Source: Actinomadura sp. NBRC 104412 | GTDB lineage: Bacteria; Actinomycetota; Actinomycetes; Streptosporangiales; Streptosporangiaceae | Reading direction: 5' to 3' | Assembly: GCF_030269515.1 (NCBI RefSeq) | Contig: NZ_BSTM01000025.1 | Span: 1-64,000 of the forward strand | Length of the DNA stretch: 64,000 nucleotides | In this document: piece by piece, positions 1 to 64,000 of the stretch | Position numbering within the stretch: the stretch's first letter is position 1 | Layout of the letters: every line of letters begins with the position of its first letter | Translations under genes and position numbers: made by a program | The notes under the pieces: generated by a model | Told to the model about the DNA's origin: nothing | The model's database searches: none | The model's input: only the letters and a program-made list of their open reading frames with translations

Positions 1-146
1 GATGCCCCACCAGCGCCGCCGCGTCCAGCAACTCTGGCTCGCCCTTGCTCACACCCTGCACCACACCAGTATCCCAGTCGAGCGTTAGCTCGACCGGGAC
101 AACCGCAGTTATTCAGTGCAGTCCTAGCGGGCGGAGGCGCCTGTGG
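1..146. other. Unresolved left edge with a small dyad
   Basis: No complete gene can be assigned here. The minus strand is open from about position 120 leftwards and reads plausibly (residues such as ELTLDWDTG), so it may be the beginning of a gene whose rest lies outside the window, but I see no clear start codon. A perfect 7-bp inverted repeat lies at 77-83 and 88-94 with a 4-nt loop; it could be a hairpin or chance. Confidence 0.2.
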
Positions 147-1169
147 TCATTCCGGCACCACGTGGGGGAAGTTGCCGTTCCGCAGGCTCTTGGTAACGGG
201 CGGCTTGAGCCCTGAAGGCACGGCCATGCCGGTGACCAGGGACAGCATCGCTTCAGGAGCGTTGTCCGCCGTGGTGCGGCCATTGCGGGTCGCGATGCCG
301 TAGACCGCCGGTGTGCCTATTACGTAGGGCAGGACGTCGGGGAACAGTTCGTGCGCCACGGTTTTGCCGTAGGCGCCGGGGTCGTCGGAGGTGCCGGTGG
401 CGGCCACGACGGCGGCGACGAGGCCGGCGATGTGGTCACCGTCGGCGGCGTAGTCCTCGGAAGGGTGCCGGACGTTGGCGGGGTTGGAGAAATCGGTGTC
501 GCCCGGCCAGAAGATCGGCCACATCATGGGATGCCCGGCACGGTTGATCTGCCGCCAGCCACCGGCGTCCGTGGCGAGCTTGGTGGCGCACCAGATGCCG
601 GTGCGGGCACCGGGCCGCAGCCGCGGATGCCGGTGCGAGACTTCCAGCACGATCGACTGGACGGATGTGCCGTTGAAGCTGTTCTGCGCGGTTTCGGGAC
701 GCCATGCCGACAGGTCCACCGCGGTCCCCTTGGCCACCGCCCCATTGACGATCGCCAGGAGGGACAGATCGATGTAGAACGGGTCCTTGATGCGGCCCGC
801 CCAGATCCGCGTGTCGTCCCCCTCGGCCGGTTCGCCCGTCCGGCCTTCCAGCAGCAGTTCGCCGGTCGCCGAGTCCTCGCGCGCGTCCGCGCCGGTGAGG
901 ACATGCAGCAGCAGGGGCTGCTGCCCGCTCGAGTCCGCTTCACCGAAGGACACCCGGTAGGTGAGGTCCTCGAAGTCGTCGCCGTCGAAGTGCACCTTGA
1001 ACTCGTAGCGGGCCTCGGGGTGAAAGCCCGGTTCGGCATGGACGCCGGTGATGCTGGAGTTGGCGTCCATGATGAGCACCGTGCTGCCATCGCTCTGGAA
1101 CACGTACAGGTCGTCGAGGTAGAGCTGACCGTTCTGGGCGGCCAGCGGCGTGTCGAGATGGTGAGACAT
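147..1169 (-). CDS. DUF4331 family protein
   Basis: The protein has about 340 residues and opens with MSHHLDTPLAAQNGQLYLDD, which is how DUF4331 proteins begin. The His-Leu-Asp-Thr start, a central region with RIWAGRIKDPFYIDL and a conserved C-terminal half fit the family. Function is unknown. No signal peptide or membrane segment is seen. I use the ATG at 1169 because the family begins there; an in-frame start 16 codons upstream would add a charged, non-conserved stretch. The gene is alone and divergent from the operon at 1492. Family assignment is from recognised sequence style, not from a search. Confidence 0.8.
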   Translation of the reverse strand: MSHHLDTPLAAQNGQLYLDDLYVFQSDGSTVLIMDANSSITGVHAEPGFHPEARYEFKVHFDGDDFEDLTYRVSFGEADSSGQQPLLLHVLTGADAREDSATGELLLEGRTGEPAEGDDTRIWAGRIKDPFYIDLSLLAIVNGAVAKGTAVDLSAWRPETAQNSFNGTSVQSIVLEVSHRHPRLRPGARTGIWCATKLATDAGGWRQINRAGHPMMWPIFWPGDTDFSNPANVRHPSEDYAADGDHIAGLVAAVVAATGTSDDPGAYGKTVAHELFPDVLPYVIGTPAVYGIATRNGRTTADNAPEAMLSLVTGMAVPSGLKPPVTKSLRNGNFPHVVPE

Positions 1170-1440
1170 GGAGAAATCCCTAATCCGCGTCCGGTGATAT
1201 CGCAGCATGTGGAACACATGAGTCGTGTGGTGAACCCTTGCACGCTACGAAGCGAGGCGCGTCACCACCGAGCCGAACCTTCGCATTTGCCGATGCCTTG
1301 GTAGACAAAAGGACCGGCCTAAAGCCCGTGCGGCCGTGACAAGGCGGGTCAGGCCGTCGCGGTGCGGGCCTCGCGGCCGGTGAGGCGTTCGGTCGCATCC
1401 CGCGCCTCCCGCTCCACCCGGGCACTTGACGATGTCGCCC

Positions 1441-1456
1441 AGATTGTTAACAATCT
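1441..1456. promoter_or_regulatory. Perfect 16-bp palindrome, probable operator
   Basis: AGATTGTTAACAATCT is a perfect palindrome 36 bp upstream of the ATG at 1492. Its core ATTGTTAACAAT resembles operators of FCD-type GntR or similar dimeric repressors. No matching regulator gene is adjacent, so the regulator would act from elsewhere. Confidence 0.6.
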
Positions 1457-1478
1457 TTGTCACCGGTATGGCGACAAA
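1456..1478. promoter_or_regulatory. Second inverted repeat upstream of the DUF6282 operon
   Basis: TTTGTC (1456-1461) and GACAAA (1473-1478) form a perfect 6-bp inverted repeat that directly abuts the larger palindrome. It ends just before the ribosome binding site GAGGGG at 1481. It may be a second operator half or part of the promoter. Confidence 0.4.
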
Positions 1479-1491
1479 GTGAGGGGTGGGG

Positions 1492-2469
1492 ATGGCGGAG
1501 CATCCGGTGCCGTCAGGGCGGGCGCGCGAACTCGTCGCCGGCGCCTACGACGTGCACATCCACGTCGCGCCCGACGTGATGAACAGGCGGATCGACGATC
1601 TCGCCCTCGCGCCCAGGTTCGCCGAGGTGGGGCTCGCGGGGTTCGTCCTGAAGTCCCACTACGTCCCGACCACCGAACGCGCCGCCGTCGTGCGCGCCGC
1701 CGTGCCCGGGTTCGGGGCGGTCGGCGCCGTCACGCTCAACGGCTCGGTCGGCGGCATGAACCCTATCGCCGTCGAGGTGGCCGCGCGCGGCGGGGCCCAG
1801 ATGGTGTGGCTGCCGACGGTCGACAGCGCCAACCAGCGCGAGTGCACGGCCCAGGACCCCGAGGGCGCGCGTCCGCCGATGTGGGCGCGGCTCCAAGGTG
1901 AACTGCGCGAGGAGGGCATGGCCGCCGACCCCGTGGACGTGGTCGGTCCCGACGGCACGGTGCTGGACGTCACCCGGCAGGTCCTGCGGGTGATCGCCAA
2001 GCATGACCTGACGCTGGCCACCGGCCATCTCAGCGCGGCGGAGATAGACGCGGTCGTCGACGCCGCCGTGGACGAGGGCGTGCGCAGGATCGTGATCACC
2101 CATCCCGAGTTCACCTCGCAGCGGATCGCGGTGGACCGCCAGCGCGCGCTCGCGGCGAAGGGCGCCCTTCTCGAACGGTGCTTCACCACCCCCTACACCG
2201 GCAAGGTGACCTGGGAGCTGTGGCTGGAGAACATCCGCGCCGTGGGTCCCGAGCACTCGGTGCTCTCCAGCGACCTCGGCCAGCCGTTCAACCCGCCGGT
2301 CGAGGACGGGCTGGCGCTGCTGGCCGACCGGCTGCTCGCCGAGGGGTTCACCGACGAGGAGATTCGGGTCATGGCCGTCCACAACAGCCGGTGGCTCGCC
2401 GGTGCGGACCAGGAACGGCACCGAGGCGAGGCCGCCCAAGAGGGCGCGACAGAAGGGAAGAGCGGATGA
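1492..2469 (+). CDS. DUF6282 family metal-dependent hydrolase-like protein
   Basis: This protein of about 325 residues has the look of an amidohydrolase-type TIM barrel. It has an early HIH pair in AYDVHIHVAPD, later histidines in TGHLS and ITHPEF, and an Asp in SSDLGQ, which could make a metal site. The start is the ATG after GAGGGGTGGGG; a GTG two codons earlier is in frame but sits inside the binding site. It overlaps the next gene by ATGA. With the GalB-like and GalC-like genes downstream it may hydrolyse a lactone such as 2-pyrone-4,6-dicarboxylate, the step done by LigI elsewhere. That role is inference. Confidence 0.7.
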   Translation: MAEHPVPSGRARELVAGAYDVHIHVAPDVMNRRIDDLALAPRFAEVGLAGFVLKSHYVPTTERAAVVRAAVPGFGAVGAVTLNGSVGGMNPIAVEVAARGGAQMVWLPTVDSANQRECTAQDPEGARPPMWARLQGELREEGMAADPVDVVGPDGTVLDVTRQVLRVIAKHDLTLATGHLSAAEIDAVVDAAVDEGVRRIVITHPEFTSQRIAVDRQRALAAKGALLERCFTTPYTGKVTWELWLENIRAVGPEHSVLSSDLGQPFNPPVEDGLALLADRLLAEGFTDEEIRVMAVHNSRWLAGADQERHRGEAAQEGATEGKSG

Positions 2470-3185
2470 GCGAGCGGCGGCGGCTGCTGGTGGTGGGGGC
2501 GCACAGCGCCGACTTCGTGTGGCGGGCGGCGGGGGCGATCGCCTGCCACACCGCCGCGGGCGGCGAGGCGATCGTGGTCGCGCTGTCGTACGGGGAGCGC
2601 GGCGAGTCCGGTGAGCTGTGGAAGCAGCCGGGCCAGACCGAGGAGAACGTGAAGAAGATCCGGCACGCGGAGGCGGAGCAGGCCGCCACGGCGGTCGGCG
2701 CCCGGCTGGAGGCGTTCGACCTGGGCGACTACCCGCTGGAGGTGGGAGCCGAGGGGCTCCAGCGGCTGACCGACCTCATGCGCGACTTCGCGCCGCACGT
2801 GGTGCTCACCCACCCCGAGCGCGATCCGTTCAACCCGGACCATCCCGTGGCGCACGCGGCGGTGCAGCGGGCACGGCTCATGACGTCCGGCGCCGTCGTC
2901 GCCAGCGGGTTCAAGACGGCGCCGCCCTCGGAGTTCCTGGTGTTCGAACCGCACCAGCCCGAGCTGTGCGGCTTCGTGCCGACCGTGTACGTCGACATCA
3001 CCCCGGTGTTCGAGCACAAGGTCGAGGCGATGTCGGCGATGGCCGCGCAGGTCTACCTTCAGGAGTACTACAAGCAGCGGGCCGAGCAGCGCGGCAACCA
3101 CGCGCGCAAGGTCACCGGCAACAGCGCCATCCGCCATGCCGAGGCGTTCCAGCGCCTCCTGCCGAACGTGGTGGGGACCCTGTGA
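2466..3185 (+). CDS. PIG-L/LmbE family protein, 4-oxalomesaconate hydratase-like
   Basis: A PIG-L (LmbE) fold protein of 239 residues. The N-terminus VVGAHSADF replaces the usual AHPDD, and a late His lies in THPERDPFNPDHPVAH, the other half of the zinc site. The Pseudomonas hydratase GalB belongs to this family and shares the THPE/NPDH style, and the next gene is aldolase-like, which together suggest a 4-oxalomesaconate hydratase rather than a deacetylase. It is translationally coupled on both sides (ATGA before, GTGA after). The Asp of the AHPDD motif is shifted here, as expected of the GalB-type branch. Confidence 0.7.
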   Translation: MSERRRLLVVGAHSADFVWRAAGAIACHTAAGGEAIVVALSYGERGESGELWKQPGQTEENVKKIRHAEAEQAATAVGARLEAFDLGDYPLEVGAEGLQRLTDLMRDFAPHVVLTHPERDPFNPDHPVAHAAVQRARLMTSGAVVASGFKTAPPSEFLVFEPHQPELCGFVPTVYVDITPVFEHKVEAMSAMAAQVYLQEYYKQRAEQRGNHARKVTGNSAIRHAEAFQRLLPNVVGTL

Positions 3186-3811
3186 GCGCCGTGGACGCCG
3201 CCGCCGAACTCGCCGCGGCCGGGGTCGCCACCGTCTACGAGGCGGGCGGCAGGGTCGGGCTGCTCGACGAGGACTTCGAGCCGGTCCTGCCGGGCGCGAA
3301 GGTCGCCGGTCCGGCGCGCATCGCACTGTGCGGGCAGGACGACAACCGTGCCGTCCACGAGGTCATGGCGCACCTGCGGCCAGGGGACGTGCTCGTCTTA
3401 ACCATGCCGGAGCCGCGGCCCGTCGCCCTGCTCGGCGACCTCCTCGCCACACAGGCGAAGGTCGGCGGCGCCGCCGGGGTGCTGGTGAACGCCTCCGTCC
3501 GGGACGTGGCCGAGCTGCGCGAACTGGGCCTGCCCGTGTGGACGCGGTGGCGCCGTGTCCGCGGCGCGACCAAGGACCACCGTGGCTCCATCGACGTTCC
3601 CGTGACCATCGGCGGAACCACGATCGCGCCCGGCGACCTGGTCGTCCTGGACGACGACGGCGCGATGGCCGTCCCGGCAGGCGCCGTGGACAAGACCCTT
3701 GAGGCCGTCCGGGCGCGGCTGGAGAAGGAGGCCGGGCTGCGCGACCGCTGGCTGGCGGGCGAGCTGAGCTACGACGCCTATGGGATGCGCGCCGAGGACG
3801 AGAAGCGGTGA
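3182..3811 (+). CDS. RraA-family, 4-carboxy-4-hydroxy-2-oxoadipate aldolase-like
   Basis: This 209-residue protein belongs to the RraA/HMG-CHA aldolase family. It keeps the central NASVRDVAEL, where Arg-Asp are the usual catalytic pair, and the C-terminal GGTTIAPGDLVVLDDDG. Family members cleave 4-carboxy-4-hydroxy-2-oxoadipate to pyruvate and oxaloacetate. The usual Asp-Gly before the Arg-Asp is replaced by Asn-Ala, so activity is not certain. The GTG start overlaps the previous stop as GTGA. It ends the three-gene operon. Confidence 0.75.
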   Translation: MSAVDAAAELAAAGVATVYEAGGRVGLLDEDFEPVLPGAKVAGPARIALCGQDDNRAVHEVMAHLRPGDVLVLTMPEPRPVALLGDLLATQAKVGGAAGVLVNASVRDVAELRELGLPVWTRWRRVRGATKDHRGSIDVPVTIGGTTIAPGDLVVLDDDGAMAVPAGAVDKTLEAVRARLEKEAGLRDRWLAGELSYDAYGMRAEDEKR

Positions 3812-3834
3812 CCCACCCTCTGTCTCGCGGGATG

Positions 3835-4797
3835 TCAGTCGGCGGGGAAGTCGTCCGGTTCGACGGGCGCGGACGGTGAGTTGCCGCCGCCGTCGGGGGC
3901 GATGATGTAGGTCCAGTTGCGCCAGCGGATGAAGCCGCCGCCGACCGTTGTCTCGAAGACGGTGTCGGACAGGTTCTCCCGGGTCGCGCAGTCCCGGGAG
4001 AACCGCTTGGCGCCGCTGTCCCAGTCGACGCCCGTCGTGTAGAACAACGTGTACGTGCCGTCCGGCACCTGGCGGATCGTGGCCTTGGACTTGCTGCGGA
4101 CGTAGACGACGAAGACGGCCTTGTCGTTCCGGGTCAGGCTGACGACGGCGTCCCGGTCCCCGTTGTTGTCGATGGTGAGGTTCCCGCGGCCGCCGCGCCG
4201 GCCCGACTTGAGGAAACGGCCGTTGGGCTCGCGGCGTTCGGTCAGCTCACCGGGGTCGGCGATCGTGGCGGGGAAGGAGTACCCGCCCTGAGCGGCCCGC
4301 AACTGCGCGACGGCCTCCCGCAACCGCCTGGCCCCATCGGACGACCCGACCTGGTACCGGACGGCGGGCATGGTGCACAGCCTCTGGTCCTGTACGGCCC
4401 TGTCGGTGGCCGCCATATCGCGGCTGAACTGGAACAGGGCCAGGACGAGCCTGCTGTGCGCGCCCGCCGCCTCACGCGGCGGAGTGATCAGGTTGAGCGA
4501 GGTCTTGGCCTGGTCGGCGGCACGCCGCGCCGCCGACAGCCGCTGCGACACGTCGGTGTACCGGGTGGCGCCCTCGATCGCCGCGAGCGCGGTGGTGAGC
4601 GACGTCGCCGACGAGGTCAGAGCGCGGGCGTAGGACTGGGCGGACGACTCGCGGCTGACGTCGGTGAGCTTCAGCCCGCCCGGCCCGCTGTCCACCGCGC
4701 AGGACGTCAGCGCGAGCGTCAGCGTGAACGTCCCCGCCGTGGAAACGACCACGGACCGGGAGCGCCGGCGCCGGGTGAGGAGGGTCCGGGGTGTCAT
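3835..4797 (-). CDS. Putative lipoprotein of unknown function
   Basis: The 320-residue product begins with a twin-Arg-rich n-region, a hydrophobic stretch and LALTSC, a lipobox with the Cys at about residue 33, so it should be anchored outside the membrane. The rest has a helical region (about 50-150) and a C-terminal part with YTLFYTTGVDWDSGAKRF. I do not recognise a family. I choose the second ATG, which has AGGAG six bases upstream. It lies 39 bp after the WD40 gene on the same strand, so both are probably exported partners. Confidence 0.65.
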   Translation of the reverse strand: MTPRTLLTRRRRSRSVVVSTAGTFTLTLALTSCAVDSGPGGLKLTDVSRESSAQSYARALTSSATSLTTALAAIEGATRYTDVSQRLSAARRAADQAKTSLNLITPPREAAGAHSRLVLALFQFSRDMAATDRAVQDQRLCTMPAVRYQVGSSDGARRLREAVAQLRAAQGGYSFPATIADPGELTERREPNGRFLKSGRRGGRGNLTIDNNGDRDAVVSLTRNDKAVFVVYVRSKSKATIRQVPDGTYTLFYTTGVDWDSGAKRFSRDCATRENLSDTVFETTVGGGFIRWRNWTYIIAPDGGGNSPSAPVEPDDFPAD

Positions 4798-4836
4798 GCG
4801 TGCTCCTGTCATGAAGGGAGCCGGCTTCGTGACCGG

Positions 4837-6789
4837 TCAGGAGGGGAGTTCGGAGACGTCCGACAGCCAGGTGGTCGCGTCGACCCCGCCGGACGCCAGC
4901 GTCCGCCCGTCGGGGCTGAAGGCGACCGCGGCGGCGCCGGCGCGGTGCCCGCTCAGCACGGCCAGGGCGCGCCGCCCGCCGACGTCCCACAGCCGGATCG
5001 GCGAGTCGGGTCCGGCGCTGGCCAGCGTGGCACCGTCCGGGCTGAAGGCCAGGGACCGCACCTGCTGGTTGTGGCCGGTCAGCATCGCGGCCTGCGTCCC
5101 GGCCGGCAGGCTCCACAGCCGGGTCGTGCCGTCCGCGCCGCCGCTGGCCAGGGTGCGCCCGTCCGGGCTGAACGCCACGGCGGGCACCGTGTCGATGTGG
5201 CCCCGCAGGGTGGCCGTGGGCCGTCCCGAGCGCACGTTCCACAACTGGATCGTGCCGTTGCCGCGTCCCGCCGCCAGGACCGAGCCGTCCCGGCTGACCG
5301 CCAGGCCGACCACCTCCGCGTCCGGGCTGGCCAGCCGCCCGACCTCGCGCCCGCCGGCGACCTCCAGGATCCGGACGCCGTCGGTGGTGGCCACGGCCAG
5401 CCGGTCGCCGCCGGTGCCGACGAAGGCCGCCGACGGCCCCGTGGCGGCGCTCGCCGCAGTGTTGCCCAAGGTGCGGGTCTCGCCGGTCTCCACCGTCCAC
5501 ACCCGTACCGGGCCGCCCGTGCCGCCGACCCCGGCGACGAGGCTCTCGCCGTCCGGGCTGAACGCCAGCGAGGAGACCTGACCGCCACCGTCGAACCGGG
5601 AGGGGACGTCCGGGTCGGAGGCGCTCAGCGATTCCCCGGACGTGGCGTCCCAGAGCTGGATCTTGCCCGTGGTGGTCGCCGTGGCCAGCGTCTCGCCGTC
5701 CTGGCTGAACGCCACCGCCGACACCGGGCCCTCCAGCCCCGAGAGCGGCCCGAGATAGCGATGCGACCCGAGCTGCCGCGCCGCCACCGTCACCGGCACC
5801 GCGACCACCACCAGCGCCGTGATCGCGCTGACGGCCACGCAGGCGAGCACCGCCACCTTCCGCCACCGCTCCAGAAGACGGAAACCTTCAGGGATGGCCG
5901 GTCTCTGAATACGCGGCATCCGCGAGCGCCGCACACCCGCGATAACGGCCGTACCAGATTCGACCGAACCCGGTTCCGTAGAAGCAGCCGCCGAGGACAC
6001 AACGGATCCCGAGGACTTCGCAGGCTCGGCCGGTGCCGCGTCTTGCGCAACCTCCACCGGTGCCGCGAGGCCGGCAACCGTCCCAGCCCCCGAGGATTCC
6101 GGCGGCTCTGCGGACTCTCCGGGCTGTGCAGGCTCTGTGGCTTCGGTGGCTTCCGCAGGTTGGGCTGGTGTCGCGTCTTGCGCGAGGTCCGCGGGCTCCG
6201 CGAGGTCGGTGACCGTTTCGGGTTCGGAGGATTCCGGTGGTTTCGTGGGTTCGGCCGGTGGTCCGTCTTGCGCGAGGTCGGAGGGCGCCGCGAGGTCAGC
6301 GACCGTTTCGGGTTCCGTGGGCTCCGGTGATTCTGCGGACTCTCCGGGCTGTGCAGGTTCTGTGGCTTCGGTGGCTTCCGCAGGTTGGGCTGGTGTCGCG
6401 TCTTGCGCGAGGTCCGCGGGCTCCGCGAGGTCGGTGACCGTTTCGGGTTCGGAGGATTCCGGTGGTTTCGTGGGTTCGGCCGGTGGTCCGTCTTGTGCGA
6501 GGTCGGCGGGCGCCGCGAGGTCGGTGACCGTTTCGGGTTCCGGTGGTTGTGTGGGCTCTTCGGGCTTTGTGGGCGCTGCGGCTTCGGTGGCTTCCGCAGG
6601 TCGGTCCGGTGGCGCGGCCTGTGCGAGGTCCGTGGGCTGCGCGGGCGCGGGTTCGGTGCGGGTGATCGGTTCGGCCGGGGTGCTGGATTCGGTCGGTGCC
6701 GTCGATTCAGCGGATGCCGCCGGGTCCGTTTCCCGGGTGCCTTCCGAACTCTCGGGGCCGTCAAGCGCCGCCGACTCCGGTGGAGGCAT
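4837..6789 (-). CDS. Membrane-anchored seven-repeat WD40 protein with acidic Pro/Glu repeats
   Basis: The 650-residue protein has three parts. Residues 1-270 are Pro, Glu, Ala and Thr rich with long internal repeats. A basic stretch is followed by one membrane helix at about 311-333. Residues 346-650 hold seven WD40-like repeats, with units such as VAFSPDGRTLASGGADG, enough for one full propeller. The basic residues before the helix put the acidic arm inside and the propeller outside. The start has AGGAG seven bases upstream. WD40 propellers usually bind proteins; the ligand is unknown, and the lipoprotein encoded next is a candidate. Confidence 0.8.
   Translation of the reverse strand: MPPPESAALDGPESSEGTRETDPAASAESTAPTESSTPAEPITRTEPAPAQPTDLAQAAPPDRPAEATEAAAPTKPEEPTQPPEPETVTDLAAPADLAQDGPPAEPTKPPESSEPETVTDLAEPADLAQDATPAQPAEATEATEPAQPGESAESPEPTEPETVADLAAPSDLAQDGPPAEPTKPPESSEPETVTDLAEPADLAQDATPAQPAEATEATEPAQPGESAEPPESSGAGTVAGLAAPVEVAQDAAPAEPAKSSGSVVSSAAASTEPGSVESGTAVIAGVRRSRMPRIQRPAIPEGFRLLERWRKVAVLACVAVSAITALVVVAVPVTVAARQLGSHRYLGPLSGLEGPVSAVAFSQDGETLATATTTGKIQLWDATSGESLSASDPDVPSRFDGGGQVSSLAFSPDGESLVAGVGGTGGPVRVWTVETGETRTLGNTAASAATGPSAAFVGTGGDRLAVATTDGVRILEVAGGREVGRLASPDAEVVGLAVSRDGSVLAAGRGNGTIQLWNVRSGRPTATLRGHIDTVPAVAFSPDGRTLASGGADGTTRLWSLPAGTQAAMLTGHNQQVRSLAFSPDGATLASAGPDSPIRLWDVGGRRALAVLSGHRAGAAAVAFSPDGRTLASGGVDATTWLSDVSELPS
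6103..6552. repeat. Two tandem 225-bp repeats inside the WD40 gene
   Basis: The stretch reads twice with a period of exactly 225 bp (75 codons); for example TCTGCGGAC recurs at 6107 and 6332, and TGTGGCTTCGG at 6136 and 6361. A degraded third unit follows towards 6600. The period is a multiple of three, so the reading frame is kept. It encodes the acidic Pro/Glu arm and probably varies in copy number. Confidence 0.8.
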
Positions 6790-7066
6790 TCCACTCTCCT
6801 GTCACAGTCGCTCGGCCGGGATCACCGGCCTCGCCCGAGTGAGGCGGGGGTAATCGGGGCGCGAGATGTCCAAGCTTTCCGGCACTACGTTCGAGAATGA
6901 TCCGACGGCATCGGGAAAGTCAACCGGAAAACTGATCGAGAGCGGGCCGGTGCATTCAGTATGTCGTATGCCGAGGTCGTCGATTGTGCATTCGTGGAAA
7001 CGCCCTGGCCGAAAAACGCCACTCGCAGGCGGGAGTCGTAACTTGACATCGGCGACGGCCCGTCCT
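6790..7066. other. Intergenic region between two diverging transcription units
   Basis: This 277-bp stretch is less GC-rich than its surroundings. It has short open frames but none with a convincing ribosome binding site and codon bias. It probably carries the promoter of the WD40/lipoprotein unit, which reads leftwards. No clear dyad was found. Confidence 0.4.
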
Positions 7067-7597
7067 TTATGAGGCCGGCAGGTAGGTGGTCTGGCTGAAG
7101 CCGCCCTTCCCGAAGGCCAGGATCTTCGACGGCTTCACCGCGAACACGTGGGCGACGGACTCTCCTTCGTCCGGCGCGCCTCCGGTGTCATGGGTGAAGC
7201 CCACGTCGTTCGGGCGGAAGCGCCACTGCCCTTCCCACTTCGCGGCCCAGGCGGCGGCGAGCCGGTCGAGGGTGGGACGGTCGGTGACCCGCTGGGCCTC
7301 GCCTTCGACCATCACGTCCAGCCCCTGCTTCCACTGGTTGCAGCCGGTGGTGAGGACGGCGTTGGGGTTCGCGGCGAGGTTGAGGGCCTTCTGCTCGTCG
7401 GGGCCGGTGCAGAAGTGGAGTGCGTCGTCCAGCCACACCGCCACCACCGGCGTGACGTGTGGCCGCCCGTCGGCGCGGACGGTGGTGATCCAGAAGAGCT
7501 GCGCCGACTCCAAGGTCTCGCGGGTGACGGCCCACGGCGTCTCTCGCGCCCCCGGATCGCTGAACCGCTGGTCGAACCGGGCGACCGGTTCCTTCAT
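7067..7597 (-). CDS. Pyridoxamine 5'-phosphate oxidase-family protein
   Basis: A protein of about 176 residues of the split-barrel flavin reductase fold. The FWITTVRADGRPHVTPV segment is the usual first strand pair, followed by LHFCTGPDEQKALNLAANP and a C-terminal VKPSKILAFGKGGFSQTTY. Actinomycete members often bind F420, FMN or heme; the exact substrate is unknown. The ATG at 7597 has GGGG nine bases upstream; a GTG two codons earlier is too close to it. It is a single gene, with its upstream region facing the glycosyltransferase. Confidence 0.8.
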   Translation of the reverse strand: MKEPVARFDQRFSDPGARETPWAVTRETLESAQLFWITTVRADGRPHVTPVVAVWLDDALHFCTGPDEQKALNLAANPNAVLTTGCNQWKQGLDVMVEGEAQRVTDRPTLDRLAAAWAAKWEGQWRFRPNDVGFTHDTGGAPDEGESVAHVFAVKPSKILAFGKGGFSQTTYLPAS

Positions 7598-7727
7598 GAG
7601 CACGTACCCCTATCAGGTCGCGGATGCGCCGAACGATACGGTCGGCCTCCGACATCGCCGCCGAACCCCACGCCGATGGGCACCGGGGTGATAGGCGGGC
7701 GCGACCGTTGGTGGAAGGCTGCCGATC

Positions 7728-8861
7728 GTGTGGATTCTGGCTGGCCTTGCGCTGGTGGCCTTGGCGGTTTGGGTGGTGCTGGCGTTCGGTCACGGCGGCT
7801 TCTGGCATACCGGGAAGCGGCTTCCCTCCGGGGTTGAACCCGCCTTCTGGCCGTCCGTCGTCGCGGTCGTACCGGCGCGCGACGAGGCGGAGGTGCTGCC
7901 GGAGACGTTGCCGACGCTGCTGGCCCAGGACTATCCGGGACGGTTCCGCGTCGTCCTGGTCGACGACCGCAGCACCGATGGGACGGGGGATGTCGCCCGC
8001 GACCTGGGCCAGGGAAACGTCCAGGTCGTCCGGGCGCGGGAGCGTCCCGAGGGCTGGGCGGGGAAGGTCTGGGCGATGTCCGAGGGCGTCCGGGCCGCGG
8101 GCGCACCCGAGTTCATCCTCTTCACCGACGCCGACATCGCCTACGCCCCCGGAACCCTCACCGCGCTGGTGCGCGCCGCCTCCGAAGGACGCGACCTGGT
8201 GTCGCAGATGGCCACGCTCAACACGGGCACGGCCTGGGAACGCCTGCTCATCCCCGCGTTCGTCTACTTCTTCGCGCAGCTCTACCCGTTCCGCCTGGTC
8301 GAGGACGGCCGGACCGCCGCCGCGGCCGGGGGCTGCATGCTCGTACGGAGAAGCGTCCTGGAACGCGCCGGTGGCCTCGACGCCATCCGCGGCGCCGTCA
8401 TCGACGACGTGGCGATGGGACGCCTGATCAAGCGGCGCGGCGGTGGGCGGTGCCGCCTGGACCTGAGCCGCGACGTGGTGTCGCGCCGCCCCTACCCGCG
8501 CTTCGCCGACCTGTGGGACATGGTCGCTCGCAGCGCCTACGACCAGCTCCGCTACTCGCCCGTCCTGCTGGCGGGCACGGTGCTCGGCCTGCTCCTCGTG
8601 TACGCGGTCCCGCCACTGGCCACCGTGATCGGGGCGCTGGCGCAAGGGAACGCCGCGACCGGGACGCTTGCCGCAGGAGCGACGGCCTGGGCGCTGATGA
8701 GCCTGACCTACACGCCGATGCTCCGCTTCTACGGCCTCTCGGCCCTGCGAGCCCCGGCCCTTCCCTTGGTGGCGCTCCTGTACACGGCCATGACGGTCGA
8801 CTCCGCCCTCCGCCACCACACCGGACGCACCACCTGGAAGGGCCGGACGCTCGTCCGCTGA
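7728..8861 (+). CDS. Family 2 glycosyltransferase, HpnB-like
   Basis: The protein has 377 residues. A first membrane helix (residues 1-20) is followed by a GT2 domain with VVPARDEAEVLPETL, LVDDRSTDGT, a DAD metal motif in FTDADIAYAPG, and WAGKVWAM, which is characteristic of the hopanoid-linked HpnB group. Two or three C-terminal membrane helices follow. HpnB-like enzymes are linked to hopanoid side-chain glycosylation, but no squalene or hopene gene is in the window, so the substrate is open. The GTG start has GGAAGG upstream. The stop abuts the stop of the next, convergent gene. Confidence 0.8.
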   Translation: MWILAGLALVALAVWVVLAFGHGGFWHTGKRLPSGVEPAFWPSVVAVVPARDEAEVLPETLPTLLAQDYPGRFRVVLVDDRSTDGTGDVARDLGQGNVQVVRARERPEGWAGKVWAMSEGVRAAGAPEFILFTDADIAYAPGTLTALVRAASEGRDLVSQMATLNTGTAWERLLIPAFVYFFAQLYPFRLVEDGRTAAAAGGCMLVRRSVLERAGGLDAIRGAVIDDVAMGRLIKRRGGGRCRLDLSRDVVSRRPYPRFADLWDMVARSAYDQLRYSPVLLAGTVLGLLLVYAVPPLATVIGALAQGNAATGTLAAGATAWALMSLTYTPMLRFYGLSALRAPALPLVALLYTAMTVDSALRHHTGRTTWKGRTLVR

Positions 8862-9779
8862 TCAGTTCAGGTTGCCCTCGAAGCCGCTGTAGATCTCGGT
8901 GGCCTCGCAGAAGGCGACGCCCAGTTGCTCGGCCACGCCCATCGCCTCGTCGATCTTCTGCAGGTCGACCGCCTCGCAGTCCAGCCGTTCCCGGTGACGA
9001 CCCAGGTGGGCGCGGGCCTCAGGGACGTCCGCCGCGCGGACCAGCCCGCCGACCATGTAGTTCTGGACGATGGTGCCGGACGGCACCGGCCAGTCCAGCC
9101 CGGGGAACTCCTCACGCAGAAGCCCCGTCAACGCCGTCGGCGCCGTGAAGCCCTCATCGCGGACGCCGGCGTCGGAGTACAGCCGGGTGGGCCAGGTGTA
9201 GCCGCGCGACATCCACCCCGGCAGCAGCGCGGCGGCGAAGTCCAGCACGTTATAGGCCGCTTCCCGGGTGAGCAGCTCGGCCGCGTCGAACTCCCTCCCG
9301 TCCGGGACGCGGACCGTCCGTTCCCCGGCCCTCAGGGCGACGGCGGCGGCGCGCAGGATTCGCAGCGCCGAGCCGAGGCTCTGGGCGAGCGCGTCGTCGC
9401 CGGGCAGCGTCCCGCTCTGGTCGGGCTCGATGCGCCCGACCAGGGCCGGGTCGAGGCGCGCGATCATCTCGCGGGCGAGCGCGTCCACTCCGCCGTCCGC
9501 TGCCGCGAGATAGCGCTGGACGTCCTCGGCGATCCGGTCGGACCCGACGATGAAGAACGGCCGTCCCCACAGGTGCAGCTCGGAGTCGAAGCCGTCCGGC
9601 TTGTGTTCGAGCACGCCCAGCGCCCACGCCTTGGCGCGGAAACGCGTCTTCCGCAGCGACACCGCCCGCCCGACGAGATCATCGATCGCGTCGTCCTCCC
9701 CGTGCCCGGCGAGGTACGGCAGCACCCGGCTCTCGATCAACTCCAGGTCGACGGGATGAAAGCTCGTATCGAAGCCCAC
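8862..9779 (-). CDS. Conserved hypothetical protein
   Basis: A soluble acidic protein of 305 residues that I do not recognise. It has no signal peptide, no membrane segment and no evident catalytic motif; notable pieces are HLWGRPFFIVGSDR and a C-terminal DEAMGVAEQLGVAFCEATEI. Codon use matches its neighbours, so it should be real. The GTG start lacks a strong binding site. It is convergent with the glycosyltransferase with no gap between the stop codons. Confidence 0.6.
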   Translation of the reverse strand: MGFDTSFHPVDLELIESRVLPYLAGHGEDDAIDDLVGRAVSLRKTRFRAKAWALGVLEHKPDGFDSELHLWGRPFFIVGSDRIAEDVQRYLAAADGGVDALAREMIARLDPALVGRIEPDQSGTLPGDDALAQSLGSALRILRAAAVALRAGERTVRVPDGREFDAAELLTREAAYNVLDFAAALLPGWMSRGYTWPTRLYSDAGVRDEGFTAPTALTGLLREEFPGLDWPVPSGTIVQNYMVGGLVRAADVPEARAHLGRHRERLDCEAVDLQKIDEAMGVAEQLGVAFCEATEIYSGFEGNLN

Positions 9780-9861
9780 GTGTGATCACCCTAGTGCGCG
9801 GCCCGTCATCGCGAGCCGAAAAGCGTGATCATCCACTCGCCTTCGGGAAAGCCGGGGCCGG

Positions 9862-10218
9862 TCATTTCCTCTCGTCGAGCCGTGCGGAGAGGCGTTTGGG
9901 GGCGATCAGGCGGTAGCTGTCCTCGATGAGCTCGGCGAGCTCGTCCCAGTCGTGGTCCACGTCGAGGCGGGCGCCCACCCAGCCCTTGCCGCCCACGTAC
10001 GCGGGGACGAAGAAGCGGTCGGGGTCCTCCGCCACCAGCGCCTCCTGCACGCCGGGGCCCGCCTTGAACGTCATGTACGAGCCGTCCTCGCTGGTCATCA
10101 CGAAGAGCTTGTCGCGCACGCGGAAGGACGGGGCCGTGTGGCCGCCGAAGGGCTTCTCGGTCGCCTCCGGCAGGGACAGGCAGATGTCCCGCAGCCGGCT
10201 CATCGCCTCGCCGCTCAT
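9862..10218 (-). CDS. MmcQ/YjbR family protein
   Basis: A 118-residue protein with the YjbR layout: SLPEATEKPFGGHTAPSFR near the start, then LFVMTSEDGSYMTFKAG, then GKGWVGARLD and a C-terminal DSYRLIAPKRL. YjbR proteins have a CyaY-like fold and are presumed DNA or ligand binding. The ATG at 10218 has GGGAGGTG at good spacing, which decides the start over longer alternatives. Confidence 0.85.
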   Translation of the reverse strand: MSGEAMSRLRDICLSLPEATEKPFGGHTAPSFRVRDKLFVMTSEDGSYMTFKAGPGVQEALVAEDPDRFFVPAYVGGKGWVGARLDVDHDWDELAELIEDSYRLIAPKRLSARLDERK

Positions 10219-10336
10219 GTGTACCCACCTCCCTGTGAACCAGTCCCCGCAGCCTACGGGGCCGGTGAGGGCTTGGTGAACCCCGTGGGCGCGTGGTGCG
10301 TACCGGTGTGGGGCCTGCGATATGAGGGAGCTTCGC

Positions 10337-11206
10337 GTGACCGTTCGCCTGCCGGCCGTCGTGGCCGGGCTCGTGCTGGTCGTGGTGGCCGCCGCCCCGG
10401 CGGCGACGGCGGTGGCGGGGACGCATGGGGCGATGTCGAGCCCGCCGAGCCGATCGGCGGCCTGCTCGCCGGAGGGCGGCGCGAAGGCACGGTCGAGGGC
10501 GTGCCGGGCGGCGGCGTCGGTGAGCGGGGCTGCGGCGCTGGCCGACTTCGACAACGTACGGGTCCCCAACGTGCGCGGGCGCGACCGGAAACTGATTCCG
10601 GACGGCGAGCTGTGCAGCGCGGGCATCGCGCGCTTCCGCGGACTGGACCTGCCGCGGTCGGACTGGCCCGCCACCAGGCTGACCAGCGGCGCCCGGCACG
10701 CCTTCCGCTACCGGGTGACCATTCCGCATCACGGCGGCCTGCGGATGTACGTCACGCGTGACGGCTACCGTCCCACGCGGAAGCTGACCTGGTCGGCGCT
10801 GGAGCCCAAGCCCTTCCTCACGGTGCAGGACCCGCCGCGCCGTGGAGGCTCGTACGTGTTCACGGGACGGCTTCCCAAGGGCAAGTCGGGCCGGCATCTC
10901 ATTTACACGATCTGGCAGACCTCCGATACGCCCGACACCTACTACTCCTGCTCCGATGTGGTGTTCGCCGAGCCCAGGAGCAAGGCGAAGCCCGTCCCCA
11001 AGGCGAGTGCAAAGCCGAGCGCGTCCCGGACGGCGCCCGCCACGCGGGACGCTCCGCAGGCCGGGACCGCACCCGGGCAGGCCCGGACGCGGAACGTGGC
11101 CGGGACGAGCGACACGACGATGATGGCCGCGGGCGGGGGAGCCGCGCTGCTGGTCGCCGCCGCGGGGGCTACGATCGTGCTGCTCCGCAGGCGCCGCCAA
11201 CTCTGA
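10337..11206 (+). CDS. AA10 lytic polysaccharide monooxygenase with C-terminal membrane anchor
   Basis: The protein has 289 residues. A signal peptide ends at AVAGT, leaving His30 (HGAMSSPPSR) as the mature N-terminus, the first ligand of the copper histidine brace. The second His lies in VTIPHHGGLRMYVTRDGY at about 131. YYSCSDVVF near 200 fits the axial aromatic strand of AA10 enzymes. A Lys/Pro/Ala-rich linker, one membrane helix (about 260-283) and RRRR follow, so the enzyme should stay on the cell surface. I prefer the GTG start with GAGGGAG six bases upstream over an ATG five codons earlier. AA10 enzymes cut chitin or cellulose. Confidence 0.85.
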   Translation: MTVRLPAVVAGLVLVVVAAAPAATAVAGTHGAMSSPPSRSAACSPEGGAKARSRACRAAASVSGAAALADFDNVRVPNVRGRDRKLIPDGELCSAGIARFRGLDLPRSDWPATRLTSGARHAFRYRVTIPHHGGLRMYVTRDGYRPTRKLTWSALEPKPFLTVQDPPRRGGSYVFTGRLPKGKSGRHLIYTIWQTSDTPDTYYSCSDVVFAEPRSKAKPVPKASAKPSASRTAPATRDAPQAGTAPGQARTRNVAGTSDTTMMAAGGGAALLVAAAGATIVLLRRRRQL

Positions 11207-11231
11207 CGGGCTTGTGGCGGAGGCCGTGGCG

Positions 11232-11244
11232 CCGGATAATCCGG
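11232..11244. promoter_or_regulatory. Small perfect inverted repeat upstream of the binding-protein gene
   Basis: CCGGATAATCCGG has perfect 6-bp arms around one base. It sits 56 bp before the lipoprotein gene at 11300. It may be an operator or part of a weak transcript end for the LPMO gene. Confidence 0.3.
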
Positions 11245-11299
11245 AGGCCGCGCGGATGCCGCGGGTGGGTTCGGTTCGGGTGGTCTTGCTGGAGGCGGC

Positions 11300-12106
11300 A
11301 TGCGTCTGCTCATGGCGGTCGTCCTTGCGGCGGGGCTGCTGACCGCCGCCTGCGGGGACCCCGCCGGGGAATCGATCCTGGACAAGGACACCCTGGTCGT
11401 CGGCGTGCGGCCGGACCTGCCGTCGCTCGGCCTGCGGCGCCCGGACGGGACGTTCGAGGGCTTCGACATCGACGTCGCCCGCTACGTCGCGGGCAGGCTC
11501 GGGAAGGACGTCAGGTTCGTCCCCGTCCTCGCCGCCGACCGCATTCCCTTCCTCCGTGACCGGAAGGCCGACCTCGTCCTGGCCACCCTGTCGGTGACGC
11601 AGGAGCGCAAGACTCAGATCGCCTTCGCGGGCCCGTACTACACCTCCTACCAGGACGTCATGGTGCGGGCCGAGGAGACCGACGTGAAGGAGGTGCGCGA
11701 CCTGCGGGGGCGCAGGTTCTGCGCGGTCGAGGGCGCCGACCCGACGCGGCGGCTGCTGGCGCTGCACGGGATGAGCGCGCAGCTCGTCCCGGCCAGGGAC
11801 TACGACCAGTGCATGAGCCTGATCAGGTCCAAGGCGGTGGACGCGATCACCACCAACGACGTGATCCTGGCGGGCCTGGTCCGCAGGCACAACCGGATCA
11901 CCCGGCTGGTGAACGTGCGGATCAGCGAGCAGAACACCGGGATCGGGATCCGCCAGGGCGACCCGGACGGCTGCGTCGCGCTCAACCGGGCCATCACGCA
12001 GATGTACCAGGACGGCACCGCGCGCAGGTTCGTGTCCAAATGGTTCAGCGGCACCGGGCTGGACACCTCGATCGTGCAGGTCCCCCAGTTCGAGGGCTGC
12101 GACTAG
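11300..12106 (+). CDS. Amino-acid-type ABC substrate-binding lipoprotein (SBP family 3)
   Basis: This 268-residue protein has a short lipoprotein signal ending in LTAAC, then the family 3 binding-protein fold: LVVGVRPDLPSLGLRRPDG, FDIDVARYVAGRL, ADLVLATLSVTQERK and FAGPYY. These are the signatures of GluB/GlnH-type polar amino-acid receptors. No permease or ATPase lies beside it, so it either serves a transporter encoded elsewhere or acts as a sensor. The ATG has GGAGGC just upstream. Confidence 0.85.
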   Translation: MRLLMAVVLAAGLLTAACGDPAGESILDKDTLVVGVRPDLPSLGLRRPDGTFEGFDIDVARYVAGRLGKDVRFVPVLAADRIPFLRDRKADLVLATLSVTQERKTQIAFAGPYYTSYQDVMVRAEETDVKEVRDLRGRRFCAVEGADPTRRLLALHGMSAQLVPARDYDQCMSLIRSKAVDAITTNDVILAGLVRRHNRITRLVNVRISEQNTGIGIRQGDPDGCVALNRAITQMYQDGTARRFVSKWFSGTGLDTSIVQVPQFEGCD

Positions 12107-12131
12107 CGCGGCCCGCGCCCCCGGCCCGCCC

Positions 12132-12149
12132 CGGCCCATCCCCGGGCCG
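12132..12149. terminator. Hairpin between convergent genes
   Basis: CGGCCC (12132-12137) and GGGCCG (12144-12149) form a 6-bp stem with a 6-nt loop just after the binding-protein stop and before the stop of the convergent PGPGW gene. There is no U tract, as is common in actinomycetes. Confidence 0.4.
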
Positions 12150-12153
12150 TGCC

Positions 12154-12459
12154 TCAGGATGCCTTGGGACGCCTGACCTTGCGCCAGGCGGCGCGGGCGT
12201 AGGCGTTCAGGCGGTCGCTGAGCCTGCGCGCCGCGGGGAACTCGGTCCCGAGCAGGCCCAGGCCGGCGAGCAGAGCCACGATGCCCGGCCCGGGAAGCAC
12301 CATCATCGCCAGTCCCGCGACGATCAGCGCGATTCCCGCGATCGCGACCCCGGCCTTGCGGAGGAGCCGGAGCCGGGACGGGCGCGGGGCCGTGGCGTCG
12401 GCCACGGGTACGATGCGGGCCGTGTCGGTCGTCGCCGGGCGCGGCTCGGTGGTGGTCAC
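12154..12459 (-). CDS. PGPGW-type small membrane protein
   Basis: The 101-residue protein has a variable N-terminus, two close hydrophobic segments (about 36-72) around VLPGPGIVALLAGLGLLGTE, and a basic C-terminus. This is the TIGR02611/PGPGW family of putative membrane proteins of unknown function. The GTG start at 12459 has GGGAG six bases upstream. A longer frame runs upstream but has no support. Confidence 0.75.
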   Translation of the reverse strand: MTTTEPRPATTDTARIVPVADATAPRPSRLRLLRKAGVAIAGIALIVAGLAMMVLPGPGIVALLAGLGLLGTEFPAARRLSDRLNAYARAAWRKVRRPKAS

Positions 12460-12590
12460 GGGCACTCCCTCTCGCCGATGTCGCTGATCGCCTTTCCCGG
12501 TGAGACGAACGGGACATCGACGACGTTCGCCGAAGTCCGCGTGAGAACGGATGCGCCCGCCCCAGGACGCCTGACTGCGGATCAAGACCG

Positions 12591-12632
12591 TTGTCATCCT
12601 GACATGACAGATTCGTGCGATACTGGCCGCCA
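12591..12632 (+). promoter_or_regulatory. gntR promoter with operator; probably leaderless
   Basis: CTGACATGACAG (12599-12610) resembles the operator at 13504. An extended -10, TGCGATACT, ends at 12624, which places the transcription start at the ATG (12632), so the mRNA is probably leaderless. TTGTCA at 12591 could be a distant -35. The operator position suggests autoregulation. Confidence 0.5.
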
Positions 12633-13420
12633 TGGTTGGGGGCCGTATCGACAGGCGATCGCCGCTGCCGTACTACGCGCAGCTCAAGCAGCTCCTGATG
12701 AAACGGCTCGAAGCGGAGATTGCCGCGGGGGAGCGGCTGCCCGGCGAGATGGCGCTCTGCGAGGAGTACGGCGTCTCCCGGACGGTGGTCAGGCAGGCGC
12801 TGGACGAGCTGGAGGCCGAGGGCCGCGTCGTCCGCCGGAAGGGCCAGGGCACGTTCGCCGCCGCGCGCAAGACCGACGAGCGGCTGTTCCAGTCGCTGAC
12901 CGGGCTGTACGAGGACGTGCGGGCGCGCGGCGAGATCCTGCGCAGCCGCGTCCTGGCCTTCTCGGTCGTCCCGGCGCCCGCCGAGGTCGCGGACGCCTTG
13001 GAGCTGCGCGAGGGGGACGACGTCGTGCACCTGGAGCGGCTGCGCTTCGTCGGCGGCGAGCCCTGGGTGCTCACCCACACCTACCTCCCCGTGGACATCG
13101 CGCCGGGACTGCTGGAGGAGGACTTCTCCGAGCAGTCCCTCTACGGCGTGCTGGAGGGCAAGTACGGCGTCGAGCTGGACCATGGACGGCGGCTCGTGGA
13201 GGCCGTCCCCGCGGCGCCCGCGATCGCGGATGCGCTCGGGCTCCAGCCGCACGATCCCGTCCTGCTCCTGCACAGCACCGCCTGGGACGCCGGGGGACGC
13301 CCGGTCGAGTTCTTCCTCGCCTACCACCGCGGTGACCGCAGCAGGTTCCAGGTGAACCTGCGCCGCCACCACACCCGCGAGGCCGGGGCGCCCAACATGC
13401 TCCTCCGCGACGACACCTGA
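12632..13420 (+). CDS. GntR-family transcriptional regulator with UTRA domain
   Basis: This 262-residue regulator has an N-terminal winged helix (residues 10-80; LPGEMALCEEYGVSRTVVRQ and the GQGTF wing) and a C-terminal UTRA effector domain (about 95-245; FSVVPAPAEVADAL, EPWVLTHTYLP, FFLAYHRGDRSRFQVN). HutC/UTRA regulators usually sense sugar phosphates or related small molecules. It directly precedes the sugar operon and both promoters carry a CTG-CAT-ACAG type site, so it is the likely local repressor. There is no ribosome binding site upstream of the ATG. Confidence 0.9.
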   Translation: MVGGRIDRRSPLPYYAQLKQLLMKRLEAEIAAGERLPGEMALCEEYGVSRTVVRQALDELEAEGRVVRRKGQGTFAAARKTDERLFQSLTGLYEDVRARGEILRSRVLAFSVVPAPAEVADALELREGDDVVHLERLRFVGGEPWVLTHTYLPVDIAPGLLEEDFSEQSLYGVLEGKYGVELDHGRRLVEAVPAAPAIADALGLQPHDPVLLLHSTAWDAGGRPVEFFLAYHRGDRSRFQVNLRRHHTREAGAPNMLLRDDT

Positions 13421-13495
13421 CCCCGGCCCTGGCCCCGGCGCCCCTGCCTCCGACCAGGGCGCCGCCATCTCGTCGATCTTCCCTCCGGGCAATAC

Positions 13496-13517
13496 TTGAC
13501 ATCCTGTCATTACAGGA
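13496..13517 (+). promoter_or_regulatory. Promoter -35 and operator of the sugar operon
   Basis: A consensus TTGACA lies at 13496-13501. The perfect inverted repeat TCCTGTCATTACAGGA (13502-13517, 6-bp arms) follows directly and fills the spacer between -35 and -10, a classic position for repression. Its core CTGTCATTACAG matches the site upstream of gntR at 10 of 12 positions. Confidence 0.65.
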
Positions 13518-13558
13518 CGACAGTAGCCCTACCCCATCACACCGGAGGAGAGATCGCA

Positions 13559-14137
13559 TTGCCCTCGTTCGCGACGCTGCCGACGTACCCGACGCGCGTC
13601 ACCTTCGACCCGCGGGACGGGCGGGTGACCCCCGCCGGGCCGCTGCTCACCCGCCGGATGTCCGACCTTGAGGGACTGTTCGCCGACACCGCCGCCTGGC
13701 GGGAGGGCCTGCGCGAGGACGCCGTCGTGTACGAGGTCGCCTCGTCCCCGGTCCCCGAGGAGGAGGGCGAGCTGCCCCAGTCCATCACCACCATCTACCC
13801 CGGGACGGTGGGCGGCGAGTTCCACATGACCAAGGGCCACATCCACCCCCGCCCGCGCGGCGAGATCTACCTGGGCCTCTCCGGGCGGGGCGGGCTGCTG
13901 CTCTTCGACGGGGAGCGGCCGGAGTGGATCCCGATGGAGCCCGGGACGATCGGCTACATCCCGCCCGACTGGGCGCACCGCAGCGTCAACGTCGGCGACG
14001 AGCCGTACCGCTTCCTCGCCGTCTACCCGGGGGACGCGGGACACGACTACGAGTGGGTCCGCGAGCACGGCATGGGCTACCGGGTCATGCGCGGCGCGGA
14101 CGGTCCCGACCTGCGCCCCTTCGCCCACGCGGGCTGA
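13559..14137 (+). CDS. Cupin-type glucose-6-phosphate isomerase-family protein
   Basis: The protein has 192 residues, the usual length of archaeal-type cupin phosphoglucose isomerases. The metal-binding cupin motif is clear: MTKGHIHPRPRGEIYLGL, then IPPDWAHRSVNVGDEP. Such enzymes interconvert aldose and ketose phosphates. I choose the TTG at 13559, which follows GGAGGAG; earlier frames run into the operator. As first gene of a sugar operon with its own kinase, it may act on an unusual sugar or sugar phosphate rather than glucose 6-phosphate. Confidence 0.8.
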   Translation: MPSFATLPTYPTRVTFDPRDGRVTPAGPLLTRRMSDLEGLFADTAAWREGLREDAVVYEVASSPVPEEEGELPQSITTIYPGTVGGEFHMTKGHIHPRPRGEIYLGLSGRGGLLLFDGERPEWIPMEPGTIGYIPPDWAHRSVNVGDEPYRFLAVYPGDAGHDYEWVREHGMGYRVMRGADGPDLRPFAHAG

Positions 14138-14185
14138 CGGAGGCCACCCCACCCACCCCCTTCCAGGAGCCCCTCAGGAGCCGAA

Positions 14186-15226
14186 ATGACGCGAATCCGC
14201 TATGTCTCTCCCGGCGTCGCGGCGGTGCTCGCCGTCGTCGCGATCGCGGCCGGGCTGGCGGCCGGCAAGGTCGCGTTCGGCGGCACGGACGCCGGCGGCG
14301 GCGCGGGCGAGAGCCGGGTCGCCGGAACCAAGATCGATGTGATCACCAAGGCCACGGACTCGGAGTTCTGGCAGGTGATGCTGGCCGGAGCGAAGAAGGC
14401 CGGCGCCGACCAGGGCGTGGACCTCGGCCTGTTCGGCCCCACCTCCGAGACCGACATCGACGGCCAGGTCAAGCTGGTGGAGAACTCGATCTCCCGGGGC
14501 GCCGACGCGATCGTGCTGGCGGCCAACTCGTCCACCGCGCTGAACGGCGTCGTGGACCGCGCCCGCAAGCAGGGCATCAAGGTGATCACCGTGGACAACC
14601 GGATCACCACCCAGACCGAGGGGTTCATCGGCACCGACAACATCAAGGCGGGGCAGCAGGCGGGCGAGCGGCTGTGCAAGCTGATGACCGACCGCGGCGA
14701 CCCGGACGGCAAGATCGTCCATGAGAGCTCGGTGTCGGGCGTGCAGGTGCTCATCGACCGGTTCACCGGCTTCAAGGAGGGCCTGGCCAAGGACTGCCCG
14801 GACGCGGAGGTCGTCCAGACCCTCGTGAACGACAACGACCTGAACAAGGCCGTCGGGCAGGTCGGCGACGTGCTGACCAGCCGCCCCGACGTCGTGGGGA
14901 TCTTCGCCGACAACAACACCTCGGGCACCGGCGCGGCCCGCGCGATCCAGGAGAAGAACGCGGCGGACCGGGTGGTGTCGGTCGCCTTCGACTCCGACCC
15001 CGCCGAGGTCGGCGCGGTGCGCAGCGGGACGCTCAGCGCGATCGTCGTGCAGAACCCGTTCTTCTTCGGCTACCAGGGCGTGGTCGAGGCGGCGATGGCG
15101 GTGCGCGGCACGCTGCCGCCGGTCAACCTCGACCCGGGCGCGGTGCTGATCGACCGCACGAACGTCGGGCGTCCCGAGTTCGCCGCGCTGCTCAACCCGC
15201 CGAAGACCAAGGGCGAGGGCGGATGA
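14186..15226 (+). CDS. RbsB-type sugar ABC substrate-binding protein
   Basis: A periplasmic-binding protein-like receptor of 346 residues: KIDVITKATDSEFWQVMLAG, a ring of FGPTSETDIDGQ, then GADAIVLAANSS and GVVGIFADNN. It starts with a hydrophobic helix (residues 8-30) but has no lipobox Cys, so it may stay attached through the uncleaved helix or be released by signal peptidase I. The start has AGGAG six bases upstream. It overlaps the ATPase gene by ATGA and should deliver a sugar to the RbsA/RbsC pair. Confidence 0.85.
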   Translation: MTRIRYVSPGVAAVLAVVAIAAGLAAGKVAFGGTDAGGGAGESRVAGTKIDVITKATDSEFWQVMLAGAKKAGADQGVDLGLFGPTSETDIDGQVKLVENSISRGADAIVLAANSSTALNGVVDRARKQGIKVITVDNRITTQTEGFIGTDNIKAGQQAGERLCKLMTDRGDPDGKIVHESSVSGVQVLIDRFTGFKEGLAKDCPDAEVVQTLVNDNDLNKAVGQVGDVLTSRPDVVGIFADNNTSGTGAARAIQEKNAADRVVSVAFDSDPAEVGAVRSGTLSAIVVQNPFFFGYQGVVEAAMAVRGTLPPVNLDPGAVLIDRTNVGRPEFAALLNPPKTKGEGG

Positions 15227-16821
15227 CCGGGACAGGCGCGCCGGAGAGGCCGGTCCTGACGCTGCGCGGGGTCAGCAAGAGCTACGGCCAGGTCCAGGCC
15301 CTCAGCGGCATCGACCTGGACCTGTACCCGGGGACCGTGCACTGCCTGGCGGGCGAGAACGGCGCCGGGAAGTCCACGCTCATCAAGATCCTGACGGGCG
15401 CGGTGCAGCGCGACTCCGGGGACTACACCATCGGCGGACGCGCCATGCGCCGCACGGTGACGCCCGCCGAGGCGCGCGAGTCCGGCGTCGGGGTCGTCTA
15501 CCAGGAGCTGAGCCTGCTCACCGATCTGACCGTCGCGGACAACCTGGTGATGGGCGCGTTCCCGTCCCGCGCCGGGGTGGTCGACCGGCGCGGCCAGCGG
15601 GCGGCGGTACGGGCGATGCTGGACGGCGTCGGCCTCGACGGCCTGGATCCGGGACGCACCGTGGCCGAGCTGCCCACCGCCACCCGCCAGCTCGTCGAGA
15701 TCGCCCGCGTCCTGTCGCGCGGGACGCGGGTCGTCATCTTCGACGAGCCCACCACCGCGCTGTCCGCCGAGGAGGCCGGGGCGCTGCTGCGCCGCATCAA
15801 GGCGCTGCGGGAGGACGGCGTGGCGGTCCTCTACATCACGCACCGCCTGGAGGAGATGTTCGAGATCGGGGACACGGTCACGGTGCTGCGCGACGGCGTC
15901 CGCGTGACCGGCGGCCCCATGGCCGACTTCGACGAGGACTCGCTCATCGCCGCGATGGTCGGCCGCACCATCACCGACCTCTACCCCGGACGGGACGAGG
16001 CGCGAGCCCGCGACGAGGAAACGCCCCGCCTGGAGGTCCGCAGCCTGCATCCGGCGATCTTCCCGCGCCCCGTGGACCTGTCGGTCCGCGCGGGGGAGAT
16101 CGTCGGGATCGCCGGGCTGCTCGGCTCGGGACGCAGCCGGCTGCTTCGCGCGATCTTCGGTGCCGACCCCGTCGCCGGCGGTCGGGTGCTGCTGGACGGG
16201 CGTCCCGTGCCGCGCGGGTCCACCAGGGCGGCGGCGCGGCGCGGGATCGGGCTGCTCACCGAGGACCGCAAGGAGTCCGGGCTGCTGCCGGAGCTGAGCA
16301 TCGAGGAGAACATCGCCATCGCGTCCTGGCGCACGGCCGGGCGCCGCGGCCTGGTCCAGCGCTCGCGGCTGCGGCGCCATGTGGAGGCGTCCACCGAGGG
16401 GCTGCGGCTGCGCTTCGGCGACTGGACCGACCCGGTGTCGTCGCTGTCGGGCGGCAACCAGCAGAAGGTGCTGATCGCCCGCTGGCGCGCGCTGGGCGCG
16501 CGGGTGCTGCTGCTGGACGAGCCGACCAAGGGCGTGGACGTGGGCGCCAAGGCCGACATCTACCGGATCGTCACCGAGCTGGCGGCGTCCGGGCTCGCCA
16601 TCGTGGTCGTGTCGTCCTATCTGCCCGAGCTGCTCGGGCTCTGCCACCGGGTGGTGGTGATCAGGGAGCGGCGGCTGGTGGCCGAGCTGGACGCCGCCGA
16701 GGCGACGGAGGAGCGGGTGCTCGCGCTGGCCAGCCCGCGGGGCGCCGCCGCCGCGCACGCCGCCGGACGCGACCCGGTCGAGAACGGCGCCGGGAACGGC
16801 ATCGCCGAGGAGATCTCATGA
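15223..16821 (+). CDS. RbsA-type sugar ABC ATPase with two nucleotide-binding domains
   Basis: The 532-residue ATPase has two tandem NBDs, as in RbsA/AraG/XylG. The first has Walker A GENGAGKST and Walker B VVIFDEPTTALS; the second has a degenerate Walker A in GLLGSGRSRLLR, and the signature SLSGGNQQKV with LLLDEPTKGVD. Degeneracy of the second site is normal in the family. The gene overlaps both neighbours by ATGA, showing tight coupling within the importer. Confidence 0.93.
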   Translation: MTGTGAPERPVLTLRGVSKSYGQVQALSGIDLDLYPGTVHCLAGENGAGKSTLIKILTGAVQRDSGDYTIGGRAMRRTVTPAEARESGVGVVYQELSLLTDLTVADNLVMGAFPSRAGVVDRRGQRAAVRAMLDGVGLDGLDPGRTVAELPTATRQLVEIARVLSRGTRVVIFDEPTTALSAEEAGALLRRIKALREDGVAVLYITHRLEEMFEIGDTVTVLRDGVRVTGGPMADFDEDSLIAAMVGRTITDLYPGRDEARARDEETPRLEVRSLHPAIFPRPVDLSVRAGEIVGIAGLLGSGRSRLLRAIFGADPVAGGRVLLDGRPVPRGSTRAAARRGIGLLTEDRKESGLLPELSIEENIAIASWRTAGRRGLVQRSRLRRHVEASTEGLRLRFGDWTDPVSSLSGGNQQKVLIARWRALGARVLLLDEPTKGVDVGAKADIYRIVTELAASGLAIVVVSSYLPELLGLCHRVVVIRERRLVAELDAAEATEERVLALASPRGAAAAHAAGRDPVENGAGNGIAEEIS

Positions 16822-17891
16822 CGGAAACGACGACACCCGCGCCGGACACCAGGGCCAAGGGGCGCGGCCGCCGCGCGCCCCGCCGCGAGCCCGAGGACGC
16901 CGAGATCCTGGGCCTGGGCCAACTGTTCGGCAGCGGCTTCGGCGGCATCTCGATCCTGCTCGTGCTGGGCTTCGCGCTGACGCTGTCCACCGACGTCTTC
17001 CTGACCGGTACCAACCTGGACAACCTGGGCCGGCAGGTGTCGATCTACGCCATCCTCGGGGTCGCGCAGCTCCTGGTGATCCTCACCGCGGGGATCGACC
17101 TGTCGGTGGGCTCGGTGGTCGGGCTGTCCGGGGTGATCGCGGCGCAGACGGTGTACGAGACCACCGGCACCGGCAGCATCGTGTGGGCGGCCGTGCTGGC
17201 GCTGGGCGCCGGCGCCCTCGCCGGGCTGGTCAACGGCGTGCTGGTCGCCGTCGTCAAGCTGCCGCCGTTCATCGTGACGCTCGGCATGATGGGCATCGCG
17301 CGCGGCGTGACGCTGCTGCTCACCGACGGCCGCACCATCCAGCCCCTGCCGGACGGGTTCTCCACGCTGGCGGGCGGCACCGTGCTCGGCATCGCCAACC
17401 TGACCTGGCTGATGGTCATCATCACCGTGGTGGTGGCGCTGTTCCTGCGCCGCACCGTCTGGGGCCGGTACCTGTACGCGGTCGGCTCGAACGCCGAGTC
17501 GGCGCGGCTCACCGGCGTCCCGGTGCGCGCCGTCCAGATCACCGCGTACACGCTGTGCGGGACGCTGGCGGCGCTGGCCGGGCTGCTGCTGGCGTCCAGG
17601 CTCGGCAACGGCGTGCCCACCGCGGGCACCGGGTACGAACTCCAGGCGATCGCGGCCTGCGTGATCGGCGGCGCCAGCCTGTTCGGGGCGCGCGGCACCG
17701 CGCTGGGCGCCCTGGTCGGCGCGCTGGTCGTGGGCCTGCTGGACAACGGCGGGACGCTGCTGGGCATCGACCCGTTCTGGTTGCAGATCTTCACCGGCGC
17801 GCTGATCCTGGCCGCGGTCGCCACCGAGCACCTGCGGAACCTGCGGATCGCGAGGCGGCCCGCCCCCACGGACGGCACGGCACCGGCATGA
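16818..17891 (+). CDS. RbsC-type sugar ABC permease
   Basis: A 357-residue polytopic membrane protein with 8-10 helices and the family features LTAGIDLSVGSVVGLSG and IAACVIGGASLFGARGT. It begins with a basic, hydrophilic tail of about 35 residues. It forms the channel for the RbsA/RbsB-type proteins encoded just before. The ATGA overlap couples it to both the ATPase and the kinase. Confidence 0.93.
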   Translation: MTETTTPAPDTRAKGRGRRAPRREPEDAEILGLGQLFGSGFGGISILLVLGFALTLSTDVFLTGTNLDNLGRQVSIYAILGVAQLLVILTAGIDLSVGSVVGLSGVIAAQTVYETTGTGSIVWAAVLALGAGALAGLVNGVLVAVVKLPPFIVTLGMMGIARGVTLLLTDGRTIQPLPDGFSTLAGGTVLGIANLTWLMVIITVVVALFLRRTVWGRYLYAVGSNAESARLTGVPVRAVQITAYTLCGTLAALAGLLLASRLGNGVPTAGTGYELQAIAACVIGGASLFGARGTALGALVGALVVGLLDNGGTLLGIDPFWLQIFTGALILAAVATEHLRNLRIARRPAPTDGTAPA

Positions 17892-19378
17892 TCATCGCGC
17901 ACGATCTCGGGACGACGGGCGACAAGGCGTCGCTGCACGAGGACGGCGGCCGGCTGGTCGCGGCGGTCACCGAACGGTACGGCACCCGGTTCGCCGCCGG
18001 GGGCGTGGCCGAGCAGGACCCGGCGGACTGGGTGCGGGCGGTCGCCGCGGCCACCCGGCGGCTGCTCGCCGAGACCGGCACCGCGCCGGACGCGGTACGG
18101 GCCGTCTCGTTCAGCGGCCAGATGATGGGCGCGGTGCTGCTCGACGCCGCCTTCCGTCCCGTCCGGCCCGCGCTGATCTGGGCCGACCACCGCAGCACGC
18201 GCCAGGCCGACCGGCTGAACGAGGCGCTGGGGGCCGGGGACGCGTACCGGCTGCTCGGGCACCGCGTCCACCCCACCTACTCGCTGGCGAAGATCCTGTG
18301 GGTGCGCGACCACGAGCCGGACGTGTTCGCGCGCGTCGCCCACGTGTGCCTGGCCAAGGACTACGCCGTCCACTGGCTGACCGGGCGGCTGGTCACCGAC
18401 CCTTCGGACGCGTCCAGCACCAACGCCTACGACCAGCGGGCCGGGACGTGGTCCGATCGTGTCCTGTCGGCCGCGGACCTCGACCCCGCGCTCTTCCCCG
18501 AGATCGTCCCCGCCACCACCGTGGCGGGGGAACTGTCGGCGGAACGCGCCGCCGAGACCGGGCTGCGTCCCGGCACGCCCGTCGTGCTCGGCGGCGGGGA
18601 CGGGCCCCTCGCCGCGCTGGGCGCGGGCATCATCGATCCGTCCGACGGCGCGTACGCCTACCTGGGCTCGTCCTCGTGGATCTCGCTGTCGGCGGCCGAG
18701 CCGCTGCACGACCCGGCGATGCGGACGATGACGTTCGACCATGTCGTCCCCGGACGGTACGTGCCGACCGCGACGATGCAGGCGGGCGGCGCGTCCCTGG
18801 AATGGGCCGCGGACGTGCTGCGTCCCGAGGCGGGGGAGCGGCGGTTCGAGGAGCTGACGGCCGAGGCCGCCGACGCCGACACCGCCGGGCTGTACTTCCT
18901 GCCGCACCTCCTCGGCGAGCGGTCGCCGTACTGGAACGCCGCCGCGCGCGGGGTGTTCCTCGGCCTGGCCCGCCACCACGGCCGGGCGGAGATGGCCCGC
19001 GCCGTCCTGGAGGGCGTCGCGTTCAACCTGCTCACCTGCGTGCTGGCGTTCCGCGAGGCCGGGCATCCGGTGGACCGGGTGGACGCGATCGGCGGCGGGG
19101 CCGCCAGCGACCTGTGGTTGCAGATCCTCGCCGACGCGTGGGGCGCGACCGTCCGCCGCCGCACGGTCGAGGAGGAGGCCAACAGCCTGGGCGCGGCCAT
19201 CACCGGTGCCGTGGGCGCGGGCCTGGTGCCCGGGTTCGAGGTGGCCCGTGACCTGTCGGAGGTCACGGCCGAGTTCGCGCCGGACCCGGCCAGGCACGCC
19301 GCGTACCGGGAGCGGCACGCCTCCTTCCTGGACGCCTACCGGCGCCTCGAACCGTGGTTCGAGCGGGAGAACCCATGA
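17888..19378 (+). CDS. FGGY-family carbohydrate kinase, xylulokinase-like
   Basis: The 496-residue protein begins IIAHDLGTTGDKASLHEDGG, the phosphate-1 loop of FGGY kinases, and has the second domain signature region with DAIGGGAASDLWLQILADAW. RPALIWADHRS and VCLAKDYAVHWLTG support xylulokinase-like substrate binding. It would phosphorylate the imported sugar or polyol. Coupled to the permease gene (ATGA) and to the dehydrogenase gene (ATGA). The substrate cannot be read from sequence alone. Confidence 0.88.
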   Translation: MIIAHDLGTTGDKASLHEDGGRLVAAVTERYGTRFAAGGVAEQDPADWVRAVAAATRRLLAETGTAPDAVRAVSFSGQMMGAVLLDAAFRPVRPALIWADHRSTRQADRLNEALGAGDAYRLLGHRVHPTYSLAKILWVRDHEPDVFARVAHVCLAKDYAVHWLTGRLVTDPSDASSTNAYDQRAGTWSDRVLSAADLDPALFPEIVPATTVAGELSAERAAETGLRPGTPVVLGGGDGPLAALGAGIIDPSDGAYAYLGSSSWISLSAAEPLHDPAMRTMTFDHVVPGRYVPTATMQAGGASLEWAADVLRPEAGERRFEELTAEAADADTAGLYFLPHLLGERSPYWNAAARGVFLGLARHHGRAEMARAVLEGVAFNLLTCVLAFREAGHPVDRVDAIGGGAASDLWLQILADAWGATVRRRTVEEEANSLGAAITGAVGAGLVPGFEVARDLSEVTAEFAPDPARHAAYRERHASFLDAYRRLEPWFERENP

Positions 19379-20340
19379 CGGGCGGCACCGTGCTGGTCAC
19401 GTCCCGCTCGTTCGGCGGCGGGACGGTGCGCTGCGAGGACCGGCTGACCGGCGCGGGGCTCACCGTGGTGCGCGGCTCCACCGCGCACGACCTGGACGAG
19501 CTGCGCCCGGTGCTGGCCGAGACGGTCGCCTGGATCGCCGGGACCGCACCCATCACCCGCGACCACCTGGCGGCGGCCCCGAGGCTGCGCGTCATCGCCC
19601 GGTACGGCGTCGGCGTCGACAACGTGGACCTGGACGCCGCCGCCGGCCACGGCGTCACGGTGACGAACACGCCGGGCGCCAACAGCGAGGCGGTCGCCGA
19701 CCTGGCCGTCGCGCTGCTGCTCGCCGCGCTGCGCGAGATCGTCCCCGCCGGACGGGACGTGCGGCAGGGGACGTGGCGACCGCGCCGCGGCCGGGAGCTG
19801 GGCGCGCTGACCGTGGGCATCGCCGGGTTCGGGCGGATCGGGCGCGGCGTGGCGCGCCGCCTCGCGGGGTTCGGCGCGCGCGTGCTCGCCCACGACCCGT
19901 ACGTGGAGCAGGCGGACGTCCCGCTTGTGTCCATGAAGACGCTGGCCGGGAGCTGCGACGCCGTCACCCTGCACGCGCCCGGCGGGACCACGCTGGTCGA
20001 CGCCGCCTGGCTGGCACGTGCCAAACCCGGGTCGATCCTGGTCAACACGGCCCGCGCCGATCTGGTCGACGAGCCCGCCGTGGCGGCGGCGCTCCGGGGC
20101 GGCCGGCTGCGCGCCTACGCCACCGACGTCCTGGCGGACGAGCGGCCCGGCGGGCTGCTGGCGCCCGACCTCGCCGACCGGGTCCTGGTCACGCCGCACA
20201 TCGGCGCGCACACGGTCGAGGCCGTGGACCGGATGGGCCAGGGTGCCACGGACGCCGTGCTCTCCGCGTTGGGGCTCTCCGGGTCAGGGCTCTCCGGGTC
20301 AGGCGGCCGGGCCGAGGGGCACCATGCCGCACCCCGCTGA
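19375..20340 (+). CDS. D-2-hydroxyacid dehydrogenase, PGDH-like
   Basis: A 321-residue NAD(P)-dependent enzyme: GIAGFGRIGRGVARRLAGFG is the nucleotide loop, NTARADLVDE carries the catalytic Arg region, and VTPHIGAHTVEA the catalytic His. Such enzymes oxidise or reduce 2-hydroxy acids. In this operon it may act on a sugar acid derived from the imported sugar. The C-terminal end carries a small 15-bp tandem duplication (20275-20304) giving a Gly/Ser-rich tail. ATG overlaps the kinase stop. Confidence 0.85.
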   Translation: MTGGTVLVTSRSFGGGTVRCEDRLTGAGLTVVRGSTAHDLDELRPVLAETVAWIAGTAPITRDHLAAAPRLRVIARYGVGVDNVDLDAAAGHGVTVTNTPGANSEAVADLAVALLLAALREIVPAGRDVRQGTWRPRRGRELGALTVGIAGFGRIGRGVARRLAGFGARVLAHDPYVEQADVPLVSMKTLAGSCDAVTLHAPGGTTLVDAAWLARAKPGSILVNTARADLVDEPAVAAALRGGRLRAYATDVLADERPGGLLAPDLADRVLVTPHIGAHTVEAVDRMGQGATDAVLSALGLSGSGLSGSGGRAEGHHAAPR

Positions 20341-20385
20341 GCGGGACGAGCGAGGAACGAGCGAGTGGAGCAAGGGGGGAAGGCG

Positions 20386-21324
20386 GTGCCTGAAGGCGCC
20401 CCGGAGGCGAGCGGCCGAGACGACCAGATCATGGAGTTCGTGGGGGTCAGCACGGCAGGATCCTCGATCATGAAGGTGTTCCCCGCGTGGGCGCGGGCGC
20501 TGGGGCTGCCCGGGGCGCGGCTGGTCGGGCACGACGTGCCGCTGGACGCCCCGCCGCGCGCCTACCGCGAGCTGGTCGCCGCGATGCGGGACGACCCGCG
20601 GCGGCGCGGCGCCCTGGTGACCACCCACAAGATCGCGATCCATCGGGCGGCGGCCGACCTGTTCGACGAGATCGACGACTTCGGGACGCTGGCCGGGGAG
20701 ATCTCCTCGATCTCCAAGCGCGGCGACCGCCTCGTCGGGCACGCCAAGGACCCGATCACGGCCGGGCTCGCCCTGGAGGAGTTCCTGGATCCCCGCCATT
20801 TCGCGCGGACCGGCGGCCGGGTGCTGTGCCTGGGCGCGGGCGGCGCGGGGACGGCGATCGCCTGGTACCTCGCGCGGCGCCCGGACGCGCCCGAGGAGAT
20901 CATCTGCACGGATGTGGACGAGCAACGGCTGCGCGCGCTGGAGGACCTCCTCGCCCGGAGCGGCACCGGGACGAAGCTCACCACGCACCTGGTGAAGGGC
21001 AGGGCCGACCACGTCCTCGACGGCCTGCCCCCCGGCAGCCTGGTGGTGAACGCCAGCGGGCTGGGCAAGGACCGACCCGGATCGCCCCTCGGCCCGGACG
21101 CGGCCTTCCCGCGCGGCGCGCTCGTCTGGGAGCTCAACTACCGTGGCGAGCTGGACTTCCTGCACGCCGCGCGGGCGCAGCGCGAGGCGGCCGGGCTCAC
21201 GGTGGTGGACGGCTGGCGGTACTTCATCCACGGCTGGTCGCAGGTGATCGCGGAGGTGTTCGACCTGCCGATGGGACCCGAGGTCGTGGACGAGCTGTCG
21301 CGGATCGCCGCCGAGGTCCGATGA
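20386..21324 (+). CDS. Shikimate/quinate dehydrogenase-like protein
   Basis: This protein of about 312 residues has the shikimate dehydrogenase plan: a substrate domain with FVGVSTAGSSIM, LVTTHKIAIHRAA (TTHK in place of the usual NxTxPxK), and VLCLGAGGAGTAIAWYLARR for NAD(P), then VNASGLGKDRPGSPLG. The catalytic Lys is kept. Housekeeping AroE is an unlikely role in this operon; it may oxidise a polyol or sugar acid. The start is uncertain: I use GTG 20386 behind AAGGGGGG; GTG 20365 and ATG 20431 are alternatives. Confidence 0.8.
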   Translation: MPEGAPEASGRDDQIMEFVGVSTAGSSIMKVFPAWARALGLPGARLVGHDVPLDAPPRAYRELVAAMRDDPRRRGALVTTHKIAIHRAAADLFDEIDDFGTLAGEISSISKRGDRLVGHAKDPITAGLALEEFLDPRHFARTGGRVLCLGAGGAGTAIAWYLARRPDAPEEIICTDVDEQRLRALEDLLARSGTGTKLTTHLVKGRADHVLDGLPPGSLVVNASGLGKDRPGSPLGPDAAFPRGALVWELNYRGELDFLHAARAQREAAGLTVVDGWRYFIHGWSQVIAEVFDLPMGPEVVDELSRIAAEVR

Positions 21325-22256
21325 TCCGCACGGCGCTGGGCGACATCGCGGACGACCGGCTCGGCCGCACCGACTACCACGAGCATCTGTTCCAGGTGAG
21401 CCCGCTGCTCCCCGGGGACGAGCTCGACGACGAGGAACGCAGCGGCGCCGAGGCCGGGCACCTGCGCGCGGCGGGGATCGAGGCGATGGTCGAGGCCACG
21501 CCGTGCGGACTCAGCCGGGACGCGCGGGCCGTCGCCCGCATCGCCGCGTCCACCGGCCTGAACATCGTGCTGACGACGGGCGCGCACCGCGTCGAGCACT
21601 ACGCCGCCGACCATCCGCTGCTGCGCATGGACACCGTCGCGCTCGCCCGGCTGTTCATCGCCGAGCTGACCGAGGGCGTCCGCGCGGACGGCGACCTGGG
21701 CACGCCGCGTCCGGACGCGCCCGCCGCCGGGCTGCTCAAGGCGGGGATCGGCTACTGGCGCATCGGCCCGTTCGAGCGCCGCGTCCTCGAAGGGGTGGCC
21801 GAGGCGCACCGCGCCACCGGCGCACCGGTCATGGTGCACCTGGAGTACGGCAGCGCCGCGTTCGAGGTCCTGGAGGAGCTGAACGCGCTGGGCGTCGCGT
21901 CCCACCGGGTCGTGCTGGCCCACGCCGACCGCAACCCCGACCCGGGCCTGCACGCCGAGCTGTGCGCGGCCGGCGCCTACCTCGGTTACGACGGGATGGC
22001 CCGGCACCGGAACCGGCCCGACTCGGCCGTCCTGGACTGCCTGCTGCGCACCGCCGAGCGCGGCGGCGCCGACCGGCTGCTGCTCGGCGGGGACGTCGCC
22101 CGCCGCACCCGCTACCGCGCGTACGGAGGGATGCCGGGCCTGGAGTACCTGCCGCGCCGCTTCGTGCCGCGCGTGGAGGAGGCGGGCGGTGCCGATCTGG
22201 TGCGCCGTATCCTCGTCGGCAACCCGGCCCGCCTCCTTGGCTGGAGCGCCTCCTGA
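21321..22256 (+). CDS. Phosphotriesterase-family lactonase-like hydrolase
   Basis: A PTE-fold protein of 311 residues. Metal ligands are visible: the HEH pair in TDYHEHLF, a Lys in GLLKAGIGYW suited to carboxylation, His in VMVHLEYG and VVLAHADRNPD, and Asp in LLLGGDVARR. Bacterial cog1735 members such as Lmo2620 hydrolyse phosphorylated sugar lactones. With a kinase and dehydrogenases in the same operon, a sugar-lactone (phosphate) hydrolase is the best guess. ATGA overlap with the previous gene; last gene of the operon. Confidence 0.8.
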   Translation: MIRTALGDIADDRLGRTDYHEHLFQVSPLLPGDELDDEERSGAEAGHLRAAGIEAMVEATPCGLSRDARAVARIAASTGLNIVLTTGAHRVEHYAADHPLLRMDTVALARLFIAELTEGVRADGDLGTPRPDAPAAGLLKAGIGYWRIGPFERRVLEGVAEAHRATGAPVMVHLEYGSAAFEVLEELNALGVASHRVVLAHADRNPDPGLHAELCAAGAYLGYDGMARHRNRPDSAVLDCLLRTAERGGADRLLLGGDVARRTRYRAYGGMPGLEYLPRRFVPRVEEAGGADLVRRILVGNPARLLGWSAS

Positions 22257-22370
22257 CCCGGTCTTCACGCACGGCGGCCGAGTTCTAGAGCTGATCAACG
22301 ACCGTCCATGTCTGCGCAAGAGTTCCCGCGAGCGTGATTCGTACCGGACCCTCCCCGGTATGGACGACAT

Positions 22371-23339
22371 ATGCAGCAGCCGCCCGCCGGACACGAACGT
22401 CCACCCGGCGCCGGACGCCCCGAACCCGCGCGTCCCGCCGCCACCGCAAGCCGCGAACGGCCGAGTCCCGACGGCGACCGGCCGCATCCCGATCCCGACG
22501 TCCTGCTGGACGTCCCGGTCGTCAAGGTCGACGAGATCGACCTGGAGGTGGAGAACCTGCGCGCCCGGGTGGCGCTGCAGGCGAGCGTGCTCGACCTGCT
22601 GACCCTGGACGTCGGCGCGGACGTCGCCCTGGGCCGCGTCAAGCTGACGATCAAGGGCGTGGAGGCGCAGGCGCTGCTCAAGGTCCGCCTGGACAACGTC
22701 GAGCACATCCTCAGGCGGGTGCTGGAGACGATCGACCACAACCCCGAGATCCTCACCAACCTCACCCGCGGCGCCGGCCGCGCCGTGGGCGAGGTCGGCA
22801 AGGGCGCCGGTGGAGCGGTCAGCGACGTGGGCAAGGGCGCCCAAGGGGCCGTTGAGGACGTGGGCAAGGGCGCGGGAGGCGCCGTCCAGGACGTGGGCGG
22901 CGGCGCCGGCGAGGCCACCAAGGAGGTCGGCTCCGGCGCGGGAGAAGCGGCGAAGGACGTCGGAGAGGGCGCCGGGCAGGCCACCAAGGACGTCGGGGCG
23001 GGGGCCGGTGAGGCCACCAAGGACGTCGGGGCGGGCGCGGGGGAGACCGCCAAGGACGTCGGTTCCGGGGCGGGGGAAGCCGCCAAGGATGTCGGCTCCG
23101 GTGCAGGCGAGGCCACCAAGGGCGCGGGTGAGGCGGCCAAGGGCGTCACCGACACGGCCAAGGGCGCCGCGGACACGGCCAAGGGCGCCGCGGAGGGCGA
23201 GGGCGGCGGCCGGCAGGAGCCGCAGGACACCACGGACCTTCCGGCGGGCGAGCTGGCCGGTGCGCTGGCCAAGAAGTCGGTCCAGGCGGGATGGGACGCG
23301 GCGGGCCGTATCGCGGAAGCGATGCGGCGGATCTCCTGA
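22371..23339 (+). CDS. Protein with 11-residue LEA-like repeats
   Basis: The 322-residue protein has a disordered N-terminus (1-45), a conserved core (about 46-130; VVKVDEIDLEVENLRARVAL and VKLTIKGVEAQALLKVRLDN) found in other actinomycetes, and then ten tandem 11-mers of the type GAGEATKDVGA (134-243), followed by further GAG/AAKG units and a C-terminal helix. The 11-residue period resembles group 3 LEA or apolipoprotein helices that bind membranes or protect against drying. No signal peptide. Function unknown. The binding site before the ATG is weak. Confidence 0.7.
   Translation: MQQPPAGHERPPGAGRPEPARPAATASRERPSPDGDRPHPDPDVLLDVPVVKVDEIDLEVENLRARVALQASVLDLLTLDVGADVALGRVKLTIKGVEAQALLKVRLDNVEHILRRVLETIDHNPEILTNLTRGAGRAVGEVGKGAGGAVSDVGKGAQGAVEDVGKGAGGAVQDVGGGAGEATKEVGSGAGEAAKDVGEGAGQATKDVGAGAGEATKDVGAGAGETAKDVGSGAGEAAKDVGSGAGEATKGAGEAAKGVTDTAKGAADTAKGAAEGEGGGRQEPQDTTDLPAGELAGALAKKSVQAGWDAAGRIAEAMRRIS
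22770..23099 (+). repeat. Ten 33-bp coding repeats
   Basis: Ten units of 33 bp encode the 11-residue repeats of the LEA-like protein. They are imperfect at the DNA level and stay in frame. They are coding repeats, not a CRISPR array. Confidence 0.75.
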
Positions 23340-23356
23340 GGCGGAAGGAACGCGCC

Positions 23357-23587
23357 ATGCCCGAACGGGAACCCGATGTGGAGATCAGCGCCTCGGCGAA
23401 GGCCGACGAGCTGGTCGTCCATGAGAAGCCGGAGATCGAGGAGACCACCCACACGTCCCCGGACGGCGACTCCGAGATCCGTACCGAGCGGACCAACCTG
23501 CCCGGCAGCACGGAACCGGGCGCCGTCTACCGCGACATCCGCATCGACCACCGTCTCGCCGCCCGGCTGAAGGACGAGGGCGACTGA
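23357..23587 (+). CDS. Small acidic hypothetical protein
   Basis: A 76-residue protein, hydrophilic and rich in Glu and Asp, with DVEISASAKADELVVHEKPE at the start. It has no recognised family. The ATG has GGAAGGAA upstream and lies 17 bp after the repeat protein, so the two are almost certainly cotranscribed. Confidence 0.6.
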   Translation: MPEREPDVEISASAKADELVVHEKPEIEETTHTSPDGDSEIRTERTNLPGSTEPGAVYRDIRIDHRLAARLKDEGD

Positions 23588-23632
23588 TCGTCCCCCGGCG
23601 GCCGGGCGGGTCGACGGCGGTCCCGGGACGGC

Positions 23633-25876
23633 TCAGTCGCCGTCGCCGGGGCGGATGTTGAAGTTGTCCCGGAAGACGTTGTCCGGGTCGTAGCGGCGCT
23701 TGAGCTCGCGCAGCCGCCGCAACGTCTCCGGGGGCCACGCCTCGAGCAGCCGTTCCGGACGGGTGTCGGTCTCGAAGTTGAGGTACGTCCCGGAGAGGTG
23801 GGGGCTCAGCGCCTCCCACGCGCGGTTCAGCCGTTGCCGGTTCGCGCCGAAGGCGCTCATCTGGAAGTTGGCGGACCGTCCGGCGAACGCGGTGGCGTCG
23901 GCCGGCACGTCGGCGGAGGCGCCTCCCATGGAACGGATCTGGAAGAAGTACACCTGCCCGCCGCGCACCAGCGCCGCGGCCGCCTCCGCCAGCTCGGGCG
24001 TGAGATGGTCGGCCAGCCCGGCGCGGGTGACCGGTTCGCCCTGCGCCTCGTGGGTGGACGGCGGCGCGTCCATCACCGCCGCGTACGGCTTGATCTCGAT
24101 GGAGTAGTCCAGCAGCGGCGCCGTCTCGGCGATGGGCTTGAGGCGTTGGACCACCGTCTCCGGGTCGTCGCTGTCGACCACCCCCATCACCTGGGCGATG
24201 GGCGGCATCCCGGGACGCGGCGCCCCCATGATGACCGAGGTGGTCGTGTCGCGCGGCGCGGCCTCCATCGCGGCGCCCCACCTGCGCAGGAAGCCGGCGG
24301 TGTCGGACGCGTCGAACACGAACTGCCCGAAGGCCACGTCACCGACCTCGTCCACCTCGAACTCGAAGGAGGTGACGATGCCGAAGTTGGCGCCGGCGCC
24401 GCGCACCGCCCAGAACAGGTCGGGGTTCTCGGTCTCGCTCGCCCGCACGTGGGACCCGTCCGCCAGCACGAGCTCGGCGGCGCGCAGGTGGTCGAGGGTG
24501 AGGCCGTGCTCGCGGACGAGCCAGCCGATCCCGCCGGCCGTGGCGAGCCCGCCGACGCCGACGCCGCCGTAGTCGCCCGAGGTGAGCGCCCAGCCGTGGG
24601 GTGCGAGCGCCGCCGCGACGTCCCGCCAGCGCGCGCCCGGCCCGATGCGGACGCGCCGGGTGTCCTTGTCGAGGACCTCGACGGCGTTGAGCGCGCCCAC
24701 GTCGATGATGATGCCGCCATGGTTGGTGGACCGTCCGCTGATGCCGTGCCCGCCGCTGCGGATCGACAGCTTCACCGGCTGCGTGCGCGCGTACGCGAGG
24801 GCGTCGGCGACCTCCGCCGGCGTGCGGGGCCGCAGGACGAGCCCGGGTGAGCCGCCCCGCAGGTAGTTCGAGCGGACGCTCGCGTACGCGGCGTCCCCCG
24901 GCTCGACCGCCAGGTCCTTGAGGGACGCGGGGACGGCGTCGTAGTCGATGCCGCGATGCCGCCGCTCGCGGACGAAGAGGCTGGGGACGGTGCCGGTGCG
25001 GACGCCGCGGGCGGAGCGTTCGGCGTCCACCGCCTCGCGCAGCGCCGGGACGACCTCGCGGGCGAACCGCGTCATCGTCGCCGGGTCGTCCGACATGAGG
25101 ATGAACGTGCCGACGCCGTGGTCCACGGCGAGCGGGAGCAGCCGCGCGGCCCACTGGTCGCCCGGCCCGTCGAACGGGTCGATGTTCAGCAGCCGTCGGA
25201 TCTCGCGCGGATCGCGGCCCGCCTCCTCGGCGGCGGAGTCGATGATCGCGTTCCCGTCGGCGAGCCCGCCGGGCGGCAGGAACCGCAGGGTCGGCAGCCA
25301 GCCGTCGCCCGCCCGCCCGATGAGCCGCAGCATCCGCGGCCTCAGCGCGCCGATCCAGATCGGGACGGTGTGCGCGGGCGCCGGTCCGCGCTCGGCCCCG
25401 TCCAGCCGGTAGTGGTCGCCGGAGTAGCGCAGCGGGGAACGGTCGGCGCCCGCCCACAGGCCCCGGATGACCTCGATCGCCTCCTCCAGCGCGTCCACCG
25501 CCTCGGCGGGCGTCAGCGGCTCGGCGCCCATGGCCCGCGCGGCGTCCCGGTACGGGGCGGCCCCGGCGCCCAGGCCCAGCTCGACGCGCCCGCCGGACAG
25601 CAGGTCGAGGTTGGCCGCCGCGCGTGCCAGCACCGGGGCGGGGCGCAGCGGCACGTTCAGGACGTTGGCGGCCAGGTGGATGCGTTCGGTGCGCGCGGCC
25701 ACGTAGGACAGCAGCGTCCAGGTGTCCAGGAAACGCGGCTGGTAGGGGTGGTCCTGGAAGGTGACCAGGTCGAAAGCCAGCTCCTCGCTCAGCGCGGCCA
25801 GCTCGACCGGTGCCCCCGGGTCGTCGCTCGCCGGGGTCAGGAACGTCCCGAACCGCAGGGGGTGCCCGTAGTCCAT
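23633..25876 (-). CDS. Fusion of luciferase-like oxidoreductase and BBE-type FAD oxidase
   Basis: The 747-residue protein joins two redox enzymes. Residues 1-300 are a luciferase-like (LLM) flavin or F420 domain (FQDHPYQPRFLDTWTLLSYV, GGRVELGLGAG). After a linker, residues 330-747 are a VAO/BBE flavoprotein: KLSIRSGGHGISGRST carries the His for covalent FAD, VGVGGLATAGGIGWL the FAD loop, and YDPDNVFRDNFNIRP the BBE C-terminus. The Cys used for a second FAD link is absent (GDYGGVG), so a single link is expected. ATG 25876 follows AAAGGA and starts 2 bp after the stop of the paralogue upstream. Confidence 0.85.
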   Translation of the reverse strand: MDYGHPLRFGTFLTPASDDPGAPVELAALSEELAFDLVTFQDHPYQPRFLDTWTLLSYVAARTERIHLAANVLNVPLRPAPVLARAAANLDLLSGGRVELGLGAGAAPYRDAARAMGAEPLTPAEAVDALEEAIEVIRGLWAGADRSPLRYSGDHYRLDGAERGPAPAHTVPIWIGALRPRMLRLIGRAGDGWLPTLRFLPPGGLADGNAIIDSAAEEAGRDPREIRRLLNIDPFDGPGDQWAARLLPLAVDHGVGTFILMSDDPATMTRFAREVVPALREAVDAERSARGVRTGTVPSLFVRERRHRGIDYDAVPASLKDLAVEPGDAAYASVRSNYLRGGSPGLVLRPRTPAEVADALAYARTQPVKLSIRSGGHGISGRSTNHGGIIIDVGALNAVEVLDKDTRRVRIGPGARWRDVAAALAPHGWALTSGDYGGVGVGGLATAGGIGWLVREHGLTLDHLRAAELVLADGSHVRASETENPDLFWAVRGAGANFGIVTSFEFEVDEVGDVAFGQFVFDASDTAGFLRRWGAAMEAAPRDTTTSVIMGAPRPGMPPIAQVMGVVDSDDPETVVQRLKPIAETAPLLDYSIEIKPYAAVMDAPPSTHEAQGEPVTRAGLADHLTPELAEAAAALVRGGQVYFFQIRSMGGASADVPADATAFAGRSANFQMSAFGANRQRLNRAWEALSPHLSGTYLNFETDTRPERLLEAWPPETLRRLRELKRRYDPDNVFRDNFNIRPGDGD

Positions 25877-25878
25877 GA

Positions 25879-26775
25879 TCATTTCCTTTCGGCCGCGACC
25901 AGCTCGCGCACCGCGGGGGCGACCTCGCGGCCGAAGATCTGGAGCGCGGTGGGGTCGTCGCCGGCCAGGATGTAGGTGCCGAACCCGTACTCCAGCGTCA
26001 GCGCCGCGAGCTGCTCGGCCCACTGCCTGGGGGGTCCGGACAGCAGCCGGTCGTCGCGGGCGTTCCCGAAGCGGCCTCCGACGTTGATCAGCCGCCGCAC
26101 CGCCGCCGGTGACCGCCCGGCCTCCTCGGCGGCCTCGTCGATGATCCGGTTGTCGGCGGCCAGCTCGTCCAGCCCCTGGACGTAGGCGAGGCTGGGCAGC
26201 CAGCCGTCGGCCTTGGCGCCGGTCAGCCGCAGCATGCGCGGCTTGTACGCGCCCAGCCAGATCCCGATGTCGTGTGCCGGTGCCGGGCCGCGCTTGGCCC
26301 CGTCCACCTGGTAGTACTCGCCGTCCAGACGGAAGCGCGCCTTGTTGCCGACGTCCCACACGCCCCGGATCACGTCGATCGCCTCGCTGAGCGCGTCGAC
26401 GCCCTGCCCGGGGGTGAGCCGCCGCCCGCCCATGGCCTCGATGGCGTCCCAGAACCCGCCGGCTCCCAACCCGAGCTCGAACCGGCCCCCGCTGAGCAGG
26501 TCCAGGCTGGCCGCCGCCCGCGCCAGCACCGCCGGTGGGCGCAGCGGGAGGTTCAGCACGTTGCCGGACAGGTGGATCCTGTCCGTGCGCGCGGCCACGT
26601 ACGACAGCAGCGTCCAGGTGTCCAGGAAACGCGGCTGGTAGGGGTGGTCCTGGAAGGTCGCCAGGTCGAGGCCCGCGGCCTCGGCGGTGCCTACCAGCTC
26701 CACGACCTGCTGCGGCGCCGCGTTGGACGGGGTGATGAAGGCCCCGAACTCCAGCTCGTGCCCGTAGTCGGACAT
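25879..26775 (-). CDS. LLM-class flavin/F420-dependent oxidoreductase
   Basis: A 298-residue luciferase-like protein closely similar to the N-terminal half of the fused protein downstream; both contain DHPYQPRFLDTWTLLSYVAA and the same MxDYGH/F start. They look like a tandem duplication. LLM enzymes act on diverse substrates with F420 or FMN. It leads the two-gene unit and is divergent from an hxlR gene. The ATG has GAGGAG a few bases upstream. Confidence 0.88.
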   Translation of the reverse strand: MSDYGHELEFGAFITPSNAAPQQVVELVGTAEAAGLDLATFQDHPYQPRFLDTWTLLSYVAARTDRIHLSGNVLNLPLRPPAVLARAAASLDLLSGGRFELGLGAGGFWDAIEAMGGRRLTPGQGVDALSEAIDVIRGVWDVGNKARFRLDGEYYQVDGAKRGPAPAHDIGIWLGAYKPRMLRLTGAKADGWLPSLAYVQGLDELAADNRIIDEAAEEAGRSPAAVRRLINVGGRFGNARDDRLLSGPPRQWAEQLAALTLEYGFGTYILAGDDPTALQIFGREVAPAVRELVAAERK

Positions 26776-26818
26776 CTCTCCTCTATTCCCTTCGCTCAGA
26801 TCCGTAGACCCTGCAACA

Positions 26819-26864
26819 TTACTAGTCGCTTCGAAATTCCTAGTGACATCGTGCGCGCTAGTCT
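26819..26864. promoter_or_regulatory. Divergent promoter with CTAGT-type sites
   Basis: TTACTAG (26819-26825) and CTAGTGA (26840-26846) form an inverted repeat with one mismatch, and a third CTAGT occurs at 26858-26862. ACTAGT-like repeats suit an HxlR operator. TAGTCT (26859-26864) is a good -10, and the expected transcription start falls on the hxlR ATG (26871), so that mRNA is probably leaderless. Confidence 0.5.
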
Positions 26865-26870
26865 GGAGGC

Positions 26871-27254
26871 ATGGCAAGGACTGTGAAACGGACCACCGCC
26901 AACGCCACGGCCACCGCGCGCGGCTCGGTGGCCCACGCCTGCGTCCGCGCCGACGCCGCGCTCGCCCGCGCCTTCGAGTTCCTGGGGAAGCGCTGGAACG
27001 CCGTCGTCCTCGGCTCCCTGCGGGAGGGGCCGGCGGGCTTCCGCGAGCTGTCACGGGCGATCGGCGGGATCTCCGACTCCGTGCTGTCCGACCGGCTCGC
27101 CGACCTGTGCAAGGCGGGCCTCATCGAGCGGACCGTCGCCGAGGGGCCGCCGGTCGGCGTCTCCTACGCGCTCACCGATCGCGGCGCGGCCCTCATGCCC
27201 GCCCTGGAGCAGATCTCGTCCTGGGCCGAGGAGCATCTGCCGCCCGGCGACTGA
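26871..27254 (+). CDS. HxlR-family transcriptional regulator
   Basis: A 127-residue winged-helix protein with the HxlR core: LARAFEFLGKRWNAVVLGSL, FRELSRAIGGISDSVLSDRL and a wing with VSYALTDRGAAL. A Cys (HACVRAD) lies at the usual place for redox-sensing members. It diverges from the LLM pair and most likely controls it. There is no spaced ribosome binding site, in line with a leaderless transcript. Confidence 0.88.
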   Translation: MARTVKRTTANATATARGSVAHACVRADAALARAFEFLGKRWNAVVLGSLREGPAGFRELSRAIGGISDSVLSDRLADLCKAGLIERTVAEGPPVGVSYALTDRGAALMPALEQISSWAEEHLPPGD

Positions 27255-27256
27255 GG

Positions 27257-27553
27257 TCAGCAGGCGCCGGGGCCGGGGGCCCGGCCGCCGGGGCGGCGGG
27301 CCTGGAACTCGCCCTCCCAGAACAGCGCGGCCTCCCGGTCGGCGTCCGAGCAGCCGCACTCCCGGGCGTGCCGGGTGGCGGACGCCGCCCGGCGCGCCAG
27401 GGCGGACGCGCGCACCGCGGCGCACCAGCAGTGATGGGCGACCGCGGCCCCGGTCGCCCGGCCGACCGCCGGGCCGTGGCCGGCGCAGTCGCACAGCGGT
27501 GACCCGCGCATCTCCAGTTCGTCGGCGATGGCCGCGCGCTGCGCGTCGAGCAT
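27257..27553 (-). CDS. Small Cys/His-containing hypothetical protein
   Basis: A 98-residue protein with several Cys and His (SPLCDCAGHGP, HHCWCAAV, RECGCSDAD), possibly a metal-binding or disulfide-linked protein. It ends with a Gly/Pro/Arg tail. I do not recognise a family. The ATG at 27553 has GGGAG ten bases upstream; an ATG three codons earlier is too close to it. It is convergent with hxlR. Confidence 0.45.
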   Translation of the reverse strand: MLDAQRAAIADELEMRGSPLCDCAGHGPAVGRATGAAVAHHCWCAAVRASALARRAASATRHARECGCSDADREAALFWEGEFQARRPGGRAPGPGAC

Positions 27554-27653
27554 GACCGCCATTCTCCCGGTGCCCGCCGGTCGGCGGGAACGTTGGCGGC
27601 CATGGCAGGATGACCGCTTCGAGAGGATCGCCCGATCCATGAGAGGTGTCCCT

Positions 27654-28391
27654 GTGAACCGGTCCGGCTCGTCCGTGCAGGCCGTGGTCACGGCCCTGGT
27701 GGGGCTGGTGTCCATCGCCGGGGCCTGCGCGCTCGCGCTGGCCGGTGGCCCGCTCTACGGGCCGGTGCCGTTCGCCCTGTTCGGGGCGGCGCTGCTGGTG
27801 TTCGCGCCGCTGGCGGCCCCGCCGCGCTGGAACGCTAAGCCCGAGGAGCGGAAGATCGAGCTCGGCGACGGGCCGGTCCGCGCCCTGGTGATCCCGTTCG
27901 CGCGGTGGCGGTTCGCCGCCCAGGCCGCCTTCACGCTCCTGGTGACGCTCGGCGGCCTGCTGGGCGTCGTGCTGGGCCTGGCCGCCGGCAAGTCCGGGTT
28001 CGCCTTCGCGATGGGCGTGTGGAGCCTGGTGATGGCGCCGATGGCGGTGCTCGCCGTACGGCGCCTGACGCTCCGGTGCCACCTGGCCATGACCTCCGAC
28101 CGGCTCGACCTCTGGGCACCAGGCAACCGGATCCGCGTCGCCTGGGACGACGTGGAGTCCGTCGACCCGTTGCCGGCCGGCGGCCGCCTCCTCTACGGCA
28201 TCACGCTGGCCCCCGGGGTGGACGCGCCCTCGGGGCGCGCGGCCGGACGGCTCACGGAGCGGTTCGGGGCGCACGTGTTCGTGCAGGCGGACTGGCTGAC
28301 CGTCCACCCGGACGACGTCATGGAGGCGTTCACCCGCCACCTGTCCGGCGAGGACGGCGGCGGCCGCCATGACGGCGGCGTCATCGGCTGA
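27654..28391 (+). CDS. Membrane protein of unknown function
   Basis: The protein has about 245 residues. Two helices near the N-terminus and two in the middle are separated by a charged loop; the C-terminal 100 residues are soluble (DRLDLWAPGNRIRVAWDDVE), resembling a PH-like domain. I cannot name it. The GTG at 27654 has AGAGGTG five bases upstream; an ATG at 27639 is an alternative. Confidence 0.6.
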   Translation: MNRSGSSVQAVVTALVGLVSIAGACALALAGGPLYGPVPFALFGAALLVFAPLAAPPRWNAKPEERKIELGDGPVRALVIPFARWRFAAQAAFTLLVTLGGLLGVVLGLAAGKSGFAFAMGVWSLVMAPMAVLAVRRLTLRCHLAMTSDRLDLWAPGNRIRVAWDDVESVDPLPAGGRLLYGITLAPGVDAPSGRAAGRLTERFGAHVFVQADWLTVHPDDVMEAFTRHLSGEDGGGRHDGGVIG

Positions 28392-28577
28392 CCCGCGTCT
28401 CCCCGGGCCGGGCACGGGCGGCGCCCGGCAGTGTCCGACCAAGCGCGCGGAGTCGTTTGGGCAAGTGGTGATATTTATGGAAATTGACCGAAATGTCACC
28501 GTCGCAGTGCCGCCGGGCCCGCTCCCACCGGGGGATCCGCCCCCTGGCCGGGCACGGCCGCAGAAGGGCACTCCCCG
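28392..28577. other. Intergenic region upstream of the nuclease
   Basis: It holds a locally AT-rich patch around 28468-28490 that probably contains the nuclease promoter. No dyad or small gene is evident. Confidence 0.4.
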
Positions 28578-29240
28578 ATGCGACGACCGCTCCCGTTCGC
28601 CCCCGCCCTGGGCGCCGTCTCGATCAGCACGGTGATCAGCATGGTGATCAGCGCCGTGCTGATCGGCGCCGTGCCGGCGCCCGCGTCCGCCACCCCGCCG
28701 AACATCCCGTCCGCCGCGACCGCGGCGTCCCGCCTGGCCCAGTTGACCGTCGCCGCCGAGTCGCACGGCGACTCCTACGACCGCGACCTGTTCCCGCACT
28801 GGAGCACCGTGTCCGGCGCGTGCAACACGCGTGAGGAGGTGCTCAAGCGGGACGGCACGAACGTGGTCACCGACTCCTCCTGCGCGGCCACGTCCGGGTC
28901 CTGGTTCTCCCCGTACGACGGCGCCACCTGGTCGGCGGCGTCCGACGTGGACATCGACCACATGGTGCCGCTGTCGGAGGCGTGGGCGTCCGGCGCGTGG
29001 AGCTGGACGACCGCGCGCCGCGAGTCGTACGCCAACGACCTGGGCGGCCCCGAGCTGTGGGCGGTGACCGACAATGTCAACCAGTCCAAGGGCGACCAGG
29101 ACCCGGCGCAGTGGCAGCCGCCGCGCGCCTCGTTCCGATGCACCTACGCCCGCGCCTGGATCCAGGTGAAGTGGTTCTACGGCCTCACCGTCGACAGCGC
29201 GGAGAAGAGCGCGCTCACCTCGATGCTCGGCACCTGCTGA
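28578..29240 (+). CDS. Secreted HNH-family nuclease
   Basis: This 220-residue protein starts with a Sec signal (cleavage near APASA at about 38). The mature part matches the secreted HNH/DUF1524 nucleases of actinomycetes: REEVLKRDGTNVVTDSSC, then VDIDHMVPLSEAW with the catalytic His, and LWAVTDNVNQSKGDQDP with the Asn and metal ligands. It should digest extracellular DNA or RNA. It is a single gene followed by a strong hairpin. Confidence 0.88.
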   Translation: MRRPLPFAPALGAVSISTVISMVISAVLIGAVPAPASATPPNIPSAATAASRLAQLTVAAESHGDSYDRDLFPHWSTVSGACNTREEVLKRDGTNVVTDSSCAATSGSWFSPYDGATWSAASDVDIDHMVPLSEAWASGAWSWTTARRESYANDLGGPELWAVTDNVNQSKGDQDPAQWQPPRASFRCTYARAWIQVKWFYGLTVDSAEKSALTSMLGTC

Positions 29241-29280
29241 ACGGGCCGCCGCGCAATTGTCGCCATTCGCGGGGCGTCGT

Positions 29281-29317
29281 GACTGGCGTCTTGTCCCCTG
29301 GACAGGGACGCCCAGTC
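29281..29317 (+). terminator. Strong stem-loop after the nuclease gene
   Basis: GACTGGCGTC pairs with GACGCCCAGTC (one bulge) and an inner TGTCC pairs with GGACA, giving a long stem of about 15 bp. It lies 40 bp after the nuclease stop and is likely its terminator. Confidence 0.65.
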
Positions 29318-29321
29318 GTTC

Positions 29322-30150
29322 ATGATCAAGTGCGTGACCGCCCAACACGTACCCCGCGGAGCCTCCGCGTGAGGCGACCGAAGAGCATCCCACCACGGCG
29401 AGCCGCAGGGCGTTCCTGTCGCTGTCGACGGCGGCCGCCGCCGTCACCGCCACGGCCGGGGCGGGCGTCGCGCTGACCGCCGCGCCCGCCGCCGGACCCG
29501 CCGGGCACCGGGGCTGGCCGGACGGACCCGGCAGGCCCATCACCCGGCAGCCGCCGGACGCCGAGCTGCGCGCCCTGCTGCGCGAGATCGATGAGGACAA
29601 CATCGAGGCGATCGTCCGCAAGCTGGTGGGCTTCGGCACCCGGCACACCCTGTCCAGCCAGGACGACCCGGACCGCGGCATCGGCGCCGCCCGCGACTGG
29701 GTCCACGCCGAGCTGAGCCGGTACGCGGCGAAGTCGGGCGGCCGGATGACCGTCGGCTCCAGTCCTACGTCCAGGAACCCCGCGTCCCGGATCCCGGTCC
29801 CGACCCGCATCACCAACGTCGTCGCGACGCTGCGCGGATCGGTCACGCCCGACCGGATCCACGTGGTGTCCGGTCATTACGACTCGCGGGTCAGCGACGT
29901 CATGAACGCCACCGCGGACGCGCCGGGCGCCAACGACGACGCGTCCGGAGTGGCCGTGGTCATGGAGGTCGCCCGGGTGATGGCCTCCCGCCGTCCCGAC
30001 GCCACCCTCGTCTTCACCGCGGTGGCGGGGGAGGAGCAGGGCCTGTACGGGTCGCGGCACCAGGCCGCGCGGTACCGGGCGGAGAACGCCGACGGCGGCT
30101 GTGAGGGGCGACGGGAGCCGTCGCCCGGTGCGGGCGAGGCGTTACCGTGA
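29322..30150 (+). pseudogene. M28-family zinc peptidase, frameshifted and truncated
   Basis: The reading frame has a Tat-like signal (SRRAFLSLSTAAAA) and the M28 aminopeptidase core: SGHYDSRVSD (first zinc ligands), PGANDDASG and AGEEQGLYGSRH (Glu pair). Two defects are visible. The start frame (GTG 29334 or ATG 29322) runs into a stop at 29370; dropping one C from the CCCC at 29352-29355 would join it to the signal frame. The protein also loses M28 similarity after about 30090 and ends without the last zinc ligands. It is therefore a remnant. Confidence 0.7.
30106..30126 (+). terminator. Perfect 9-bp hairpin at the truncated peptidase end
   Basis: GGGCGACGG and CCGTCGCCC pair perfectly around a GAG loop. 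It lies at the point where peptidase similarity stops, so it may be a transcript end brought in with the rearrangement. Confidence 0.5.
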
Positions 30151-30319
30151 CGCATTCGTTGTGCCGGGTGATATTGCCGCCGGGCCCGGGCCTGGCTACC
30201 CTCCGGGTCATTCAGCGACGTATGGGCATGAGGCCATCTATCGAAGGCATCCGCTCCCTTCCTGCCTCCGACGTCGGCGGTTTGGTGTTTCATTCGAGCC
30301 GGTACGGAGGCCGAGGACG

Positions 30320-31084
30320 GTGCAGGCCCAGGAATCCGCGCCCAGGAGCGGCCCTCCCCCTCGCGTCCTGCATCGTGTGGCGCGCGCCGTCCCGCCGCGG
30401 ATGGTCGGCGTCGCGGTCCGGGCCCTCTACCCGCGGGTCGAGCCGGAGCTGGCGCGGGTCGAGGAGTTCGTCAGCCCCGGCGGGACGGCCGTCGACGTGG
30501 GCGGATGGTTCGGGCCCTGGACCGCCAGGCTCGCGCGTTCGGCCGACCGGGTGGTGACGCTGGAGGCCGCCCCGGAACTGGCGCGGCTGCTGCGGCGCGC
30601 CTTCCCCCGCTGCGAGATCGTCCATGCCGCCGCGTCGGACGAGTGCGGGCAGACGGAGCTGTGGATCCCGTCGTCGGTGCTGGTGGGCGTCGCCTCGGTG
30701 GAACGGCGCGTCGGCCGTCCCGTCCGGGTCCCGAAGGTGACCATCGACAGCCTGGGGCTGCGCGACGTCCGTTTCATCAAGATGGACATCGAGGGCCACG
30801 AGCTGTCCGCCCTGCGCGGCGCGCGGGCGACGATCGAGCGGGACCGGCCGGCGATCCTCGTCGAGCTGGAGGAGCGCCGTCGGCCCGTCAGGCCCGTCGT
30901 CGGGCTGCTGGAGGGCTGGGGGTACAAGGGCCGGGTGCTCATCGACGGGCGGTGGACGCCTCTCGACATCGACGACCTGATCGCCCGCCAGAGGGAGACC
31001 GCGGCGCAGGCCACGCGGGGCCTGGTGAGCCGGGCGGTGCGCCCGCATCCGCGCTATGTGAACCTCGTGCTGTTCACCGCCTGA
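30320..31084 (+). CDS. FkbM-family methyltransferase
   Basis: The 254-residue protein has the SAM-binding start GTAVDVGGWFGPWTARLAR, an acidic VVTLEAAPE, and the FkbM hallmark FIKMDIEGHELSALRGA. FkbM enzymes O-methylate sugars or polyketides. No biosynthetic cluster is adjacent, so the acceptor is unknown. The GTG at 30320 has GGAGG nine bases upstream; longer frames start inside the dead peptidase region. Confidence 0.85.
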   Translation: MQAQESAPRSGPPPRVLHRVARAVPPRMVGVAVRALYPRVEPELARVEEFVSPGGTAVDVGGWFGPWTARLARSADRVVTLEAAPELARLLRRAFPRCEIVHAAASDECGQTELWIPSSVLVGVASVERRVGRPVRVPKVTIDSLGLRDVRFIKMDIEGHELSALRGARATIERDRPAILVELEERRRPVRPVVGLLEGWGYKGRVLIDGRWTPLDIDDLIARQRETAAQATRGLVSRAVRPHPRYVNLVLFTA

Positions 31085-31096
31085 CCGGCCCGGCGC

Positions 31097-32170
31097 TCAC
31101 AGGGCCTCGACCAGCCGGTCGGTGAACTCGGCGGTGGTGGCCGTGCCGCCCAGGTCGGGGGTGCGGACGTCGCTCTTGGCCAGGACCGTCGTGATCGCGC
31201 CGGTGACGGCGTCCGCGGCCTCCGGGTGGCCCAGGTGGTCGAGCATCATGGCGGCCGACCAGATCGTCCCGAGCGGGTTGGCGACGCCGCGTCCCGCGAT
31301 GTCCGGCGCCGAGCCGTGCACCGGCTCGAACATGGACGGGAACCGGCGCTCGGGGTTGAGGTTGGCCGACGGCGCGATGCCGATGCCGCCCGCGACCGCC
31401 GCCGCCAGGTCGCTGAGGATGTCACCGAACAGGTTGGACGCGACGACCACGTCGAACCGCTCGGGTCGCAGCACGAACTTGGCGGCCAGGGCGTCGATGT
31501 GCTCCTGGTCCCAGGTCACGCCGGGATGGGCGGCGGCGCGCTCGGCGACCAGCTCGTCCCAGAACGGCATGGTGTGCACGATCCCGTTGGACTTGGTCGC
31601 CGACGTCAGCCGCCCGCCCCGCCGTCCGGCCAGGTCGAAGGCGTAGTCGAGGATGCGGGTGACCCCGGCGCGCGTGAACACCGACTCCTGGACGACGGTC
31701 TCCTCGGGGGTGCCGCGGTAGATCCGCCCGCCGATCTCGCTGTACTCGCCCTCCACGTTCTCCCGGACCACCACGAAGTCCACGCCGCCGTCCTCGCCTG
31801 CCGGGCGGGCGCCGCGCAGCGGGCTCGGCACGCCCTCGAACACGCGGATGGGACGCAGGTTGACGTACTGGTGGAAGCGGCGCCGGATCGGGATCAGCAG
31901 CCCCCACAGCGAGACGTGGTCGGGCACGCCGGGGCAGCCGACCGCGCCCAGCAGGATCGCGTCGTGCTCGCGGAGCCGGTCCAGGCCGTCCTCGGGCATC
32001 ATGGCGCCCTCGCTCAGGTACCGCTCGCACGACCAGTCGAACTCGGTGTAGGCGAGGGTGACGCCGTGCCGCTCGCACACGGCGTCCAGGACCCGCCGTG
32101 CCGCCGGGACGACCTCCCGGCCGATGCCGTCGCCGGGGATCAGCGCGATGCGGTGATGTGCGCTCGTCAT
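31097..32170 (-). CDS. Tartrate dehydrogenase/decarboxylase-like (IDH/IMDH family)
   Basis: The 357-residue enzyme begins IALIPGDGIGREVVPAARRV and has LLIPIRRRFHQYVNLRPIRV, VVRENVEGEYSEIGG and NLFGDILSDLAAAVAGGIG, the metal and NAD sites of beta-decarboxylating dehydrogenases. YVNLRP and SPLRG are typical of the TtuC tartrate/malate type rather than LeuB. It probably oxidises tartrate, D-malate or a close relative. A LysR-box-like site lies at 32230-32244, and the lysR gene and dicarboxylate transporter are adjacent. Confidence 0.85.
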   Translation of the reverse strand: MTSAHHRIALIPGDGIGREVVPAARRVLDAVCERHGVTLAYTEFDWSCERYLSEGAMMPEDGLDRLREHDAILLGAVGCPGVPDHVSLWGLLIPIRRRFHQYVNLRPIRVFEGVPSPLRGARPAGEDGGVDFVVVRENVEGEYSEIGGRIYRGTPEETVVQESVFTRAGVTRILDYAFDLAGRRGGRLTSATKSNGIVHTMPFWDELVAERAAAHPGVTWDQEHIDALAAKFVLRPERFDVVVASNLFGDILSDLAAAVAGGIGIAPSANLNPERRFPSMFEPVHGSAPDIAGRGVANPLGTIWSAAMMLDHLGHPEAADAVTGAITTVLAKSDVRTPDLGGTATTAEFTDRLVEAL

Positions 32171-32229
32171 GACGACGATTGGATCAACGGGTGCGCGGGC
32201 GCGTCCAAGACGCGTGACCGATGCGGCTT

Positions 32230-32244
32230 ATACGCCGCGCCTAT
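32230..32244. promoter_or_regulatory. LysR-box-like site upstream of the tartrate dehydrogenase gene
   Basis: ATACGCCGCGCCTAT matches the perfect palindrome at 33189-33203 at 12 of 15 positions. Both keep the CGCCTAT half. This suggests the LysR protein binds both promoters. Confidence 0.5.
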
Positions 32245-32259
32245 CGTTCTCGGATCGTC

Positions 32260-33156
32260 CTAGCGGCGGGGCCTTTCGGCGGCGGAGGTCTTCGCCATCG
32301 TCAGGAACTCCTCGGCGACGGGGCTCAGCCAGCCCTTGCGGCTGACCAGGGCTAGGTCCAGCGTCGCGGGAGGGTCGAGGTCGCGTACCACCGCGCCCGC
32401 GCGCAGGGCCAGCGGCACCCACGCCTCCGCGAGGATCGCGACGCCCACCCCCTTGAGGACGAGCGACAGGATCGCCACCCGGTGGTCGGTCTCCACCGCT
32501 ATCGGCACGTCCACACCGGACGCGCGGATCTCCTCGACCAGCCGCCGCATGCCGGTGCCGCGCTCACCGGCGATGAGCCGCTGCCCGGCGAGCCGTTCCC
32601 GCGGCAGCGGCGGCCCCGGGGCGAACGGCCCGTCGGCCGGCGCGACCACCACCAGCTTCTGCCGCTCGACGTGATGCAGATCGACCTCAGGCGCGGTCGG
32701 CCTCTCCCAGTCCGACAGCAGGCCCAGCTCGGTCACGCCGTTCCGCACCATCTCGATGACGGCGCCGGGCACGGGCGCGTCCCGCAGCACGACGTCCACC
32801 CCGGGATGACGGCGCGCGAAGTTCTGGATCATGGTGCTGAGCGGCTCGATCGCGGGCGACGGCATCGAGGCGATGGTGATCCGTCCCGTGCGCAGGCCCT
32901 GCGCGGCGTTGACGCTCTCCCGCGCCACCTCCAGGCTGCGGACGGCCTGCCGCGCCGGCCCGATCAGCGCCTTCCCCGCCTCCGTGAGCACGACCCGGCG
33001 CCCCGTCCGGTGGAACAGCGACGTCCCGAGATCCTTCTCCAAGGTCCGGATCGCCTGCGACAGCGACGGCTGCGCCATGAACAACGCCCCGGCGGCCCTG
33101 TTGAACCCCCCGTTGTCCACAACCGCAAGGAAGTACTCCAACTGCCGCACGTCCAT
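32260..33156 (-). CDS. LysR-family transcriptional regulator
   Basis: A 298-residue LysR protein with the N-terminal helix-turn-helix (MDVRQLEYFLAVVDNGGF, QPSLSQAIRTLEKDLG, LTEAGKALI) and a typical effector domain from about 90. The ATG at 33156 has GGAGGT at ideal spacing; a longer frame is not needed. It sits between the dehydrogenase and the divergent DASS transporter and likely responds to their dicarboxylate substrate. Confidence 0.93.
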   Translation of the reverse strand: MDVRQLEYFLAVVDNGGFNRAAGALFMAQPSLSQAIRTLEKDLGTSLFHRTGRRVVLTEAGKALIGPARQAVRSLEVARESVNAAQGLRTGRITIASMPSPAIEPLSTMIQNFARRHPGVDVVLRDAPVPGAVIEMVRNGVTELGLLSDWERPTAPEVDLHHVERQKLVVVAPADGPFAPGPPLPRERLAGQRLIAGERGTGMRRLVEEIRASGVDVPIAVETDHRVAILSLVLKGVGVAILAEAWVPLALRAGAVVRDLDPPATLDLALVSRKGWLSPVAEEFLTMAKTSAAERPRR

Positions 33157-33188
33157 GTGAACCTCCGTACCCCGGGGGACCCACACCT

Positions 33189-33203
33189 ATAGGCATCGCC
33201 TAT
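33189..33203. promoter_or_regulatory. Perfect LysR box between lysR and the transporter
   Basis: ATAGGCATCGCCTAT has perfect 6-bp arms around three bases and the T-N11-A spacing style of LysR sites. It lies 33 bp upstream of the lysR start in the divergent control region. Confidence 0.6.
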
Positions 33204-33333
33204 GAGTCCTGTAGCCGACGCGTCTTGGATTCGGTCAGGGCATTCCACCTTGAATGTGACCTGGGACACGGGGGGTCCGTCACAACTGAAGGACGCCGCC
33301 AGAAGGCGGGTTCAGGCTCCGAGGAGTGCTCCC

Positions 33334-35148
33334 ATGAAATCCGACGAGACCGAGCCGCGACAGCCCGGCGTAGCCCCCACCGCCGCCAACCCATCCAACC
33401 GTCCCTCCGCCGGCTGGGCCGCGGGCCCGTCCGGTCCCTCCGCCGCCCCGTCCGGTCCCGCCCCAGGCCCCTCCAAGCCCGCCCCGGGTTCAGCCGGTGC
33501 CGCCTCTGGCCCGGCCGGGGGTGTCTCAGGCCCGTCCGGCCCGTCCACCCTGGTCGACGCCTCCGGGCGGACGGACGTCACCAAGGCCCTCATGGGCCAG
33601 GCCACCTACCGCAGCCTCGGCGAGCAGCGGCTCTCGCCCGCCGAGGAACGCTTCGAACGGGCGCGCCGCACCACGGGGCTGTGGCTGGCGCCGCTGGTGG
33701 CCGCCGTCTTCCTCGCCCTGCCGCTGGACATGGCGCCGTCCCAGCAGACCCTCGCGGGGATCCTGCTCGGCGTGATCGTCCTGTGGGTGACCGAGCCGGT
33801 GCCGATCCCGGTCGGCGGGCTCATCGGCGTCGCGGCGATCGTGGTGTTCGGCGTGGTGCCGCCGGACGACGCGCTCTCGCCGTTCGGCTCGCCCACCATC
33901 TTCACGTTCATCGGCGCGTTCATCCTCGCCCAGGCGATGCTGAAGCACGGCGTGGCGCGGCGGTTCGCGTTCTTCATGCTGTCGCTGCCGGGGGTCGGCC
34001 GGTCCACGTTCCGGCTGATCGTCGCGTTCGGCGTGATCACCTGCCTGCTGTCGGCGTTCGTGTCCAACACCGCGACCGTCGCGATGCTGCTGCCCACCGC
34101 GCTCGGCCTGCTCACCGTCATCGCCAAGATGCTCCAGGACCGCGGCATGGTCGCCCCCGGCTTCGACCCCGCGCGTCTCCGCGTCGGCGCCGCGCTGGTG
34201 CTGATGCTCGCGTACGGCGCCAGCGTCGGCGGCCTGCTCACGCCCGTGGGCAGCCCGCCCAACCTGATCGGGCGCGGGCTGATCGAGGAGGCCACCGGCG
34301 AGCGGATCTCCTTCGCGCAGTGGACGCTGACCGCCCTGCCGCTGTGCGCGGCGATGTTCGTCGTCCTGGCCGTCGTCCTGCTGCTGCTCAACCGGCCGGA
34401 GATCCGCCGGATCGAGGGCGTCCAGGAGTACGTGCGGCAGGAGCGCGCCCAGCTCGGGCCGATGAGCCGGGCGGAGGTCACCACGCTGGCCGCGTTCGGG
34501 ATCACCGTCGCCCTGTGGATCTTCCCCGGCGTGGTGGCGCTGGTGGCCGGCACCGACTCCTCCGTGTACGAGACGGTCGGCGACCGGCTGGACGAGGGGA
34601 TCGTCGCGGTGCTGGGCGCGTCGCTGCTGTTCCTGCTGCCCACCGACTGGAGGCGCCGCGAGACCGCGCTCAACTGGAGCGACGCCGCCCGGATCGACTG
34701 GGGCACGATCCTGCTGTTCGGGACGGGCATCATCTTCGGCTCGCTGCTGGCCGACACCGGGCTGGCGAAGACGATCGGTGATTCGGCCTCCGACGCGCTC
34801 GGGCTGTCCAGCCTGTTCTTCATCACCGCGTTCGCCGCAGTGCTGGCCATCCTGATCTCGGAGACGACCAGCAACACCGCGTCGGCCGCGGTGGTGGTGC
34901 CGATCATCATTCCGATCGCCGCCGCGGCCCAGGTCGATCCGTTCGTCCCGGCCCTGGCCGCCACGTTCGCCGCCTCGTTCGGCTTCATGCTGCCGGTGTC
35001 CACGCCGCAGAACGCGATCGCCTACGGGTCCGGCGTCGTCCCCATCACGACGATGATCCGGTCCGGGTTCACGTTCGACATCATCGGCGCGCTCCTCATC
35101 ATCCTGGGCCTGCCCCTGATGGTGGCCCTCACCGGAATAGGAGGCTGA
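33334..35148 (+). CDS. DASS (SLC13) family dicarboxylate transporter
   Basis: The 604-residue protein has an unusual Pro/Ser/Gly/Ala-rich cytoplasmic tail (about 1-75), then about 11 membrane helices. Both SNT motifs of the DASS fold are present (LSAFVSNTATVAMLLP and ETTSNTASAAVVVP). Such carriers import succinate, malate, tartrate or citrate, usually with Na+. It pairs with the tartrate-dehydrogenase-like enzyme through a shared LysR box. The ATG has GAGGAG eight bases upstream. The long disordered tail is not usual in the family. Confidence 0.9.
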   Translation: MKSDETEPRQPGVAPTAANPSNRPSAGWAAGPSGPSAAPSGPAPGPSKPAPGSAGAASGPAGGVSGPSGPSTLVDASGRTDVTKALMGQATYRSLGEQRLSPAEERFERARRTTGLWLAPLVAAVFLALPLDMAPSQQTLAGILLGVIVLWVTEPVPIPVGGLIGVAAIVVFGVVPPDDALSPFGSPTIFTFIGAFILAQAMLKHGVARRFAFFMLSLPGVGRSTFRLIVAFGVITCLLSAFVSNTATVAMLLPTALGLLTVIAKMLQDRGMVAPGFDPARLRVGAALVLMLAYGASVGGLLTPVGSPPNLIGRGLIEEATGERISFAQWTLTALPLCAAMFVVLAVVLLLLNRPEIRRIEGVQEYVRQERAQLGPMSRAEVTTLAAFGITVALWIFPGVVALVAGTDSSVYETVGDRLDEGIVAVLGASLLFLLPTDWRRRETALNWSDAARIDWGTILLFGTGIIFGSLLADTGLAKTIGDSASDALGLSSLFFITAFAAVLAILISETTSNTASAAVVVPIIIPIAAAAQVDPFVPALAATFAASFGFMLPVSTPQNAIAYGSGVVPITTMIRSGFTFDIIGALLIILGLPLMVALTGIGG

Positions 35149-35216
35149 CACAGGAACACGGGCACAGGAACACGGGCACAGGAGCACGGACACAGAAGCA
35201 CAGGCGCAGAAGTACG
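35149..35216. repeat. Short tandem repeat after the transporter stop
   Basis: A 14-bp unit, CACAGGAACACGGG, repeats about four times, the last two degenerate. It lies in the spacer before the SDR gene. It is non-coding and may be slippage-prone. Confidence 0.65.
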
Positions 35217-35295
35217 GAAAGGGGGCGTGCGCGGCCGATGCCGCCGCCATAACCTCCGTTCAGGGCGGTTCCGCGGCGAAAAGGAGAAGGCGGTC

Positions 35296-36123
35296 ATGGG
35301 CAAGCTGGACGGGAAGGTCGCGTTCATCACCGGGGCGGCGCGGGGCCAGGGCCGCAGCCACGCGGTACGGCTCGCGCGGGAGGGCGCCGCCATCATCGCG
35401 ACCGACACCACGGCGAAGGTCGAGTCCGTCCCCTATCCGCTCGCCACGGCCGAGGACCTGGCCGAGACCGTCCGGCTGGTCGAGGACGCGGGCGGCCGGA
35501 TCGTGGCCCGCGACGCCGACGTCCGTGACTCGCACGCCCTGGCCGCCGCCGTCAAGGAGGGCGTCGACCTGTTCGGGCGGCTCGACATCGTGCTGGCCAA
35601 CGCCGGTATCTCCAGTCCGGCGCCGACGTTGCTGATGAGCGACGACACCTGGCAGGACATGATCGACATCAATCTGACCGGGGTGTGGAAGACCCTCAAG
35701 GCGTCCGTCCGGCACATCGTCGCCGGCGGGCGCGGCGGCTCGGTCGTCATCACCAGCTCGATCGCCGCGATCCACGCCCACGAGAACACCGCGCACTACT
35801 CGGCCGCCAAGGCCGGGCTGGTCATGCTGATGAAGGTCCTCGCCAAGGAGCTGGCTCCGCACAGCATCAGGGTCAACACCGTCCACCCGACGACGGTCGC
35901 CACGGGCATGGTCCTGAACGAGGCCACGTTCCGCCTGTTCCGTCCCGACCTGGACGACCCGACCCGCGCCGACTTCGAGGAGGCGGCCCGTACCCTCAAC
36001 CGCCTCCCGATCGCCGCGCTGGAGCCGGAGGACGTGTCCGACCTGGTCCTCTTCCTGGTGTCCGACGAGGCGAAGTACATCACCGGGACCACCCAGGTCA
36101 TCGACGCCGGCGGAGTCCTCTGA
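35296..36123 (+). CDS. Mycofactocin-coupled-type SDR oxidoreductase
   Basis: A 275-residue SDR with the NAD loop VAFITGAARGQGRSHAVRLA, catalytic Ser in SIAAIHAHENTAHYSAAKAG and the Tyr-X3-Lys. GQGRSHA and the insertion before the NAG motif (LVEDAGGRIVARDADVRD) are typical of mycofactocin-dependent dehydrogenases, which hold NAD tightly. No mft genes are in the window. AAGGAG precedes the ATG. It may be cotranscribed with the transporter. Confidence 0.85.
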   Translation: MGKLDGKVAFITGAARGQGRSHAVRLAREGAAIIATDTTAKVESVPYPLATAEDLAETVRLVEDAGGRIVARDADVRDSHALAAAVKEGVDLFGRLDIVLANAGISSPAPTLLMSDDTWQDMIDINLTGVWKTLKASVRHIVAGGRGGSVVITSSIAAIHAHENTAHYSAAKAGLVMLMKVLAKELAPHSIRVNTVHPTTVATGMVLNEATFRLFRPDLDDPTRADFEEAARTLNRLPIAALEPEDVSDLVLFLVSDEAKYITGTTQVIDAGGVL

Positions 36124-36141
36124 CAACACCGGGGCGGGACC

Positions 36142-36442
36142 TCAGCCCATGGATCTGGCGCCGTCCAGGGACTCGCGGAGGATGTCGGCGTGCCCGGCGT
36201 GCTGGGCGGTCTCCGCGATGAGGTGCTGGAACTGGGCGGCGCGGTTCGCCCAGTGCTCCTCGCCCTTCGCCACGTGCTTGATCAGGCCGCCCAGGCACAG
36301 CTCGCTGACGGTGGTGCGGCGGCCGCCCTGTTCGTCGTCCAGGCCGTGGGCGGTGAAGCGCAGGAAGTGGCGGTGCTTCTCCAGCGTCGCCGGCAGGTCG
36401 GCGCGCTCACCGGTCAGGGACGGGGCCTGGGTCGAGGGTCAT
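36142..36442 (-). pseudogene. DinB-family (DUF664) gene remnant
   Basis: The minus strand encodes DinB/DUF664 pieces: ERADLPATLEKHRHFLRFT, then VSELCLGGLIKHVAKGEEHW, then directly LIAETAQHAGHADILRESLD and the usual RSMG end. About 60 residues normally lie between HW and LIAET, so there is an internal deletion. The natural ATG (36442) is one base out of frame and stops after 11 codons. The neighbouring WYL regulator is the usual partner of such genes. Confidence 0.75.
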
Positions 36443-36539
36443 GGGATGTGCCCTTCGTTGCGGGTCGGCTCGTTGTCGAGACCACGCTGAGAGCGATAGC
36501 GGTCAGTTTCCGGCCTCAATATGCGGCAGACTTCGGGGC

Positions 36540-37556
36540 ATGGCGAGCACGGGCACGCGGACCTTGCGGTTGCTGGCGTTGCTGCAGAAGCGGCGCTACT
36601 GGCCGGGCCCCGAACTGGCCGAACGCCTCGGGGTCTCGCAGCGCACCCTGCGCCGGGACATCGACCGGCTGCGCGAGCTGGGGTATCCCGTGCAGGCGCG
36701 GCGTGGCGTGGAGGGCGGCTACGAACTGGCGGCGGGGGCGGCGCTGCCGCCGCTGCTGGTGGACGACGACGAGGCGGTCGCCCTGGCCGTCGGGTTGCAG
36801 ACGGCTGCGCAGGGCACGGTCGGGGGACTCGGGGACGCCTCGGTGCGGGCGCTGGCGAAGGTGGTGCAGGTGATGCCGTCCCGGCTGCGCCGCAGGGTGG
36901 AGGCGCTGGCCGCGATGACCGTCCCGGCCGCCTGGGACGCGGGGGCGCCGATGAACGTGGATCCGTCCGTCCTCACCGGCGTGGCCCTCGCCTGCCGGGA
37001 CTCCGAACGGCTCCGCTTCTCCTACACCGCCGCGGACGGCCACGAGACCGAGCGGGACGTCGAACCGCATCGTGTGGTGTCCCTCGGCCGCCGCTGGTAT
37101 CTGGTCTGCTACGACCTGGACCGGCACGACTGGCGCAGCTTCCGGCTCGACCGGCTCTCGTCGCCGCGCGGCACCGGCGCCCGGTTCCGGCCGCGTGAGC
37201 TGCCCGCGCCGGACGCCGCCGCGTTCGTCCGCGCCCGCATCGAGGACCTGTGGTCGGTTCACGATGTCGAGGTGCTGGTGGACGCGCCCGCCGAGACGGT
37301 GAGCGCGCGGATCGGGCGGTGGGTCACGGTCGAGGAGGCCGGCGCCGGGCGCTGCCGCGTGCGGCTGGCCACCGACTCGCTGGACTGGGTCGCCTACGCC
37401 CTCGGCGTGGTCGGCGCCGGCTTCCAGGTGGTGTCCCCGCCCGAACTGCTCGACCACGTCCATGACTGGGGACGCCGCTTCACCGCCGCCACGCAGGGCA
37501 CGCCCGCCACGAACGGCACGCACGGCACGCACGGAACGCACGCCACGGCCCCCTGA
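36540..37556 (+). CDS. WYL-domain transcriptional regulator
   Basis: A 338-residue regulator: winged helix at the start (TLRLLALLQKRRYWPGPELA, SQRTLRRDIDRLRELGYPV), WYL domain at about 145-215 (LGRRWYLVCYDLDRHDWRSF) and a WCX C-terminus. The last 20 residues are a Thr/His/Gly repeat from a short DNA repeat. WYL regulators often repress a divergent DinB gene; here that gene is broken. The ATG has no strong ribosome binding site. Confidence 0.88.
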   Translation: MASTGTRTLRLLALLQKRRYWPGPELAERLGVSQRTLRRDIDRLRELGYPVQARRGVEGGYELAAGAALPPLLVDDDEAVALAVGLQTAAQGTVGGLGDASVRALAKVVQVMPSRLRRRVEALAAMTVPAAWDAGAPMNVDPSVLTGVALACRDSERLRFSYTAADGHETERDVEPHRVVSLGRRWYLVCYDLDRHDWRSFRLDRLSSPRGTGARFRPRELPAPDAAAFVRARIEDLWSVHDVEVLVDAPAETVSARIGRWVTVEEAGAGRCRVRLATDSLDWVAYALGVVGAGFQVVSPPELLDHVHDWGRRFTAATQGTPATNGTHGTHGTHATAP

Positions 37557-37566
37557 TCCCTGGAAG

Positions 37567-37660
37567 ATGGATCCATTTTCGGAGTTGCTCGCTGCAAGTC
37601 GGCCAAAATTGCTGCTGGACGAGCGCCTTTCAGCGGTTCATAGTGAGTATCGGATCCATT
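37567..37660. promoter_or_regulatory. Two GGATCCATT sites upstream of the CMD gene
   Basis: GGATCCATT occurs at 37569-37577, inside the palindrome ATGGATCCAT (37567-37576), and again at 37652-37660. The surrounding 130 bp is relatively AT-rich. The pair may be a regulator site for the CMD/hydrolase operon. Confidence 0.35.
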
Positions 37661-37694
37661 GAGGGGCCTGGACGAGCTCCAGAAGAGGTGAGTC

Positions 37695-38315
37695 ATGCCA
37701 CGGATCGGTTACGTCCCGCTGGAGGCGATGGACGAGCGGATGCAGGAGGAGATGCGCCGGTGTGCGCGGGAGGGCACGCCGCGTCCGGAGAGCTCCGCCG
37801 TCCGGGCGCACGCGCCCAACGCGTTCTGGGCGTTCACGGACTCATGGGAGGCGATCTTCCGCAAGGGGGTGGTGGACCACGCCATCAAGGAGCTCTGCCG
37901 CGTCTACGTCTCCCGCACGGTCAAATGTGAGTTCTGCGGCAACCAGCGCTCGATCCAGGCCAGCACGCAGGGTCTTCTGGAGCAGCAGTACGACGACCTC
38001 CTCAACTTCGAGTCGTCCGACCGCTACGACGAGCGGCAGAAGGCCGCGCTCGCCTACACCGAGGCGATCGCGTGGCGGCTCGACGTCGACGACGAGTTCT
38101 GGGAGCGCATGCACCGGCACTTCACCGAGCCGGAACTGGTGGAGCTCGGCTGCTTCGTGGCGCTGACCTTCGGCCAGCAGAGCTGGCTGCGCCTCCTGGA
38201 CATCGACCACCACCAGTACCTGGCCGGGACCGACGCGTCGCTGGCGCCCGGCTTTCGCACCCCCGAGGAGCAGGAGAAGACCAAGAGCAGCCCGGACTAC
38301 TGGGCGAGGTCGTGA
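37695..38315 (+). CDS. Carboxymuconolactone decarboxylase/AhpD-fold protein
   Basis: A 206-residue CMD-fold protein. CRVYVSRTVKCEFCGNQRS carries the redox CxxC on the right helix, although the His that usually follows three residues later is not there. The C-terminal half is helical. Members act as peroxidase-like or decarboxylating enzymes; the substrate is unknown. AAGAGGTG precedes the ATG. It overlaps the hydrolase gene by GTGA. Confidence 0.8.
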   Translation: MPRIGYVPLEAMDERMQEEMRRCAREGTPRPESSAVRAHAPNAFWAFTDSWEAIFRKGVVDHAIKELCRVYVSRTVKCEFCGNQRSIQASTQGLLEQQYDDLLNFESSDRYDERQKAALAYTEAIAWRLDVDDEFWERMHRHFTEPELVELGCFVALTFGQQSWLRLLDIDHHQYLAGTDASLAPGFRTPEEQEKTKSSPDYWARS

Positions 38316-39262
38316 CCACCGCCGACGTTCCGGACGGGCCGGCGCACTGGCCGGTGGGCCGGCCCGCCGCCGTCGAGCGGGTCGAGGGTTCCGCGGTTCC
38401 GGTGCGGTACTACCTCGCCGAGACGCTCGACGGCCTCTACACCCCGTACGCCCTCCGGACGCCGCCAGGCCCCGGCCCGCATCCCTTCGTGTTCCTCGCG
38501 TACGGGAACGGCGGGGGCGGGCTGGAGTGGCTTCGTGACCGCGTCCACAACTACGCGTACATCACCGAGAGGCTGCTGGAGGCGGGGTACGCGTGCGCCT
38601 GGGCCCGGTACCGCGCCGAGGTCGAGCTGGGCTATCACCGGGGCGGCCCGCTCGTTCGCGACCGCCGCCAGGGCATGGACCTGTTCAACCGCTCGCCGCT
38701 GGAGTTCGAGGACGAGCTGGCGATCCTCCAGCACGTCCGCGCCCTGCCGGACATCGACGCGGCCCGGATCGCCCATGTCGGCGTCAGCCACGCGGGGGAG
38801 ATGCTGTTCAAGCTCGCGTCCGCCTTCCCGGACGCCGTCGCGTGCGGGGTCGCCTGCGAACCCGCCAACCACGAGTTCCTCGACCTGAGCACCGACCACA
38901 CCGTGACCGTCAACCCCGACACCGCGATGCGCGACATCGAGGAGATGCAGATGCGGTCACCGGCCGCCGTGCGCAAGCGCGTCAACGAGCGGCTGGCCCT
39001 GGAGCGCATCGCGCCCATCACGATCCCCATCCTCGTGATGGGCCGGGACGACGACCATCTGCAAGGCATCTTCCGGGTCAGCTACGACCTGCTGGCCGAG
39101 GCGGGCAAACCCGCCGAGTGGGTCTCCTGGGACCACGACCTGCACGGCTACATCTTCCCGCACGGCACGTCGGTGGACCCGGTCCAGGAACGCGCGATCA
39201 CGGGAGTCATCGACTTCCTCGGCCGCCACCTGCGCCAGGGCGGCCGACAGGGCGATGCATAG
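38312..39262 (+). CDS. Alpha/beta hydrolase, acyl-peptidase-like
   Basis: A 316-residue alpha/beta hydrolase. The nucleophile elbow is GVSHAGE (Ser in HVGVSHAG), the Asp is in VMGRDDDHLQG and the His in WDHDLHGYIFP, in the order of the fold. No signal peptide. It likely cleaves an ester or amide made available together with the CMD protein, to which it is translationally coupled by GTGA. Confidence 0.8.
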   Translation: MTTADVPDGPAHWPVGRPAAVERVEGSAVPVRYYLAETLDGLYTPYALRTPPGPGPHPFVFLAYGNGGGGLEWLRDRVHNYAYITERLLEAGYACAWARYRAEVELGYHRGGPLVRDRRQGMDLFNRSPLEFEDELAILQHVRALPDIDAARIAHVGVSHAGEMLFKLASAFPDAVACGVACEPANHEFLDLSTDHTVTVNPDTAMRDIEEMQMRSPAAVRKRVNERLALERIAPITIPILVMGRDDDHLQGIFRVSYDLLAEAGKPAEWVSWDHDLHGYIFPHGTSVDPVQERAITGVIDFLGRHLRQGGRQGDA

Positions 39263-39274
39263 GGTGGCACCGCC

Positions 39275-40720
39275 TCACAGGCCCAGCGCCTGGCGGAGGT
39301 ACGGGGCGTGGCGGCGCGCCACGGGGACGGTTTCGTGGGCGCGGGAGTCCGTGCACAGGAGAAGCGTGCCCTTGAAGCCGCGTTCGATCTCCCGTATCCG
39401 TCCCAGGTTGACCAGGAAGCGGCGGTGGACGCGCAGGAAGCCCTTGTCCTCCAGTTGCCGTTCGAGCCGGTCGAGGCCGCGGGTGGCGGAGAGCAGCCTG
39501 CCCTGGTCGCTGGTCAGCCAGACGTTGTTGTGGTCGGCCTCGGCGTAGCGGATCTCGCGCGGGTCGAGCAGGACCCACCGGTCGTCCCGGAGCGCCACCA
39601 CGCGGGCGGGGAACGAGCGGGGCGGGGGCGGCGGTGAGGCGAGCAGGGGGTCGCCGGACGAGCCTCCGAAGGGCGGCTGGTCGTCCGGGGACCCGAACGC
39701 CATCAGCAGGCCGATCACCCGGGTCGCGGCGAAGACGGGGCGGACGGCCACCGAGATCGGAGTGCCGAGGAAGGGCACGAAGACCTGGGTGACGCCCGTC
39801 CAGTGCGGGTCCTGGCGGGCGCGCTCGACGGCGCGGCGGGCCAGCCGGGGCAGCGTGGGGAGCTGGGGCGTCCAGCGGTGCGCGGGCGCGTAGGCGGGGG
39901 TGTCGGCGGGCGTGCCCAGCAGGACCGCGGCCTCGCTGTTGGCGAGCACGACCTTCCCGGCGGGGTCGACCGCGGCGAGGGGCGTGCCGGGCGGGACGCG
40001 GGCGTCGGTGATGGAGGCGGCCAGCATCGCGCCGCTGTCGTAGGCGCGCTGCCGCAGCTTGGCCTCGGTGGCGGCGGCGACCTTGCGCAGCCAGGGCAGG
40101 ACGTCGTCCGACAGCGGGGTCCTCCAGCAGGAGATGTTGAGGACGGCGAGCGGGTCCTGGGTCACGACGTCCCGGACGGCGACGCCCGCGCACACCCACG
40201 GGTGGAAGCCGCGGCACCAGTGCTCGGGGCCGCGCACCATGATCGGGCGGTGGCTCTCCAGGGCGGTGCCCATGCCGTTGGTGCCGGTCGCCCACTCCGA
40301 CCAGGTGGACCAGGGCGCCAGGTTGCTGTCGGCGGCCAGGTGCAGGATCCGCCGGCTGCCCCAGGACGCGAGGATGCGCCCGTCGGGGTCGGCCACGGTG
40401 ACGATGCCGTCCAGGCCGTCCACCTCGGTGGCGGCGGTGGTGGCCAGGCCGCCGAGCTCGGCGAACACCACGTCGTTGTCGATGGTGTGGGAGCTGTCCT
40501 CGGACGCGGCGGGCGCCTTCTCCAGGCCGGGATCGACCTCGTACTCCTCCCGGCACCGGTACCAGGACATCAGGATCTCCGGCCGGACGCCCTGGACGCT
40601 GTCGTCACCGGCGGCGAACCGTTCCCAGGCCGCCGTGGTGATTTTGAGATTGTCGCCCGCGAGGGCGATCCCGCTCGTTGCGGTGGAGCCGCCGTTCGTT
40701 GGGTCTGTCGCGCCGTTCAT
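39275..40720 (-). CDS. GAF-domain regulator with LytTR DNA-binding domain
   Basis: A 481-residue regulator of mixed design. Residues 20-215 look like the AcoR sensor half (TAAWERFAAGDDSVQGVRPE, LMSWYRC, then a GAF domain with GTNGMGTALESHRPIMVRGP). A PAS-like region follows (about 240-340). Residues 375-481 are a LytTR domain (YAEADHNNVWLTSDQGRLLS, FLRVHRRFLVNLGRIREIER). The ATG has GGGAG upstream. It diverges from the PQQ/alcohol dehydrogenase block and probably activates it in response to a small molecule. Confidence 0.85.
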   Translation of the reverse strand: MNGATDPTNGGSTATSGIALAGDNLKITTAAWERFAAGDDSVQGVRPEILMSWYRCREEYEVDPGLEKAPAASEDSSHTIDNDVVFAELGGLATTAATEVDGLDGIVTVADPDGRILASWGSRRILHLAADSNLAPWSTWSEWATGTNGMGTALESHRPIMVRGPEHWCRGFHPWVCAGVAVRDVVTQDPLAVLNISCWRTPLSDDVLPWLRKVAAATEAKLRQRAYDSGAMLAASITDARVPPGTPLAAVDPAGKVVLANSEAAVLLGTPADTPAYAPAHRWTPQLPTLPRLARRAVERARQDPHWTGVTQVFVPFLGTPISVAVRPVFAATRVIGLLMAFGSPDDQPPFGGSSGDPLLASPPPPPRSFPARVVALRDDRWVLLDPREIRYAEADHNNVWLTSDQGRLLSATRGLDRLERQLEDKGFLRVHRRFLVNLGRIREIERGFKGTLLLCTDSRAHETVPVARRHAPYLRQALGL

Positions 40721-40744
40721 CCCAGCTCCCTTGGGTGGTGGAGA

Positions 40745-40779
40745 GGTCTGTCCGAGGATCGTGATCATTCGGACGGACC
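40745..40779. promoter_or_regulatory. Long dyad in the divergent PQQ control region
   Basis: GGTCTGTCCGA (40745-40755) and TCGGACGGACC (40769-40779) are 11-bp arms with one mismatch and a 13-bp spacer. It lies just upstream of the regulator gene. Further right, AACGG occurs at 40838-40842 and 40858-40862, 20 bp apart, a spacing suited to LytTR dimers. Confidence 0.5.
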
Positions 40780-40893
40780 GACCACGTGACGCGGGGCCGC
40801 CGTGCACACCGGTTCAGGCCCAGGCTAGCTCCCAGGTAACGGCCCTCCAAGGGTGAAAACGGTACAGAAGCGAAGAAAAGGGGTGTTGCGGGC

Positions 40894-42063
40894 ATGCGTG
40901 CCGTGGTGTACCGGAAGCCCTTCGAAGTGGCGGTCGAAGAGGTGCCCGACCCCCGGATCGAGCAGCCCAACGACGTGATCGTCCGGATCACCTCGGCCTG
41001 CATCTGCGGGTCGGACCTGCACATGTACGAGGGGCGGACCGCCGCGGAGCCGGGGCTGGTGCTCGGCCACGAGAACCTCGGCGTCATCGACGAGGTGGGC
41101 AGCGGCGTCACCACCCTGGAACGGGGCGACCGGGTGGTGATGCCGTTCAACGTGGCCTGCGGCTTCTGCAAGAACTGCCTCGCCGGATTCACCGGCTTCT
41201 GCCTCACCGTCAACCCGTCGGGCTTCGCCGGCGGCGCCTACGGCTACGTCGCGATGGGCCCGTACCCCGGCGGGCAGGCCGAGTACCTGCGCGTCCCGTT
41301 CGCCGACTTCAACTGCCTGAAGCTGCCGCCCGGCACCGACCACGAGACCGACTACGCGCTGCTCGCCGACATCTTCCCCACCGGCTACCACGGCTGTGAG
41401 CTGGCCGGCGTGTCGCCGGGCGAGACGGTGGCGGTGTACGGGGCGGGACCCGTGGGGCTGATGGCCGCCTACTCCGCGCTGCTGCGCGGCGCGTCCCGCG
41501 TCTTCGTGGTCGACCGTGTCCCCGAACGGCTCGCCAAGGCGCGCGAGATCGGCGCGATCCCCGTCGACTTCTCCGCGGGCGACCCCGTCGAGCAGATCAG
41601 GGACCGGACCGGCGGCGAGGGCACCGACAAGGGCATCGACGCCGTCGGCTACCAGGCACTGGTCGGCGGGGAGGACGGCGAGGCCCGGGAGGACCCGGCC
41701 GCCGTGCTGAACCAGCTCGTCGACACCGTCCGCCCCACCGGCGCGCTGGGCGTGCCCGGCCTGTACGTGCCGTCCGACCCGGGCGGGGTGGACGAGGCCG
41801 CCAAGCGGGGCGTGCTGGCCGTCGCGGTCGGGCGGCTGTTCGAGAAGGGCCTGCGCGTCGGCACCGGGCAGGCGAACGTCAAGCGCTACAACCGGCGGCT
41901 CCGCGACCTCATCAGCGAGGGCCGGGCGGCCCCCGGCTTCGTGGTCTCCCACCAACTCCCTCTCCAGGAGGCGCCCATCGCGTACCAGAAGTTCGACCAG
42001 CGGGTGGAGGGCTACACCAAGGTCATCCTCAAGCCCGACAGCGGCCTGGGACCCGACCCATGA
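40894..42063 (+). CDS. Zinc-dependent alcohol dehydrogenase, formaldehyde dehydrogenase-like
   Basis: The 389-residue MDR protein has ACICGSDLHMYEG and LGHENLG for the catalytic zinc, four Cys in ACGFCKNCLAGFTGFC for the structural zinc, and VAVYGAGPVGLMA for NAD. The insertion GFAGGAYGYVAMGPYPGGQA is typical of glutathione-independent formaldehyde dehydrogenases and related enzymes. Next to a PQQ alcohol dehydrogenase it may remove or recycle the aldehyde or alcohol. First gene of the block, with no clear strong binding site. Confidence 0.88.
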   Translation: MRAVVYRKPFEVAVEEVPDPRIEQPNDVIVRITSACICGSDLHMYEGRTAAEPGLVLGHENLGVIDEVGSGVTTLERGDRVVMPFNVACGFCKNCLAGFTGFCLTVNPSGFAGGAYGYVAMGPYPGGQAEYLRVPFADFNCLKLPPGTDHETDYALLADIFPTGYHGCELAGVSPGETVAVYGAGPVGLMAAYSALLRGASRVFVVDRVPERLAKAREIGAIPVDFSAGDPVEQIRDRTGGEGTDKGIDAVGYQALVGGEDGEAREDPAAVLNQLVDTVRPTGALGVPGLYVPSDPGGVDEAAKRGVLAVAVGRLFEKGLRVGTGQANVKRYNRRLRDLISEGRAAPGFVVSHQLPLQEAPIAYQKFDQRVEGYTKVILKPDSGLGPDP

Positions 42064-42166
42064 CGGCACCCGCGACCGACCCCACGACCGATGACGACCT
42101 GTGTTACCGGCCACGAGCGTGGCCATGGACGGCGAGCCGAAGCAGCTTCGACTGGGAGGTGAAGTG

Positions 42167-42631
42167 ATGGCGACCCCCACGGACGAGCGATCCGCGCTGG
42201 TGAGCGAGATCGGGCTGGACAGGCAGAACGGGGCCGCGCTGGGCCGGGTGCTGGCCACCGGCAACATCGGCAAGGCCGAGGAGGGCCCCGACGGCCGGAT
42301 GAAGGCCACCATCCGGATCAGGGAGGACCAGCTTGTCTACGACCCCTCGGTGCTCGTTATCCCCCATGGGGGCGACCTCGACATCGAGATCTACAACGAC
42401 GACAAGAACACCCATTGCGCGCTTTTCCCGAGCAATGGCGACCATCAGTTCATCTGGCTGGTGAACCATTCGCGCGGCACGGCGAGCCTGAGGCTCGACG
42501 GCCCCGGCTACTACTGGTACGGCTCGCCCACCGGCAACGACGAGGGACGCGGCCTCACCGGCGCCATCGTCGTGATGGGCGAGGTCCCCGACGACGCCAA
42601 GCTCGACCGGCCGGCCCAGCCACGACCGTAG
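42167..42631 (+). CDS. Cupredoxin-like protein of the PQQ operon
   Basis: A 154-residue protein with a cupredoxin-like pattern: VLVIPHGGDLDIEIYNDDKN, NTHCALFPSNGDHQFIW, then PGYYWYGSPTGNDEGRGLTG and AIVVMGE. The usual Cys-Pro-His copper loop is replaced by YGSPTGNDEG, so a type 1 copper site is doubtful; His and Cys in NTHC might still bind metal. It has no signal peptide. The ATG has GGGAGGTG at ideal spacing. Close to the dehydrogenase gene (13 bp), it may be its electron partner or a helper. Confidence 0.7.
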   Translation: MATPTDERSALVSEIGLDRQNGAALGRVLATGNIGKAEEGPDGRMKATIRIREDQLVYDPSVLVIPHGGDLDIEIYNDDKNTHCALFPSNGDHQFIWLVNHSRGTASLRLDGPGYYWYGSPTGNDEGRGLTGAIVVMGEVPDDAKLDRPAQPRP

Positions 42632-42644
42632 AAAGGAGCAGTTG

Positions 42645-44330
42645 ATGGCGGAATATGTGGACGCGGGGAAGGCCGTCGACTGGTCGTCCCTGAGCGGGGT
42701 GGTCGGGAGCGCGCCGCCGACCGTGACCAACGTCGGCTACGAGCGCCTGCTGCACGCACGCTCGGAGCCGCAGAACTGGCTCACCTACTTCGGCGCCTAC
42801 GACGGGAAGCGGTACTCGCCGCTGGAGCAGATCAACGTCGACAACGTGCGGCGCCTCACCCCCGCCTGGGTGTTCCAGTGCGGGTCCGCCGGGTTGCAGG
42901 CGGGCGGGTCGACGTACGCGTTCGAGGCGTCCCCGATCGTGGTGGACGGCGTCATGTACGTCACCGGCTGGGACGGCTACTGCTGGGCCCTGGACGCGGT
43001 GACCGGCAAGGAGCTGTGGCGGTACAAGCACGCCACGCCGTTCGACACCTCCCTGTGCTGCGGCAACGTCAACCGCGGCGTCGCGGTGGCGCACGGCAAG
43101 GTCTACATGGTCACGCCGAACGCGCATGTCATCGCGCTCGACGCGGAGACCGGCAAGGTCGTGTGGGACCGCACCAACGGCGACGTGCGGGCGGGCGAGA
43201 GCGCCACGCTGGCCCCCCTGGTCGTCAAGGACATGGTCATCGTCGGCAGCGCCGGCGGCGAGTTCGGGGTGCGCGGCCATCTCGACGCGTTCGACCTGGA
43301 GACGGGCGAGCGCCGGTGGCGCACGTACACGATCCCGAAGCCGGGCGAGCCCGGCTCCGAGACCTGGCCGGCCGACGGCGAGCAGTGGGCGCGGGGCGGC
43401 GGCAACCCGTGGATCACGCCCACCTACGACCCTGAGCTCAACCTGCTGTACACCGGGACCGGCAACCCCGCGCCCGACTTCGACGGCGAGGTGCGGCCGG
43501 GCGACAACCTCTACACCGACAGCTGCATCGCGGTGAACCCCGACAACGGGGAACTGGTCTGGCACTACCAGCACAATCCGCACGACCTGTGGGACTACGA
43601 CAGCATTTCGGAGAACACCCTCTTCGAAATGGACGGCCGCAGATTCCTGGGGCATTTCAACAAGAACGGTTACGCCTACATTCTCGACCGCACCAACGGC
43701 GAGGTGGAGAGGGTGTTCCCGTTCGTCGACCGGATCGACTGGGGGACGGTGGACTCCAAGGGGCAGATCGAGGTCCACAAGTACCCCGACGAGGAGGGCG
43801 TGCCGGTCCACTTCTACCCCGGTCCGGGCGGCGGCAAGGAGTGGACGCACAACGCCTACAGCCCGAGGACGGGGCTCTTCTACGTCCCGGTCCAGGACGT
43901 CGGCGCGACCGCGACGCGGCGGCGCAGGGAGTTCAAGGAGGGGATCCCGTACTGGGGCGCGGGCGTCGCCGTGGACACCGAGGGCATGGCGGGTTCGATC
44001 AGCGCCTTCGACCCGGCCACCGGCCGGGAGGTGTGGCGCTGGCGCAACGAGGTGCCGATGTGCGCGTCGGTGCTGGCCACGGCGGGCGACCTGGTGTTCG
44101 CGGGCGAGCCCACCGGGGAGTTCAACGCGCTGAACGCCCGTACCGGCGAGCTGCTGTGGCAGTTCCAGTGCGGCAGCGGCCACCACGGCAGCCCGTCCAC
44201 CTACAGCGTCGGCGGACGGCAGTACATCGCCGTGCCGAGCGGCTGGGGCGGCTGGATCGAGGGCTTCGCCCCCGGCATGCTCGCCGGGACCCACGGCGCC
44301 GCCCTCTTCGCGTTCGCCCTGCCCGACTAG
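42645..44330 (+). CDS. PQQ-dependent alcohol dehydrogenase without signal peptide
   Basis: A 561-residue eight-bladed quinoprotein with repeated docking motifs such as ALDAVTGKELWRY and ALDAETGKVVWDR. Vicinal Cys138-Cys139 (DTSLCCGN) form the ring-shaped disulfide at PQQ. Metal ligands are Glu206 (GGEFGVRG), Asn274 (GTGNPAPDF) and catalytic Asp317, with an extra Asp319 (LWDYDSIS), as in lanthanide enzymes of the XoxF type. Residues 1-40 are hydrophilic; no signal peptide or c-type heme is present. The ATG has AAAGGAG upstream. Substrate is likely a primary alcohol. Confidence 0.9.
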   Translation: MAEYVDAGKAVDWSSLSGVVGSAPPTVTNVGYERLLHARSEPQNWLTYFGAYDGKRYSPLEQINVDNVRRLTPAWVFQCGSAGLQAGGSTYAFEASPIVVDGVMYVTGWDGYCWALDAVTGKELWRYKHATPFDTSLCCGNVNRGVAVAHGKVYMVTPNAHVIALDAETGKVVWDRTNGDVRAGESATLAPLVVKDMVIVGSAGGEFGVRGHLDAFDLETGERRWRTYTIPKPGEPGSETWPADGEQWARGGGNPWITPTYDPELNLLYTGTGNPAPDFDGEVRPGDNLYTDSCIAVNPDNGELVWHYQHNPHDLWDYDSISENTLFEMDGRRFLGHFNKNGYAYILDRTNGEVERVFPFVDRIDWGTVDSKGQIEVHKYPDEEGVPVHFYPGPGGGKEWTHNAYSPRTGLFYVPVQDVGATATRRRREFKEGIPYWGAGVAVDTEGMAGSISAFDPATGREVWRWRNEVPMCASVLATAGDLVFAGEPTGEFNALNARTGELLWQFQCGSGHHGSPSTYSVGGRQYIAVPSGWGGWIEGFAPGMLAGTHGAALFAFALPD

Positions 44331-44389
44331 CGGCGCCCGCACGCCCACGCCCGAACGGTCCCGAGACCACGAGGGAGGAGGTGAAACGC

Positions 44390-44527
44390 ATGGTGAAAGG
44401 TAGGGAGCGCGAGAGCGTCGCCCCCCGGACCGACCTGTCCGAGTGGGAGACCCCCGCCTTCGAGGAGGTCGGTGTCTCCGCCGAGGTGACCGCGTACTTC
44501 GGCGTGTTGGACTTCGAGGACGACTAG
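44390..44527 (+). CDS. pqqA: PQQ precursor peptide PqqA
   Basis: A 45-residue peptide. The conserved AEVTAYF gives Glu32 and Tyr36 in the E-x3-Y arrangement that PqqE crosslinks to build PQQ. WETPAFEEVGV before it is the leader bound by PqqD. The C-terminal tail FGVLDFEDD is longer and more acidic than in proteobacteria. GAGGGAGGAGG lies before the ATG. It is 59 bp after the dehydrogenase and is followed at once by a hairpin. Confidence 0.93.
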   Translation: MVKGRERESVAPRTDLSEWETPAFEEVGVSAEVTAYFGVLDFEDD

Positions 44528-44542
44528 CCCGCCCCGGGCGGG
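44528..44542 (+). terminator. Hairpin directly after pqqA
   Basis: CCCGCC and GGCGGG pair around CCG, beginning at the base after the pqqA stop codon. There is no U tract. Such a hairpin could protect or partly terminate the pqqA transcript, giving more precursor than enzyme mRNA. Confidence 0.45.
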
Positions 44543-44614
44543 TCAGGCGCGGCGGGAGGCGTCCGGCGGTGGTGCCGGGCGCCGCCCGCCCGGTGCGCGG
44601 AGAGGTGATCGACG

Positions 44615-45508
44615 TTGTGGGTGCGCGTGCTCGGGTCGGCGGCCGGCGGGGGATTTCCGCAGTGGAACTGCACCTGCCCTCCGTGCGACGCGGTACGGAC
44701 CGGCTCCAGGCCCGCACGGCCGCGTACCCAGTCGTCCATCGCGGTGAGCCCCGACCACCGGCGGTGGTTCCTTTTCAACGCCTCACCCGATGTGCACGCC
44801 CAGATCGAACGCTCCCCGGCCTTGGGGCCCTCTGCCGGACGGGCCGTCCCGCTGGAGGCGGTGCTGCTGACCGACGCGGAGCTGGACCACACGCTGGGCC
44901 TGCTCCTGCTGCGGGAGGGACGCGGGCTCCGGCTCCATTGCACCGAGGCCGTGTACGAGGCCCTGCGCGACGGCAACTCGCTGCTCCGGACGCTGGAAGC
45001 GTACTGCCCCGTCACCTGGCATCCGGTCGTGCCGGGCGACGACGTCGCGTTGTGCGACGGCCTGTCGTACCGGGCCTTCGACGTGCCGACGACCAAGCGG
45101 GCGCGGTTCGGCCCCGATGACGCGCCCGGACGGGTGGTGGGCTACCGGCTGAGCGGGGAGGACGGCCGGTCGGTGGTCTACCTGCCGGGCGTCCAGGAGC
45201 TGACGCCCGGGGTGCTGGAGGCGGTGGACGGCTGCGACTGCCTGCTCGTCGACGGGACCTGCTGGAGCGACGACGAGCTGATCCGGCTCGGCCTGGCCGC
45301 CAGGACCTCACGGGACATGGGCCATGTGCCCATCGGCGGGCCGGACGGCAGCCTCGTCCGGCTGTCCTCGCCGCCCGCCGCCCGGCGCACCATCTATCTC
45401 CACGTCAACAACACCAACCCGATCCTGATCGAGGACTCGCCCGAACGGCGGGCCGTCGAGAGCCGCGGCATGGAGGTGGCCGTGGACGGGATGGAACTGC
45501 GGATCTGA
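44615..45508 (+). CDS. pqqB: PQQ biosynthesis protein PqqB
   Basis: A 297-residue metallo-beta-lactamase-fold protein that begins VRVLGSAAGGGFPQWNCTCP, the PqqB signature with its Cys pair. TDAELDHTLGLLLLREGRGL and VDGTCWSDDELI match the family. PqqB hydroxylates the Tyr of the crosslinked intermediate. It starts with TTG behind AGAGGTG; a GTG two codons on is possible. Length is as usual. Confidence 0.93.
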   Translation: MWVRVLGSAAGGGFPQWNCTCPPCDAVRTGSRPARPRTQSSIAVSPDHRRWFLFNASPDVHAQIERSPALGPSAGRAVPLEAVLLTDAELDHTLGLLLLREGRGLRLHCTEAVYEALRDGNSLLRTLEAYCPVTWHPVVPGDDVALCDGLSYRAFDVPTTKRARFGPDDAPGRVVGYRLSGEDGRSVVYLPGVQELTPGVLEAVDGCDCLLVDGTCWSDDELIRLGLAARTSRDMGHVPIGGPDGSLVRLSSPPAARRTIYLHVNNTNPILIEDSPERRAVESRGMEVAVDGMELRI

Positions 45509-45516
45509 GAGCGGCC

Positions 45517-46212
45517 ATGGTGACGGTAACAACGGAGAACGACGGCTTCGTGGGCGCGTTGCGCGCGCAATCCCGGCGCTACCACGACCGGCATCCCTTC
45601 CACCGCAAGATGAACGAGGGCGCGCTGAGCCGCCGCCAGATCCAGGGCTGGGCGGCCAACCGCTTCTACTACCAGCTGAACCTGCCCCGCAAGGACGCCG
45701 CGATCATCGCCAACTGTCCTGACCGCGACGTCCGCCGCCGCTGGATCCAGCGCATCCTGGACCACGACGGGACGGCGGACGGCGAGGGCGGGATCGAGGC
45801 GTGGCTGCGGCTCGGCGAGGCCCTCGGCCTGGACCGGGACGAGCTGCTGGACGAGCGGCACGTCGTCCCCGGCGTCCGGTTCGCCGTCGACGCCTACGTG
45901 ACCTTCGCCCGTACCCGGCCGTGGGTCGAGGCGGTGGCGTCCTCGCTCACCGAACTGTTCGCCCCGGGCCTGATGGCCGAACGGCTGGCCGCCTTCGAAC
46001 GCCATTACCCGTGGATCGACCGCGCGGGCCTCGCCTATTTCCGGGCCCGCCTCACCCAGGCCCCCCGTGATTCGGAGCACGCCATGGAGGTGGTGACGAA
46101 GTACTGCCGGACACCGGCCGAGCAGTCGGCCGCGGTGGCGGCGCTGGCGTTCAAATGCGACGTGCTGTGGAGCATGCTCGACGCCACCGAACGGGCCTAT
46201 CCGGATGGTTAG
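45517..46212 (+). CDS. pqqC: Pyrroloquinoline-quinone synthase PqqC
   Basis: This 231-residue cofactor-free oxidase has YHDRHPFHRKMNEGALSRRQ, QGWAANRFYYQLNLPRKDA and RDSEHAMEVVTKYC, all PqqC family segments that surround the active site. It carries out the last ring closure and eight-electron oxidation to PQQ. It begins 8 bp after pqqB and overlaps pqqD by 8 bp. Confidence 0.95.
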   Translation: MVTVTTENDGFVGALRAQSRRYHDRHPFHRKMNEGALSRRQIQGWAANRFYYQLNLPRKDAAIIANCPDRDVRRRWIQRILDHDGTADGEGGIEAWLRLGEALGLDRDELLDERHVVPGVRFAVDAYVTFARTRPWVEAVASSLTELFAPGLMAERLAAFERHYPWIDRAGLAYFRARLTQAPRDSEHAMEVVTKYCRTPAEQSAAVAALAFKCDVLWSMLDATERAYPDG

Positions 46213-46498
46213 CGTGCGCGCCGTCGGCGACACTGACCGTCCCCGCCTCGCGCCGCACGTGCGGCTGGAGTTCGACCCGGCGCGGGGACGTCACATGCTG
46301 TTGTCCCCGGAGGCGGTCACCGTCCTGAACGCGACGGGCGCGGCGGTCCTCGGCCTGTGCGACGGGCGCCGCACCGTCGCCGGGATCGTGGCCGAGCTGC
46401 GCGGACGCTACGAGGTGGTGATCGACGGGGAGGTGCGGGAGTTCCTCGCCCGGCTGGTCGCCGCGCGCCGGCTGGAGATGGGGGACGGGGATGGATAG
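46205..46498 (+). CDS. pqqD: PqqA-binding chaperone PqqD
   Basis: The 97-residue protein is a winged-helix peptide carrier: RLAPHVRLEFDPARGRHMLL, PEAVTVLNATGAAVLGLCDG and an EFLARLV helix. PqqD holds the PqqA leader and brings it to PqqE. It overlaps pqqC and pqqE by 8 bp on each side, so translation is coupled. Confidence 0.93.
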   Translation: MVSVRAVGDTDRPRLAPHVRLEFDPARGRHMLLSPEAVTVLNATGAAVLGLCDGRRTVAGIVAELRGRYEVVIDGEVREFLARLVAARRLEMGDGDG

Positions 46499-47567
46499 GC
46501 CGTTCGGTCTGCTGGCGGAGCTCACCTACGACTGCCCGCTGCGCTGCTCGTACTGCTCCAACCCGCTCGACCTGGGCGCGTACCGGGACGAACTGGCGAC
46601 CGGCGAGTGGCGGAGGGTCATGGCCGAGGCCCGGGACCTGGGCGTCCTGCACCTGCACCTGTCCGGCGGCGAGCCGCTGCGGCGCCGCGACCTGGTGGAC
46701 CTCGTCCGGGAGGCGCGGGACCTGGGCCTCTACACCAACCTCATCACCAGCGCGCTCGGCCTGTCGTCCCGGCGGGCCGAGGAGCTGCGGGCGGCGGGAC
46801 TCGACCACGTCCAGATCAGCGTCCAGGCCGACCGTCCGGAACTGTCGGACCGGCTCGCCGGCCTGCCGTCCTTCCAGCGCAAGCTCGCGGCGGCCCGCCT
46901 GGTGAAGAAGCTGGGCTGGCCGCTGACGCTGAACGTCGTCCTGCACCGGCACAACATCGACCGGATCGACCGCATCCTCGAACTGGCCGAGGAACTGGAC
47001 GCCGACCGCATCGAACTGGCCAACACGCAGTACTACGGCTGGGCCTGGCGGAACCGGGACGCCCTTCTGCCGAGCGGCTCCCAGCTCGACCGCGCCGAGA
47101 CCGTCGTGCGCGCGGCCCGCCGACGCCTGGAGGGACGGATGGAGGTCATCTACGTCCTCCCCGACTACTACACCCGCTACCCCAAGCCCTGCATGGGCGG
47201 CTGGGGCAGACGGCAGCTCACCGTCATCCCCAACGGCGACGTCCTGCCGTGCCCGGCCGCGCACACCCTGCCGCTTCCCCGCGCGAACGTCCGCGAGCAC
47301 GGCCTGGCGTGGATCTGGGAGCGGTCACCGATCTTCCGGCGGTTCCGCGGGACGGACTGGATGCCGGAGCCCTGCCGGAGCTGCGACCGCCGCGAGCTCG
47401 ACTTCGGCGGCTGCCGCTGCCAGGCGTTCCAGCTCACCGGCGACGCGTCCTGCACCGACCCCGCCTGCCACCTCTCTCCTGACCACGCGCTCGTGGAGGA
47501 CGCGGTGAACAACGCCGACCGGCCCCTGCCACCCCGTGAGCTCCTGCCCCGGGAGGTGCCGCGATGA
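46491..47567 (+). CDS. pqqE: Radical SAM PqqA peptide cyclase PqqE
   Basis: The 358-residue enzyme has the radical SAM CxxxCxxC at Cys15, Cys19 and Cys22 (YDCPLRCSYCSNP), the SGGEPL SAM motif and a SPASM domain with many Cys (CRSCDRRELDFGGCRCQAF). It joins Glu and Tyr of PqqA by a C-C bond. QYYGWAWRNRDALLP is conserved in the family. The end overlaps the exchanger gene by ATGA. Confidence 0.95.
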   Translation: MDRPFGLLAELTYDCPLRCSYCSNPLDLGAYRDELATGEWRRVMAEARDLGVLHLHLSGGEPLRRRDLVDLVREARDLGLYTNLITSALGLSSRRAEELRAAGLDHVQISVQADRPELSDRLAGLPSFQRKLAAARLVKKLGWPLTLNVVLHRHNIDRIDRILELAEELDADRIELANTQYYGWAWRNRDALLPSGSQLDRAETVVRAARRRLEGRMEVIYVLPDYYTRYPKPCMGGWGRRQLTVIPNGDVLPCPAAHTLPLPRANVREHGLAWIWERSPIFRRFRGTDWMPEPCRSCDRRELDFGGCRCQAFQLTGDASCTDPACHLSPDHALVEDAVNNADRPLPPRELLPREVPR

Positions 47568-48664
47568 CCTCGATCCTCGTCTTCGCCGCGGGCGCGGTGC
47601 TGCTGATCTACAGCGCGGAGAAGCTGATCGGCTACCTCGTGGGCGTCGCGAGCGGGCTCAGGGTCTCCATCTTCCTGCTCGCCATCGTCTTCACCGGCAT
47701 CGAGTTCGACGACGTGTTCCTGGGCGTCGCGCTGAACCTGGAAGAGGTCGAGGACGTCGCGTTGGGCATCGTGCTGGGCACCGCCATCTCGATGACCGGG
47801 GTCGTGCTGGCGCTCGCCGCGATCCTCACCCCCACCAAGGTGACCATCCCGCGCGACTACCTGCTCGTCTTCGCGCTGGCCCCGCTCCTGATGATCGTGT
47901 TCGTGGTGCTGGAGCCTTTGGACGTGGTCGAGGGGCTGGCGTTGCTCGGGCTGTTCGGGACCTTCCTCGCCTACGTCGCGGTCCGCGAGTCCAGAGGGGA
48001 CAAGCCCATCTTCCGCGACGCCGAACTGTACGAGGCGTATGTCGCCGTCCGCGCGTCCCGGGAAGGGGACGGGGGGACGGCCACCCTCACCGGCACGCGC
48101 CCGGCCACGGCGGATCCCGGGCGGACACCACCGGAGACCCATCCGGGACGGCATTTCTCCGAGGCCGCCCCGTTCGCGGAGGCGCGCAGGCACTCGGGGT
48201 GGGCGGGCCTGTGCCTGGCGGTGCTGGCCCTGGCGGGCCTGGTCGCCGGCGCCGCGATCACGGGCATGGGAACCGAGGGCATCCTGGAGACCTACGGGCT
48301 GGAGGGCACCCTCTTCGGCGCGACGATCGCCACGGTCGTCCTCACCGTCGAGGACGTCTTCCTCACCGTGGAACCCGCCCGCAAAGGCGCCCCGGAAATC
48401 GGCGTCGGAAACGTCATCGGAAGCGTGGTGTTCTCCGTCACCGGGAAACTCGGGGTGATCGTGCTGGCGGGCGGCCTGGTGATAGCGCCCGACGTCCTCA
48501 CCTGGCACCTGCCCGCCCTTGTCGTCCTCACCGGTTTCGCGGCGTACGTGCTGCACACGGGCGAGCTGAAACGGTGGCACGGCGTCGTGCTGCTGGCCTT
48601 CTATATCGCCTATTGGATCGTCAGCTTCACGGCCTTCGGAACCGCGCCCGTCGAGGTGGACTGA
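47564..48664 (+). CDS. Divergent CaCA-like cation exchanger
   Basis: The 366-residue membrane protein has about ten helices in two halves around a hydrophilic loop (about 145-215). Each half has an alpha-repeat similar to CaCA (Na+/Ca2+ or H+) exchangers: TGIEFDDVFLGVAL with LGIVLGTAI, and VVLTVEDVFLTVEPARKGAP with VGNVIGSVVF. The GTSxPE motif is replaced by GIEFDDV and VLTVEDV, giving more acidic residues. Translationally coupled to pqqE. It may handle Ca2+, or a lanthanide, for the PQQ dehydrogenase; that is inference. Confidence 0.7.
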   Translation: MTSILVFAAGAVLLIYSAEKLIGYLVGVASGLRVSIFLLAIVFTGIEFDDVFLGVALNLEEVEDVALGIVLGTAISMTGVVLALAAILTPTKVTIPRDYLLVFALAPLLMIVFVVLEPLDVVEGLALLGLFGTFLAYVAVRESRGDKPIFRDAELYEAYVAVRASREGDGGTATLTGTRPATADPGRTPPETHPGRHFSEAAPFAEARRHSGWAGLCLAVLALAGLVAGAAITGMGTEGILETYGLEGTLFGATIATVVLTVEDVFLTVEPARKGAPEIGVGNVIGSVVFSVTGKLGVIVLAGGLVIAPDVLTWHLPALVVLTGFAAYVLHTGELKRWHGVVLLAFYIAYWIVSFTAFGTAPVEVD

Positions 48665-48768
48665 CCCATGAGGAGGATGCGGGAGTCAGAAACGGCGCTC
48701 TAAGATCGGAGCGGCGATTCGCGCCCCCGCCGGCCGCGGGCGCCCGTTTCTCACCGCAGGGATGTGCC

Positions 48769-49407
48769 ATGGCCAAACCTCCGTCACCCGGGTCGCCCTT
48801 CGACACGCCGCCACCCGGGTACGGGCCGCCGCCGCCCGTCAAGGGGCCTGCGCCGGTGACGCTTCCGCCCAGGAATCCGCGGATCACCGCGCTGGTCGCG
48901 GGGGCGATGCTGCTGCTCCTGATCGCGGGCGCCACGGTGGTCGGCTTCCAGTTGCTCCAGGACGACGGCGACCCCGGCCCGGTCGACCTGCGCCAGCCCC
49001 TGCTCATCCAGCAGGTGGCGCAGGTCCAGCCCCCGCCGTGCCCGGCCGGGATGTTGCGGGAGACCGCGGGAACCGAGTGCTTCAAGCTGGAACCCGGCGG
49101 GATGACGGTGCGGCGCCTTGAGGAGATCCGGCTCGTCCCGCCCGGACCCCAGGGACCTGAATGGGGCATCGCCCTCACGCTGACGCAGACCGACGCCGCG
49201 ATCTTCGGCAACCTGACGATACGCGCCAGGACGGCGGACAGCGGCACCGCGGCGAACCGGATCGCCATGGTCGTCGGCGACGTGGTCGTGTCGGCCCCGA
49301 CGGTCACCGGCGTCATCACGGGCGGTCAGGTGCAGATCTCCGGGCGGTTCGACCGGCCCGCCGCCGAACGCCTGATAGAGCGGCTGACGGGCCGCCCGCC
49401 GTCCTGA
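48769..49407 (+). CDS. Membrane protein with SecDF P1 head-like domain
   Basis: A 212-residue protein: Pro-rich cytoplasmic tail, one membrane helix (about 40-62), then an outer domain. The C-terminal part (IAMVVGDVVVSAPTVTGVIT, GGQVQISGRFDRPAAERL) matches the SecD P1 head, but the other SecD helices are missing. Function unknown. The ATG has AGGGATG upstream. It is near, but probably not part of, the PQQ operon. Confidence 0.75.
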   Translation: MAKPPSPGSPFDTPPPGYGPPPPVKGPAPVTLPPRNPRITALVAGAMLLLLIAGATVVGFQLLQDDGDPGPVDLRQPLLIQQVAQVQPPPCPAGMLRETAGTECFKLEPGGMTVRRLEEIRLVPPGPQGPEWGIALTLTQTDAAIFGNLTIRARTADSGTAANRIAMVVGDVVVSAPTVTGVITGGQVQISGRFDRPAAERLIERLTGRPPS

Positions 49408-49454
49408 CCCGCCCGTTTCACGCTTCCGTCCCCGGGGACCACGCACCCTGCCGG

Positions 49455-50186
49455 GGCAGAACGTTCGACATCGAGTTCGACTTCGTCTCCCACCGCCTCG
49501 TCATCCGCGACAGCGGCGGCGCCGTCGAGGACTTCGCGCTGGAGCCCATGGCCGTCGCCGACTTCTACGCCCGGACGATGGCCGCCTTGGACGCGCTCGG
49601 GATAGAGGCGCCCATCTACGCCAGGCCCAACGAAGTCGAACCGGCCATCCCCTTCGCCGAGGACCACCGGCACGCCTCGTACGACGGCCATGCGGTACGG
49701 CTGTTCTGGCTCCAGTTGCTCCAGGCGTCCCGGGTCCTGGGCGAGTTCAGGTCACGCTTCATCGGCAAGGTCAGCCCCGTCCATCTCTTCTGGGGTGGCA
49801 TGGACCTCGCCTGCACCCGCTTCTCCGGACGGCCCGCGCCCGAGTACTCGGGCGATATCCCCAACTGTCCCCGCGAGGTGATGGTCCAGGGTTACTCCCA
49901 CGAGCTCAGTAGCTGCGGCTTCTGGGCGGGAGGCGGCGACGAGGGCGCCTTCTACTCCTACGCCTACCCCGAACCCGAAGGCTTCTCCGACCGCTCCGTC
50001 GGCCCGTTCGACGCCTTCTACAACGATCAGCTCGGGCAGTTCCTGCTCCCGTACGAGGCCGTGCGCACCGCGTCCGACCCCGAAAAGGCGCTGCTGGGGT
50101 TCCTTCAGAGCACCTACGAGGCGGCGGCCGACCTCGGCGGCTGGGACCGCGCCGCCCTGGAGGCCGATCCCGGCCGCATGGGCTAG
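49455..50186 (+). pseudogene. DUF5996 gene lacking its 5' end
   Basis: The frame from GRTFDIEFDFVSHRLVIRDS to the end (about 243 codons) matches DUF5996 proteins, with HLFWGGMDLACTRFSGRPAP and SHELSSCGFWAGGGDEGAFY. These proteins normally have about 50 more residues (tryptophan-rich) before this point. Here the frame abuts the previous gene with no start codon in the 48 bp between. It is best read as a 5' truncation. Confidence 0.7.
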
Positions 50187-50232
50187 GCGCAGCGACGGGC
50201 CGGTGCGCCGTTCCACGCTAGCCTGACCGGCT

Positions 50233-51339
50233 ATGGCGCCCATGACGAGGCGGGAGCTGAACCGGGCGACGCTCGCCAGGCAGTTGTTGCTCGCCCGCTC
50301 CGACCTTCCGATCGTCCAGGCCGTCGAGCGTCTGGCCGGGCTCCAGGCCCAGACCCCGCACTCCTGGTACGCCGGTCTCGCGTCCCGCCTGGCGGACGTG
50401 CGCCCGGATCAGATCTCCGCGCTGCTGGAGAGGCGGGAACTGGTGCGGATCGCGCTGATGCGCGGGACCATCCATCTCGTCAGCGCCCGCGACTGCCTGT
50501 GGATGCGGCCGCTGATCCAGCCCGTCATGGACCGGACGCTCTTCTCCAACCACACCCACGGCAAGCCGATCGAGGGCCTGGACACCGACGAGGTGGTGGC
50601 CGTCGCCCGTCCGCTGCTGGAGGAGACGCCCCGGACGTCCAACGAACTCGGCGCGCTGCTGGCCGAGCACGGCGAGAGCGCCGGATGGGGCGACCGGCCG
50701 CCCGCGTCCCTCGCCTACATCGCCCGCAACATGATGGCGCTGGTGCAGGTGCCGCCGCGCGGCCTCTGGGGCAGGAGCGGGCCGATCGCGCACACCACGG
50801 CCGAGTCCTGGCTCGGCGAGCCCTTGGCGGCGGACGCCTCCCTGGACGACCTGGTGCTGCGTTACCTGGCCGCGTTCGGGCCCGCCACCGTCAAGGACGT
50901 GCAGACCTGGACGGGCCTCACCCGGCTCGGCGAGGTCGTGGACGGGCTCCGCCCCCGCCTGGTCACGTTCACCGGAGAGGACGGCCGGGAGCTGTTCGAC
51001 CTGCCGGACGCGCCACGCCCCGGCGCGGACGTGCCCGCACCGCCCCGGCTGCTGTACGACTTCGACAACCTCCTCCTCTCGCACGCCGACCGCGGCCGGG
51101 TGATCACCGAGGAGCATCGGGCGCAGAACTACACCACCCGCCGCCCGGTTCCCGGCTGGGTGCTGGTGGACGGCTTCACCGGCGGCGAGTGGGCGATCGA
51201 GAGCGACCGCGACTCGGCCGTCCTGAGGATCCGCACGTTCGCGCCGCCCGCGGACGGCCTCCACGAGGAAGGCGAACGCCTCCTCGCGTTCACCCACGCT
51301 GACATCGCCCACCGCGAAGTGCGCGTGGAGCAACTCTGA
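50233..51339 (+). CDS. Winged-helix DNA-binding domain protein (HTH_42 family)
   Basis: The 368-residue protein opens TRRELNRATLARQLLL and QAVERLAGLQAQTPHSWYAG, and has ALMRGTIHLVSARDCLWM, LLYDFDNLLLSHADR, typical of the winged-helix family related to YcaQ/AlkX, thought to act on DNA lesions. TAGCCT at 50219-50224 is a good -10; the start of transcription would fall at or near the ATG (50233), so it may be leaderless. A second ATG three codons on is an alternative start. Confidence 0.83.
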   Translation: MAPMTRRELNRATLARQLLLARSDLPIVQAVERLAGLQAQTPHSWYAGLASRLADVRPDQISALLERRELVRIALMRGTIHLVSARDCLWMRPLIQPVMDRTLFSNHTHGKPIEGLDTDEVVAVARPLLEETPRTSNELGALLAEHGESAGWGDRPPASLAYIARNMMALVQVPPRGLWGRSGPIAHTTAESWLGEPLAADASLDDLVLRYLAAFGPATVKDVQTWTGLTRLGEVVDGLRPRLVTFTGEDGRELFDLPDAPRPGADVPAPPRLLYDFDNLLLSHADRGRVITEEHRAQNYTTRRPVPGWVLVDGFTGGEWAIESDRDSAVLRIRTFAPPADGLHEEGERLLAFTHADIAHREVRVEQL

Positions 51340-51367
51340 ACAGGCAGGGCGGCGGCGCCCGGCCCGC

Positions 51368-51769
51368 TCATCCGCCCCGGCGACAGCGGCCCGCAAGGCT
51401 GAGCGGCTCTCGTCCGATCGCGGCCGCCAGGCGGTTTCTCAGGGTGACCAGCTGGGCTATTTCCCGGTCCAGGGCGGCGATGCGGTTTTGGACGACGCCA
51501 CTGCCCTTGTCGCATCCGGGGCTGCCATAGGGCGGGAGGGTGTCGCCGTCCAGCAGGTCGAGACGGTGGGCGCAGCGGCGGATGTCCTCGATGGTCAGGC
51601 CGAGTCCCAGCAACTCGCGGATGAGGCGCACGCGTGCGATCTCGCGGGGGCCGTACCGGCGCTGTCCGCTGGCGGTGCGGGGCGGCGGGGGGAGCAGGCC
51701 GCGTTCCTCGTAGAAGCGCAGCGCGCGGGGTGTGGTGCCCGCCGCCGCGGCCGCGTCGCCGATCCGCAT
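51368..51769 (-). CDS. MerR-family transcriptional regulator
   Basis: A 133-residue MerR protein: MRIGDAAAAAGTTPRALRFY, RERGLL-type second helix (YEERGLLPPPPRTASGQRRY), long dimer helix and a single Cys in YGSPGCDKGSG. It follows the oxidoreductase gene by 8 bp on the same strand and should act on the dyad at 52831-52852. Confidence 0.9.
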   Translation of the reverse strand: MRIGDAAAAAGTTPRALRFYEERGLLPPPPRTASGQRRYGPREIARVRLIRELLGLGLTIEDIRRCAHRLDLLDGDTLPPYGSPGCDKGSGVVQNRIAALDREIAQLVTLRNRLAAAIGREPLSLAGRCRRGG

Positions 51770-51777
51770 GAACCCTC

Positions 51778-52785
51778 CTACACCTCCACGATGACGGCTC
51801 CCAGGTGCCGTCCGCTGATCAGTTCGTACAACGCCTGCGGGGCGCGGTGGATGCCCTGGACGCGGACGTGCGGGAAGGTGATGCTGCCCGCGCGCAGCCA
51901 GGCGGCGAACCGTTCGGCCCATTCCTCGCGGGTGGTGGACGTGCCGGTGAGACCGCGCATCGTGATCTGCTTGACGATGAGCTGGAAGGTGTCCAGCTCG
52001 ACGGGAGCGGTCGTGCCGGTGCCGTCGGGGGAGAGCTGCCGGGCCAGAGTGCCCACCAGGGCGAAGCGGGCTCCGGTCCGGGCCGCGGCGACCGCGGCCT
52101 GGAGCTGGTCGCCACCGACGTTGTCGACCAGGACGTCGATGCCGTCGGGTGCGGCCTTGGCCAGTTGGTCGGCGATCGGCGCGGCGCCGCGGATCAGGGC
52201 GGCGTCGTACCCGAGTTCGGCGGTCAGGCGGTCGGCCTTGGCGCGCGAGCCGGTGCTGCCGATCACGCGGGCGGCGCCCAGCAGCCGGGCGATCTGGCCG
52301 GCCATGGAGCCGACCGCCCCGGCGGCGCCGGTCACGAACACGGTGTCACCCGGTTGCGTCTCGGCGATGTGCGTGAGCGCCGTGTAGGCGGTGTGTCCCT
52401 GGCCCAGGTGCGCGACGGGCTCTGGGAGCGAGTCGTCCAGAGGGGTGCATGCGGCGGCGTCGACCGCCGCGTACTCGCGCCATCCCTGCCAGTGGTGAAC
52501 GAGGTCACCCGGGCGAAGGCCGCTGTCGCCGGGGGCGGAGACCACCTCGCCGATCGCGGCGCCGAACAGGGTGTCACCGGGATGCAGGGGCGGCAGGGGT
52601 GCGCCCGGGACGCCACCTCCGATGAGCGTCCGCAACGAGGGGAACACCTGGAAGTAGCGGTTGCGCAGGAGGACCTGCCCAGGTTCAGGGACGGGCAGCG
52701 GGGTTTCCACGATGTCGAAGTGCTCTGGACGGGGCAGGCCGTCGGGCAGTGTGGCGAGCCGCACTTCACGGCTGGTACGGGTCAT
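51778..52785 (-). CDS. NADP-dependent MDR oxidoreductase (zinc-free, CurA/LTB4DH-like)
   Basis: A 335-residue zinc-free medium-chain reductase, with PGDTVFVTGAAGAVGSMAGQ for NADP, HWQGWREYAAVD and VLVDNVGGDQLQAAVAAART. Relatives reduce the C=C of enones and prostaglandin-like or curcumin-like compounds. It heads a two-gene unit with MerR, a common arrangement for electrophile response. Confidence 0.87.
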   Translation of the reverse strand: MTRTSREVRLATLPDGLPRPEHFDIVETPLPVPEPGQVLLRNRYFQVFPSLRTLIGGGVPGAPLPPLHPGDTLFGAAIGEVVSAPGDSGLRPGDLVHHWQGWREYAAVDAAACTPLDDSLPEPVAHLGQGHTAYTALTHIAETQPGDTVFVTGAAGAVGSMAGQIARLLGAARVIGSTGSRAKADRLTAELGYDAALIRGAAPIADQLAKAAPDGIDVLVDNVGGDQLQAAVAAARTGARFALVGTLARQLSPDGTGTTAPVELDTFQLIVKQITMRGLTGTSTTREEWAERFAAWLRAGSITFPHVRVQGIHRAPQALYELISGRHLGAVIVEV

Positions 52786-52830
52786 GGCGTCGCTCCTCGC
52801 TCAAGCCGTTGACAGGGGGTGCGACGCTAA

Positions 52831-52852
52831 CCCCTGACGTACGCGTCAAGGG
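52831..52852. promoter_or_regulatory. MerR-type dyad upstream of the oxidoreductase gene
   Basis: CCCCTGACG and CGTCAAGGG form 9-bp arms with one mismatch around TACG. On the minus strand TTGACG sits in one arm and serves as the -35. This overlap of dyad and promoter is typical for MerR. Confidence 0.5.
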
Positions 52853-52863
52853 CAAATCCCGCA

Positions 52864-53754
52864 TCAGCCCTCCGGGGTGAGGACAGTGGCGGCCCATCGT
52901 CCCCAGTCCAATTGGGGACGGCTCTGCTGGGCCCGCGCCAGTGCCCCGTCCATGCGGGAACGCAGCTCCTCGGGCGTCGCCCGCGCACCGGCCAGTTCAC
53001 CGATCCCTTCCAGCACGAGCGGATACAGCACTCCAAGATGCTCGGCCGGGACGGAGCCCGTGCACGCGAGGAAGGCCGCCGGGCCGCGCAGGCTGCGACG
53101 CAGCGCGTCGGTGTGCGCGGTGCCCGCGCCGTCGTGGCACGACAGGATCACGGCCAGGGCGTGCAGCTCACCGAGTGCGGCAAGGTCGATGCCGCCCACG
53201 AGCAGGCTGGTGCCGTCCAGGGAGCAGCGGTCGTCGATCACGAGGACGGGCGCGCCGCGCAGCGCCTCGCACCGAGGTTCGACCCGGTTGTCGATGCAAA
53301 GCCGCAGGTCGAGTTCGTTCGATCCGCCGCACCGCCGCTCCAGCTCCGCCAGCCGCCGCGCGGTGCCGGTGGCCCGGCTCCGGGTGACGAGCGCGACCGG
53401 CAGCGGCTTGGGCAGCGCGCCGTTCGCGGAGCCGCCGCGCAAGGCCGGGGACGGCAGCCACTCGGTGAGCATCTGCGTCGCCTGGGCGCCTTCGGCCCGG
53501 GCGTTGATGGTGGTGATGCCGTCCGGGCCGACCGTGCACTCGATCAGCAGGCGCTCAAGGGGGATCTCCGGCTCGGCGGTGCCCGCGGCGAACAGCCCGG
53601 GGACGACCCCGGCGAGCGCGGTGCAGGCGGCGACCGCCAGCCAGGCCACAAGGCTGCCCTGGTTGTCGGTGAGGATGTTGACCGACAGCCCGGCGGCGGT
53701 CGTGGTCGCGGCGGCGGTGAGCCCCCACAGCACGGGACGGCGGCGGCGCCTCAT
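52864..53754 (-). CDS. Membrane-anchored hypothetical protein, partner of the pseudokinase
   Basis: A 296-residue protein. Two helices at the N-terminus (about 8-58) are followed by a soluble domain with LVIDDRCSLDGTSLLVGGID and LAVILSCHDGAGTAHTDALR, whose pattern is like CHAT or other caspase-like peptidases (His after ILSCHDG), but the match is weak. It overlaps the kinase-like gene by ATGA, so the two form one system. Confidence 0.6.
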   Translation of the reverse strand: MRRRRRPVLWGLTAAATTTAAGLSVNILTDNQGSLVAWLAVAACTALAGVVPGLFAAGTAEPEIPLERLLIECTVGPDGITTINARAEGAQATQMLTEWLPSPALRGGSANGALPKPLPVALVTRSRATGTARRLAELERRCGGSNELDLRLCIDNRVEPRCEALRGAPVLVIDDRCSLDGTSLLVGGIDLAALGELHALAVILSCHDGAGTAHTDALRRSLRGPAAFLACTGSVPAEHLGVLYPLVLEGIGELAGARATPEELRSRMDGALARAQQSRPQLDWGRWAATVLTPEG

Positions 53755-55766
53755 GCGTCCCGCCCCAGCCTGCGCTCGTCGATCAGGGCCTGTCCCTGTT
53801 CCGCGCGCCTCCAGAAGTCGTACCAGGACGCGTGCGCCTCGATCCCTGCGAGGAAGACGGCCTGGAACTCCCGTTCGGCCGCTTCGTCGTCGCCCGCCGC
53901 CAGCCGGACGAATCCCAGGCTGGTCCGTGCCTCCAGGGTCGAGGGGTGCGTGCGTCCGAGCGTCCGCGCGCGGTCGGCGATCACCTGCTCCAGCAGCGCG
54001 GCGGCCTCGGCATGGCGGCCGAGATCGTGCCGGACGGCGGCGAGCGACGCGCGGATGCTCAACGTATCGGGGTGCCGCCGTCCCAGCATGCGTCGTGCCG
54101 CGCTTTCCGCCTCGACGAGCAGGGGCTCGGCCGCCAAGGCATCGCCGCCTTCTCGCAGGATCGCGGCCAGGTTCGCCTGGAGCACCGGCAGGTCCGGCGA
54201 TCCCGCCTCCACCCCTTGGCCGAGCGCCGCCCGCGCCTCTCTCTCGGCTTCCCGCAGCCGTCCCTCATCGCGCAGCGCGACGGCGAGATTGGAACGGACG
54301 GTGGCCGCCTCCGGGTCGGTGCCGACCTTCTCGTATGCCTGATCGAGCAGCGCCACGGACATCGTGCCGGGCGCGCCGATCCCGTGCCGGACGCTCGCGT
54401 CGTTGGCCTCGAGTCTGGAGACCAGCGCGGCATCGGCGTCCGGAGTCCCGCGGGCGAGCTCCAGGGCCCGCTGGTAGGCGGCGGACGCCTTGGTGAGGCT
54501 GCCTTGGCGGCGGAGCGCGGCGGCGAGACTGGCGTGGATGATCACGCTGCGGCGACTCGGCCTGTCCGCTGCGGCGGCGAGGCGCCGCAGCGTGGCCTCT
54601 GCCCGCTCGTAGCGGCCACGGGCGAGAGCGCGCCGCGCATGGGCGAGCCGGGCCGTCTGTGCCCATCCGACCACGTAAGCCGGCCGCCAGAGCGCCAACG
54701 CCGCCAGAAACGCCACCACGCCGGCCACGATGAGCCACGGCGGCGCCGGGCCGCCGACGGTGAGCAGGAAGGCCAGGGTCAGCATGGTCGCGATCACGAA
54801 CAGCGGTGCCACGAACGACGACCGGCCGGACACGTCCAACGCCGCGGTCACCGAGCCCGGGGTGGCCGGAACCCTCACCCGATATTCGGCGTACTGGCCG
54901 GACAGGCTGGCGACGGCCTCGACCAGTTGAGGGGCAAGGGGACGTTCCGAAGGATCCTTGGCCAGTGCGCGGGCCAGCAGTGCGCGCAGGGGCTCGGGCA
55001 CGCCGTCAAGATCGGGTTCCGCGTCGCGTACGCGGTGAAGGACCTCGATCGGGTTCCCGGAGCCGAACGGCGGGAGGCCGGTCGCCGCTTCGGCGACCGT
55101 GGCGGCCCAGGCGAACACGTCCGCGGCCGGACCCTTCGATGCCTCGGTCAACGCTTCGGGCGCCAGGTATCCGGGAGTGCCGACCATGGCCTCTTGGCGG
55201 GCGGGCTCCTCGTCGGAGAGCCACGCGGTCGCGAAGTCGATCAATACCGGCCGGCCGTCGACCATCACGATGTTGCCGGGCTTGACGTCGCCGTGCGTGA
55301 CGCCCGCGTCGTGCATCGCCGCCAGCCCATCGGCCAGCTCCCGCGCCAGCCGGAGCAGGCTCTCCCCTTTCAGCGGGCCGTTGCGCGCCAGCAGCTCCCG
55401 CAGCGTGATGCCGACGCCGGAGTACCGCGTGGCGATGTAGGGCTGAGGCCCGTTCAGCTCCACGTCGAGGACTTGGGCGACGAACGGGCTGTGCAGGTTG
55501 CGCAGCCTCGTCATCGCCTGGCCGAACTGCGGTCCGGCGCGCTCGGCCAGCCCCTCCAGCAGGTGGACGACGACCTCACGACCCATCGGGTCCACGGCCA
55601 GGCGCATGTTTCCCGCGGGTCCGGTGCCGAGGAGGTCGACGAGGCGGTACGGCCCGATCATCTCCGCGTCAGCGTCCCGGCCGCCAGACGGCGCACCGCA
55701 GGAGACGCAGTAGCCGTCGGCGAACGTCCCGTAACAGCGGGGACAGCGCGTGGGGGGCATCGGCAT
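53751..55766 (-). CDS. Zinc-ribbon, kinase-like, TPR membrane protein (probable pseudokinase)
   Basis: The 671-residue protein has a zinc ribbon (Cys8, 11, 20, 23), a Ser/Thr kinase-like domain (38-290), two membrane helices (about 317-360) and TPR repeats (370-671). In the kinase fold the loop HGDVKPGN (Asp160) and DFA (Asp177) are kept, but the beta-3 Lys is His68 (VVVHLL) and the glycine loop is degenerate (LGTGPAGNM). Phosphotransfer is doubtful. TPR repeats should bind partners, perhaps the coupled downstream protein. Confidence 0.8.
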   Translation of the reverse strand: MPMPPTRCPRCYGTFADGYCVSCGAPSGGRDADAEMIGPYRLVDLLGTGPAGNMRLAVDPMGREVVVHLLEGLAERAGPQFGQAMTRLRNLHSPFVAQVLDVELNGPQPYIATRYSGVGITLRELLARNGPLKGESLLRLARELADGLAAMHDAGVTHGDVKPGNIVMVDGRPVLIDFATAWLSDEEPARQEAMVGTPGYLAPEALTEASKGPAADVFAWAATVAEAATGLPPFGSGNPIEVLHRVRDAEPDLDGVPEPLRALLARALAKDPSERPLAPQLVEAVASLSGQYAEYRVRVPATPGSVTAALDVSGRSSFVAPLFVIATMLTLAFLLTVGGPAPPWLIVAGVVAFLAALALWRPAYVVGWAQTARLAHARRALARGRYERAEATLRRLAAAADRPSRRSVIIHASLAAALRRQGSLTKASAAYQRALELARGTPDADAALVSRLEANDASVRHGIGAPGTMSVALLDQAYEKVGTDPEAATVRSNLAVALRDEGRLREAEREARAALGQGVEAGSPDLPVLQANLAAILREGGDALAAEPLLVEAESAARRMLGRRHPDTLSIRASLAAVRHDLGRHAEAAALLEQVIADRARTLGRTHPSTLEARTSLGFVRLAAGDDEAAEREFQAVFLAGIEAHASWYDFWRRAEQGQALIDERRLGRDA

Positions 55767-55843
55767 CGGCTCCGGAATCGACTGGCCTTGAACGCACGGT
55801 AACGCGCGTCCGCCCGCCGCAGAACGTATTCCTACCGCCTCGC

Positions 55844-55867
55844 CGCCGTCTCAGGATTGAGACGGCG
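55844..55867. promoter_or_regulatory. Perfect 9-bp inverted repeat upstream of the LLM operon
   Basis: CGCCGTCTC and GAGACGGCG pair perfectly with the 6-nt spacer AGGATT. It lies 83 bp upstream of the LLM GTG and could be a TetR-like operator or a hairpin. Confidence 0.5.
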
Positions 55868-55949
55868 TGACGGGGAGGGCGCTCCTAGCATCCGGGCGAG
55901 AAGCGGATTTCGCCCCGGGTCGTGGCCCGGGAGGTGAGGGAGCGGCCCC

Positions 55950-57020
55950 GTGTTGCACGTCGGTGTCAATCTGGGATTCGGCAACCTGCACGAGAAGCTG
56001 ACCGACGAGGAGATGTTCCAGGGCGAGCTGGGGCTCGCCGAGCTGGCGGACCGGCTGGGGTACGACAGCCTGTGGGCCGTCGAGCACCACTTCGACGACT
56101 ACGCGATGTGCCCGGACAACGTGCTGCTGCTGGCGCATGTGGCGGGGCGGACGGAACGGCTGAAGCTGGGGACGGGCGCGGTGATCCTGCCGTGGAACGA
56201 CCCGCTGCGCGTGGCCGAGAAGATGATCATGCTGGACATCGTGTCCGGCGGGCGGGCGCTGTTCGGGATGGGACGCGGGCTGTCCCGTACCGAGTACGCC
56301 CCGTTCCGGATCCCCATGTCGGAGGCGCGCGGGCGGTTCGACGAGGCCGCCGCGATGATCGTCGAGGCGCTGGAGACCGGGTACATCGAGGGCGACGGCC
56401 CGTACTACCCGCAGCCGCGCGCGCAACTGCGGCCGAGCCCGCGCGAGTCGTTCAAGGGACGGGTGTACTGCGTGGCCGGGTCGCCCGATTCGATCAAGTC
56501 GTGCGTCGACCTCGGGGCCGCGCTGATGACGATCGTGACGCGGCCGATCCCCGATCTGATGCCGGTGTTCGACGCCTACCGCGAGCGGTTCCGTGCCGCG
56601 CACGGCACCGAGCCTCCGCCGATCTCGGTCAACGTCAACATGTACTGCCACGAGGACGCCGCCGTCGCCAAGGAGCGGGCCAAGGAGTACATCGGCAAGT
56701 TCTTCTTCTCCAACGTCCGGCACTACGAGATGGCGGGAGAGCACTTCGCCGACATCGAGGGCTACCAGCGTTACGCCGAGACGGCGAAGGTCATGCGCGA
56801 GGCGGGGCTGGAGAAGTCCGCCGCCGACTATGCCGAGTGCGCGCTGGTCGGGACGCCCGACCAGATCCTGGCGCAGCTCCGGGAGATCCGGGACGCGCTG
56901 GGCGACTTCCAGCTCGTCGTGCTGCCCAGCTTCGGCGGCATGCCGTACGACCAGGCGGAGAAGAGCCTGGAACTGTTCGCCCAGGAAGTCCTTCCAGCGG
57001 CGCGCGAGCTGCGTCCCTGA
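55950..57020 (+). CDS. LLM-class flavin-dependent oxidoreductase
   Basis: A 356-residue bacterial luciferase-like protein: FGNLHEKLTDEEMFQGELGL, YDSLWAVEHHFDDYAMCPDN and FGMGRGLSRTEYAPF. EHHFDDY is the family pattern at the flavin site. It differs clearly from the pair at 23.6-26.8 kb. The GTG start follows GGGAG. It is followed after 18 bp by a CocE hydrolase, so the two may degrade one substrate. Confidence 0.87.
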   Translation: MLHVGVNLGFGNLHEKLTDEEMFQGELGLAELADRLGYDSLWAVEHHFDDYAMCPDNVLLLAHVAGRTERLKLGTGAVILPWNDPLRVAEKMIMLDIVSGGRALFGMGRGLSRTEYAPFRIPMSEARGRFDEAAAMIVEALETGYIEGDGPYYPQPRAQLRPSPRESFKGRVYCVAGSPDSIKSCVDLGAALMTIVTRPIPDLMPVFDAYRERFRAAHGTEPPPISVNVNMYCHEDAAVAKERAKEYIGKFFFSNVRHYEMAGEHFADIEGYQRYAETAKVMREAGLEKSAADYAECALVGTPDQILAQLREIRDALGDFQLVVLPSFGGMPYDQAEKSLELFAQEVLPAARELRP

Positions 57021-57038
57021 GACGGGGAGGAGGCACAG

Positions 57039-58778
57039 GTGGCCAAGCTGAACGTGCCCGCCGTCCCGCTGCGGGTGGAGCACAACGCGCCGATCGAGAT
57101 GCGGGACGGGACGCTGCTGCGCGCCGACATCTACCGTCCCGCCGAGGGCGGCCCGTTCCCGGTGCTGCTGATCCGCACTCCCTACGGCGAGCCGATGCTG
57201 CGCTCCGTACCCTTCCTGCCCGCGGTCGAGGCCGGGTTCGCCGTGGTGGCGCAGCACTGCCGCGGCACCGGCACGTCCGACGGCGAGTTCTCGCCGTTCG
57301 TGGACGAGGCCGAGGACGGGGTGGACACGATCGAATGGTGCGTGCGCCAGCCGTGGTGCACCGGCGCGGTGGGCATGTTCGGGCAGTCCTACCTGGGCAT
57401 GGTCCAGCTCGCCGCGGCGGCCTCGGCGACGCCCGCGGTGACCGAGGCGCTGCGCGGCCTCGTGACGATCGTGACCCCGGCGGACTACCACTGGGGGCTG
57501 GCCTACCGGCAGGGCGCGTTCGCGCTCGGCCAGCTTCTCGGCTGGCACATGCTCAAGACCCTGCAAGAGCTGGGCTACCGCGCCGCCTCCGGGCAGGACG
57601 TCTCCGGTGACATGGCGGCGCTGATGCGGCTCATGGCCGATCCCGCGTCCGGCTACCGGCACCTGCCGCTGCGGGACACCCCGGCCGTCAGCGGTGTTCT
57701 GCCGAGCTGGCGCGACTGGGTGGAGCACGAGGAGGCCGGCGACTACTGGTCCGCGCTGAGCTACACGACCACACGCGACCGGATCGCCGCGCCCGTCCTG
57801 CACGTCGGCGGCTGGTTCGACCTGTTCCTGGGCGGGACGCTCGACAACTTCACGACGCTGACCCGGGACGCGGCGACCGAACGGGCCCGGCGCGGGCAGC
57901 GGCTCATCATCGGCCCCTGGACGCACGCCGACCGCAGTGGGACCGTCGGGGAGCTGCATTTCGGATCGGCCGCCTCGGACCAGGGCGCCCGGCTGGAGCA
58001 GACGCAGCTCGACTTCCTGCGCCGCACCGTCCGGGACGACCCGCAGGAGCCGCAAGGCCCGCCGGTGAGGCTGTTCGTGATGGGCGACAACGTCTGGCGC
58101 GACGAGAACGAATGGCCCCTGGCCCGTACCGAATGGACGCCCTGGTACCTGCACGCAGACGGCACCCTCTCACCGGACGCGCCATCGGAATCGGAGCCGT
58201 CCCGTTTCACCTACGACCCGGCCGACCCCACGCCGACCGTCGGCGGCGCCACGTTCCTCGCGGGCGGCCCCGGCGGCGTCGAATGGACGGCCGGACCCCG
58301 CGACCAGCGCGCGGTCGAGGCACGCCCCGACGTGCTCTCGTTCACCAGCGCCGAACTGACCGAGGACCTGGAGGTCACCGGCCCCGTCACCATGACCCTG
58401 TACGCGGCCACGTCCGCCGCCGACACCGACTTCACCGCGAAGCTGGTCGATGTGTGGCCGGACGGGCGCGCCCTGATCGTCGTGGACGGCATCGTCCGCG
58501 CCCGCTACCGCGACGGCACCGGACGCCCGAGCCCCATCACGCCCGGAGAGGCCCACGAGTACACGATCGACCTGATCGCCACCAGCCAGGTCTTCAAGGC
58601 AGGGCACCGCCTGCGGGTCGACATCGCCGGCGCGAGTTTCCCGCAGTTCGACCGCAACCCAGGCAACGGCTCCCCGTCCGCGACCGCCACCGAGGAGGAC
58701 TTCGTCGTCCAGCACCAGACGGTCTTCCACGACGGCGCCCGGCCGTCCCACATCACCCTCCCGGTGATCCCGAGATGA
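57039..58778 (+). CDS. CocE/NonD family hydrolase
   Basis: The 579-residue protein has the S15/CocE plan: alpha/beta hydrolase with the nucleophile in GMFGQSYLGMVQ, Asp in the HVGGWFDLFLGG region and His in IGPWTHADRSG, then a jelly-roll C-terminal domain (about 400-579). RTPYGEP and HCRGTGTSDGEF are also typical. It cleaves esters or amides. The GTG start has GGGAGGAGG upstream. The stop overlaps the broken SDR gene by ATGA. Confidence 0.9.
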   Translation: MAKLNVPAVPLRVEHNAPIEMRDGTLLRADIYRPAEGGPFPVLLIRTPYGEPMLRSVPFLPAVEAGFAVVAQHCRGTGTSDGEFSPFVDEAEDGVDTIEWCVRQPWCTGAVGMFGQSYLGMVQLAAAASATPAVTEALRGLVTIVTPADYHWGLAYRQGAFALGQLLGWHMLKTLQELGYRAASGQDVSGDMAALMRLMADPASGYRHLPLRDTPAVSGVLPSWRDWVEHEEAGDYWSALSYTTTRDRIAAPVLHVGGWFDLFLGGTLDNFTTLTRDAATERARRGQRLIIGPWTHADRSGTVGELHFGSAASDQGARLEQTQLDFLRRTVRDDPQEPQGPPVRLFVMGDNVWRDENEWPLARTEWTPWYLHADGTLSPDAPSESEPSRFTYDPADPTPTVGGATFLAGGPGGVEWTAGPRDQRAVEARPDVLSFTSAELTEDLEVTGPVTMTLYAATSAADTDFTAKLVDVWPDGRALIVVDGIVRARYRDGTGRPSPITPGEAHEYTIDLIATSQVFKAGHRLRVDIAGASFPQFDRNPGNGSPSATATEEDFVVQHQTVFHDGARPSHITLPVIPR

Positions 58779-59036
58779 GACGCCTGGACGGCCGCGTCGC
58801 CGTGGTCACGGGCGCGGCCAGCGGCATCGGACGCGCACTGGCGGGACGCTTCGCCGCCGAAGGCATGCGCTGCGTCCTGGCCGACATCGAAACAGACGCC
58901 CTGGAACACGCGGTCCAAGACCTGCACAGCTCCGGCGCCGAAGCGATCGGCGTCCGAACGGATGTGGCCGTATGCGCCGAACGACACCTGGGAATGGGCG
59001 CTCGGCGTCAACCTCTGGGGCGTGATCCACGGCTGA
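58775..59036 (+). pseudogene. SDR oxidoreductase remnant
   Basis: It starts normally (RLDGRVAVVTGAASGIGRAL, with the ATG overlapping the CocE stop) but after GVRTDVA the SDR match breaks. A fragment in another frame, NDTWEWALGVNLWGVIHG, follows at 58979-59033, so about 40 residues including NNAG are lost and the frame shifts. The whole catalytic half is missing. Confidence 0.75.
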
Positions 59037-59095
59037 TGACCTCGCCCAGCGGTGCCCGGCGGTCAGTACGAGTTGAGAAGCGCAGACAGCGCCAA

Positions 59096-59276
59096 CTAGC
59101 GGCTCCTGATCCAGACTACAAGATCGGCAAACTGCTGCCTGGTGAGCGCTAGGTGCTCTTCACACGGGTTCTTGCTGTCGCGTACGCCGATCCCATCGGG
59201 GAGGGCGGCGACCTCCACACCACTCACCGCCCTGGCTGGTGCTCCTACTGCTCTTGCGCCATGTTGGTGTGATCAC
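59096..59276 (-). pseudogene. DUF397 gene with a frameshift
   Basis: From GTG 59276 the product reads ITPTWRKSSRSTSQGGE and should continue with CVEVAALPDGIGVRDSKNP, but an extra G within GAGTGGTGTGG shifts the frame. The rest (to LVVWIRSR, stop at 59096) is in the other frame. It is a one-base frameshift of a typical DUF397 gene, or possibly a sequencing error. Confidence 0.65.
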
Positions 59277-59335
59277 TCGCCACCCCTCGGCGGATCGATC
59301 GGTAACGGGGGTGCCAGGGCGCTGGCGGTCGCTTG

Positions 59336-59521
59336 CTACACGTCCTGCTTGATTCGTTGTATAAGCCTCGCAAGCTCATCGGGTGTGACGGTGAGGTGGC
59401 CGTGGTGAGGGTTCGTGCTGTCTCGTACACCGATCCCATCGGGCAAATGGGCGACTTCCACACACTGAGCGGTGGTTCCCTCCGTTGAGTGGCTGCTCTT
59501 GCGCCACGTCAGGGAAGCCAT
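59336..59521 (-). CDS. DUF397 domain protein
   Basis: A 61-residue DUF397 protein: LTWRKSSHSTEGTTAQCVEV, HLPDGIGVRDSTNPHHGHLT and ELARLIQRIKQDV. These small proteins accompany XRE/DUF5753 regulators in actinomycetes and often act as their inhibitors or partners. It overlaps the tail of a dead XRE gene (59509-59604). Confidence 0.85.
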   Translation of the reverse strand: MASLTWRKSSHSTEGTTAQCVEVAHLPDGIGVRDSTNPHHGHLTVTPDELARLIQRIKQDV

Positions 59522-59604
59522 GCCATGTCCTCCCTGATCTCCTTGATAAGGGTTCGGGAGGAGTCCACGGGGAGGGCGACGGCGCCGATCCGCACCAGGA
59601 CCGT
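59509..59604 (-). pseudogene. C-terminal remnant of an XRE/DUF5753 regulator
   Basis: Residues VRIGAVALPVDSSRTLIKE with IREDM match the end of the intact XRE protein upstream (YDQIGHHALPEGQSRDLIKQ), and the stop overlaps the DUF397 start as in intact pairs. The rest of the gene is gone. This marks a deleted second XRE-DUF397 cassette. Confidence 0.6.
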
Positions 59605-59631
59605 AAGCCCAGCGGCATGTTTGCTTTGCTA

Positions 59632-59712
59632 CCTACAACTCGTCCTTGATCCGTGCAACAAGAGCTGAGAACTGCTGGGTGGTCAGGACAAGATGCCCGT
59701 CGCCCTGGAGTA
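59632..59712 (-). pseudogene. C-terminal fragment of a DUF397 gene
   Basis: The minus strand reads LQGDGHLVLTTQQFSALVAR ending in IKDEL and a stop, the usual DUF397 C-terminus. The N-terminal half is missing. Confidence 0.6.
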
Positions 59713-59733
59713 CTAGACCACCGGGTCTACCCG

Positions 59734-59916
59734 CTACACGTCCTGCTTGATGTGTCGGAGGAGCTTTGCGAACTGGTCAGGTGTGAGGGCGAGGTGGCCG
59801 TGTAGGGGGTTCTTGCTGTCTCGGAGGCCGATGGCGTCTGAAAGCGCCGCAACCTCAACGCATTCGCCTCCCTGGGTGGTGCTTCTGCTGCTCTTCCGCC
59901 ATACAGGGGTCATCAC
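59734..59916 (-). CDS. DUF397 domain protein
   Basis: A 60-residue DUF397 protein: MTPVWRKSSRSTTQGGECVE, LSDAIGLRDSKNPLHGHLAL and QFAKLLRHIKQDV. Its GTG start overlaps the stop of the XRE gene, so the two are made together. This is the intact cassette of the array. Confidence 0.88.
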   Translation of the reverse strand: MMTPVWRKSSRSTTQGGECVEVAALSDAIGLRDSKNPLHGHLALTPDQFAKLLRHIKQDV

Positions 59917-60725
59917 ATGGCCTCCATGGTTTGTTTGATCAAGTCCCGCGATTGCCCTTCGGGCAGGGCATGATGCCCGATCTGGTCATAACGTAGTGCA
60001 TAGAACGCTACTTCGCTGGTCGTCGCAGCTAGTCGGCCACCTCCCTGGGCCTCGACATAAGCGACCTCCCTGTGGGGCTTTGTGAGTGTTAGCAGCATGA
60101 AGGCTCCGTCCAAGCCGGGGTGCGCCCCTGCGGACTTCGGAACGACGCGCACGCCCACGTTGGGACGGTGTGACTGTTCGATGATGTGCGCGAGTTGTGC
60201 CTTCATGACGTCGACCCCCCCAAATGGTAGCTCCAGCAGGGTCTGCGACAGCAGGAACCACAGCATCGGGGGATCTTCCCAGTCCAGGATCGCCTGTCGA
60301 GTCAGGCGCCGTTCGAGCGCACCCTCAAGGTCCTTCACGTTGCCAGAGATGAGTCCCGCCCTGGCGTAGTCGGGGGTCTGGAGGAGGCCGGGCACGAGGT
60401 CGACCTGCCAGGTCTTGATGACCGAGGATCGGACCTCCAGATCAACGTACTGCCGAAACCAGTTCGGGTCATGGCCCAGGGTGGCGTACCAGACCAGGAA
60501 GCCGAAGAGTCCTCCCGTATCCCAGGTGTTGTCGAGGGCTGCGGCTTGAGCTTCATCCAGATTCAGTTCGCCCGTCTCCAGTCGAGAAACTGTGGACTTC
60601 GAGCATCCCATGATCTCGCCGAGAAGGTCGCCCGTGAGCTTGCGCTGGAGGCGGCAGAACCGCAGGTAGTAGGCAATGAGACCCCACATCGAGGACTTCG
60701 GGTCGGGGGTGGGACGGTGCGACAT
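59913..60725 (-). CDS. XRE-family regulator with DUF5753 domain
   Basis: A 270-residue regulator: helix-turn-helix (residues 20-60; LTGDLLGEIMGCSKSTVSRL) and a DUF5753 C-terminal domain (about 95-265). Such proteins work with DUF397 partners and nearby ATPases in actinomycete development and antibiotic control. The ATG has AGGAGGT at ideal spacing. It diverges from the ATPase gene across a region with repeated GTGTTGCAAA. Confidence 0.9.
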   Translation of the reverse strand: MSHRPTPDPKSSMWGLIAYYLRFCRLQRKLTGDLLGEIMGCSKSTVSRLETGELNLDEAQAAALDNTWDTGGLFGFLVWYATLGHDPNWFRQYVDLEVRSSVIKTWQVDLVPGLLQTPDYARAGLISGNVKDLEGALERRLTRQAILDWEDPPMLWFLLSQTLLELPFGGVDVMKAQLAHIIEQSHRPNVGVRVVPKSAGAHPGLDGAFMLLTLTKPHREVAYVEAQGGGRLAATTSEVAFYALRYDQIGHHALPEGQSRDLIKQTMEAM

Positions 60726-60754
60726 CTTGACCTCCTAGTTGCATCCAGTTGCGG

Positions 60755-60809
60755 GTGTTGCAAACAACCCGGACAAGCGTAGGGAGAAAGGCGCACTCTG
60801 TGTTGCAAA
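60755..60809. promoter_or_regulatory. Pair of GTGTTGCAAA repeats between XRE and ATPase genes
   Basis: GTGTTGCAAA occurs at 60755-60764 and 60800-60809. TTGCAA in its core is palindromic. Located in the divergent promoter region, they are candidates for the XRE operator. Confidence 0.45.
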
Positions 60810-60844
60810 GAAAGGAAGTTCTGTCCCGAAAGGTGACTTCCAAA

Positions 60845-61636
60845 ATGGCACAGATGGTGCAGCCCGGACATATGGGCGTCGGTCCCTCCGCCGACCTTTC
60901 GGTGGGCGGCTTGTGCGTGTGGCCGCTTCCCGCCGACGAGAGTTGCGCGGGTGCTGCCCGTACACTGCTCCGCTCCGCGCTCGCGGCGCTCCGCCTGCGC
61001 CGTGAAACGGTCGACGACGCCCTTCTGGCCGCCAGCGAGCTGGCCACGAACGCGCTTCAACACGGCCGACGGTCCGGGGCGTGGGCGTCGCGCGTCCCGC
61101 CGGAGCTGTGGGTGTGGGCCAGGACCACACCCGAGCCTCAGCTGGTGGTGTCGGTCTTCGACACCGAACGCTCGTCCCGTCCGGACATCGGCCCCCAAAA
61201 TCCGTTCGACGAGCACGGTCGGGGTATCGGCATCGTCGCGGCGCTCGCCGACGCATGGGGCACACATCGGTCCCGCTCCTGGCTGGGGACGAACAGCGTC
61301 CCGGGCAAGGTCGTGTGGTGCTCGTTCGGCCTGGACGATCCCGAGGCCATCACTTCGGTCATCGCGACGCCCATGCACGCGGCCCGGCACCTGGCCGAAT
61401 CCCTTATCGTCCGGGGGATCGACGCCGCACACCGCGACGGGCAGGGCGTCTCGCTGGTGAGCGTTCCGCTCAAGCGAGGCCAAGATCTGACCATCTGGGT
61501 CGAACCGGCGCACCTCTCCTTCGCCTGCTCCAGCGGCGCCCGCGTCCGTCGTCCCATTGTCGACCTGCACGATCTGACCGAAGACCTCGTCCGCCGCAGC
61601 GAGGGTAACGCACCCGTGGATGGCCGCCGACCGTGA
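60845..61636 (+). CDS. RsbW-like ATP-binding protein (HATPase_c)
   Basis: A 263-residue GHKL ATPase. ALLAASELATNALQH carries the N-box Asn, the Asp in SVFDTE and HGRGIGIVAALADAWG the G boxes. The domain occupies about 20-165; the C-terminal part is unclassified. It is the usual anti-sigma or signalling partner of XRE/DUF397 loci. The ATG follows AAAGGTG; an upstream GTG at 60749 would add 32 unconserved residues. Confidence 0.85.
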   Translation: MAQMVQPGHMGVGPSADLSVGGLCVWPLPADESCAGAARTLLRSALAALRLRRETVDDALLAASELATNALQHGRRSGAWASRVPPELWVWARTTPEPQLVVSVFDTERSSRPDIGPQNPFDEHGRGIGIVAALADAWGTHRSRSWLGTNSVPGKVVWCSFGLDDPEAITSVIATPMHAARHLAESLIVRGIDAAHRDGQGVSLVSVPLKRGQDLTIWVEPAHLSFACSSGARVRRPIVDLHDLTEDLVRRSEGNAPVDGRRP

Positions 61637-61808
61637 GGACCCTGGATAGGGTTGGATCGCGCCGCGAGGCGCGCGAATTCGCCGACTTTGACGGCATCGT
61701 ACGCGTCTTCGATCTGCACGGCCGGTTTGCTCCAACTCCCGGCCGGTCTACTTCCCCGAGCAGTGCAAGGCGACCATCGCGCACATCGGCCGCGGACTCG
61801 GCATCTGA
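61633..61808 (+). pseudogene. Small gene coupled to the ATPase, probably frameshifted
   Basis: A GTG overlaps the ATPase stop (GTGA) and reads RREAREFADFDGIVRVFDLH followed by GRF. Continuing in the next frame gives RPVYFPEQCKATIAHIGRGL then GI and a stop at 61806, which looks coding. A shift near 61725 would join them. I do not know the family; the original frame remains open to 61836 and could instead be the true product. Confidence 0.35.
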
Positions 61809-62067
61809 CCGCTGGAGTCCTGCACTCCCACAGTAGATCAGCCGTCGATCTCGGCCATGAGCCTCGCGTGCTCTGCCTGGATCCGCGCGCGTTACAAAGC
61901 ACCGTGGTGGCAGGGGAACAGTCATTGTGGACCGTGATGCGGTTTTTCGGCGCGGCGTCGGCCCTTCGGCGGGGATCGGTGACCGCCTGGCGGAAGGGGC
62001 GCTGACGGTGGGGGCTCGGTTGAGGATGCTGAGGAGGAAGGGAGATCTCCGCTCGGGAGGTGGGCCG
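61809..62067. other. Intergenic region before the AcoR-like regulator
   Basis: No gene or clear dyad is seen. It should hold the promoter of the regulator gene. Open frames here have poor codon bias. Confidence 0.4.
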
Positions 62068-63759
62068 GTGCCTCCGGAAACCATGGTTCCCATGCGCGGC
62101 CACGAGGCGTGGCGGCGGACGTTGGCGGTGAAGGAGCGGTTTCTGGAGGGTGGGGATCCGGATCTGCTGCCGCCGGAGGACTGTGGGGTGCGGCGGGAGA
62201 TCGTGCTGTCGTGGCGGCGGTCGCTGCTCAGCGGGGTGGACGCGGCGGCCACGGACCTGCCCAGGGACGAGGCCGCCGTCCCGCCGGAACGGCTGGTGCG
62301 GGCGGCGCGTCCCGTGATGGACCGCCTCGAAGCGGAGATCGCCGGGTCGCGGGTGTGGGCGTTCCTGGCCGACGGTGAATGCCGGCTGGTCCGGCATGTG
62401 GTGGGGGATCCGTCGCTGGTGCCGCAGTTGGAGGCGCGCGGGGTGTTCCCCGGGGCCTGGTTCGCCGAGGACGTGGTCGGCACGAACGGCCTGGGCACCG
62501 CGGTCGAGCAGCGGCGGCCGTTCATCGTCGCGGGCAGCGAGCACTTCCGCGCGTACGAGAGCGAGGCGACCACCGCGGGCGCGCCGGTGCGCGACCCGGC
62601 GACGGGACGGCTGGTCGGCCTGCTCAACATCAACTGCCGGTACGAGTCCACGAACGGGCTGCTCCTGCCGCTCGTCACGGAGCTGGCCCGGGAGATCGAG
62701 GCGCGGCTGCGGGCCGGTGCCTCGGCCGACGAGCGCGCGTTGCTGGAGGAGGTCGTGCGGGCCTCGAAACGGTCGCCGCAGCCGGTCGCCGGGCTCGGCG
62801 AGGAGCTGTTCATCGCCAACCCGGCCACCCTCACCCTGCTGGACGGCGCGGACTACGAGCCGCTGCGGCGATGGGCCCGCGAGGTCTCCGCCTCGGGACG
62901 GGAACGCACCTCCAGGCTGCGGCTCGGCTCCGGCCTGGTGGTGTCCGCGCGCTGCCGCCCGCTGTCCGGCTCCGCGGCCGTGGTGAGCCTGACCCCCATG
63001 ACCGCGACCCACCCGCCGTCGCCGTGGCAGCGCCTGCTCGACCAGGTGGAGCGGGCACGCGCCACACGGCTGCCCGTGCTGCTCAGGGGCGAACGCGGCA
63101 CGGGGAAGACCGTCCTGTCCCGCCGCCTGCACGAAACCGGGCCGCTCACGGTCGTCGATGCCGCCGTGGACCCGCTCCCCCCGGCGCTGGACGAGGGCAC
63201 GGTCGTCCTGCGGCACCTCGACGCGCTGCCACCGGAACGCGCGGCGCCCGTGGCGGCACGGCTGGAGTCCGCGCGGGCCCGCCTGGTCGCCACGGCCTCG
63301 GAACGGGAGCCCGGCGACGGCCTGCGCGCCCTCCTTGAACGGTTCCCCGTCGTCCTGGACGTGCCGCCGCTGCGCGAGCGGATGAGCGACCTGCCCGCGC
63401 TGGTCAACGAGATCATCGCCGAGCTGCGTCCCGGGACGCCGCGTCCGCGCTGCACGCCGGACGCGCTCGCGGCCCTGGCCGAGAGCCGGTGGCCGGGGAA
63501 CCTCCGCCAGCTCCGGCAGGTGGTGGCCACGGCCCTGACCCGCTCGCTGTCCTGCGACATCACCGTGGACGACCTTCCCGGCGACCATGGGCGTCCCCGG
63601 CGGCTGACCAAGCTGGAGAGGGCGGAACGGCACGCCCTGCTGACCGCGCTCCGTGACGCGTCCTGGGACCGCGAGGCCGCCGCCCGCGACCTCGGCATCT
63701 CACGGGCGACCATCTACCGCAAGCTCAAACGCTTCGGCATCAGGCCACCGCAGGGGTGA
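62068..63759 (+). CDS. AcoR-like regulator lacking the sigma-54 motif
   Basis: The 563-residue protein has an AcoR-type start (RRTLAVKERFLEGGDP, REIVLSWRRSLLSGVD), a GAF domain (about 85-225; DVVGTNGLGTAVEQRRPFIV), a reduced AAA+ region with Walker A RGERGTGKTVLS, and an HTH_8 end (AARDLGISRATIYRKLKRFG). GAFTGA, needed to contact sigma-54, is absent, as expected in actinomycetes. The GTG at 62068 has GGGAGGTG at ideal spacing. It sits 7 bp before an SDR gene that it may control. Confidence 0.87.
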   Translation: MPPETMVPMRGHEAWRRTLAVKERFLEGGDPDLLPPEDCGVRREIVLSWRRSLLSGVDAAATDLPRDEAAVPPERLVRAARPVMDRLEAEIAGSRVWAFLADGECRLVRHVVGDPSLVPQLEARGVFPGAWFAEDVVGTNGLGTAVEQRRPFIVAGSEHFRAYESEATTAGAPVRDPATGRLVGLLNINCRYESTNGLLLPLVTELAREIEARLRAGASADERALLEEVVRASKRSPQPVAGLGEELFIANPATLTLLDGADYEPLRRWAREVSASGRERTSRLRLGSGLVVSARCRPLSGSAAVVSLTPMTATHPPSPWQRLLDQVERARATRLPVLLRGERGTGKTVLSRRLHETGPLTVVDAAVDPLPPALDEGTVVLRHLDALPPERAAPVAARLESARARLVATASEREPGDGLRALLERFPVVLDVPPLRERMSDLPALVNEIIAELRPGTPRPRCTPDALAALAESRWPGNLRQLRQVVATALTRSLSCDITVDDLPGDHGRPRRLTKLERAERHALLTALRDASWDREAAARDLGISRATIYRKLKRFGIRPPQG

Positions 63760-63766
63760 GGACACC

Positions 63767-64000
63767 GTGAGCGCACTGACCGACCTGAGCGGGAAGGTGG
63801 CCGTCGTGACGGGCGGCGCCTCCGGAATCGGCAGGGGCATCGCCGAGAACCTTATCGCCGAGGGCATGCGCGTCGTCATCGCCGACATCGAACGGGACGC
63901 CCTGAGCGAGACCGCCGGCGCCATCGGGGCCACCGCAGTCCCCTGCGATGTGAGCGATCTGGACAGCGTCCGCGCGCTGGCCCGCTCGGTCACCGGCCGC
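63767..64000 (+). CDS. SDR family oxidoreductase, cut by the window edge
   Basis: The first 78 codons are present: LSGKVAVVTGGASGIGRGIA is the NAD(P) loop and VIADIERDAL the next strand. The active-site half lies outside. GAGG precedes the GTG. It resembles the broken SDR at 58775 in its N-terminus. Confidence 0.85.
   Translation, partial: MSALTDLSGKVAVVTGGASGIGRGIAENLIAEGMRVVIADIERDALSETAGAIGATAVPCDVSDLDSVRALARSVTGR

Follow-up and report, generated by a model that had tools for sequence, protein, structure and literature searches.

The DNA studied here is a 64,000-nt stretch, hereafter the window, from Actinomadura sp. NBRC 104412 (GTDB: Actinomycetota; Actinomycetes; Streptosporangiales; Streptosporangiaceae), corresponding to positions 1-64,000 of the forward strand of contig NZ_BSTM01000025.1 (NCBI RefSeq GCF_030269515.1). 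Nine genes follow one another on the + strand between positions 40894 and 48664, as a preliminary description of this DNA had listed them, and family models (NCBIfam/Pfam) back their content. A Zn-dependent dehydrogenase (40894..42063) is followed by an MSMEG_3727-family cupredoxin-fold protein (42167..42631; TIGR04339, 279.6 bits, cut-off 75), a PQQ alcohol dehydrogenase (42645..44330; TIGR03075, 626.5 bits, cut-off 480.05), pqqA to pqqE, and an exchanger of the CaCA superfamily (47564..48664; PF01699, 94.4 bits, cut-off 24.9). The precursor peptide PqqA (44390..44527) has 45 aa with an E-V-T-A-Y motif and exceeds the cut-offs of both PF08042 and TIGR02107 (31.6 bits, cut-off 20). PqqB (44615..45508; TIGR02108, 375.8 bits, cut-off 245), PqqC (45517..46212; TIGR02111, 331.6 bits, cut-off 240), PqqD (46205..46498; TIGR03859, 76.5 bits, cut-off 46) and PqqE (46491..47567; TIGR02109, 526.7 bits, cut-off 381.35) are likewise all above their curated cut-offs and form a PQQ biosynthesis operon, pqqD being the only PF05402 match of the genome. 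With the dehydrogenase also above its cut-off, the idea of a self-contained block of PQQ synthesis and use is supported. The overlaps noted earlier are indeed present (8 bp for pqqC/D and for pqqD/E, 4 bp, ATGA, for pqqE/exchanger), and the remaining intergenic gaps measure 8 to 103 bp. Moreover, the search of actinobacterial genomes for the same gene order, proposed at that stage, recovered the core order in dozens of the cassette loci that were fetched and compared, which puts it beyond chance.

The neighbourhood of a TIGR04339 protein, a PQQ dehydrogenase and pqq genes is that of the MSMEG_3727-type cassette. The preliminary description regarded such a block as unusual in actinomycetes, a view that has to be abandoned: 193 stretches encoding the marker were confirmed in the genome collection genome_contigs, and the cassette MSMEG_3721-3727 of M. 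smegmatis, described in the cited passages, also combines the TIGR04339/PF23509 marker, a single PQQ alcohol dehydrogenase and PQQ biosynthesis genes (PMC3023750, PMC6529628). The same passages are silent on the metal, on an absent leader and on a metal transporter. The cassette is not a trait of the host's genus either, as the marker was found in 0/35 other genomes of the genus; its distribution there is patchy, probably through transfer or frequent loss. The loci compared below (L020-L099) are the best 80 of the 193 stretches and for that reason lean towards close relatives; these 80 are all titled actinobacterial. Full flanks (at least 5 kb upstream and at least 8 kb downstream) are available for 61 of the 80, the 19 others being dropped because their flanks are short. 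Genes were counted anywhere within the stretch available for a locus, with thresholds of at least 45% identity for CaCA, E 1e-8 for MntP, and at least 40% for KatG, 35% for the regulator and 50% for the Zn-dehydrogenase.

Upstream of the nine genes, a gene missing from the earlier list lies divergently on the - strand (39275..40720) and encodes a LytTR protein (PF04397, 2e-18) whose N-terminal half is weakly DhaR-like (23.5 bits, far under the cut-off of the DhaR model). It shares 49% identity over 458 aa with a regulator near the cassette elsewhere, and a gene of this kind occurs in 52/61 full-flank loci among the best 80 of 193. Judging from these sequence comparisons, it belongs to the block and is probably its regulator. 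The Zn-dehydrogenase had been named a Zn-alcohol dehydrogenase; it has ADH_N and ADH_zinc_N domains and resembles glutathione-independent formaldehyde dehydrogenase, but scores below the cut-off of that equivalog (TIGR02819, 360.6 bits vs 636.95). Its gene has a counterpart in 6/80 loci (best 80 of 193).

The cupredoxin-like assignment of the second protein holds for fold and family and fails for the copper site. The structural model (pLDDT 75) has a best fold match with Z 11.6, while comparison with solved sequences returned nothing clear (best E 0.97). The loop that should carry the type-1 copper ligands has no His or Met in 32/32 aligned rows and no Cys in 30/32, one row being cut short there. 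A role as blue-copper acceptor is disfavoured by the missing Cys/His/Met ligand loop.

The PQQ dehydrogenase was aligned with 82 homologues, some of them cut by contig ends; L012 and L025 represent a single contig, and L086, whose dehydrogenase gene is broken, was excluded from ligand, leader and tree counts. The four metal ligands E206, N274, D317 and D319 are invariant in 83/83 sequences. Alignment with 6zcv and 6dam identifies D317 as the catalytic Asp and D319 as the extra lanthanide-ligand Asp, both within an Asp-Tyr-Asp motif encoded at 43593..43601 (+ strand), so that the enzyme displays the D-x-D plus Glu and Asn ligands of lanthanide PQQ alcohol dehydrogenases. Among solved sequences the best match is 6zcv (E 1.3e-118), which we take to be the lanthanide enzyme PedH, and XoxF (6dam) is weaker (3.8e-93). 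A vicinal Cys-Cys pair is also invariant (83/83); it forms a disulphide in known PQQ enzymes, and such bonds are easier to make outside the cytosol. The D-x-D motif occurs as well in 8/10 proteobacterial controls, mostly leadered, and in two leadered actinobacterial PQQ dehydrogenases, and hence is not special to leaderless enzymes. The extra Asp is tied to lanthanide use in the cited passages (PMC7300363, PMC11996626), one of which also mentions D-x-D in glucose dehydrogenases predicted to be metal-promiscuous (PMC11996626). Lanthanide-type dehydrogenases are not new to the phylum as such, since xoxF5-like amplicons were reported from actinobacterial isolates (PMC5606694, as far as the cited passage goes).

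No recognisable leader peptide was found in any of the 82 homologues (0/82), judged from frames closed upstream, the conserved start region and hydropathy, which suggests a cytosolic enzyme. In the window no leader can be fitted, because the frame opens one codon upstream of the start (42642). The peak 12-residue hydropathy of the first 50 aa has a median of 0.90 over the 82 homologues and exceeds 1.4 in two of them, in stretches that contain Pro and begin from residue 16 on. It stays at or below 0.52 in 11 haloarchaeal enzymes (annotated starts, except for the unannotated L153, where the start of the match was used) and reaches 1.43-2.52 in 8/10 proteobacterial controls. Hydropathy alone is weak evidence, since the annotated start is not hydrophobic in the two other controls and the two high homologues overlap the lowest leadered control (1.43). 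Three further PQQ dehydrogenase matches come from the phylum (L160-L162); both of those that were read, two of the three, have leader-like starts. The window's enzyme lacks the leader of periplasmic PedH/XoxF and was therefore not filed with them; its cupredoxin-fold partner in the window is leaderless too.

The exchanger belongs to the CaCA superfamily both by its PF01699 score, above gathering, and by its NCX fold. The model, built from 17 sequences with middling confidence (pLDDT 61) and used for the fold only, superimposes on NCX_Mj (5hxr) with Z 24.1 and rmsd 2.9 over 270 aligned residues. It shares two alpha repeats with NCX_Mj, CAX and TIGR00367 proteins, but is not a canonical Na+/Ca2+ exchanger (TIGR00367, 90 vs a cut-off of 179.65). 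With the roles of the NCX_Mj alpha-repeat residues assumed as reference for the ion site, the T-S-x-P-E residues are replaced by I-E-F-D-D in alpha-1 (FTGIEFDD, 47690..47713, + strand) and by L-T-V-E-D in alpha-2 (LTVEDVFLTVEP, 48341..48376, + strand, with E263-D264), which brings extra carboxylates. The exchanger is thus one of the EFDD subtype. FTGIEFDD is constant save for Ile/Val/Phe at one place across 17 actinobacterial rows, L144 and the haloarchaeal members of the subtype; E263 and D264 are invariant in 17/17 actinobacterial rows. Similar acidic sites (GLDFEN, GMDFEN) exist in relatives whose DNA, over the part examined, encodes no PQQ enzyme.

That the exchanger is truly part of the block, as first proposed, is borne out by its distribution. 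The exchanger (E <= 1e-40) and TIGR04339 occur in the same 2/394 genomes of the class, the host's own included, and in the second genome 0.5 kb separates them. Of the 246 genomes in a sample of the phylum, 58 matched the exchanger at E <= 0.001; beyond the host's own genome the matches are distantly related CaCA genes (at best 39% identical over a half, E 1.5e-18), and the exchanger is absent from 6/7 cassette genomes of this sample. Other loci have a metal-transporter slot, nearly always just downstream of pqqE, filled by a CaCA exchanger in 16/80 loci (best 80 of 193) or by an unrelated metal transporter, an MntP-like protein (PF02659). Among the 50 full-flank loci with pqqE (best 80 of 193), 31 carry MntP, 12 CaCA, 7 neither and none both; nor do the two co-occur in any of the 61 full-flank loci from the same best 80 (0/61, CaCA at the 45% threshold). 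The zero overlap has a hypergeometric value of 1.1e-6, kinship ignored, and on the dehydrogenase tree the swap amounts to 6 changes, at least 3 of which are forced by the starred branches. In 40/41 loci (39/40 distinct, L012 being L025) no more than 300 bp separate MntP from the end of pqqE, and in L022, one of the 31, MntP lies upstream of the marker. Among six loci compared separately (L012-L014, L016-L018), MntP follows pqqE in five, and L016 has neither transporter; L012/L025 has, beside its MntP after pqqE, a distant (27%) CaCA gene.

A comparable association exists on haloarchaeal plasmids, where a leaderless DYD enzyme and an EFDD exchanger share one replicon, as in the window. All seven plasmid records with an EFDD exchanger (7/7) also encode PQQ dehydrogenases, which were absent from records with non-EFDD exchangers among the matches listed (40 of 101; 60 of 310), and DYD is present in 11/11 of the enzymes read. 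In three records the exchanger and the closest dehydrogenase are 11-13 kb apart, and one exchanger gene looks broken. Ferredoxin genes lie near these dehydrogenases. Unlike the window, the islands have a conserved partner gene of about 305 aa instead of the TIGR04339 protein, which among plasmids matched one Streptomyces record only and no haloarchaeal one; in L104 this partner starts with a twin-arginine-like stretch.

Taken together, these observations lead us to favour, with a probability of about 0.55, a cytosolic alcohol oxidation module of lanthanide type that makes its own PQQ and has a linked metal transporter. PqqA-E would make PQQ in the cytosol, where the leaderless dehydrogenase would take up the cofactor and a lanthanide ion, the latter through D319. 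The enzyme could then oxidise a small alcohol, perhaps methanol, to the aldehyde, possibly oxidised further by the adjoining formaldehyde-dehydrogenase-like Zn-enzyme. The cupredoxin-fold protein would be a constant partner of the dehydrogenase, not a canonical blue-copper carrier, and the LytTR protein may control the block. The exchanger would handle the enzyme's metal: by importing it or by clearing a surplus, it would adjust the level of lanthanide (or of competing Ca2+) in the cytosol. Members of the CaCA and MntP families mostly move cations out of the cell, so import is not the direction to expect by default. More tentatively, the EFDD-type CaCA and the MntP-like (LSLDN) protein replacing it might be dedicated lanthanide transporters for a cytosolic lanthanide enzyme, common to Gram-positive bacteria and haloarchaea.

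A calcium module seems to us unlikely; here the enzyme would work with Ca2+, or with Ca2+ and lanthanide alike, while the exchanger would simply keep cytosolic Ca2+ (Mn2+ for MntP) in balance for it. CaCA proteins normally move Ca2+, the fold matches NCX_Mj (Z 24) and PF02659 carries the name putative manganese efflux pump; however, free Ca2+ is very low in the cytosol, which disfavours a cytosolic Ca enzyme. The extra Asp, present in all 83 sequences and all 11 haloarchaeal enzymes, argues in the same direction through its reported link to lanthanides (passages of PMC7300363, PMC11996626). It is more doubtful still that the dehydrogenase, lacking a classical leader, is exported by hitchhiking or an unknown route and acts outside like other quinoproteins. 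Such export would suit the invariant Cys-Cys, the twin-arginine-like start in L104 and the periplasmic location of the PQQ alcohol dehydrogenases known so far, but in the window both partners are leaderless, unlike two further PQQ dehydrogenases from the phylum, ferredoxin genes lie near the haloarchaeal enzymes, and KatG, which is cytosolic, is encoded in 52/61 full-flank loci (best 80 of 193). This frequency of KatG also suggests peroxide formation; KatG is not in the window's block, the genome's single match being on another contig. Finally, an ordinary cation exchanger adjoining pqqE by chance is very improbable: most cassette loci lack the exchanger, yet it shares its two class genomes with the cassette, alternates with another metal transporter and recurs together with PQQ enzymes in haloarchaea.

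The window's dehydrogenase shares the PQQ propeller, all four metal ligands and DxD with the lanthanide-dependent enzymes PedH/ExaF and XoxF, and differs by its missing leader, its cupredoxin-fold partner and the pqq genes in its own operon; by eye, no c-type cytochrome was seen among the block's translated proteins. All lanthanide enzymes known to us act outside the cytosol, and the enzymes of the NRAMP, MscS and Lut systems are not known to be leaderless. If the dedicated-transporter reading were true, the system would, to our knowledge, be the first in which a lanthanide enzyme works inside the cell and in which secondary transporters are shown to move these metals. NRAMP and MscS near XoxF in other phyla are also linked to lanthanide-type dehydrogenases, with a proposed role (PMC10875860), and import to the cytoplasm is supported for the Lut ABC system (PMC7391723), according to the passages cited; transporter families, enzymes and phyla all differ from those of the window. 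In Methylorubrum lanthanides enter the cytoplasm and are stored there (PMC7391723), yet according to the cited part of a review it is unknown why this is needed (PMC11845868). DYD-type archaeal enzymes have already been reported, in marine heterotrophic Thaumarchaea (PMC7300363); since 15/21 families have a signal peptide, some have none. Unlike the window's enzyme they lack the vicinal Cys-Cys, and 19/21 have predicted transmembrane domains; the passages concerned mention no transporter linkage (PMC7300363).

Among the titles and abstracts of open-licence papers listed by the searches, none treats the cassette as lanthanide-type, leaderless or transporter-linked; the gene set is widespread but little studied. 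Two transporter families become candidates for handling lanthanides in cells that lack TonB uptake, as we assume the carriers of the cassette to do. These carriers include cultured Streptomyces, Pseudonocardia, Amycolatopsis and Saccharopolyspora; a leaderless lanthanide-type enzyme with its own cofactor operon and linked transporter would allow the question of why lanthanides are needed in the cytoplasm to be addressed in ordinary strains. In the locus of a Mycobacterium species other than M. smegmatis (L077), MntP and KatG take the places of the window's CaCA exchanger and Zn-dehydrogenase.

The nine genes assigned to the PQQ block in the preliminary description were all found on the forward strand of the window, and profile searches placed the Pqq proteins, the dehydrogenase, the cupredoxin-like protein (MSMEG_3727 family, TIGR04339) and the exchanger each over curated cut-offs. 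The overlaps described were borne out as well (8 bp for pqqC/pqqD and pqqD/pqqE, ATGA for pqqE/exchanger). In the 7.85 Mb genome, to whose contig C25 the window belongs, the window dehydrogenase alone passes the TIGR03075 cut-off, and there is one PqqD match. The suggestion that such a block is unusual in actinomycetes did not hold: the cassette is known, with passages of PMC3023750 and PMC6529628 placing it in M. smegmatis, and is common, though patchy. Scanning the genome collection with the TIGR04339 marker alignment confirmed 193 stretches, the best 80 of which were fetched for comparison and come from Streptomyces, Pseudonocardia, Amycolatopsis, Saccharopolyspora, Geodermatophilus, Kineosporia, Mycobacterium, Arthrobacter and others. 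Of 246 phylum genomes, 7 have the marker over cut-off; it was found in 2 of the 394 genomes of the class sample, and the 35 further genomes of the same genus are all without it. Outside the window, the gene order is whole from Zn-dehydrogenase to exchanger in Pseudonocardia kunmingensis (L081) and Geodermatophilus chilensis (L082).

The window PQQ dehydrogenase is, as read from its sequence, a lanthanide-type enzyme. Its best solved match is 6zcv (E 1.3e-118), whose PHDGWDFDG aligns with the metal-site stretch PHDLWDYDS of the window; in the same alignment the XoxF entry 6dam reads WDYDG and 1flg reads WDFSG; 6zcv is the lanthanide enzyme PedH. All 83 dehydrogenase sequences, the window's included, keep Glu206, Asn274, Asp317 and Asp319 and the vicinal Cys pair 138-139. 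Since D-x-D is also common in the nearest proteobacterial relatives (8 of 10 controls), the motif indicates the lanthanide type and is uninformative on location.

Frame opening, start region and hydropathy revealed no recognisable leader in the window dehydrogenase. Its frame opens just one codon before the start, and the frame is closed upstream of the start in 83 homologues. In 82 homologues (the broken gene of L086 left out) most start regions follow the pattern M-x-x-EYVDAG, and peak hydropathy over the first 50 residues has a median of 0.90 and a maximum of 1.61, the two peaks above 1.4 being Pro-containing stretches that begin at residue 16 or later. The same measure gives 1.43-2.52 in 8 of 10 proteobacterial controls and 0.62 and 0.70 in the other two, one of which, from Methylocystis, shows homology continuing upstream of its annotated start. 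The cupredoxin-like partner in the window has no leader either. Taken together, these findings make a cytosolic dehydrogenase the simplest inference. Two other actinobacterial PQQ dehydrogenases, both also DYD, were judged by eye to have a lipoprotein-like start, with a C-terminal CxxCH haem motif (CSSCH; L160, 1276-3495, forward strand), and a twin-arginine-like start, with a fused C-terminal cupredoxin-like domain (L161, 1048-3198, reverse strand).

The partner is predicted to adopt a cupredoxin fold (pLDDT 75), the best match of the model being 4f2f (Z 11.6, rmsd 2.6, 98 aligned). Its C-terminal ligand loop has no His or Met in any of 32 rows and no Cys in 30 of them, which does not fit a canonical blue-copper carrier. 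The fused domain of L161 is weakly similar to the partner (E 0.044, single comparison), which hints that a cupredoxin-like domain may be a recurrent companion of such dehydrogenases.

Neighbouring genes of the 80 loci were clustered and searched by tblastn over the 61 loci with full flanks, which revealed a catalase-peroxidase KatG in 52, an MntP-like transporter in 32 and a CaCA exchanger of the window's kind in 15. Neither KatG nor MntP was found in the window's block; the single KatG match of the genome lies on another contig, and a search of that genome gave no member of the MntP family. Among the 50 full-flank loci with pqqE, 31 carry MntP, 12 the exchanger, seven neither and none both. 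In 40 of the 41 loci with both genes (exception L022), MntP lies within 300 bp of where pqqE ends (3' end), and it moves along with pqqE where the pqq genes are inverted (L031, L074, L097). By coordinates, the exchanger comes after pqqE in all 12 CaCA loci with that gene; elsewhere it lies after pqqA (L053), beyond pqqC (L042, L044) or 0.5 kb from the marker (class genome G632). On the dehydrogenase tree the transporter state changes at least six times, three of them forced by starred branches, and both states occur within Amycolatopsis and within Pseudonocardia. Of all the evidence, this replacement of one metal transporter by another, unrelated one argues most strongly that metal transport belongs to the module.

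All 17 actinobacterial exchangers have the alpha-1 motif FTG(I/V)EFDD and an alpha-2 E-D pair; aligned with NCX_Mj, they carry carboxylates at sites that hold Ser, Pro and Glu in that protein. Acidity by itself does not set this EFDD subtype apart, since relatives outside it show acidic patterns of other kinds. By fold, the exchanger model (pLDDT 61) resembles NCX_Mj (Z 24). In the MntP proteins of the cassettes, LSLDN-type motifs (the first in 42 of 43) take the place of the usual D-A pair, and the L036 protein falls well short of the MntP equivalog cut-off (39.2 against 214); these proteins are perhaps a distinct metal-transport subfamily. A distant CaCA gene (GLEAEN/IEIEEV site, 27% identity) lies at 5133-6077 on the forward strand of L012, near a cassette with MntP after pqqE.

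The association of enzyme and exchanger is repeated in a second domain of life, possibly through shared transfer. Plasmid matches of the exchanger with more than 43% identity are all haloarchaeal (top 66%, Halococcus dombrowskii). All seven haloarchaeal records of the EFDD subtype, which are seven of the eight haloarchaeal records among the matches listed, also have haloarchaeal PQQ dehydrogenases, about 3 to 13 kb from the exchanger to the nearest. The Halococcus exchanger nests among actinobacterial ones, with support values of 100/99 on the 19-row clade and 92/92 at the inner fork, and this nesting indicates that genes crossed domains. The haloarchaeal dehydrogenases that were read have DYD in 11 of 11, a hydrophobic start in 0 of 11 and the Cys-Cys pair in 9 of 11; a passage of PMC7300363 already reports DYD-type enzymes, some without signal peptides, in marine Thaumarchaea.

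Directly upstream of haloarchaeal PQQ dehydrogenases lies a protein of about 305 aa (L101 13911-14828; L103 533-1459 and 13987-14898; L104 14398-15336), with further copies at L149 10969-11919, L150 5063-5983, L151 7077-7994 and L152 7053-7994 and 14044-14970. It adjoins the dehydrogenase at 9 of 10 annotated places (L153 left out), with 35-65% identity to the L101 copy; the second L150 dehydrogenase is without it. Two copies scanned gave no Pfam match, and the L104 copy opens with a twin-arginine-like stretch. The annotation of the haloarchaeal stretches read contains no pqq gene. ABC transporter substrate-binding genes near PQQ dehydrogenases or exchangers (L101 5920-6999; also L100, L102, L103, L147, L151 and L152), one of whose products was scanned and is NMT1/THI5-like, are candidates for an uptake route for PQQ or other small molecules. 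The Natrinema thermotolerans exchanger (L104 8001-9031) is unannotated and matched as two separate segments; the gene looks broken.

Neither the cassette itself nor the chemistry of this enzyme class is new. Judged by the open-licence papers searched, the new elements are the proposed leaderless lanthanide-type reading, the metal-transporter slot with its swapping, and the parallel that haloarchaea offer to the pairing of enzyme with exchanger. PQQ would be produced in the cytosol by PqqA-E, and the leaderless dehydrogenase could load it there with no need for export. A lanthanide is bound more firmly than Ca2+, and cytosolic Ca2+ is scarce. The exchanger or MntP would set the level of a useful or competing metal; since members of both families are usually cation exporters, uptake on the one hand and protection from mismetallation or clearance of surplus lanthanide on the other are equally likely. 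We infer the electron route: electrons may pass to oxygen, the peroxide then being removed by KatG in most relatives, or alternatively to some other carrier, ferredoxin genes being nearby in the haloarchaeal islands.

A LytTR regulator is present in 52 of the 61 full-flank loci. The window's own, missed in the preliminary description, lies at 39275-40720 on the reverse strand and has 49% identity over 458 aa to the cassette regulator elsewhere. A second window frame (61927-63759, forward strand) resembles the N-terminal half of the cassette regulator, with 29% identity over 246 aa.
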